A stretch of 28,869 nucleotides of DNA from a virus. The translations under genes and the position numbers were made by a program. Where the stretch lies: positions 1-28,869 of IMG/VR virus record IMGVR_UViG_3300009418_000078; one strand, given 5' to 3'. The notes beneath the pieces are model-generated. The model saw only the letters and a list, made by a program, of their open reading frames with translations, did no database searches and had not been told where the DNA came from. This document shows, piece by piece, positions 1 through 28,869 of this stretch; positions within the stretch are counted from its first letter, which is position 1, and each line of letters opens with the position of its first letter.

Positions 1-1
1 T

Positions 2-2032
2 AGTGCTGCTTATCCTTCTTCTGCTGGAGAGACATACTGGAATAATGATCAGGCAAATGAAATTGGAAGACGCTCAAGAACATCTTCTGTTTATGCTAAT
101 GCATATATGGCACAGATATGTTTCTTGGATGGGGATTCAATTCAAAATGGAGATGTTGCCGTAACAGATTTTCTGGATGCTTTTACCTTTGGAACTAATG
201 GTTCTGAATTTTCACCTAAATCAGATTCAGATATTACTTCACTAGCTTCTACTGCTGGTGGAACTAGTTTTATGCTTTCCTTTGATGATTCTTCTGATTT
301 AGGAAACGACGAAAGTTCTAATAATAATGACTTCTCTTTATCAAGTATAGCTTCTGGTAATCAGTCAACAAATACACCAAGTAAAATGTATCCAACTATA
401 AATTATATTGATCACTCAGATGATACACTACCTACGCTGTCATCAGGTAATCTCACCTCTGCTGGACCCGGTGCAGGAAGAGCCTGTATGAGAGTAACCT
501 TGGGTATTCCAACAACTGGGAAATGGTATTGGGAAGCAAACTGGGACAGTGTGGCATCGGCTAGAGTTGGTTTTGCAGAATCAAGCAGTTTCTTAGATGC
601 TGCTTGTGGAGGAACAGCATTAAGTTGGGGAATGCAAAATGATGGAAAGGTTGTAAACGACAATACAGAAGGATCAGCTTTATTTTCTTGGTCTACAAAT
701 GATAGAATTGCAATGGCATATGATGCAGATAATTCTAAATTCTGGTTTGGTAGGATTGCCTCTGGTGCTACCACAGTTACATGGGCTAGTTCTGGTGATC
801 CTGCTGGTGGTACAAATGCAACAGTTACCTCTGTTCCATCAAATATAACTCCTGCACTGGATACAAATACAGGTACTGTTTCTTTAAAGTTTCCTAGTTC
901 TACTTGGAATCTTGCATCAGTTCCTTCTGGTTTTGGGGAAATAACTTCTTCAGAGTTTACTGCACCAACTTATCAAGGTATAGATTACTTTAATCCAGTT
1001 CTTTATACAGGTAACGGAACTGCAATTGGTTCTGGAGGAAAGGCCAATACTGGTACAGGTTTTCAGCCAGATTTTGTTTGGATTAAAAACAGAGATGCTG
1101 CTGATTCTCATGCATTATATGATGCTGTAAGAGGAACTACTAAACAGATTGAATCTGATACTACTGCTGCTCAGACTACAGAATCAGAAGGACTTACTGC
1201 CTTTGGCTCTGACGGTTTTACTGTTGGTAACTTAGATCAGGTTAATACAAATACAGAAAAGTTTGTATCTTGGCAATGGTTAGGTGGCAATACTACAAGT
1301 ACTAATGAAAATGGAGACACCAATAGTACTACCAGTGTTGCTGGTGCAGATCATTTTAGTATAGTAAGTTATACTGGTACTGGATCAAATACAACAATTG
1401 GGCATGGATTGGGTGGTGCGCCAGAGATGGTAATAATAAGGGAGTTGCCCGGAGGTGATGACTGGAATGTTTATCATGCAGATGCTGATAGTAGTCCAGC
1501 TTCAGGTTCTCTGAGATTAGATAGTACCGTAGCATTTGTAGCAGATGCAACTCTTTATAATAGTACAGCACCAACAGCAACTGTTGTCAGTTTAGGGACT
1601 TCTGCTGAAACAAACCAAAGTTCCACAGCTATGATAGCATATTGTTTTAGATCAGTAGCTGGAGTATGTAAAGTAGGAGCATATATAGGCACTGGAGCTA
1701 CCAACGGTCCATTTATTTATACAGGTTTTAAACCTAGATATATCATTTGGAAAAATGCAGATGTGGCTAGAGATTGGGGCATCATTGACACAGCAACAAT
1801 GACATATAATCCCGGCACTCTATCTACAGTTTTATTTGCTAATTTAAATAATGCTCAAGGCGACGGTACACAAGGATCAAGTGGATCAGCTTATGATATA
1901 GATATTCTTGCAGAAGGTTTTAAAATAAGAATAGGAGATTCTGGTCCTAATGGTTCTGGAAATGATATAATTTATATGGCAATGGCAGACATTGGTGGTG
2001 GAGGTACACTTCCTCCCATCTATGGACGATAA
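2..2032 (+). CDS. Tail fibre / receptor-binding protein with SPRY-like domain (5' partial)
   Basis: The frame is open to the left window edge, so the ATG at 107 is probably internal and the true start lies outside. The residues before it (GRRSRTSSVYANAY) and after it (MAQICFLDG) read as one continuous fibre sequence, like the YLAEVxFIDG segment of many marine phage fibres. From about residue 173 a SPRY or concanavalin-like region begins (GKWYWEAN, then a W/G-rich beta pattern to about 310). After it come three diverged copies of a roughly 110-residue module, opening with FQPDFVWIKNR (about 353), GGAPEMVIIRE (about 470) and FKPRYIIWKN (about 576). I recognise this pattern as DUF7483-like. It is beta-rich and low in Cys, as expected for an extracellular fibre. 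It heads the visible part of the rightward late operon and is followed after 21 bp by a fibre-assembly-like gene. Inferred role: host surface binding. Confidence 0.8.
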   Translation, partial: SAAYPSSAGETYWNNDQANEIGRRSRTSSVYANAYMAQICFLDGDSIQNGDVAVTDFLDAFTFGTNGSEFSPKSDSDITSLASTAGGTSFMLSFDDSSDLGNDESSNNNDFSLSSIASGNQSTNTPSKMYPTINYIDHSDDTLPTLSSGNLTSAGPGAGRACMRVTLGIPTTGKWYWEANWDSVASARVGFAESSSFLDAACGGTALSWGMQNDGKVVNDNTEGSALFSWSTNDRIAMAYDADNSKFWFGRIASGATTVTWASSGDPAGGTNATVTSVPSNITPALDTNTGTVSLKFPSSTWNLASVPSGFGEITSSEFTAPTYQGIDYFNPVLYTGNGTAIGSGGKANTGTGFQPDFVWIKNRDAADSHALYDAVRGTTKQIESDTTAAQTTESEGLTAFGSDGFTVGNLDQVNTNTEKFVSWQWLGGNTTSTNENGDTNSTTSVAGADHFSIVSYTGTGSNTTIGHGLGGAPEMVIIRELPGGDDWNVYHADADSSPASGSLRLDSTVAFVADATLYNSTAPTATVVSLGTSAETNQSSTAMIAYCFRSVAGVCKVGAYIGTGATNGPFIYTGFKPRYIIWKNADVARDWGIIDTATMTYNPGTLSTVLFANLNNAQGDGTQGSSGSAYDIDILAEGFKIRIGDSGPNGSGNDIIYMAMADIGGGGTLPPIYGR

Positions 2033-2053
2033 ACAGAGAAAGGAAACTAGCAG

Positions 2054-2605
2054 ATGTGGGCAGTTATTTCTGAAGGTAAGATTATTCAAACAATTAATAA
2101 TCCTAGACCTTTAACTTTAAGTGGAATTCAATATCCTAGAAGTATTTTTTCATCTGCTTGGACAGATGCAGAGAGAAAAGCTATAGGTATTCTTCCATAT
2201 ATTTACTCAGGACAGTATCAAGATGATATGTTTTATACTGGTTCTGAAGGTTCTCCTGTTATAGGAGAGGATAGTGTAAACATTACACAAACTAAAAATG
2301 AAAGAACTGTAAGTTTTATAAAAGATAATATGAAAGCACAAGTTAATTCTGTTCTTTCTTCTGAACTTGGAAAGACAGACTGGATTATTATTAGAAAGGC
2401 TGATATAGAAAAGGAACCTCCTGCTGATTTAATGCAATGGAGAACTGATCTAAGAGCTAAAGCTGCAGAATTAGAGGCTGCTATTGATGAAAAAGATAGT
2501 GTAGATAATTTAAAAGCAATGACAGTTCTTACACAAGAGATGTTAGACGCTGGAAATAAAGCAGCAGTTTTTTATGACTGGCCTAAAAATCCACGAAGCG
2601 GATAA
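2054..2605 (+). CDS. Tail-fibre-assembly-like / virion-associated protein
   Basis: A 183-residue protein that opens with MWAVISEGKIIQTINNPRP and continues with an AWTDAERKAIGI segment. This N-terminal pattern (W-A-x-I, P-R-P, then W-T-x-x-E-R-x-x-x-G-I) is one I recognise from small proteins that follow fibre genes in marine phages. The C-terminal half is helical: a WIIIRKADIEKE segment, then WRTDLRAKAAELEAAID, resembling the C-terminal part of tail-fibre-assembly proteins (DUF4376-like). An AGGAAACT sequence precedes the ATG by about 6 bp. Its place directly after the fibre gene supports a fibre chaperone or fibre-tip role, but no catalytic motif is visible. Family assignment is from memory of the sequence pattern. 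Confidence 0.6.
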   Translation: MWAVISEGKIIQTINNPRPLTLSGIQYPRSIFSSAWTDAERKAIGILPYIYSGQYQDDMFYTGSEGSPVIGEDSVNITQTKNERTVSFIKDNMKAQVNSVLSSELGKTDWIIIRKADIEKEPPADLMQWRTDLRAKAAELEAAIDEKDSVDNLKAMTVLTQEMLDAGNKAAVFYDWPKNPRSG

Positions 2606-2625
2606 TTATAGGAGCAGTATATTAG

Positions 2626-3048
2626 ATGACAAAATTAAAATATATTTTATTTAGTAGTTTACTAGGAGTATTTTTATATTATTCAACTCCAAGTTTAGCA
2701 CAAGAAGGATTTCAAGCTCCAGAACCTCTTTGGAAAAGTGGTGATCATATTATAGTTAGAGCAGTTTGTAAAGATGAAAAAGATATTATGGAAATGGTTG
2801 GAATTGATACTACGGGAGGATTCCCAGAAATTATGCTTCTGTTTAAGAAAAAGGTAGATGCTGATGAATGTAGAATGTTATCCAAACCTTCTATATTTGT
2901 AGTATATTCTATTGTGATTACTTATGTAGATTATCTTAAGACTGAATCAGTTGCTTTATCTTTAAGAACAGTTAATGACGAAAATACAATTGTTGCTTAT
3001 ACTATAGCAAGAGGAAGACCAGCCTCGTTCAAACAAAAATATTACTGA
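2626..3048 (+). CDS. Small secreted protein with Sec signal peptide, function unknown
   Basis: A 140-residue protein with a clear N-terminal signal peptide: basic start (MTKLK), hydrophobic core from about residue 7 to 18, and a signal peptidase I site after S23-L24-A25. The mature part is about 115 residues, with two cysteines (C48, C82) that could form a disulfide in the periplasm. I do not recognise the family. It lies inside the virion-structure operon, 20 bp after the fibre-assembly-like gene and 10 bp before the next structural gene. An AGGAG lies 12 bp before the ATG, longer than ideal. Possible roles are a periplasmic effector (for example superinfection exclusion) or a virion part matured by export, but the sequence alone does not decide. 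Confidence 0.6.
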   Translation: MTKLKYILFSSLLGVFLYYSTPSLAQEGFQAPEPLWKSGDHIIVRAVCKDEKDIMEMVGIDTTGGFPEIMLLFKKKVDADECRMLSKPSIFVVYSIVITYVDYLKTESVALSLRTVNDENTIVAYTIARGRPASFKQKYY

Positions 3049-3058
3049 GGAATAAAAC

Positions 3059-3982
3059 ATGGCAAGTACATTTACATCTAGAGTCAGGTTAGAAAAACAG
3101 GCAGATGGAGAAAATCCTAACAGTTGGGGAACTATTCTCAATGCTAATGTTATTGATATGTTGGATGATGCATTAGCTGCATATACTACTGTTTCCTGCT
3201 CTTCTGCTAATATTACATTATCTGAAAATAATGGAACTACAGATCAATCAAGATCAGCTATTCTGGAATTTGTAGGAACTGTAAGTGCAAATATTGATAT
3301 TACAATACCTACTGTTTCAAAATTCTACGTTATTAATGATCAGACTGTAAGACAAAGCAGCAGTACTATTACTCTAAAAACGGGAAGTGGTACAGGAATG
3401 ACTGTGGTAGCAAGTATGGCTGGAATGGCTTTTTGTGATGCTGTTTCTGTATATGGATTTAATGCTAAAGGACTAGGGCTTGGTACAGCAGCAGATTTAG
3501 ATTTTGGTACAGGAGATGCAAACCTTATTCCTGTTTCTTCAGCAGATATTAGATATATTCCTACATCTACAGATACAACAATTACAGGAAAGAAAACTTT
3601 TACTTCTGTAGTAAGTGTACAGGGAGCTTTAGCTGCAACATCTACTGCAACTTTCTCTGGACCTTTTATTTCTACTCCAACAACATTGACTGATGCAGCT
3701 TCTATTGATGTAGATTTTAGTACAGGTAATGATTTCATTGTTACACTGGGAGGAAATAGAACTTTAGGAAGTCCTTCCAATCCCACAGTAGGACAGACAG
3801 GACATATTTATATTATTCAGGATGGTACAGGAAGTAGAACTGCTTCTTTTGGAGCCTCTTATTTATTTCCTGCAGCTAGTACTCCTACACTCAGTACGTC
3901 TATTAATTCAGTAGACCTGCTTATTTATAATGTGAGAGAAACTTCAGCAGTAGATTCTCTTCTTGTGAAGGAATTTGGATAG
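3059..3982 (+). CDS. Phage structural protein, probable fibre/tail component
   Basis: A 307-residue protein rich in Thr, Ser, Gly and Ala, with few charged residues and a beta-strand pattern throughout. The opening (FTSRVRLEKQADGENPNSWG, then LNANVIDMLDDALAA) is a sequence type common in fibre-like or baseplate-like proteins of marine phages. The segment around residues 200-300 (SIDVDFSTGNDFIVTLGGNR, then a GQTGHIYIIQDG segment) resembles the repeated beta modules of phage appendage proteins. A TGAGGA ribosome-binding site overlaps the preceding stop codon, 8 bp before the ATG. No enzymatic motif is seen. The role is inferred from composition and position between fibre genes and the 619-residue structural protein. 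Confidence 0.6.
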   Translation: MASTFTSRVRLEKQADGENPNSWGTILNANVIDMLDDALAAYTTVSCSSANITLSENNGTTDQSRSAILEFVGTVSANIDITIPTVSKFYVINDQTVRQSSSTITLKTGSGTGMTVVASMAGMAFCDAVSVYGFNAKGLGLGTAADLDFGTGDANLIPVSSADIRYIPTSTDTTITGKKTFTSVVSVQGALAATSTATFSGPFISTPTTLTDAASIDVDFSTGNDFIVTLGGNRTLGSPSNPTVGQTGHIYIIQDGTGSRTASFGASYLFPAASTPTLSTSINSVDLLIYNVRETSAVDSLLVKEFG

Positions 3983-3992
3983 GTTAATTTAA

Positions 3993-5852
3993 ATGTCTAC
4001 ACAATCTAGATTAGCTAAATTAAATTTTAGACCGGGAATTAACCGTGAGTCTACAGAGTATGCTGAAGAAGGTTCATGGTATGACGGTAATAAAATTAGG
4101 TTTAGACAGGGAAGACCAGAAAATTTAAGGGGTTATTCCAAGAGATCAACTTCTTCTTTTGATGGAACAGGAAGAGATTTGCTTGCTTGGTCAGATAACG
4201 ATACATTTAAATTTGCTTCTTTTGGAACAGAGAAAAAGTTATACGAATACAATGATAATTCCATCTTGGATATTACACCTATTAAAGAGGTTTCTGTAGG
4301 AACTAATGTTTCTGCTGTGGTTACAGTTGATGGAACAAATAATGGCTTTTATACTGTTGATGGTTCCACTAGAGTATCTGTTTCTGTTTCAAGTCATGGT
4401 GCAGAGACAGGAGATTTTATTACATTTACCTCTGCCACAACAATTGGGGGAACAATAGATTTAACAGGTGGGACATTTGCTGTATCTGTTTTAGGAGATA
4501 ACCAGTTTTCTTTTGATGCTTCTGTTACAGCCAATGCTTCACAAAGCAAGGTAGGAACAGCAACATTAAAATATCTTTTACCTACAGGAACAGATGTAGC
4601 TATTCAGGGTTTAGGATATGGAGCAGGAGTTTATAATGCAGGAGTTTCTACAACTGGAGTCAGGGCATGGAGTGAGGCTGCAAGCTCATCTAATATTGTG
4701 ACAAGGATTACTCAATGGACATTAGATAATTGGGGAGAAGACATTCTTGCCTGTAGAAGAGGAGGCAGGATATATTTCTGGGATTCAACCAGAAGCTCAA
4801 CTCCTCCAAGAGCAGGATTTGTAAGTGCTTCTCCTTCAATTAATAACTACATTGTTGTGTCTCCTAATGACAGACATTTAATTTCTTTAGGAAGTAATGA
4901 GTATGCAACAGGAACATATAATCCCTTATTGGTAAGGTGGGCTGATCAAAATAATTATAATAATTTTACTCCCTCTATTAGTTCCACTTCAGGAGAAAAT
5001 ATTCTGGCTGATGGAACAGAAATTATTGGTGCAACAAAATCTCGTAATTCAATTATGATTTGGACAGACAATTCTGTATGGGGTATGCAATTTGTTGGAC
5101 CGCCTTTTACCTTCTCGTTTACACAAATGGGAAGCAACTGTGGATTGATTGCTCCTCATGCAGCAGTAGATTATGATGGTATATCTTACTGGATGGGGGA
5201 TGATAACTTCTATCTCTTTGATGGTAGAGTAAAGAATCTTCCTTGTACAGTAAGAAGATATATCTTCGATGATTTTAATATTACAAATAAAGATAAGGTT
5301 TATGCTGGAATTAATTCTGAATTTAAGGAAGTGATCTGGTTATATCCTTCTTCAGATTCTACAGAATGTGATAGGTACGTTATATTTAATACAGAAGAAC
5401 AGGCTTGGTATTATGGTACAGGTATCAATACAACATATTTCGATAAGATTATTTTTGATAATACAATAACTACAGGAGTTTCTGTTTCTTCATTCTTTTA
5501 TAATAACGAACCAGATGGAATATTTACAGCTAATGGTGTGGCACAGACATCTTTTATTGAGTCTGCTGTTTTTGAGATTAATCCCGATGGTACGAACCTG
5601 CTATTTGCAGACAGATTAATACCAGACTTTACCTTATCTGGAGGAAATTTAGGTTTTAGTATAACTGTACAGAATTTTCCTGTAAATGATCAAATTAAAA
5701 AAGGACCATTTACTATATCTCCTACAACTAAGAAAGTTGATTTTAGGGCAAGAGGAAGGCAAGCTATTGTTCGGGTTTCTTCAGGAGAAGCAGGGACTAG
5801 CTGGAGATATGGCTCACTGAGACTTTCATTACAACCTGACGGGCTACGATAA
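3993..5852 (+). CDS. Phage structural protein, tail hub / DNA-stabilisation-like
   Basis: A 619-residue beta-rich protein opening with LAKLNFRPGINRESTEYAEE, then WYDGNKIRFRQGRPENLRG. The N-terminal theme (F-x-P-G-I, then Y-x-x-x-G-x-W-x-x-x-x-x-I-R-F-x-x-G-x-P) is one I associate with conserved podovirus head-to-tail or tail-tube proteins, compared here by recall with P22 gp10-like stabilisation proteins. Several aromatic, blade-like segments follow (for example YVIFNTEEQAWYYGTG near residue 461). There is no signal peptide or membrane segment. It starts 10 bp after the previous gene and ends 3 bp before the next start, so it is probably expressed as part of the late operon. A structural role is fairly secure; the exact place in the virion is not. 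Confidence 0.6.
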   Translation: MSTQSRLAKLNFRPGINRESTEYAEEGSWYDGNKIRFRQGRPENLRGYSKRSTSSFDGTGRDLLAWSDNDTFKFASFGTEKKLYEYNDNSILDITPIKEVSVGTNVSAVVTVDGTNNGFYTVDGSTRVSVSVSSHGAETGDFITFTSATTIGGTIDLTGGTFAVSVLGDNQFSFDASVTANASQSKVGTATLKYLLPTGTDVAIQGLGYGAGVYNAGVSTTGVRAWSEAASSSNIVTRITQWTLDNWGEDILACRRGGRIYFWDSTRSSTPPRAGFVSASPSINNYIVVSPNDRHLISLGSNEYATGTYNPLLVRWADQNNYNNFTPSISSTSGENILADGTEIIGATKSRNSIMIWTDNSVWGMQFVGPPFTFSFTQMGSNCGLIAPHAAVDYDGISYWMGDDNFYLFDGRVKNLPCTVRRYIFDDFNITNKDKVYAGINSEFKEVIWLYPSSDSTECDRYVIFNTEEQAWYYGTGINTTYFDKIIFDNTITTGVSVSSFFYNNEPDGIFTANGVAQTSFIESAVFEINPDGTNLLFADRLIPDFTLSGGNLGFSITVQNFPVNDQIKKGPFTISPTTKKVDFRARGRQAIVRVSSGEAGTSWRYGSLRLSLQPDGLR

Positions 5853-5855
5853 GAT

Positions 5856-6137
5856 ATGGCGAGATACCCACAACTTCGTAGCCTCGTCAGGATTGGAGAA
5901 TATACAGCACAGGAATTTTATCAGTTACTGGAACAGTGGGGTGCGGTATTGGTTAATACTTTAGAACAAAGGGATTCACAGGTGGATGCAAAACCATCTA
6001 CAAATATTTTTAGTGTGGTATGTATAACAAGCATTGGGCGACCTCAAGCAGGTAACATAGCTTATATAGCAAGCAGAGGGAAGTTTGCAGGATATGTTAG
6101 TCTAGGGGCAGAAACTTCTTGGCAGGATTTAAATTAA
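5856..6137 (+). CDS. Small conserved phage protein, function unknown
   Basis: A 93-residue protein with an N-terminal helix (EYTAQEFYQLLEQWGAVLV) and a C-terminal part with short strands (NIFSVVCITSIGRPQAG, then GNIAYIASRGKFAGYVSL). I do not recognise a named family. Its stop codon TAA overlaps the ATG of the next gene as TAATG, so the two are probably translationally coupled. It lies between the 619-residue structural protein and the first of four large virion proteins, so a small head- or tail-completion role is possible. No strong ribosome-binding site is visible before its ATG, and coupling from the upstream gene, which ends 3 bp away, is likely. Confidence 0.6.
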   Translation: MARYPQLRSLVRIGEYTAQEFYQLLEQWGAVLVNTLEQRDSQVDAKPSTNIFSVVCITSIGRPQAGNIAYIASRGKFAGYVSLGAETSWQDLN

Positions 6138-8050
6138 TGGCAAATGACTTTACAGATGTAGGTTTTTTTGGGTTTGAAGAACAGGAGTCAGCACCCTCTC
6201 AAGCACAACAGGAGGAAGATAGGGATTTGATGCAGAGAGCTATGAATAGAGAAGAGGCACTAGCAAATGTTGCTAGAACTGATCCCTATGCCTCAGAAGC
6301 TCTATATCAAAGTGGTATGTTGGCTCCAGAATTTCCAAGTGATCCGTTGGCTCCAGAACCTCTTCTTCCTGTTAGAGAACAACAACGCATTGGCCCCTTT
6401 GGATTAGGTGACAAGGCAGGTATTCGATTTACTGATGAGGAAACTGAAAGAATATATGATTATATAAATTTCCAACGGGAATATGATCCGTCAGGAAGGC
6501 GAAAGTATCCTGAAGTTGAACTTAATGCGGAATTTCAGTTGGCTAAATTGAAAGGGACTAAACCCCCCAAAAAAAGCGTTGTAACAACATTTAGAGGTGT
6601 TCCACAAGACGATAAGGCTAATGTTCCAATTATTAAATCAACATCCCCTACTACAGGAGGATTATCAGAATTAGATAAACTAACACGCAGCACTCTTGAC
6701 GATGATGCACTATATGCTGAAACTCTTATTCCTACAGACATACCCAGAGGATCATTTTATGATAATCGCAGAAGATATGAAACGATAGAGGGTGAAAGAA
6801 GAAGAAAGCAATTGGAGGATTTCTTAAAATCACAAGCAGAAAGAGATGCATTATTAGCACAGCAGGAATCTATAGAATCACAGGCAGATGAAAATTATCT
6901 TAATCTAATAGCACAAGGTCAGTGGAGTCCGGCAAGTGGTCCCCGCTATGCACCTCTTTCTACAATAATAGGAACTGATCCTACTTTAGGTCCAACTAGA
7001 GAAGATATATTTGGAGTACCTAGAGCAACAGATTTAATAACTCCTTCTCCTCTTTCTACAGCGATAGGAACTGATCCTACTTCAGGTCCAACTAGAGAAG
7101 ATATATATGGAGTACCTAGATCAGCCCCCGTAGAACCACTTATAGAAGGCACGGCAAATCCTTATTTAGAAGCTGCTTCAGCATGGCCTCCTCTAAGTTA
7201 TGGTCAGTTTCCAGTTGACAAAACTCGTCAGAGGGCAGCACAATCCAGAGAAAATATAATGTCAGGTTCAGGACCGTCTTTCTATAGCCCCGGAACTTGG
7301 GGTGTTAGAGATTGGCGAGGAAAAGTAGGATCGACAAGGGAGTTAGATGAACTCGAAGGACAGATGCCAGTTTGGACTGGATATAATCCTGACTTTAAGG
7401 GTGGACTAAGCAACGTAGGGAATCTTTTAGGAGGATTAAATTTTAATGATATTCTTAAAAATCTACTAATATCTATAGGAGGAGGTGCTCTAGGAATTCC
7501 TCCAGTAGCTACTGCTGCTCTTAATCTAGTAGGAAGTAGGCTGCTTCCTAAATATTCTTTCCCAACTGTATCTGGAGAAGAAGAAATTATAGAACCTTGG
7601 GAAGTTATACAAGCAGGGGGAGAGGAACAAAGAGCACAGGGAGGATTAATATCTCTGGCTCATGGAGGAAATCCTTCAGTCTATCAGGCAGGAGAGAATA
7701 TTGAAAAACTGTTAGCTACAAAGATGGGATATGAAGGAGATAAATATAGTGGAGTTCCTAATCAGGAGGGAATGATAAATACTGTTAATCAGAATATAGG
7801 AGATAATATAAAGAGTGGGCTAAGAAGTATTGTTGCAAATGCTTATGCTCAAGGAAATGTTCCTGCTCCTTCTGTACCTCAATATAATCAGGCACAGTTA
7901 TTAAATAAAGGATTAACTATGCTTCCTAATACAGCAAATGCTCCTGTACCACAGCAACCACAACCTCAACCAGTAAGTAATATTAATACAGCATATGCAC
8001 AAAGTACACTACCACAATCTCATTACATGCAACCAAATCAGGTGACTTAA
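6137..8050 (+). CDS. Virion-associated protein with 32-residue repeat and GGLISL motif
   Basis: The frame could be opened by a TTG at 6119, but the ATG at 6137 overlaps the previous stop codon as TAATG and is the better start, giving 637 residues. The N-terminal half is Pro- and charge-rich and looks disordered. Two near-identical 24-residue segments (PLSTxIGTDPTxGPTREDIxG type) lie 32 residues apart near residues 273-328. Around residues 430-470 a Gly- and Leu-rich stretch (LLGGLNFNDILKNLLISIGG) could insert into membrane. At 502-511 GGLISLAHGG occurs, a motif that recurs in the next protein. The C-terminus is Gln/Pro/Asn-rich. The position before two further large virion proteins suggests an internal or ejected protein. 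The function is not known. Confidence 0.65.
   Translation: MANDFTDVGFFGFEEQESAPSQAQQEEDRDLMQRAMNREEALANVARTDPYASEALYQSGMLAPEFPSDPLAPEPLLPVREQQRIGPFGLGDKAGIRFTDEETERIYDYINFQREYDPSGRRKYPEVELNAEFQLAKLKGTKPPKKSVVTTFRGVPQDDKANVPIIKSTSPTTGGLSELDKLTRSTLDDDALYAETLIPTDIPRGSFYDNRRRYETIEGERRRKQLEDFLKSQAERDALLAQQESIESQADENYLNLIAQGQWSPASGPRYAPLSTIIGTDPTLGPTREDIFGVPRATDLITPSPLSTAIGTDPTSGPTREDIYGVPRSAPVEPLIEGTANPYLEAASAWPPLSYGQFPVDKTRQRAAQSRENIMSGSGPSFYSPGTWGVRDWRGKVGSTRELDELEGQMPVWTGYNPDFKGGLSNVGNLLGGLNFNDILKNLLISIGGGALGIPPVATAALNLVGSRLLPKYSFPTVSGEEEIIEPWEVIQAGGEEQRAQGGLISLAHGGNPSVYQAGENIEKLLATKMGYEGDKYSGVPNQEGMINTVNQNIGDNIKSGLRSIVANAYAQGNVPAPSVPQYNQAQLLNKGLTMLPNTANAPVPQQPQPQPVSNINTAYAQSTLPQSHYMQPNQVT
6953..7120 (+). 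repeat. Two 72-bp in-frame direct repeats
   Basis: Bases 6953-7024 and 7049-7120 match except at 5 positions and start 96 bp apart, a whole number of codons (32). Both encode a P-L-S-T-x-I-G-T-D-P-T-x-G-P-T-R-E-D-I segment. The high DNA identity, including third positions, points to a recent tandem duplication inside the virion protein gene. Confidence 0.9.
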
Positions 8051-8052
8051 CT

Positions 8053-9666
8053 ATGGCTTTATATATTGATAGAAATGCTCCGGGGTCTGGTCTTGCAAAC
8101 TTAATGGCTGCAAGAGGAAGACAGGGAGATACAGAGTTAGTCCATATGACTAAGCCAGAGGTTCAAAGGCTTATGTCTACAGGGCTGATGTCTCTCAATC
8201 CTAAGACAGGACTTCCAGAATATTTCTTAGGAAGTATTTTTAGAGGTGTAAAAGGCTTTGTTAAAAAACTTCTTAAGCCAAAAAATATCGCAGCCATGTT
8301 GCTTGGGACTGTACTTACACCTATTGCGTCATCTATAATACCAGCATTTGGTGGAGGAATTGCAGGAAGATTATTAAAGGGTGGACTGACAGGTGCTTTT
8401 GTTGGTGGAGCTACAGGAGCACTTACTGGTCGTCCTGTAGGAGAATCTATAGGATATGGTGCAGGAACTGGAGCACTGTTTTCTGGCTTGGGAGAACTTG
8501 GTAGATATGGAAGAAAGCATGTTGGTCCTCAACCTGATGATGAATTTATAAAACAATACGACGATATAACAGGAGCTAGAAAGACCTTTAGAGGTTTAAG
8601 CGATTTCGATATTAGAGATGCTGCAAGAAGAGTGGAGCCAGAGGCGAGGTATCGTTTTGGAGAAAAGGTAGATGAACTTTATTATCCTACTTCTGAATCT
8701 GCATTAGCACAAACTCTACAACAAGGTGTACCTGAAACTGAGGTAAGTTCTACCTATTTAGAGGAGCTTGGTTTTGATCCTAAAATAATGAGACAGGCAG
8801 CAAACATACCCGGAAGTTTTGAAGGTTTGGGAGGAGAGGCTCTGGATATATCACAATTGGGTCCAGATGTAAGAAATCTTCCAACAGTTGGTCGTTTTAC
8901 ACCTACTGAAAATATAGGAGCATATGCTCTAGAAGGACTGGGGAGATATGTTCCTCCAGAAGAAGTAATAAATATACAGGCTTTTAAGGATACAAGTAGA
9001 GATTGGTTGGGTAAACCTCCTAAAACTTTTGAAGATGTTAAAGAAACTGTAACAGAGTATTATTCTCCAGAAGGTAGAGGTATAACTGGAGTAATTCAAC
9101 CTGCTTTACAAACAGCTAGTGTAATGGCAGATGTAGATGCAATGGAAGAACAGAGAAAAGCCTACGAAGAAGCGGAAGAAACATCTGATGACTTCTTACC
9201 AGAGGACTTTGTACCAGAGGACTTACCATTTAACTTTAGAGCACTTCAGCCACCTCTAACACAAGAACAGATTGTTGCGCTATATACACAAGGAGGCGTA
9301 AGTCCTTCTGCTATTGGACAAAGTGGAAGATTTTTTTCTGATCCAACTCAAATTTTTGCTAAAGAAGGTGGGCTTCTTTCTCTTCAGGATGGAGGAGCCT
9401 TTGAAGGACAAATACAAGGTGATGGACATGGAATGCAAGACAATGTAATGATGCCTATTAAAGGAGGAGGTATTGCTGCAGTATCTCCAAAAGAATATGT
9501 AGTGCCAGCAGATGTAATGGCTATGTTAGGAAATGGAAATGCAGATGAAGGGGCAGAAGCTATGGATGGATTTATATCTAAATTCAGAAAAAGAAAATAT
9601 GGCAGGGATACGCAACCACCAGAGACTGATGCGACAAAAGCTTTACAATCACTAATTATATCATAA
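8053..9666 (+). CDS. Internal virion / DNA-ejection-type protein with glycine-zipper segment
   Basis: A 537-residue protein whose ATG follows the previous stop by 2 bp. Residues about 76-150 form a Gly/Ala-rich hydrophobic stretch (AAMLLGTVLTPIASSIIPAF, then repeated G-x-x-x-G steps), typical of proteins that insert into or cross a membrane during genome ejection. Residues about 438-447 read GGLLSLQDGG. Further on come a GDGHGMQDNVMMP segment and EYVVPADVMAMLGNG (about 480-495), a C-terminal signature I know from many phage virion proteins of this kind (G-x-G-x-x-D-x-[VI]-P, then [EF]-V-V-P-A-D-V-V-x-x-L-G-N-G). The centre is acidic and helical. Neighbours on both sides look like ejection proteins too. 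I infer a membrane-active role at infection; the sequence does not prove it. Confidence 0.65.
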   Translation: MALYIDRNAPGSGLANLMAARGRQGDTELVHMTKPEVQRLMSTGLMSLNPKTGLPEYFLGSIFRGVKGFVKKLLKPKNIAAMLLGTVLTPIASSIIPAFGGGIAGRLLKGGLTGAFVGGATGALTGRPVGESIGYGAGTGALFSGLGELGRYGRKHVGPQPDDEFIKQYDDITGARKTFRGLSDFDIRDAARRVEPEARYRFGEKVDELYYPTSESALAQTLQQGVPETEVSSTYLEELGFDPKIMRQAANIPGSFEGLGGEALDISQLGPDVRNLPTVGRFTPTENIGAYALEGLGRYVPPEEVINIQAFKDTSRDWLGKPPKTFEDVKETVTEYYSPEGRGITGVIQPALQTASVMADVDAMEEQRKAYEEAEETSDDFLPEDFVPEDLPFNFRALQPPLTQEQIVALYTQGGVSPSAIGQSGRFFSDPTQIFAKEGGLLSLQDGGAFEGQIQGDGHGMQDNVMMPIKGGGIAAVSPKEYVVPADVMAMLGNGNADEGAEAMDGFISKFRKRKYGRDTQPPETDATKALQSLIIS

Positions 9667-9676
9667 GGATAGAAAA

Positions 9677-12412
9677 ATGGGAATATTATCAGTATTGGGT
9701 AGCCCAAGACCAGCAGGAACTCCTGTAGGATCAGCAACCTCAATAACAACTACACAACTTCCTCCAGAGTTTAGACCTTTTATTACAGATATTTTTCAGA
9801 AGGCTAAAGCTCAACAAGAAGGATTGAAGTTTATACCATTTACTGGTCCAAGGATTAGAGGTTTTGGTCCTTTACAGGAAGAAGCTTTTACAGGACTAAC
9901 TGATTTAGCCAGAAGAGGAATAAGTAGTGTTCCTGATGCTACAAGTGCAACATTTCTGACAGCAGCTACAGATGCTGCTGCAAGAGCAGGAAGACCTATA
10001 ACGACAGAAGATATAGCAAGATTGTCTAGTCCTTTTCAGCAGGAAGTAATTGATGTTGCAAAAAGAGAAGCTCAAAGAGATTTTGATTTACAGGTTGCAC
10101 CAAAAGTTGCGGCAGAAGCTGCAGCAGCAGGGTCTTTCGGAGGGTCAAGGGCAGGACTTCTTGAGTCTGAATCATTAAGAAATCTACAAGAACAGTTATC
10201 TGATATTCAAACTAAAGGAAGTGCTCAAGCATTTGCACAGGCACAACAAGCTTTTCAAGATGAAAGAGCAGCAGCAGCAGGACTATCTGGATTTTTAGAA
10301 AGACAGATGACTGGCGTTCCTAATCAGGCTTTAAAAGAATTGGCTGCGTTACAGACTGTGGGTGAATCAAAACAATTGCTTGATCAGAAGGCACTGGATT
10401 TAGCTTATCAAGATTTTCTTGAGGAAAGAGAATTCCCAACAAGATCATTGCAGGAGTATCAAGCTTCTATTAGAGGATTCCCTTATACACCAGCAGCTTA
10501 TCAATATACAACCCAGACTGCACCTACACCTTCTCTTGGACAGACATTGCTTACTGCTGCTGCTCAAGGGGCTGGATTATATGGTACTCTTGGTGGGTTT
10601 GGATTTGGAGGTACGCAGAAAGCAGCTTCTGGTGGACAGATAAGAGGAGGACTTTCTGGTATGGTTGAGTCTCACCAGAATAATAAATCTTTGCCCAAAC
10701 AGCAGTATAGAGTGCCTCGCAAATTTACCAGAGGATGGAAATACGCCGCTCCTCGCCGTAATCTATTTCACTTAACCGATACTCCAGAGACAGAACGCTT
10801 TGAAGAAGTAGAAGAATTTACTTCAAGGGATTTACTTCCTTGGCAGCAGAGTGCAAGAATAGCAAAACTGGCACAACTAGGAAATCTTTCTGCAGATAAG
10901 ATGGAGCAATTAAATGTAGAAGGAGTATCTTCTATAGATGAAAGTGATATTGGACCCGGTAGAGGGGTTAGCTCTGCATTAGCACAAGTCTCTCCTGTTG
11001 CCTTAAAAACAGCAGAAGTTGAAGAAGCTAAAAAGAGACAGGCCAGATGGAACCCATTAGATATTTTATTAGGAAAGCCTGTGGATCAAAAACTTTCAGA
11101 TGTCATGGGGATTGGAACACCAAGACAGGCATATGATGATGTCTTAGCAGGAGAAAAGGAAGGAATTGCTACTTACAAAAAATCACTAGAGGCGGCAGAG
11201 ACTAAAGATGCTGCAGAACTAGCTGCCTCTGAACTAGCAGAAAGGGCAACACTAAAAGGGTTAGCGGAAAAAAGTAAGTTTACAAAAGAACAGTTGGAAA
11301 ACTTAAAACAAAGACAGGCTAGAAGAAAAAGTAGATATGGAACAGAAAAAACGGAATTAGAAGATTTTAGAACAGATATACAAAGTCAGGATAGAGAGGC
11401 TGTGGAAGAGTTAAGGGAAGGAGCAGAAGATGCTCAAACAATGTATGATGAGCAAATAGGTTCTTTACAAAAACAAAGAGGTTTTGAAATTCTTGCAGCT
11501 TTTGGAGCTACTGGACAGGTAAGTGCTGAAGAGGCTAGTAGAGGAAGTATAATTGAAACTGCAGGAAGAATTATGGCTGATGCATCAAGAGCTATGGCCC
11601 CTCAGTTAAGAGAGTTAAGTGAAAAAGAAAGAAAAGCTGAGATGGCAAAAATCGAAAGAGCAGGATTAGATAAAAAAGAAATTAGAAATTTGAATAGAGC
11701 AGCTACATTAAGAGATAAAGATGCTTTTAAAGAGTTAAGTCAATTTGAGACTAATTATGAAAATGATCTGATGAAATATCGTCAGGCAAAAGAAGCACTA
11801 AGAACTACTCAAATAATGGAACCAGCAGAAAGAGCAAAAGCACAAATAGCTGTTAAAACAGTGCAAGCTGAAATTGCACAGAGGGACGTAGTAAGACAAC
11901 AAGCACTAGCTAAACTGCAAAGTGCAGCAGAAAAAGCTGCTACTGAGGCAGAAGGAAACCGGGCAGAGATATGGATTAAGATTTATAAACAACTGGCAGA
12001 TAACGCTGCTAATACTATGACTAATGTAGAAGCAGCAGATTATAATGTCCTTTTAAAACAGGTGTCAGGAGCAACACCGGGACGTTTTACAATTGTAGAT
12101 GGTCAGCTTAGAAATCTGGATGGAAGTGCATTTGATGCAGATACAGAAAGCAAACATGCCGATGCATATACTAGTGCAATGAGAATATTTCAAGTTACTG
12201 GGGATATGCCTCTGGCACTAGAGACATATATAGAAAAAGCTAGAGCATCAGGAATAATGCAGCCTTCTGCAGTATCTGGTGGTCCACCTCCAAATGCTAT
12301 TAAGTCATTTCGGGATGCTGTAAAAAACGATCCCAATAATAGAGATCGGCATATAAAAGATTTTAGGATAAAATATAATTTAACTGAAGAAGAAGCGGAA
12401 GGTCAATTATAG
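9677..12412 (+). CDS. Large internal virion protein with long coiled coil
   Basis: A 911-residue protein. The N-terminal third is Ala/Gln-rich and helical, including FGGSRAGLLESESLRNLQEQ near residues 154-173. A Gly-rich segment around 300-330 holds GGQIRGGLSGM, related to the GGL motifs of the two preceding proteins. From about residue 440 to 760 it is dominated by charged helices (for example DAAELAASELAERATLKG and KARLQ-type heptads), predicted to form long coiled coils. There is no signal peptide. AGGA lies 7 bp before the ATG. The stop TAG overlaps the GTG start of the next gene as TAGTG, coupling the two. Size, helix content and position fit a podovirus internal core or ejection protein. 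I see no transglycosylase motif. Confidence 0.65.
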   Translation: MGILSVLGSPRPAGTPVGSATSITTTQLPPEFRPFITDIFQKAKAQQEGLKFIPFTGPRIRGFGPLQEEAFTGLTDLARRGISSVPDATSATFLTAATDAAARAGRPITTEDIARLSSPFQQEVIDVAKREAQRDFDLQVAPKVAAEAAAAGSFGGSRAGLLESESLRNLQEQLSDIQTKGSAQAFAQAQQAFQDERAAAAGLSGFLERQMTGVPNQALKELAALQTVGESKQLLDQKALDLAYQDFLEEREFPTRSLQEYQASIRGFPYTPAAYQYTTQTAPTPSLGQTLLTAAAQGAGLYGTLGGFGFGGTQKAASGGQIRGGLSGMVESHQNNKSLPKQQYRVPRKFTRGWKYAAPRRNLFHLTDTPETERFEEVEEFTSRDLLPWQQSARIAKLAQLGNLSADKMEQLNVEGVSSIDESDIGPGRGVSSALAQVSPVALKTAEVEEAKKRQARWNPLDILLGKPVDQKLSDVMGIGTPRQAYDDVLAGEKEGIATYKKSLEAAETKDAAELAASELAERATLKGLAEKSKFTKEQLENLKQRQARRKSRYGTEKTELEDFRTDIQSQDREAVEELREGAEDAQTMYDEQIGSLQKQRGFEILAAFGATGQVSAEEASRGSIIETAGRIMADASRAMAPQLRELSEKERKAEMAKIERAGLDKKEIRNLNRAATLRDKDAFKELSQFETNYENDLMKYRQAKEALRTTQIMEPAERAKAQIAVKTVQAEIAQRDVVRQQALAKLQSAAEKAATEAEGNRAEIWIKIYKQLADNAANTMTNVEAADYNVLLKQVSGATPGRFTIVDGQLRNLDGSAFDADTESKHADAYTSAMRIFQVTGDMPLALETYIEKARASGIMQPSAVSGGPPPNAIKSFRDAVKNDPNNRDRHIKDFRIKYNLTEEEAEGQL

Positions 12413-15400
12413 TGAGCGATACATATATTCCTGTAGATTATAGTCAATTTGATGTAGCTGAAAAGGTTTCTCCTTCATCAGACTATACTCCTGTTGATTA
12501 TAGTCAATTTGATGCAGAAGAAACTGTAACAGATGATGGGCAGGAAGAACAATTTACAGAAGAAAGCCTGAATGTAAATCCTCAGTGGCTGGACTATGCC
12601 AATACTATCTATAAATCAGAAGAGGGAGAACGCTGGAAGGGATCGAATAAGCGTTTAGCTGAGTGGTTAAAAAATAGACATTCCGAAGTAAACAACGATA
12701 TAACAAGCACAGGATGGTTAGCTTTTAATGCTGATAATCTTGATACTGGTACTAAAAGAGCTTGGGTAAATTCTATGGATATGTATGAAAATCTTGACAG
12801 TGATGGAACTACATTTCTTAGAGCAGCTAAAAATATGGTTCAAGACCCCAGTGTTTGGGGATCGGTAATAGGAACTTTTGGTCTTGGTACTGTTGCTAGA
12901 TTAACTGGAGGTAGGGTTGCAAATGTAGCTGCACGATTTACTTTAAAAGAACAGATGAAAAAGGCTCTGGCTAAACAGGGGATAAAGAAAGAGGCAATAA
13001 AAGAGTTTGCTGAAAAAGGAGTTTCAAAAGGTGTTACAACTGAAGCATTAAAAGAAGCAAGAAAAACTGCATCAAAGAAGATGGCTAGACTCTATGGGGC
13101 AGAAAGTGCAGCATATACAGGGGCACATTCAGGTCTGGATACTATGGTCCAACAACAGTTTGATGAAGTTCATGATAATCCAAGTGATCAGATAAATTAT
13201 GGTGAAGTTGCTAGGGATGCATTATTAGGAACAGCATTAGGATTTGGCTTTGGTTATGGTCCTGCAAGAGGCATTAATCATTTCCTTGCTAAAAAACAAT
13301 TAAGAAAGAATGATGCTAGACTGATTGCCTTGGAAGAGGCGGCAGAAGAAGAAGCTCTTGAAACACTTACAAGTATAAATCTTCCTACCATAGGAGCAAG
13401 GACAGCAGCTTCTGAAATTGAAACAGTTGTAGGAAGAGAAGGAAAAAAACTAGAGGTGGATGGTGAGGCTGTAATTCATGTTGGTACAAGGAAAGAATTA
13501 GCTGATGAATTAAAGGAAGAGGGTACGGAAAAAACAAAAGAAGAAATTGACGAGATTTATAAAGAAACAAAAGAAGCTATAGTAAATGCTGGCGAACATG
13601 CTGGTATTGAGTTTGAAGAAGAGGGTGTAGGAACAGGGTTATTTAGAGGTCTAAAAAGATACTCTCCAAAATCAGTAGAGCCTGTTGCTGAAGATGGAAG
13701 AAGATGGTATACTACATTATTAGGAAAGATTAGTAGAAGAATAGGAACTGCTGTTCCCCGTGAAGTTAGAAGATTGACAAGGCTAAAAGAAGCTGCAGGA
13801 AATAAAATCTTGCGAGGTGTAAATACAAGGTTAGTAACTCTTAAAAAGGCTGTTGAAAAAGAGTTTGGTGTTAAAAAAATAGGAGATTTGCGTAAGGGTG
13901 TTCTGGAGGATTTAGATAATGTTCTTAGGGGATCACCAGAAGCAATAGCGAAACACGCAAATAAACCACTGACATTAAAAGCTTTGGCTAGTATGAGAGA
14001 AGATATAAGTATTCTTCAAAAAGAACTTCTGGATAGTGGTATGATAAAAGAAGGCTCTGAGCTTGAAACAACAATCAAAGCATCTATGGATGGAAAGTCA
14101 GGTGAGCTTTGGCTTACAAGACAATACAAAATTTTTGATGATCCTGATTGGGGAAAAACTCTTAAGAATAATCCTAAAATTAGGAAGGAAGCAGAAGACT
14201 ACTTTAGAAAAAGATTTGCAGAGGGAGATGAAGGCTTTGGAATAATTTTCCAGAATGCAAGTGAAGGACGTATTTTAAGTAGAGGAGATCAAGAGATATA
14301 TGATGCATACATGGGTAAGAATGGAGCAATCCAGCAAACTATAAAAAACTTACTTGACTCGCATACAGAAGAAGATTTAATAACTGCATTTACTTCTCCG
14401 TTAAAATTCAGAGAAGGTGCGGCAGGTAAAATTTTAACTAAAAGAAAAGATATTCCAAAAGAACTAAGAGGATTGCTTGGAGAATATAAAGACCCTCTTA
14501 CTAATTATGCAAACTCTTTAATGAAAATTAATCAGACTTTAGAAACATATCAGTTTGAAAATTCTATAGCTAACTTAATTAAAAATGTAGTACCTCCTGA
14601 AGGAGCCGTGGCAGGAAGAGTAGGTGCAGAAGCAGAGGACGTTTTAAGGACAAGGGAACGTCCAGAATGGATGGGTAGTGAGTTTGGTTCTTATAGTCCT
14701 GAGTGGGTAAAAAGGTTGACTGGAAGAGAAGTTGTAGAGCAGGGAACAGGGGAAAGTCTTATTCGTGGTGCTGGAACACGTCCTGATCCTGCCACTGGAA
14801 GAACAGTAGAGTTGTCTTCTGTGCTGCCTGTTAGAGCAGGAGTAAGAAGACCTATTACAGAAGGCGGCGAAGAGATTGCCGGAATGGAAATAGACTTCCT
14901 TGGAGGTAGTCTGGATACCAGAGCCAGTCCTCTTGATAGATTATATGCAAATAAAGAAGTTGCAGATGCAATTATTAATGGTAACAATATTGCTGTGTTA
15001 CAACAAAAACATCTTCAAAAATATCTTTTATTACAAGGACATACAAGGGCTGCTAAAACTGTTTGGAGTCCCACAGCTATTGCAAGAAACTTTCTTGGTG
15101 CTGGCTGGATGGCTGCAGGAGCAGGATATTTTAGACCTAGTTCATTAAAAGGAATATATCAAGTTGCAAGAGGAATGTCTAAGTGGAGTGACAAAGAACT
15201 TAGGAAAGAAATGGAAAAGGGAGTTGCTCTTGGTTATATTCAAAGCGGTGTTGATCTTGGAACCTATAGAGAAGCTTTAAGATTAGGAAGTAAAAAGGAA
15301 TTCTGGAACGGAGCAGATCAGATATATAAAGGAGACAAGACTTTAAAAGACAAAGCTGTTTCTATAAATACCAGTGCGGTTAAACTCTATCAGTCAATGG

Positions 15401-16881
15401 ATGACATGTGGAAACAGATGGCTTTTATTAATGAAAAAAATACATATAAAAAGATACTTGCAGATCAGTTTGGAGAAGGCTATCCAGATCAGGTTGCCAG
15501 AAGGATGAGGTCAGGAGATGGCGAGGAGATTATAATTACAAATCTGGATGAATATGCAGCAGATATGGTATCCAGACATATGCAGAATTACGCAGGGGTT
15601 CCTCAGTTTGTAAGATATGCAAGGCTTCTTCCAGCAGCAGACTTTCTTGCCTTTACTACAGAGCTAATGAGAACTCAAACTAATATTTATGGTACAGCAT
15701 TAAGAGATATAGCACAGGGTAGTAAGCTTCTATCACAGACTGGTGGTCAGAGGGGCGGTACTCAACTTAAGGCAGGATTAACAAGAGCAGGTTCTGTGAT
15801 TAGTGTAACTGCTGCTGGTACTGCATTACCTTATACAGCTAATGAAATATTTACTGACTTGAATGAAAAAGAAGAAGGTCAGCCTTATACAAGGAAACAA
15901 GCATTAGAATTCTTTAATGCTCCTTATGATAAAGGTGATCGTTTTATTTACTATGGTAATCCTGAAAATGGAGAAGGAACAAGAGTAAATATAAGTTACA
16001 TTAATCCTTGGGCGAAATTTCAAAGTCCTATACATGCAGGAATTGAAGCTTTAAATAGGGGAGAGGATGTAGATGGTAAAATTTTAGATGCTGTTGGAGA
16101 GACTTGGTTTAAGCCTTTGTGGGAAACTTTTGGTCCCTCCATGCTTGCAGAAAGTCTGGTTAATATAGCAGTTAATCGTGATAAGTATGGGAATAAACTT
16201 TATAAAGGATCGAATAGTTTAGCACAAGATATGACAGCAGGAGTTCTAGGATTCTTAGAGCCTTTTGATCCCGGTCTTTTTAGAACAGCTAGAAATATAT
16301 ATGGAGCGTATACTGAACAGCCTTTTGAAGGGGCTGAGTATGCTATGAAGAGGGGGAAGGCTGGAAGAAAGACTACAAAAGAAAATGAGTTATGGAGTTT
16401 GACTGGTGTAAAGCCTCAAAAATATGACATTAAAATAGAATTAGGATATAGGATGTCTGATTTAAAAAGGCAGATGGGGGAAGCTGGAAAAATATTTACA
16501 GATATGACACAACAACAATCTCCTATGACAGCAGAAGAACTTGTTGAAGGCTATGAAGAAGCTTTAGAAAAACAATTTTCTTTAGCAAAAGATATGTTTG
16601 ATGTAATAACTCATGCAAAGAGTTTGGGTATGAATAATAAAGATATTTATAAAGCCATTACAAGAGAAGGATATTTCCCTAAATTTATGGACAAGAAAAT
16701 TCTGGCTAATCTAATTAATAAAGGTGTTTATATACCTCCTGCTCCATTAAGAAAGGATATATTTAAATGGAACGAGGCTACAAAGAAAAGAGGTGGATCA
16801 CCTCCTCCTGTTAGAGAGGCACAGGCTGAACTGATTAATGTATATAAAAGTTATGTAGGTGCTCAAACAGGACAAAGATAG
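12412..16881 (+). CDS. Very large internal virion / ejection protein
   Basis: A 1489-residue protein starting with a GTG that overlaps the upstream stop (TAGTG). The N-terminus carries the motif Y-x-P-V-D-Y-S-Q-F-D twice (near residues 5-14 and 25-34). After a short globular part (WLAFNADNLDTGT) come Gly-rich hydrophobic segments near 147-165 and 270-288, and further ones near 890-905 and 1120-1135. Long Lys/Glu-rich helices lie between them. Near residue 1073 the segment PAADFLAFTTELMRTQTN matches a theme I know from giant internal proteins of marine podoviruses. No lytic transglycosylase or protease triad is evident. By size and order it is the counterpart of the largest podovirus core protein (the T7 gp16 position). 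Its stop TAG overlaps the GTG of the endolysin gene. Confidence 0.7.
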   Translation: MSDTYIPVDYSQFDVAEKVSPSSDYTPVDYSQFDAEETVTDDGQEEQFTEESLNVNPQWLDYANTIYKSEEGERWKGSNKRLAEWLKNRHSEVNNDITSTGWLAFNADNLDTGTKRAWVNSMDMYENLDSDGTTFLRAAKNMVQDPSVWGSVIGTFGLGTVARLTGGRVANVAARFTLKEQMKKALAKQGIKKEAIKEFAEKGVSKGVTTEALKEARKTASKKMARLYGAESAAYTGAHSGLDTMVQQQFDEVHDNPSDQINYGEVARDALLGTALGFGFGYGPARGINHFLAKKQLRKNDARLIALEEAAEEEALETLTSINLPTIGARTAASEIETVVGREGKKLEVDGEAVIHVGTRKELADELKEEGTEKTKEEIDEIYKETKEAIVNAGEHAGIEFEEEGVGTGLFRGLKRYSPKSVEPVAEDGRRWYTTLLGKISRRIGTAVPREVRRLTRLKEAAGNKILRGVNTRLVTLKKAVEKEFGVKKIGDLRKGVLEDLDNVLRGSPEAIAKHANKPLTLKALASMREDISILQKELLDSGMIKEGSELETTIKASMDGKSGELWLTRQYKIFDDPDWGKTLKNNPKIRKEAEDYFRKRFAEGDEGFGIIFQNASEGRILSRGDQEIYDAYMGKNGAIQQTIKNLLDSHTEEDLITAFTSPLKFREGAAGKILTKRKDIPKELRGLLGEYKDPLTNYANSLMKINQTLETYQFENSIANLIKNVVPPEGAVAGRVGAEAEDVLRTRERPEWMGSEFGSYSPEWVKRLTGREVVEQGTGESLIRGAGTRPDPATGRTVELSSVLPVRAGVRRPITEGGEEIAGMEIDFLGGSLDTRASPLDRLYANKEVADAIINGNNIAVLQQKHLQKYLLLQGHTRAAKTVWSPTAIARNFLGAGWMAAGAGYFRPSSLKGIYQVARGMSKWSDKELRKEMEKGVALGYIQSGVDLGTYREALRLGSKKEFWNGADQIYKGDKTLKDKAVSINTSAVKLYQSMDDMWKQMAFINEKNTYKKILADQFGEGYPDQVARRMRSGDGEEIIITNLDEYAADMVSRHMQNYAGVPQFVRYARLLPAADFLAFTTELMRTQTNIYGTALRDIAQGSKLLSQTGGQRGGTQLKAGLTRAGSVISVTAAGTALPYTANEIFTDLNEKEEGQPYTRKQALEFFNAPYDKGDRFIYYGNPENGEGTRVNISYINPWAKFQSPIHAGIEALNRGEDVDGKILDAVGETWFKPLWETFGPSMLAESLVNIAVNRDKYGNKLYKGSNSLAQDMTAGVLGFLEPFDPGLFRTARNIYGAYTEQPFEGAEYAMKRGKAGRKTTKENELWSLTGVKPQKYDIKIELGYRMSDLKRQMGEAGKIFTDMTQQQSPMTAEELVEGYEEALEKQFSLAKDMFDVITHAKSLGMNNKDIYKAITREGYFPKFMDKKILANLINKGVYIPPAPLRKDIFKWNEATKKRGGSPPPVREAQAELINVYKSYVGAQTGQR
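12421..12514 (+). repeat. Duplicated PVDYSQFD-coding segment
   Basis: Bases 12421-12454 and 12481-12514 are near-identical 34-mers exactly 60 bp apart. Both encode Y-x-P-V-D-Y-S-Q-F-D at the extreme N-terminus of the 1489-residue virion protein. The exact codon spacing and low divergence suggest a duplicated short linear motif, perhaps a packing or partner-binding tag. Confidence 0.85.
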
Positions 16882-17261
16882 TGGAGTGGAAATATTTTAG
16901 TGAGAAAGAATTAAAATGTAAGGGAACAGGTGAATGCCACATGGATTCAGCCTTTATGAAAAAGCTTGTAACCCTGAGAGAAGAGTTTAACAAACCAATT
17001 ATTTTAACATCTGCTTATAGAAGTCCAACTTATAATATAAGAATTGGGGGAGCAGAAAATTCTCCTCATGTTTTTGGAAGGGCAGTAGATATCCAGTGTC
17101 TTGGTTCTGAGGCTTACGAAATAATAAGACTTGGAATAAAACATGAGATGACTGGGATAGGAGTAGCCCAGAGAGGGAATAGAGTTTCCAGATTTATTCA
17201 CTTAGATGATATGGTTAATACAGATATACATAGAAGACCTTGGATATGGAGTTATAAATAA
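16881..17261 (+). CDS. Endolysin, peptidase M15 family (Zn D,D-/L,D-peptidase type)
   Basis: A 126-residue protein matching the compact Peptidase_M15_3 fold. Visible zinc-site residues are H63 and D70 in SPHVFGRAVDI (S-x-H-x-x-G-x-A-x-D) and H107 in FIHLDD; YRSP (46-49) is the usual substrate-side strand. The N-terminal FSEKELKCKGTGEC segment is typical of these single-domain phage enzymes. The length is normal and no signal peptide is present, so export would need a holin. It probably cuts peptide cross-links of the host cell wall at lysis. The GTG start overlaps the stop of the giant virion protein gene as TAGTG. It is followed directly by a basic DUF6321 gene. The 3TM holin is on the opposite strand about 2 kb away. 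Confidence 0.9.
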   Translation: MEWKYFSEKELKCKGTGECHMDSAFMKKLVTLREEFNKPIILTSAYRSPTYNIRIGGAENSPHVFGRAVDIQCLGSEAYEIIRLGIKHEMTGIGVAQRGNRVSRFIHLDDMVNTDIHRRPWIWSYK

Positions 17262-17537
17262 ATGGCTGGTATGAAAGGGATGACAATAAAGGGAGGATAT
17301 AAAAGACCAACAAAGTCTGGTGCTGGATTAACCTCTAAGGGAGTAGAGAAATATCGCAGACAAAATCCCGGCAGTAAACTAAAGACTGCTGTAACAGAGA
17401 AGAAACCTACAGGTAAGAGAGCAGCTAGACGGAAGAGTTATTGTGCAAGATCAGCAGGACAGATGAAGAAGTTTCCTAAAGCAGCTAAGAATCCTAATTC
17501 AAGATTAAGACAAGCCAGAAAAAGGTGGAGGTGCTAA
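17262..17537 (+). CDS. Very basic DUF6321-like protein
   Basis: A 91-residue protein with about 29 Lys/Arg and only 2 acidic residues. The pattern G-x-G-L-T-x-K-G-x-x-K-Y, then LKTAVTEKKPTGKRAARRKS, Y-C-A-R-S-A-G, and a C-terminal R-K-R-W-R-C is the DUF6321 signature as I remember it from cyanophages and other marine phages. There is no enzymatic motif. Two cysteines (in SYCARS and the last residue) are conserved-looking. The ATG follows the endolysin stop with no gap. The stop overlaps the next ATG as TAATG. The charge suggests nucleic-acid binding or DNA condensation in the virion, which is inference only. Confidence 0.75.
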   Translation: MAGMKGMTIKGGYKRPTKSGAGLTSKGVEKYRRQNPGSKLKTAVTEKKPTGKRAARRKSYCARSAGQMKKFPKAAKNPNSRLRQARKRWRC

Positions 17538-17875
17538 TGGAACTAGATGCAAGAATGCTTTTTCAAATAGGTGCTGTCCTAGCATCTCTGTCTGGAGCAT
17601 GGGCTTTAGTTAAAGCTCAAGTCAGAACTCTAAAAGAAAATCAGGATATCATTTTAAAAAAGCTTAGTGAGTATGGTCATGACTTGGATGGGATGTCTAA
17701 CAGCATCGTTGTTCTCCAGAACCAGATAAAAGTTTTAACTGGTATCTTAAGTCCAGATAATTTGGCAAAGGTAAATGAGCGAAGAGGAATTTTAGAAGCT
17801 AAAGTAGCCATGATAATGGAGGATATCAGTAAGTTATACGACATGCACAATGGAAAGCATCCTCCCATAGGGTAA
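17537..17875 (+). CDS. Membrane-anchored coiled-coil protein (i-spanin- or holin-like candidate)
   Basis: The frame can open at a GTG (17525), but the ATG at 17537 has GGAGGTG 3 bp upstream and overlaps the previous stop as TAATG, so I use it (112 residues). One N-terminal hydrophobic helix (about residues 7-25, LFQIGAVLASLSGAWALV) is followed by about 80 residues of amphipathic helix with heptads (VRTLKENQDIILKKL, then IVVLQNQIKVLTGIL). An N-in, C-out single-span protein with a periplasmic coiled coil is the topology of inner-membrane spanins; class III holins are an alternative. It is the last gene of the rightward operon, after the endolysin and a basic protein, which supports a lysis role. 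I see no family signature that settles it. Confidence 0.6.
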   Translation: MELDARMLFQIGAVLASLSGAWALVKAQVRTLKENQDIILKKLSEYGHDLDGMSNSIVVLQNQIKVLTGILSPDNLAKVNERRGILEAKVAMIMEDISKLYDMHNGKHPPIG

Positions 17876-18041
17876 AAGAGGCGATATCCTTTTCAAGGCT
17901 CTCTAAGCCTCACTGGTGATAATCAATATTCTCCGGTATGATTGTATATAGGAACCCTCTTAACGCTCTCAGTGAGCTTCCTAGAGAGTTAATTTTCTCT
18001 AATTTAGTGTATTTGCAGGGAATTCTGTAGAAGAAGGGTCA
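17876..18041. other. Convergent intergenic junction with several inverted repeats
   Basis: This 166-bp gap separates the rightward late operon from the leftward genes. It holds AAGAGG / CCTTTT (17876-17893), AGGCT / AGCCT (17896-17910), TAGAGA / TCTCTA (17982-18001) and TTTAGTGT / ACACTAAA (18003-18053, wide loop, running into the last codons of the HesB gene). None is a classic GC-rich stem with a following T-run, so a bidirectional terminator is plausible but not demonstrated. I see no gene here. Confidence 0.45.
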
Positions 18042-18362
18042 TTACACACTAAAACTCTCTCCGCAACCACATTGACTGGTTGCAAGAGGATTTATAATTT
18101 TTAGAAAGCTTCCTCCAAGTTCCTCGACATAATCTATTTCACTTCCTAAGATATGTAATTCAGCTACTGGATCAAGTAGAAGGATATCTTCTACAGGTTG
18201 TGACCACTGGATGTCTTCTCCGTTTAACTCAGGAGACAATCCCCATACATACTGAAACCCAGAACATCCTCCTCCCCTAATACCAAGAGTTACATATCCT
18301 CCTTCACATACACTTTTCATGTATGCCTTGGCTCGTTCAGTAAGTGTAACCATAGTTTCCAT
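18042..18362 (-). CDS. A-type iron-sulfur carrier protein (HesB/IscA/ErpA family)
   Basis: A 106-residue full-length A-type carrier. The three ligand cysteines are present with normal spacing: C33 in GGGCSGFQY, then C98 and C100 in the C-terminal CGCGESF. Other family marks are LTERAKAYM at the start, IDYVEELGGSFLKIINP near residues 76-92, and F104 near the end. In bacteria these proteins receive Fe-S clusters and pass them to apo-proteins. Similar genes are known in pelagic phages. The ATG overlaps the stop of the small-terminase gene (TAATG on the minus strand), so expression is coupled. It is the last gene of the leftward block. A possible phage client is the putative Fe-S nuclease at 26654-27532. 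The in-frame ATG at codon 4 is a weaker alternative start. Confidence 0.93.
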   Translation of the reverse strand: METMVTLTERAKAYMKSVCEGGYVTLGIRGGGCSGFQYVWGLSPELNGEDIQWSQPVEDILLLDPVAELHILGSEIDYVEELGGSFLKIINPLATSQCGCGESFSV

Positions 18363-18769
18363 TAATCAAATTCACATTTCTTTACAAGCTTAGTTATTTC
18401 GTCTTGTCCTAATATCTCCATTGCTTTTATGATGGATGCCTGTAAGTCCTCTCTACTAATCTCTTTATCCTTATCACTCTTATGTCCTCTTACTCTGGAC
18501 AAAAGTTCTAGTGCTTTAATTGCACTGTTTGTATGTCCTTGGGTTTTAGCAAAAGCATATTGATTTTCTATTTCTTCTATGACATCAACACTGGTTTCAA
18601 GTTCTCTTGCTAAGTCTTCTATCCGTTCCTGAATGACAGCATCCTGCAGAAGTCTGTATCCTTGATTATAAGCAGACCTTTCAGCATATCCTGCAGCCTT
18701 TGCAGCATCTGTTGCATTCCTGTGCATGACATATGCCTGTGCAAACTTCTCTTGCTTTTCGTTAAGCAC
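18362..18769 (-). CDS. terS: Terminase small subunit
   Basis: A 135-residue protein with the Terminase_2-type N-terminus: LNEKQEKFAQAYVMHRNATD, then AAKAAGYAERSAYNQGYRLL, the helix-turn-helix that binds packaging-site DNA, and V-I-Q-E-R-I-E-D-L. The middle helices would form the oligomerisation part. The family works as a ring that recognises phage DNA and loads it onto the large subunit; no large subunit is in the window. It starts with GTG, overlaps the end of the cupin gene by 8 bp, and its stop overlaps the Fe-S carrier start. It is thus translated within the leftward block with lysis and accessory genes rather than beside the large terminase gene. Confidence 0.85.
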   Translation of the reverse strand: MLNEKQEKFAQAYVMHRNATDAAKAAGYAERSAYNQGYRLLQDAVIQERIEDLARELETSVDVIEEIENQYAFAKTQGHTNSAIKALELLSRVRGHKSDKDKEISREDLQASIIKAMEILGQDEITKLVKKCEFD

Positions 18770-19103
18770 TTCCTACATTCTCCCTTTCTATATCTCCGTG
18801 ATCAAACTCTGCCCAGTAAAGTTCAAAGGCTACTGTATCTCTTACAGCTTCAAACTGGTGATACTCTCCGGGCTTAACCTGAGTAAACTGCCCTTCTTTA
18901 AGAATGGTTATATCCATTAGATCATAATCATTTTTCCATACCTTAATAATAAGCTCTCCTTTTTCTACAAAGAAACCATTCCATTTATATTTGTGTCTGT
19001 GTTTGCTGCATTTTCCTCCTTCATTTACTTCAATTCTGTGAAATTCCAGCACACCATTAGCATGGATAAGTTGAGTGTTACCCCATACCTTACCAGCCAT
19101 CAT
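18762..19103 (-). CDS. Small cupin-domain protein
   Basis: A single cupin barrel of 113 residues from the ATG at 19103. Motif 1 is GGKCSKHRHKYKWNGFFVEKG (G, H-x-H) and motif 2 is EGQFTQVKPGEYHQFEA (P-G-x-x-H), giving three metal-site histidines, while the usual Glu of motif 1 seems replaced by Asn or shifted. The sequence is of the mannose-6-phosphate-isomerase / WxcM-like cupin kind, sugar-related or metal-binding. The upstream ATG at 19112 has GGAGG touching it with no spacer, whereas the ATG at 19103 has it at 9 bp, so the later start is preferred. It lies between a lipoprotein gene and terS. Substrate unknown; a link to the glycan genes further upstream is possible. Confidence 0.8.
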   Translation of the reverse strand: MMAGKVWGNTQLIHANGVLEFHRIEVNEGGKCSKHRHKYKWNGFFVEKGELIIKVWKNDYDLMDITILKEGQFTQVKPGEYHQFEAVRDTVAFELYWAEFDHGDIERENVGSA

Positions 19104-19112
19104 ACCACACAT

Positions 19113-19117
19113 CCTCC
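19113..19117 (-). promoter_or_regulatory. Ribosome-binding site that decides the cupin start
   Basis: On the minus strand GGAGG is immediately followed by the ATG at 19112 (no spacer) and then, 9 bp away, by the in-frame ATG at 19103. Normal spacing (5-10 bp) favours the second. Confidence 0.6.
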
Positions 19118-19127
19118 ACAGATTATA

Positions 19128-19349
19128 TTAATAAGACCCACCATTACTATAACCATAGCCGACATCCACATAGCTATAGCCATTCTTTCCCTGTATTTCT
19201 TTTTCAAGTTCTTTTAATCTCCTTTCGATTTTGTGTTTCTCGTATCTGTCAAAGAGGGAAGACGCTGCAGAAGCTCCCATCGTTAAACCAGATGTAATTG
19301 TACACCCATTTAAACATAGGATGCAGATCAGAGAGAGAAAGATTCTCAT
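19128..19349 (-). CDS. Small lipoprotein (o-spanin-like candidate)
   Basis: A 73-residue protein with a lipoprotein signal peptide: hydrophobic core FLSLICILCL, then lipobox L13-N14-G15-C16, with T at +2, so it should be sorted to the outer membrane. The mature protein is 58 residues, with a short charged coiled coil (DRYEKHKIERRLKELEKEI) and a Gly/Tyr/Ser-rich tail. Size, lipidation and position directly after the 3TM holin (start overlaps the holin stop as ATGA) fit an outer-membrane spanin, though the Pro-richness typical of Rz1 is absent. A matching inner-membrane partner could be the coiled-coil protein at 17537-17875 on the other strand. That pairing is inference. Confidence 0.65.
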   Translation of the reverse strand: MRIFLSLICILCLNGCTITSGLTMGASAASSLFDRYEKHKIERRLKELEKEIQGKNGYSYVDVGYGYSNGGSY

Positions 19350-19750
19350 CTCTTCATATTATTTCTATGAACACCCCTCCATTTTTCTGCAGTTCTCATT
19401 CCACCTAGACCAAGAAGTGCTAATACTAAACCAGTTAGTTCCTGTGTCTGAAGAATGGGAAGAGTGACCAGAGGATACCATATGATTAAACCCCACGATA
19501 TAATGGGAGCAAATATAAATTGCCATCCTAAAGCAAAGGCACATATCCACATGATTGCTGGTCTACTACCGCTTACAAAAATTGAAGGATGCTTTGCTTG
19601 TTCAATATTAGCTTGAGCCTGAAGTGCGTCTAAGTGAAGTACCTGTGTTTTAAACTCAGCCTCAAGCTTAGTTTTTAAATCCTTGTCTTCAACAAATTTA
19701 TCTAAGACCTTTCCTGCAACTCCGATTACACTTTCAGCAATTCCAAACAT
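19346..19750 (-). CDS. Holin, 3TM family (GTA_holin_3TM type)
   Basis: A 134-residue protein with an N-terminal amphipathic half (AGKVLDKFVEDKDLKTKLEA, then Ala/Gln-rich helix), a conserved RPAIMW entry at residues 63-68, and three hydrophobic spans near 65-82, 83-99 and 105-118, ending in GLGGMRTAEKWRGV. This is the pattern of the 3TM holin family first named in gene transfer agents. It should form membrane lesions that release the M15 endolysin. A strong AGGAGG lies 5 bp before the ATG and overlaps the stop codon of the large glycan enzyme gene upstream. The stop overlaps the lipoprotein start. Unlike in many phages, it is on the opposite strand from the endolysin. Confidence 0.85.
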   Translation of the reverse strand: MFGIAESVIGVAGKVLDKFVEDKDLKTKLEAEFKTQVLHLDALQAQANIEQAKHPSIFVSGSRPAIMWICAFALGWQFIFAPIISWGLIIWYPLVTLPILQTQELTGLVLALLGLGGMRTAEKWRGVHRNNMKR

Positions 19751-19759
19751 TAAATCCTC

Positions 19760-22054
19760 CTATATCTCTAACACTTCTCTGTAATGTTTTAAGTTTTTAG
19801 TCGTTGAGTTTTCCCATATAGCTGCGACAAGAGTATCTCTTCCGTGAAAATTTAAATTCATATCTACATCTTCTCTATCAAATAATTTCTCACAGTCTTG
19901 AGCCATAGCCAAGAGTTCTCCTGTAGTCCAGAAGGGACGGTTCTCTCCGTTTACTTTAATACCTACCTGAATATATTTTGGTTTTTCATTTTCAATTATC
20001 TTCTTCTCTTCTGCACTTGGTTCAGGCATGGAGCAGTCATATCCAAAAAGATGGAAAGTTCTGAAGCCTAGTGTATGCATAATACCTATACTCCGCATAG
20101 CCGCACAGGTTCCACCAACGATCATTGTAGCTCCTGCCTCTATGCCTAGCTCCTCTTTTACAGTGATAGCCTTCTGTTGTTCCTCTGCCTTTGTGTCTCT
20201 CAGTGCCTCTGAAAAAGCATGCCATCCAATAATATTATCTGTTTTAGATTTAATAAGATTGGTTACTGAGGGATCAGTCATGGATGCGTTAAGGAATAAA
20301 GTATCTTTATCCACAGTCTTAAATAAATCTTTTCTTACTACACCATGAGTACTTATCCCATCAACTGGACGGGGATCAAGAATTACACAAGCCCAAGGTT
20401 TTATTCCTTCTTCTAAGAGTTTAGGATAGGAATGTTTTACACAGACAACCTTACACCTGTCTTCACCCTCATGCCTGATAAAACCCTTTAATGATTCCCA
20501 GTCAACCCTTCCTGCAGACACAAGGATTGCAACCTCATTATTTGGTTTAGCTCTTTGAATCCACTTATTAATTATTTTTGTATTGGCCTTTACATTAGTT
20601 TCAATGTATTCTTTTGGAACACAATCCTTTGGGTGGACTACAATAGGAACTGACTGAATATCTATGGGGATATCCGGCAAATCCTTATCTGTTAAAACAA
20701 TTGCTAAATGAGTCCTTCCTCCCCCTTCTACCTGATCCTTAGAAGGGAGAATGGTAGAGCGTTTTTGTTTCTGGACAATCTTATTTACACCATAAAATTC
20801 TTTTGAAGGACCGCTCCCATCTTCTTCCTTTAGGATGTAATCGTCAAGAACAATAACAGGAGATTTATTAAGCATTTTAAAATCATGATTAACAGTATCT
20901 TCTGAATGTCCTCCATCTATAAAAGAAAAGTCTGCTTTAGATTTCTTTAAAGTTTTCTTTGTATCTCCTTTATGTAGTTTAAATTTAAATATTTTTCCCT
21001 GCTCTTTAATCTTATCTGCAAATTCCTGCAGTCTTCCAGTAACTGCTTCAATAGAATTATGAGCTTTTGAATTTAATTCTAGTTTATCTGATTCTGTTGT
21101 TGCTTCTTCAAAAAGATCGTAGCCTGTATACGTTACCTTATCTGTATGTTGGAAGGCAGCTAAAGCCATTTGAATAGCCCTACCACCATTCCATGTTCCT
21201 GTCTCAATAATAGATTTAGGTTTATAAAAGAGAACTAACTGCATTAATTGTTTGTATCTTTCTGGTCCATTAATATCAGGAGAAACACCTCCTCCGGGTT
21301 TCTTTCTTGATCCTTTATTATGGATCATGTATTCACCTAAAGGAAATTTCTCAAAGGCTTGTACACCAGAATGAAGACTCTTAATTTCATCCAGATGTCC
21401 TGTCCAGTCATGGGCTTTTAATCCATGAGCTATATAAATTTTTAATAATCTTTCAAAGACAAACCCATCATGCCATTCCCTGTAATTTAAAACCTCACCA
21501 GAAATATAGGCTCCTCTTAAGTCTCCTAGTAAATCTACTGGTGCTTGGTGATTAAGATTAAATCCTAAAAAAGATGTCTCGCTATATTCATAGTGCTTCC
21601 TTCCCAGATAAACTAGGGAAGCATTTTCTGGGAGACAGGTACTAAGGGTTACATGATTTAAACGCTTTGTCGTTATGGTATCTGCATCCAGCCAGATAAG
21701 CCATCCCGGTTCTTTACTGTAAGAACATAAATCAAAAGCAAATTCTGTGAGTGCAAAAACTTTATGACAGAATTTTAAACAGTCTAACTTGTAAGTGTAG
21801 GGAGCTTTCCCACCCAGAGTACCATCATACTTTGCATACTCTTTCTTAAAGTCTACCATGTCCTGTACTTTATTTAAATTACGATAAGAAATTTGTGGAT
21901 TAATAAACGGATCAGTCATTTCAAAGTCATGATAAAATGCTGTCAAATAAATATTTGGCCCCCAATACTTGGCGGCAGTACGCACCATCTCTTTTCCATA
22001 TGTTTTCCAACCATCTTCAGAAAAAGATGTAACTATATTAATTCTTTTTTCCAT
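19760..22054 (-). CDS. Three-domain enzyme: GT-A-like glycosyltransferase + SAM methyltransferase + DUF115-like
   Basis: A 764-residue protein with three recognisable parts. Residues 1 to about 250 look like a GT-A-fold glycosyltransferase: WLDADT at 121-126 gives the D-x-D metal motif, EWHDGF near 193-198 and HNKGSRK near 245. Residues about 262-455 are a class I SAM-dependent methyltransferase of the Methyltransf_24 type: IIETGTWNGG (282-291) is motif I, FSFIDGGHSEDT at 376-387, and VIVLDDY at 400-406. Residues about 500-764 resemble DUF115/MptE-like or Maf-type domains: ILDPRP at 558-563, GGTCAAMRS at 647-655 and LFGYDCS at 669-675. It overlaps the upstream glycosyltransferase gene by 22 bp. 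A role in making or altering a surface glycan, of virion or host, is inferred. The substrates are not known. Confidence 0.75.
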   Translation of the reverse strand: MEKRINIVTSFSEDGWKTYGKEMVRTAAKYWGPNIYLTAFYHDFEMTDPFINPQISYRNLNKVQDMVDFKKEYAKYDGTLGGKAPYTYKLDCLKFCHKVFALTEFAFDLCSYSKEPGWLIWLDADTITTKRLNHVTLSTCLPENASLVYLGRKHYEYSETSFLGFNLNHQAPVDLLGDLRGAYISGEVLNYREWHDGFVFERLLKIYIAHGLKAHDWTGHLDEIKSLHSGVQAFEKFPLGEYMIHNKGSRKKPGGGVSPDINGPERYKQLMQLVLFYKPKSIIETGTWNGGRAIQMALAAFQHTDKVTYTGYDLFEEATTESDKLELNSKAHNSIEAVTGRLQEFADKIKEQGKIFKFKLHKGDTKKTLKKSKADFSFIDGGHSEDTVNHDFKMLNKSPVIVLDDYILKEEDGSGPSKEFYGVNKIVQKQKRSTILPSKDQVEGGGRTHLAIVLTDKDLPDIPIDIQSVPIVVHPKDCVPKEYIETNVKANTKIINKWIQRAKPNNEVAILVSAGRVDWESLKGFIRHEGEDRCKVVCVKHSYPKLLEEGIKPWACVILDPRPVDGISTHGVVRKDLFKTVDKDTLFLNASMTDPSVTNLIKSKTDNIIGWHAFSEALRDTKAEEQQKAITVKEELGIEAGATMIVGGTCAAMRSIGIMHTLGFRTFHLFGYDCSMPEPSAEEKKIIENEKPKYIQVGIKVNGENRPFWTTGELLAMAQDCEKLFDREDVDMNLNFHGRDTLVAAIWENSTTKNLKHYREVLEI

Positions 22055-22860
22055 GCTATATTCTTTTCCTTTCCTAAAGATTCTTCAATAGTTATAATTG
22101 AGTGGGTGTTGTCCCACTCCAACGCATACTTTGCGTCACCAATTGTTTTGGCTTTCCAGTTTTTAAACCAAGGACCACCAGTGGTGAAGTGAACATTTTT
22201 AGCTACGAGGTCAGGGGATGAGTGTCCATCCAGCCAGTTCCATTCTTCTGGAAGAGAACCTATATCATGGTCTGAAATCCATTTAAAATTATGGAGATAC
22301 CATCCTGTCTGGAGATTAACATCATCTATAGAAAAATATTTATGTGCTTCATGACCACAGTTCCACAGTACAAAACTAGACCAGTTTTTTCTAGAGTATT
22401 GTGTTTGTGCTTTATTATCCATCTTTAAATGCTCTGTGGGGGAATGGTTGTGTTGCACACACCAGATAGCCTTGTCTTCTCTTAATGGATAATCAAATAC
22501 TTCCATAATGTCCGACCTTACCATCATGTCACAATCCATGAATAGAGCATACCCTTGATGCCTATTTAAAAAGGGAACTAAGAAACGAGTAAAACTAAAT
22601 TCAGTTGAAAAAGGTTTTTTATCTACTGTATCTACAGATATCTCCTCTTCACTTTCTGAATGAGCCATGCTCTGGGATATATTGGGAATAATATTAATGG
22701 TTTCTCTTCTATAGAAACCTATTCGCCGCATCTCTTCCTGAAAGATAGGAATAATATTCACTGGTTTAGAAGAAAAATCCAGTATGGATTCAACAAGAAC
22801 TTTATATGCTTCCCCATCTCTGGGATCGTATCCAATATAGATTGTTGGTAAACTATGCAT
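22033..22860 (-). CDS. Glycosyltransferase, GT-A fold
   Basis: A 275-residue single-domain protein. It begins PTIYIGYDPRDGEAYKVL, the start typical of phage and bacterial GT8-like transferases. FMDCDM at 108-112 carries the D109-x-D111 metal motif; SSFVLWNCGH near 161-170 and HFTTGGPW at 224-231 are the later acceptor/metal-site signatures (H224 as third metal ligand). The length suits one catalytic domain with no membrane anchor. It overlaps the GNAT-like gene upstream by 8 bp and the three-domain enzyme downstream by 22 bp, so the three form a tight translational unit. It likely transfers a sugar from a nucleotide sugar to a glycan or protein. The donor cannot be read from the sequence. Confidence 0.8.
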   Translation of the reverse strand: MHSLPTIYIGYDPRDGEAYKVLVESILDFSSKPVNIIPIFQEEMRRIGFYRRETINIIPNISQSMAHSESEEEISVDTVDKKPFSTEFSFTRFLVPFLNRHQGYALFMDCDMMVRSDIMEVFDYPLREDKAIWCVQHNHSPTEHLKMDNKAQTQYSRKNWSSFVLWNCGHEAHKYFSIDDVNLQTGWYLHNFKWISDHDIGSLPEEWNWLDGHSSPDLVAKNVHFTTGGPWFKNWKAKTIGDAKYALEWDNTHSIITIEESLGKEKNIAWKKELI

Positions 22861-23299
22861 CTATCTTTGTCTCATATAAAGTTCCTACAGGTTCTATATT
22901 TATTTTATATTTTTTAAATATCTTTTTCCATCCTGTTCTTGTACTAAAGAATTCAATACCATTACATTCATTTTCTATGGTATATCGAACTAGAGATTTC
23001 AACATGGGTTCTTCCCACCTAGACATCTCATTATTTTTTGCTGACATATAACCCCATTGACATATACGTTTTGTAGGATACTCTATAATTTGAGTACAGT
23101 AAGCAGCAACAATATTATTGGCAGAGTCCTCCCAGCCTATCCACACTAGTAGATATCTTTCTTTAATCTTTTCTTTTAAAGAAGCTAGTGTTTCTCTCCC
23201 CATACCTTCTTTCTCTATAATTTTCTCAAACAATGGAGATATTTGGGACCAAAATACATCTATGACCTGTGCTTCTACTGGTGTAAATTTAAAAGCCAT
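22853..23299 (-). CDS. GNAT-like acetyltransferase-fold protein
   Basis: A 148-residue protein with the phage GNAT-like layout: an N-terminal WSQISPLFEKIIEKE helix, YLLVWIGWEDSANNIVAAY as strands, IIEYPTKRICQWGYMSA with the central beta strand, then WEEPMLKSLVRYTIENECN as the next helix and IEFFSTRTGWKKIFKKY near the end. The usual acetyl-CoA loop (Q/R-x-x-G-x-G/A) is not clear, so catalytic activity is uncertain. No Shine-Dalgarno is seen at normal distance. The ATG lies directly after a predicted terminator hairpin with T-run that follows the heat-shock gene. It overlaps the glycosyltransferase gene by 8 bp, suggesting action on the same glycan or on a host protein. Confidence 0.65.
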   Translation of the reverse strand: MAFKFTPVEAQVIDVFWSQISPLFEKIIEKEGMGRETLASLKEKIKERYLLVWIGWEDSANNIVAAYCTQIIEYPTKRICQWGYMSAKNNEMSRWEEPMLKSLVRYTIENECNGIEFFSTRTGWKKIFKKYKINIEPVGTLYETKIDA

Positions 23300-23328
23300 T
23301 AAAAATAGGAAGGGCTTTATACCCCTCC
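23300..23328 (-). terminator. Rho-independent terminator after the small heat-shock gene
   Basis: On the minus strand GGAGGGG (23328-23322) pairs with CCCTTCC (23314-23308) across a 7-nt loop, 7 base pairs including one G-U, followed at once by TATTTTTA. It lies 7 bp after the heat-shock stop codon and just before the GNAT-like ATG. It would make the heat-shock mRNA largely monocistronic. Confidence 0.7.
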
Positions 23329-23334
23329 ACTCCT

Positions 23335-23775
23335 CTAGTTAATTGTGAATATTTTAGGTTTCTTCTCCTCTGGTAGTTTATGTTCTAAATATATATGTAA
23401 CAGACCGTCCTTAAAAGAAACACTCTTTACAGTCATGTAAGGAGAAAGTTTAAAATCTTTTGTAAAAGAACGACACGCTATACCATTATATAAGTATTGG
23501 GTTTCTTTTGTATCTTTTAATTTTTCTCCTTCAGAAGAAATTCTAAGAGTACCCTCTTCAATTAATTTAACAGAAATATTATCTTTATAATATCCAGCTA
23601 ATGCAAGAGTTAATATATACATATTAAATTCCCCTGCTTCATTATTTCCACCAGTTGCTACAATCCTATGAGGGGGAAACACTTTATTTTTTTCTGGAAG
23701 AGACTGCATATGCTGCAGATCGTCCATAAACTTTGTTAATCCTATACTGTGATTCAGTGTGTGAGCAGTAAACAT
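23335..23775 (-). CDS. Small heat-shock protein (Hsp20 / alpha-crystallin family)
   Basis: A 146-residue IbpA-type chaperone. The short N-terminus (NHSIGLTKFMDDL) matches the usual F-D-x-L start. The alpha-crystallin domain spans about 34-134: FPPHRIVATGGN, ILTLALAGYYKDNISVKL, LYNGIACRSFTKDFKL (94-110), and the signature FKDGLLHIYL (121-130). The tail ends in KIFTIN, an I-x-x-I variant of the I-x-I motif used for oligomer assembly. These proteins hold unfolding proteins without ATP. The open frame runs on to 23892, but the ATG at 23775 has a strong AAAGGAG 5 bp upstream and gives the normal length. It has its own promoter, a long foldable leader that hides this ribosome-binding site, and a terminator. 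A tRNA precedes it. Confidence 0.93.
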   Translation of the reverse strand: MFTAHTLNHSIGLTKFMDDLQHMQSLPEKNKVFPPHRIVATGGNNEAGEFNMYILTLALAGYYKDNISVKLIEEGTLRISSEGEKLKDTKETQYLYNGIACRSFTKDFKLSPYMTVKSVSFKDGLLHIYLEHKLPEEKKPKIFTIN

Positions 23776-23900
23776 TTTATCTCCTTTCGCAAGATGTTTT
23801 GGAAACCCAACAAGGCATTTCCAAGGATAGTCTGTAGCCCGATTTCTTCTCGCTACCCTAGTTAATAGGAGTAGTCGGGAGGCACAGACCAAGCCTTGAT
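23776..23900 (-). promoter_or_regulatory. Structured 5' leader, candidate ROSE-like RNA thermometer
   Basis: This is the inferred 125-nt leader of the small heat-shock mRNA. From its 5' end: a nested stem made of AAGGC/GCCTT (23897-23893 with 23816-23812), GTCTGT/ACAGAC (23889-23884 in complement with 23835-23830), CCCGA/TCGGG (23879-23875 with 23842-23838) and a hairpin of 8 bp with one bulge (23853-23874). Then comes TTGGAAA/TTTCCAA (23799-23824). Last is ATCTTGC-GAAA-GGAGAT (23779-23795), where GGAG of the ribosome-binding site pairs with CUU(G)C, the G bulged and the loop a GNRA tetraloop. A wider AAACAT/ATGTTT pairing could also cover the start codon. ROSE elements upstream of bacterial sHSP genes share this multi-hairpin layout and the UYGC strand opposite the ribosome-binding site. 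Confidence 0.7.
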
Positions 23901-23906
23901 TTATTT

Positions 23907-23935
23907 ATTATCTCATATTTTCTCTCTACTGTCAA
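23907..23935 (-). promoter_or_regulatory. Sigma70-type promoter of the small heat-shock gene
   Basis: Minus strand: TTGACA (23935-23930), a 17-bp spacer, GATAAT (23912-23907). This is 6/6 and 5/6 to consensus at ideal spacing. Transcription would start near 23900, four bases before the first stem of the foldable leader. It lies 11 bp downstream of the tRNA 3' end. Confidence 0.8.
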
Positions 23936-23945
23936 CAAAAAATAT

Positions 23946-24022
23946 TGGTGCTCTTGGAAGGACTTGAACCCACAACCTACAGATTAGAAGTCTGTCGCTC
24001 TATCCAGTTGAGCTACAAGAGC
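23946..24022 (-). tRNA. tRNA-Arg (anticodon TCT), CCA encoded
   Basis: A full cloverleaf of 77 nt can be drawn: acceptor GCTCTTG/CAAGAGC, D stem GCTC/GAGC, anticodon stem ACAGA/TCTGT with loop CTTCTAA (anticodon TCT), T loop TTCAAGT, discriminator A and an encoded CCA. The T stem (GTGGG/CCTTC) has one T-T mismatch and one G-T pair. It reads AGA, by far the most visible Arg codon in this AT-rich window. Its first base G (24022) is also the last base of the nrdJ TAG stop codon, and a T-run follows its 3' end. Confidence 0.93.
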
Positions 24023-25698
24023 TAAACTCCACATACCCCACCTGAACCAGTGATCTCACAAATATCATGAGCCTGTATGTTATCTTCAAATTCTTCACCA
24101 AGTTTATCTACTGCCTCTTTATAAGACACAACGGTTAGAGGCTGTCCGCCTCTGCTTCCATCAGGAAAACAGGTAAATCCTCTAAGTCTATGAGCATACC
24201 TAGCTAGTGTCTGAGCAAAAGGCTCTACTAAATCTTCATTATTTTCTTTAGTATCCCACGGTGGGAGATTGATTGTACTTGAAATACTCATGTCCACATA
24301 TTCCTGTATGTTAGCTTGGAAAGATAATCTTCTTTCATAATCTGTAGCCAAGTCCATTGCTGATTCTATTTTGTTGGGGTCTGTTCCATACAAGTCAATC
24401 ATTTCTTGAGCCGCACTATCTACAACATACTGGTAATGCCACCTTCTATTTTTCAGGTATCTTCTTTTATAAGAGACAGCAAAGATAGGTTCAACCCCAG
24501 TAGATGTACCAGCAATAATACCTATTGTTCCTGTAGGTGCTACTGCACGTTTAGCTACAGGTCTGGAAATTCCTAATTCATCTGCAAAGGAATCAGAAAT
24601 CCTATCAGACTCTGCCTCATAAACTTTCAACCAACGGTGCATCTCTTCTGTAGTTTCATACTTGCTATTTCTTTGTATCAACCACTCATGCAGACCCATC
24701 AATCCTAGACCAAGCCTTCTATTCTTTTCTCTTACTTCATAAACTTTATCATATGGTAGTTGTGCTCTGAGTGTACCGCAAAGAAGAAACTTTGTAGCTA
24801 ATTCTACCACGTCTCTAAGCTGATTAAGATCATCAATCCTAGCAAAATTAAGACTTCCCAAATTGCACACATCTGAATCATCTTCTGACGTAACTTCTGT
24901 ACAAGCATTTCGTAGCGTTTCTTTTTCCTTGTCGAAGAAATTGAAACTAAAGCCCGGTTCTGCTGTTGACAAAGCCTGACGTATATTTGTCCTAAAGACA
25001 TCTCCTACCTCTCCTGTTTTCCAAAAGTTTAATAACCATTCTGTGTCATAATTAACACTTACATTTGTCATGTCTAAGGGGGCAGGAAAATTAAAGTCAT
25101 CTTGTTTAACATCAAACAAAGTCTGTCCTGTATTCCCTATCGGCATATCCTTCCAGTTTTTAGAAGAAAGAAATTTATATATATCCTCATGCTTCCAATT
25201 CAGGCTTGCATAAATTGCAGACCTTCTACTACCTCCCTGCATAACTCTTCTACCAATTTCATTTATCATTTGTATTTTAGGAATAGGTCCAGAAGCAATA
25301 CCACCTGTTCCTCCAAGTCCTTTACCTTCTGCTCTGTACACTGAGTAGTCAGAACCTATTCCACCACCTGTCATCAGACAGGATTCAGCCTTCCAAGAAA
25401 GATTAGCCCAATCTTCTCTGGTGTCTTCCTCACATTTTAAGAGATAACAATTATTAAAAAACTTCTTCTCTCTTCCTGCGTAATATAAATACCTACCCCC
25501 CGGAATAAATCTTAATTCTGCTATATGATTTGTAAGCTCTGTCTTTTCTGAGGTAGTCATCTTGTCCTGACACACATCCTCAACCAGAGTTGCTGCCAGT
25601 TCATACATAGTCTCAGCACCTGCATGATAGTACTTTGTATTAAATATATCTTCTGAAAATTTGGATCGGAACTGTGGATTTTTATTGGATTTAAACAT
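24022..25698 (-). CDS. nrdJ: Class II (adenosylcobalamin-dependent) ribonucleotide reductase
   Basis: A 558-residue reductase that makes deoxyribonucleotides through a B12-generated thiyl radical, needing no oxygen. From the ATG at 25698: FIPGGRYLYYAG near 65-76, first redox cysteine in NNCYL (C84), the catalytic N264-x-C266-x-E268 in LRNACTEV, the partner cysteine C278 in DVCNLGS, RRLGLGLMGLHEWL near 327-340, APTGTIGIIAGTSTG near 387-401, and C-terminal cysteines C547 and C556 for re-reduction. No separate small subunit is near, as expected for class II. It is shorter than many bacterial NrdJ. The TTG at 25701 is a worse start. The start overlaps the DUF3310 gene by 8 bp; the stop overlaps the tRNA by one base. 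It supports phage DNA synthesis alongside DUF3310. Confidence 0.93.
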   Translation of the reverse strand: MFKSNKNPQFRSKFSEDIFNTKYYHAGAETMYELAATLVEDVCQDKMTTSEKTELTNHIAELRFIPGGRYLYYAGREKKFFNNCYLLKCEEDTREDWANLSWKAESCLMTGGGIGSDYSVYRAEGKGLGGTGGIASGPIPKIQMINEIGRRVMQGGSRRSAIYASLNWKHEDIYKFLSSKNWKDMPIGNTGQTLFDVKQDDFNFPAPLDMTNVSVNYDTEWLLNFWKTGEVGDVFRTNIRQALSTAEPGFSFNFFDKEKETLRNACTEVTSEDDSDVCNLGSLNFARIDDLNQLRDVVELATKFLLCGTLRAQLPYDKVYEVREKNRRLGLGLMGLHEWLIQRNSKYETTEEMHRWLKVYEAESDRISDSFADELGISRPVAKRAVAPTGTIGIIAGTSTGVEPIFAVSYKRRYLKNRRWHYQYVVDSAAQEMIDLYGTDPNKIESAMDLATDYERRLSFQANIQEYVDMSISSTINLPPWDTKENNEDLVEPFAQTLARYAHRLRGFTCFPDGSRGGQPLTVVSYKEAVDKLGEEFEDNIQAHDICEITGSGGVCGV

Positions 25699-25927
25699 CA
25701 ACTCCCCCCTCTGGCTTCTCGTTGTAAGCTAATTGTAGAATTAATTCTGCGTAGTGAATAACTTTTTTGATGTCTGCGGCTCCATCACCTTTCATTCTGT
25801 GACGGGTTATATATTTTATCACATTACCCTCAAAATAGTCAAGGTTGTTTGCATAAATATATTCTACTGGTTGTATCTTACAACTTCTATAATGTTCTCC
25901 TCCAACCTGCTTATCTAATGGTTTCAT
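25691..25927 (-). CDS. DUF3310 protein
   Basis: A 78-residue protein of the DUF3310 family: QVGGEHYRSCKIQPVEYIYAN is the defining start (G-G-x-H-Y, then Q-P-x-E-Y-I), followed by LDYFEGNVIKYITRH and DIKKVIHYAELIL. The family is very common in phages, often near nucleotide-metabolism or replication genes, and some members are annotated as nucleotide kinases, although the fold is too small for a classic kinase and no P-loop is present here. The gene overlaps the start of nrdJ, so both are probably made together. A GAGGAAGG precedes the ATG by 7 bp. Confidence 0.88.
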   Translation of the reverse strand: MKPLDKQVGGEHYRSCKIQPVEYIYANNLDYFEGNVIKYITRHRMKGDGAADIKKVIHYAELILQLAYNEKPEGGVDV

Positions 25928-25949
25928 GGTTGTGCCTTCCTCTAAGTTG

Positions 25950-26294
25950 TTACTGTGTGCGGCGAGAAAATAATAAATTAATTTTTTCTCTCATATGTTT
26001 TTTATTATTTGAAGTGATTACATCAAGTGCAAAAGTTTTCATTTGTGTTGGGTCAATGTTTGCTAGGTCACATACTTCTTCAAAGTCAGAAGCTGTTACA
26101 CCAATGCTTGCATAGAACCAAGCCAGTGCTCTTTCTTTATTTAAAGATTTTCTTTTATCTGGAATAAGACTTTCTTCTGTTATCGCATCAAGAAGAGCCT
26201 GAAGAATAACAGACATAAATAAAAATGATTCTGGGGTGGCAACTGTTTCTCTAGGGGTTAGGGTTTGGGATGCAATTTTCTTTGTTACAGACAT
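25950..26294 (-). CDS. Conserved phage protein, function unknown
   Basis: The frame extends to 26360, inside the endonuclease gene, but the ATG at 26294 follows the endonuclease stop by one base and is the likely start, giving 114 residues. It is all-helical: a segment SFLFMSVILQALLDAI near residues 22-37, then ERALAWFYASIGVTASDFEEVCDLANIDP in pattern R-A-x-x-W, D-F-x-x-V-C-x-L-A, D-P, ending in a basic tail. The A-x-x-W-F / D-F-x-x-V-C-x-L-A-x-x-x-P arrangement is one I know from small phage and prophage proteins, probably DNA-binding, without a confirmed role. It is in the replication/nucleotide gene string between endonuclease I and DUF3310. Confidence 0.65.
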   Translation of the reverse strand: MSVTKKIASQTLTPRETVATPESFLFMSVILQALLDAITEESLIPDKRKSLNKERALAWFYASIGVTASDFEEVCDLANIDPTQMKTFALDVITSNNKKHMREKINLLFSRRTQ

Positions 26295-26295
26295 C

Positions 26296-26664
26296 CTACT
26301 GTAACCAGTCTGCAGGAATTCCTTCTGCTGCTTTACAATATAGATATCCGTTCTTCTCACACCACCTACCGTAGGTCATCTTTCCTTTTTTCCAAAGCTT
26401 CTGTTTTGGATTAGAGAAGACAAACCTGATGTCCATGTCTGGATACTGCTCTTTAATGAACAGCATCTTCTTTCTATCTGCAAGAGTGAACCTTCCTTTA
26501 CATTCCAGTATCACCCCATTAGATAGAAAGAAGTCTGGTATATAATGCTTCTCCTCTACCCAAAGATAGGGGAGTCGTTTCTTTTCGTAACGTGCTTTCA
26601 TCTTATTTTCTTTAAGATGTTTTGCTGTATCAACCTCTAGCTGAGATTTATACTTAGTTTTCAT
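26296..26664 (-). CDS. Endonuclease I, Holliday-junction resolvase of T7 gp3 type
   Basis: A 122-residue protein aligning by eye along its length with T7 endonuclease I: KSQLEVDTAKHLKE, YEKKRLPYLW, YIPDFFLSNGVILECKG, LADRKKMLFIKEQYPDMDIR, VFSNPKQKLWKKG, MTYGRWCEKNG and IPADWLQ all have counterparts. The catalytic set is intact: E10, D44 (in IPDF), E54 and K56 (in ECKG), with D-E-K spacing identical to that of T7 (10 and 2 residues). The enzyme works as a dimer on branched DNA, resolving replication and recombination intermediates before packaging and breaking host DNA. It overlaps the exonuclease gene by 11 bp, so both nucleases are co-expressed. Confidence 0.93.
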   Translation of the reverse strand: MKTKYKSQLEVDTAKHLKENKMKARYEKKRLPYLWVEEKHYIPDFFLSNGVILECKGRFTLADRKKMLFIKEQYPDMDIRFVFSNPKQKLWKKGKMTYGRWCEKNGYLYCKAAEGIPADWLQ

Positions 26665-27532
26665 TTGTCATTCCAGAAGGAATTTCTTCTACGTTAGGCT
26701 GTTTAACAATCCTTGTAAAAAATCTAGGACCATTTGCATAACGGAATGTTCTTAAACCTCTACCCTCATTTATATCACTCCAACAAAAGAATTTATAAGG
26801 GCAATAACTACAACCAATACTAAGCTTTCTGTTTCCTGTTTTACCTTCTGGTACATCTGAATAGCATCTCTCAGGTGGGATATCGGAATCCAAAGCCTTT
26901 CTAATTTTTCCTATCCTTTGAGATACATTATCAAATTCAAGTTCATGTAGAGGTGAAAGAGCCAGCTTCCCATTCTGTTTATCAATAGCTAGGAAAGCAG
27001 CTTCCCTATCTCCTTCTGCTTGTGCATAGCCTGAAAGTTGTGAGATATATCCAAAGGGATCATCCTGTCCCACTGTGTTGCTCTCAAACTTTTTAAAGGA
27101 ATAAGAAGAAGCACTCTTTACATCTACTGTTACGCCATCAATACGACAATCCTTATGTCCTCTTACACCGTCCAGTTCAACTTTCTTTTGTTCCTCCTCA
27201 ACAGTATGACCAGCAGCTTTAGCTAAGAAAAGTAAAAGCTCTTCAAGAATATTTCCGTACAGAAATTTAATCTGATTATGAGGTAAAGGTTTTTCATTAA
27301 CAGGATATTCCTTTAAATCATACCAGAGTTGCCTCAGAGGTTTACCCACCTGAGACATCCTTAAGGTTCTTTTCCTTTTAGGTTGTTTACTTTCAAGTAA
27401 CCTGTTTACAACATGATTTGTTATAGCTCTTGATAGCTGTCTAGCAGATAATTTTAGATCGTCTTTATCAACAGAGGACGCATCGGTAAAGAGATCATAT
27501 ATATCTTCTACTAAGGTATCTATTTTTTTCAT
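26654..27532 (-). CDS. PD-(D/E)XK exonuclease, RecB/Cas4-like, with Cys cluster
   Basis: A 292-residue nuclease-like protein. The core spans about 88-185: LYGNILEELLLFLAKAAGH (E97 or E98 of motif I), GHKDCRIDGVTVDVKSAS at 125-142 (H126, D128, then D137-x-K139), and YISQLSGYAQ at 162-171 (motif with Q165). At the C-terminus C223 and C241-x2-C244-x5-C250 (CSYCPYKFFC) form a cluster whose C-x2-C-x5-C spacing equals that of AddB and Cas4 Fe-S nucleases, but the first cysteine here lies after the nuclease core rather than before it. The T7 counterpart in function would be the gp6 exonuclease. It follows the SSB gene past a strong terminator and overlaps endonuclease I. Fe-S binding is inferred. 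Confidence 0.78.
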   Translation of the reverse strand: MKKIDTLVEDIYDLFTDASSVDKDDLKLSARQLSRAITNHVVNRLLESKQPKRKRTLRMSQVGKPLRQLWYDLKEYPVNEKPLPHNQIKFLYGNILEELLLFLAKAAGHTVEEEQKKVELDGVRGHKDCRIDGVTVDVKSASSYSFKKFESNTVGQDDPFGYISQLSGYAQAEGDREAAFLAIDKQNGKLALSPLHELEFDNVSQRIGKIRKALDSDIPPERCYSDVPEGKTGNRKLSIGCSYCPYKFFCWSDINEGRGLRTFRYANGPRFFTRIVKQPNVEEIPSGMTNEN

Positions 27533-27547
27533 ATTTTATTCCCCTAT

Positions 27548-27590
27548 AAAAAGTAGGGTCGAGGTAGGACTGGCATAGCTACCTCGACCC
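27548..27590 (-). terminator. Strong Rho-independent terminator after the SSB gene
   Basis: GGGTCGAGGTAG and CTACCTCGACCC (27579-27590 and 27556-27567) form a perfect 12-bp stem with an 11-nt loop. On the minus strand the stem is followed by TAC and then TTTTT (27552-27548). It lies 8 bp after the SSB stop codon, so SSB transcripts should end here, with only partial read-through into the nuclease gene at 27532. Confidence 0.9.
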
Positions 27591-27598
27591 CTTCTAGT

Positions 27599-28078
27599 TT
27601 AGTTAGAGGGAAAAGGGATATCTTCTTCAGAAGAAGAGTACCCACCTGATACTGCCTCAAAAGCCTTTTCTTCAGCAGTACCATCAGTGCCATAAGGTAC
27701 AAGTTCAACTACCTGTACCCCCACAAGATCAGCACTTGTACCTGATTTACCTCCAAACTCCCACTCATAGGTGTTGAAACGTACATTTACCTTTGAGCCG
27801 TTACCAATGAGAGTATTGTACATTGGTTTTAGTTCAGAGTCTACCAAGTTTGGAGAACGGTTTACGCCTCCACCTTTGCGACGAACCTTACGTTTCACCG
27901 TCACAAAATCCTCACGGTCATCCCCTTTGTTCTTGATGGGAAGACCAATACCCTTTACAAACTTCTTAGTTGACGCATCTAATTGACATACATCAACTGT
28001 CCAAACACCATCCTCGTCAAAGGTTGTGTTAGGGCTGGCTATACTAGCCCAGTAAGCTGTTCCTGAAATAACTGCCAT
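27599..28078 (-). CDS. Single-stranded DNA-binding protein (probable)
   Basis: A 159-residue protein with a beta-rich body (SGTAYWASIASPNTTFDEDG, KVNVRFNTYEWEFGG, LVGVQVVELVPYG) like the OB-fold phage SSBs of T7 gp2.5 type, and a flexible acidic C-terminus ending SSSEEDIPFPSN. The D-I-P-F tip is the partner-recruiting tail of bacterial SSBs, here extended by three residues. A Lys/Arg-rich loop (VKRKVRRKGGG near residues 60-70) could contact DNA. It should coat single strands during phage replication and recruit polymerase and nucleases. AGGAG lies about 10 bp before the ATG. A long hairpin sits in its leader and a strong terminator follows it, suggesting a stable, abundant message. Confidence 0.75.
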   Translation of the reverse strand: MAVISGTAYWASIASPNTTFDEDGVWTVDVCQLDASTKKFVKGIGLPIKNKGDDREDFVTVKRKVRRKGGGVNRSPNLVDSELKPMYNTLIGNGSKVNVRFNTYEWEFGGKSGTSADLVGVQVVELVPYGTDGTAEEKAFEAVSGGYSSSEEDIPFPSN

Positions 28079-28120
28079 AATTTAAATACTCCTTATAGTT
28101 ACGGTTAGAATAAGTTCCTA

Positions 28121-28169
28121 CTATTCATATCTGAAGAACTCACTAGAGTTCGTTCTTCAGATTGAATAG
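28121..28169 (-). other. Long hairpin between HTH gene and SSB gene
   Basis: CTATTCA, then AT, then CTGAAGAAC (28121-28139, one unpaired T at 28128) pair with GTTCTTCAG, AT, TGAATAG (28152-28169): 18 bp with a single bulge. The top can refold as GAACTC/GAGTTC (28136-28151). No T-run follows on the minus strand, so it is not an ordinary terminator. It begins 3 bp after the HTH stop and lies in the SSB leader. It may be an RNase processing site or mRNA-stabilising element. Confidence 0.75.
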
Positions 28170-28171
28170 AG

Positions 28172-28372
28172 TTAAGCTGCAAGGCGATAGTAAGTATACC
28201 GATTTCCTTCTGGAGTTGAGGCAGTCTTGGTTAAAATATTATAACCTTGACTTCTAAGCACTGAGATCACAGCAGTAAGATTTTCACACCAACCCCTTTC
28301 AATAGCGGTTCGGCGTGTTACCCTCATACCTTTCTTCAGAGCTTGTAGAACTTTACTGGAAGTTGTCTTCAT
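28172..28372 (-). CDS. Small helix-turn-helix protein (HTH_39-like)
   Basis: A 66-residue protein with the HTH_39-like pattern: VLQALKKGMRVTRRTAIERG, then LTAVISVLRSQGYNILTKT and a C-terminal wing EGNRYTYYRLA. This is a winged-helix layout (helix, turn, recognition helix, R-x-x-G-Y-x-I, hairpin) common in phage early regions. It is probably a DNA-binding regulator, though the pI and size also fit a host-takeover factor. AAGGAG lies 9 bp before the ATG. A TTGACT-17-TACCAT promoter lies just upstream. It may be co-transcribed with the SSB gene, separated from it by a long hairpin. Confidence 0.78.
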   Translation of the reverse strand: MKTTSSKVLQALKKGMRVTRRTAIERGWCENLTAVISVLRSQGYNILTKTASTPEGNRYTYYRLAA

Positions 28373-28403
28373 ATATTTTCTCCTTTAAGTTAATTGAAAG
28401 TGT

Positions 28404-28432
28404 ATGGTAGCATAGGCCATATTTAAAGTCAA
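28404..28432 (-). promoter_or_regulatory. Sigma70-type promoter upstream of the HTH gene
   Basis: Minus strand: TTGACT (28432-28427), 17-bp spacer, TACCAT (28409-28404). The -35 is 5/6 and the -10 is 4/6 to consensus. The -35 overlaps the stop codon of the upstream gene. Transcription would start near 28397, about 25 bp before the HTH ATG at 28372. Confidence 0.6.
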
Positions 28433-28851
28433 GAACTTTTTATAGGACACAGTAAAGATTCTCCAACATAGTACGTCGAGGGGTAGTCGCTTCTGTACTG
28501 TTTCTCCTTTTTATTCTTTTCAAAATCAGACCTGCTAATACAACCTAAGATAGTTGCCTCTTTTAGGTTGTCCTTATCTATATAAATTAAAACATATTCA
28601 TCTGGTATCTTTTTTGTGTACTCACTAACCTTAACCTTTAGTTCCTTTTCTCCTTCTCCATTATATGTTATAGTTTTAATATCAATCTTAAAGTTCTTAC
28701 CTGAATTTTTAGATGTCTTAAAGTCATAGCCCTCATCTCTGACAGAATAAATATTTCTATCCATTTGAATTCCTGTATGTTTTTCATAAGCTAATTCTCC
28801 AAGCACACCTAAGATGTGGGAACCTCCAAAGACTTTACTTACATTACCCAT
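28429..28851 (-). CDS. PD-(D/E)XK-like nuclease-fold protein, function unknown
   Basis: A 140-residue protein with a possible restriction-endonuclease core: LGELAYEKHTG (E19), EGYDF (D43), then KIDIKTI with D57-x-K59. That gives the E, D, D-x-K order of PD-(D/E)XK enzymes at plausible spacing. A later strand EYVLIYIDKD (about 84-93) and a Lys-rich helix complete the fold. I do not recognise a named family. Such small proteins are common in early regions of phages and could be a nuclease acting on host DNA or a branched-DNA enzyme. GGGAG lies about 9 bp before the ATG at 28851. It is the first leftward gene visible, and upstream sequence is outside the window. Confidence 0.6.
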   Translation of the reverse strand: MGNVSKVFGGSHILGVLGELAYEKHTGIQMDRNIYSVRDEGYDFKTSKNSGKNFKIDIKTITYNGEGEKELKVKVSEYTKKIPDEYVLIYIDKDNLKEATILGCISRSDFEKNKKEKQYRSDYPSTYYVGESLLCPIKSS

Positions 28852-28869
28852 TCTGGTTTTCTCCCTGAA

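Follow-up and report, generated by a model that had tools for sequence, protein, structure and literature searches.

The leader of a small heat-shock protein (sHSP) gene, hsp20, in the viral DNA analysed here (the whole 28,869-nucleotide stretch of IMG/VR record IMGVR_UViG_3300009418_000078, which we refer to as the window) contains an RNA element that belongs to a widespread family of hsp20 leader elements found across unrelated phages. We consider this element, at positions 23777-23828, likely to be a short two-hairpin ROSE-like RNA thermometer of phage, its opening by heat and its control of translation being inferred. An initial annotation, made from the sequence alone, had proposed a ROSE-like thermometer in this leader; the observation is real, and its scope is larger than that annotation saw. 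The structure of the element, its covariation, its recurrence before phage hsp20 genes and its match to alphaproteobacterial sHSP leaders are all shown below. Features of the window are on the minus strand unless stated otherwise.

A ROSE-like element is expected in the 5'UTR of a small heat-shock gene, and is expected to comprise two to four hairpins, the last holding the Shine-Dalgarno sequence. The first expectation is met, as the open reading frame directly downstream of the leader (23335-23775, start codon at 23775-23773) encodes a 146-aa Hsp20/alpha-crystallin small heat-shock protein (Pfam HSP20, E = 3.6e-9; PHROG 432 Hsp20, E = 1.1e-27), in agreement with the gene assignment of the initial annotation. 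A tRNA-Arg(TCT) gene (23946-24022) lies upstream, and a promoter scan placed a putative sigma-70-like hsp20 promoter, TTGACA-17-GATAAT, with 11 of 12 consensus matches, at a -35 box of TTGACA (23930-23935) and a -10 box of GATAAT with TG upstream (23907-23912). This is a single site, a count not above shuffle expectation, and the main support for the promoter is its position between the tRNA gene and the leader. The location of the -10 box puts the transcript start near 23900. Directly after hsp20 there is a terminator-like hairpin (23308-23328), an 8-pair stem followed by TATTTTTA (two overlapping calls vs. 0.4 expected), and hsp20 may form a single-gene unit with its own promoter and terminator-like hairpin. 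Elsewhere in the window, a short (559 aa) ribonucleotide reductase large-subunit-like gene (24022-25701, minus strand) sits directly upstream of the tRNA-Arg gene, and a 764-aa protein with MptE-like and Methyltransf_24 domains, unusual for a small phage, is encoded at 19760-22054 (minus strand). For a structural protein at 3993-5852 (plus strand), the closest sequences are the stabilization protein annotated in Phage DSL-LC04 and proteins from the Pelagibacter phages HTVC023P/HTVC027P and from the Roseobacter phages CRP-901/902, which suggests a related short-tailed phage of aquatic proteobacteria.

The window leader is made up of three parts: a 5' stem-loop domain, hairpin I and hairpin II. 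The whole 125-nt leader folds to -39.8 kcal/mol, against -30.2 kcal/mol for shuffled sequences (z = -2.53, 4/200 shuffles). The initial annotation had described a leader of about 125 nt folded along nearly its whole length, which held, and had named a fold no better than shuffled sequence as grounds for refutation; the leader beats its shuffles, and the reading is not refuted on those grounds. The 5' domain, identified by folding and comparison (23829-23898, main helix 23829-23890; -23.9 kcal/mol, z = -2.27, 7/200 shuffles), is about 70 nt long, lies between the promoter and hairpin I, and was seen only in near-identical contigs. It is absent from the relative L134, which encodes an Hsp20 45% identical to that of the window and also has a tRNA gene just upstream; as the L134 promoter abuts hairpin I, we regard the 5' domain as lineage-specific. 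The 5' CAAGGC of this domain is complementary to the GCCUUG of hairpin I, which would permit an alternative or pseudoknotted fold.

Hairpin I (23799-23824), UUGGAAAUGCC-UUGUU-GGGUUUCCAA, carries a bulged G at 23816 within AUGCC/GGGU, and is supported by its sequence, by family covariation and by its fold (z = -2.21). This bulged-G signature is the most diagnostic part of the leader and was overlooked in the initial annotation. Hairpin II (23779-23795), AUCUUGC-GAAA-GGAGAU, is the Shine-Dalgarno hairpin, for which a thermosensing role is proposed; it is defined by its sequence and by the covariance model R2 described below, and has six pairs, a bulged G at 23790 and a GAAA loop. The Shine-Dalgarno core GGAG (23781-23784), 5 nt before the start codon, is hidden in it behind CUUGC. 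The anti-Shine-Dalgarno motif of the window is UUGC with the bulged G, the fifth base of U(U/C)GCU being the G of the GAAA loop (UUGCG). This hairpin had been described in the initial annotation with GGAG opposite CUU(G)C, the bulged G and the GAAA loop, all of which held with the coordinates right, whilst a wider AAACAT/ATGTTT pairing also described there held only in part, being present in the window but not a feature of the family. The expected arrangement of two to four hairpins ending in one with the Shine-Dalgarno sequence is thus met by hairpins I and II, which are supported by covariation. Taken alone, hairpin II has low stability (-2.3 kcal/mol, z = -1.84), and the energy of the 3' two-hairpin part by itself is not significant (z = -1.20, 26/200 shuffles). 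As the hairpin pair is unexceptional by energy and hairpin II is weak, folding energy alone would not settle the case, which rests on comparative evidence: covariation, and the match to a model built from other phages.

Near-identical contigs were uninformative on conservation, and the leader could not be found by DNA similarity, as blastn of the leader region against phages matched only the tRNA. A distant relative, L006 (Hsp20 35% identical), has an AUGCC-N5-GGGU stem with a bulged G, followed by CUUGC..AGGAG, directly before hsp20. The family was collected with a degenerate pattern that fixes AUGCC, GGGU, YGC and AGGAG; it replaced a first pattern which did not require YGC..AGGAG and gave mostly chance matches inside genes. 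As the pattern leaves the flanking stem and the downstream gene unconstrained, both are fair tests. It returned 66 sites with a properly spaced open reading frame, 45 of which encode Hsp20, and one further site, in L204, stands before a 74-aa open reading frame that overlaps an hsp20 start. A near-identical sequence of about 60 bp (GATGCCCTGCAGGGTCTCG..CTCGCTATCCCGCAGGAG), present at more than 20 places in Salisediminibacterium halotolerans (NZ_RKQQ01000001-7; L274, L281, L293 and others), looks like a dispersed repeat with a chance match to the pattern. In three phages (L204, at 10544-11555; L252; L267) hsp20 lies near a clpS-like gene, which is ClpS-like by eye in L204 and annotated as ClpS in Sinorhizobium phage Phosso and Pseudomonas phage PA5oct.

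Across 36 phages, an ungapped comparison of hairpin I found standard pairs in 93.5% of pair cells. Both partners differed from the most frequent pair in 82 cells, compared with 25 in shuffles, and none of 500 shuffles reached that count; slid controls were 29-47% paired, and a control helix at arbitrary columns showed no excess pairing. For the whole element, a model-based alignment of 41 leaders was used, as MAFFT misaligned hairpin II where loop lengths differ, and gave 96.3% paired cells and 98 double changes. That alignment is fitted to the structure, and the ungapped hairpin I count is therefore the unbiased one. In hairpin II, U-G/C-G alternation is common and the Shine-Dalgarno side can hardly vary; HTVC103P, a Pelagibacter phage not selected by the pattern, exhibits a compensatory change from C-G to A-U in the Shine-Dalgarno helix. 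The anti-Shine-Dalgarno sequence CU(U/C)GCU is nearly invariant in the family, far more constant than the pattern demanded. A search for covarying stems in homologous phage leaders had been proposed as a check in the initial annotation, and the compensatory changes found do not refute its reading. A -10-like box, either TATAAT or the TATAAATA of T4-type late promoters, starts 12-18 nt before AUGCC in 28 of 45 relatives; the mRNA of those relatives would accordingly begin with hairpin I, and their entire leader would measure about 60 nt.

Covariance model R2, for which 41 phage leaders were used and the window left out, matches the window at 23777-23828 with 34.9 bits (E = 2.1e-6), which establishes the window leader as a member of the phage hsp20 leader family. 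Among 926 kb of further viral sequence that had been filtered beforehand for a hairpin-I-like string, the sole score above 22 bits came from a relative of the window. The element is present directly before hsp20 in 17 of 18 phage genome records, at 19-52 bits, and is carried by 12 of 13 phage genome leaders outside the R2 training set; the 18 genomes were hand-picked from a ranked list, and represent a sample rather than a prevalence. The sampled carriers infect cyanobacteria, Pelagibacter, Methylophilales, Sinorhizobium and Pseudomonas, and include S-PM2, P-SSM4, S-CRM01, S-T4, S-SSM7, S-SSM4, S-CAM1, S-CAM7 and S-CAM8, together with HTVC103P, Mosig, Melnitz, Phosso and PA5oct. The weakest, S-T4 and S-CAM1 (19-21 bits), were accepted on position and pairing, and the sole exception among the 18 was Vibrio phage PWH3a-P1, whose hsp20 lacks the element. 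In several T4-like cyanophages (L250, L254, L261, L262, L266, L269) hsp20 is directly preceded by regA, the gene of a translational repressor; RegA as a leader-binding repressor was set aside, as the element is also present in phages without a regA neighbour. These data bear on the simplest alternative, that the resemblance to ROSE is an accident of folding in an ordinary leader. In its favour are the single-sequence energy of the element, which is not significant, and the absence of an Rfam match. It is all but excluded, being refuted by the comparative data: the covariation, the R2 match (E = 2.1e-6), the recurrence before hsp20 in unrelated phages, and the yield of only a window relative from the other viral DNA.

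The element is not filed under the Rfam ROSE families because their cutoffs were unmet. Screening with the ROSE and ROSE_2 models, another check proposed in the initial annotation, left the window leader unmatched: the Rfam ROSE models gave no match even at E ≤ 10, and the gathering cutoffs of ROSE and ROSE_2 were unmet. Nor did RF02523 ROSE_3 (gathering cutoff 43 bits) match the window at E ≤ 10. When the window and its relatives were scanned with Rfam, no ROSE reached gathering level, and a scan of six phage loci at E ≤ 5 gave nothing useful. The phage relative L006 did give a full-length match to ROSE_3, at 21 bits. Applied to bacterial genomes, the pattern identified leaders of sHSP genes whose record titles are nearly all alphaproteobacterial (Acetobacter, Caenispirillum, Ferrovibrio and marine groups); ROSE_3 scored two of the eight tested at 31-35 bits, below its 43-bit cutoff, and the phage model scored several at 24-63 bits. 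Some of the top-scoring bacterial records may be phage contigs inside bacterial or archaeal assemblies. The phage element and the ROSE_3 type have a core of sequence and structure in common, through either descent or convergence: the ROSE_3 consensus has a GAUGCC..GGGUC hairpin with a bulged G, then ACUCGCU..AGGAG, although the phage elements score far below its cutoff (21 vs. 43 bits for L006) and the window is unmatched. ROSE and ROSE_2, which we take to be RF00435 and RF01832, are also sHSP leaders that end in a Shine-Dalgarno hairpin with a bulged G, but those have three to four hairpins, and they do not match the window.

By those literature criteria that can be applied to sequence, the window element resembles a short ROSE-like thermometer, departing from it only in having UUGCG for UUGCU. 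The closest characterised likeness is to the Pseudomonas ibpA leaders, experimentally proven thermometers of 61-62 nt with two hairpins, in which the second hairpin melts with heat whilst the first stays closed (Krajewski et al. 2013, PMC3669281). Both systems have an element of about 60 nt before an sHSP gene, with a stable first hairpin and a second in which the Shine-Dalgarno sequence pairs with U(U/C)GC and a G is bulged out. They differ in that ours is on a phage genome and has a hairpin I core of AUGCC/GGGU with a bulged G, in that the window adds a 5' stem-loop and replaces the last U of the motif with its GAAA loop, and in that its temperature response is inferred. In the mechanism we propose, hairpin I would be a stable scaffold on the 5' side, and hairpin II would pair the Shine-Dalgarno GGAG with CUUGC around the bulged G and so keep ribosomes off; on warming, hairpin II would loosen first, the Shine-Dalgarno sequence would be freed, and the phage chaperone would be made. 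Given the sigma-70-type promoter, such a response would not need the host heat-shock sigma factor, and the sigma-32-independent control suggested in the initial annotation is consistent with the 11/12 match of that promoter.

Heat-driven opening and control of translation are inferred, without a measurement of temperature response. In predicted folding of the isolated window 5'UTR, the unpaired fraction of GGAG rises gently between 5 °C (0.09) and 42 °C (0.29); its value of 0.24 at 37 °C compares with 0.51 for nine other window genes. With 36 nt of coding sequence added, another pairing appears, the exposure curve is flat and no melting is predicted. Nearest-neighbour rules do not cover the non-canonical pairs of ROSE hairpins. 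Predicted exposure is thus weak support, as the coding sequence abolishes the trend and the rules miss these pairs. Of the earlier claims, the ROSE-like thermometer reading is supported as to kind, temperature dependence remains an inference, and the proposed check by folding across temperatures showed a rise that is lost once coding sequence is added. The shallow predicted melting also favours a static reading, in which the role of hairpin I is to protect the mRNA 5' end, and hairpin II only sets a low, temperature-independent rate of translation. Stem-loops at the 5' end of an mRNA are known to stabilise it, and in 28 of the 45 relatives the transcript would begin with hairpin I. We consider static hairpins unlikely, as they account neither for the near-invariant CU(U/C)GCU with its bulged G nor for the almost exclusive association with sHSP genes.

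The main rival to a thermometer is a feedback operator, in which free phage Hsp20 would block translation by binding to the leader of its own gene; misfolded protein would titrate Hsp20 away, and the leader would sense protein damage in infection, not temperature. This is possible, and there are no binding data. E. coli IbpA represses its own translation via the 5'UTR, for which it needs Arg93 in the G-I-A-x-R-x-F motif (PMC10474464; we take Arg93 to be the arginine within this motif), and the arginine aligned to it (R102 in the window protein) is invariant in 28 of 28 aligned sHSPs. Most carriers are marine phages, which meet little sudden heat, and the conserved hairpin I, with its invariant bulged-G loop region, exceeds the needs of a simple melting hairpin. 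Against this, the invariant arginine may be kept for other reasons, and in Pseudomonas hairpin II alone is enough for thermoregulation (PMC3669281). The thermometer and feedback-operator readings may both hold. A bolder reading, which we offer only as a possibility, is that many hsp20-bearing tailed phages share one ROSE-like switch that acts as a sensor of protein damage: Hsp20 would repress its own leader until aggregates, arising from heat or late in infection, draw it away. Among these phages would be the T4-like cyanophages, where hsp20 is a core gene.

Returning to the thermometer reading that we prefer, RNA thermometers already known from phages are those of lambda cIII, SPbeta blyA and a Caudoviricetes sigma-70 gene (PMC4166951, PMC11182007); unlike the element described here, these are not of the ROSE type and not on chaperone genes, and the sigma-70 one is a fourU. 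The manA RNA motif (Weinberg et al. 2010, PMC2864571) similarly comprises structured cyanophage leaders, sometimes before ibpA-like chaperone genes, but is a different RNA, and the window leader has no manA match. No ROSE element in a phage was found in the open-access full text or catalogues searched, subscription papers being outside this scope, and the passages searched in papers on cyanophage Hsp20 (PMC3827213, PMC5028025, PMC3037559) mention no leader RNA thermometer. The statement in the initial annotation that no phage-borne thermometer of this kind was known therefore held for the ROSE type in the literature searched, other phage thermometers being known already. Among bacterial RNA thermometers, ROSE-like elements are described as the most common class. 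If our reading is true, a bacterial heat-shock switch would be a standard part of hsp20 in phages of cyanobacteria, SAR11, methylotrophs, rhizobia and pseudomonads, and cultured carriers such as S-PM2, P-SSM4, HTVC103P and PA5oct would be systems in which to ask what phage Hsp20 does, and when. Phages would then adjust the timing or the amount of their chaperone to temperature or protein damage, with no need for the host heat-shock sigma factor.
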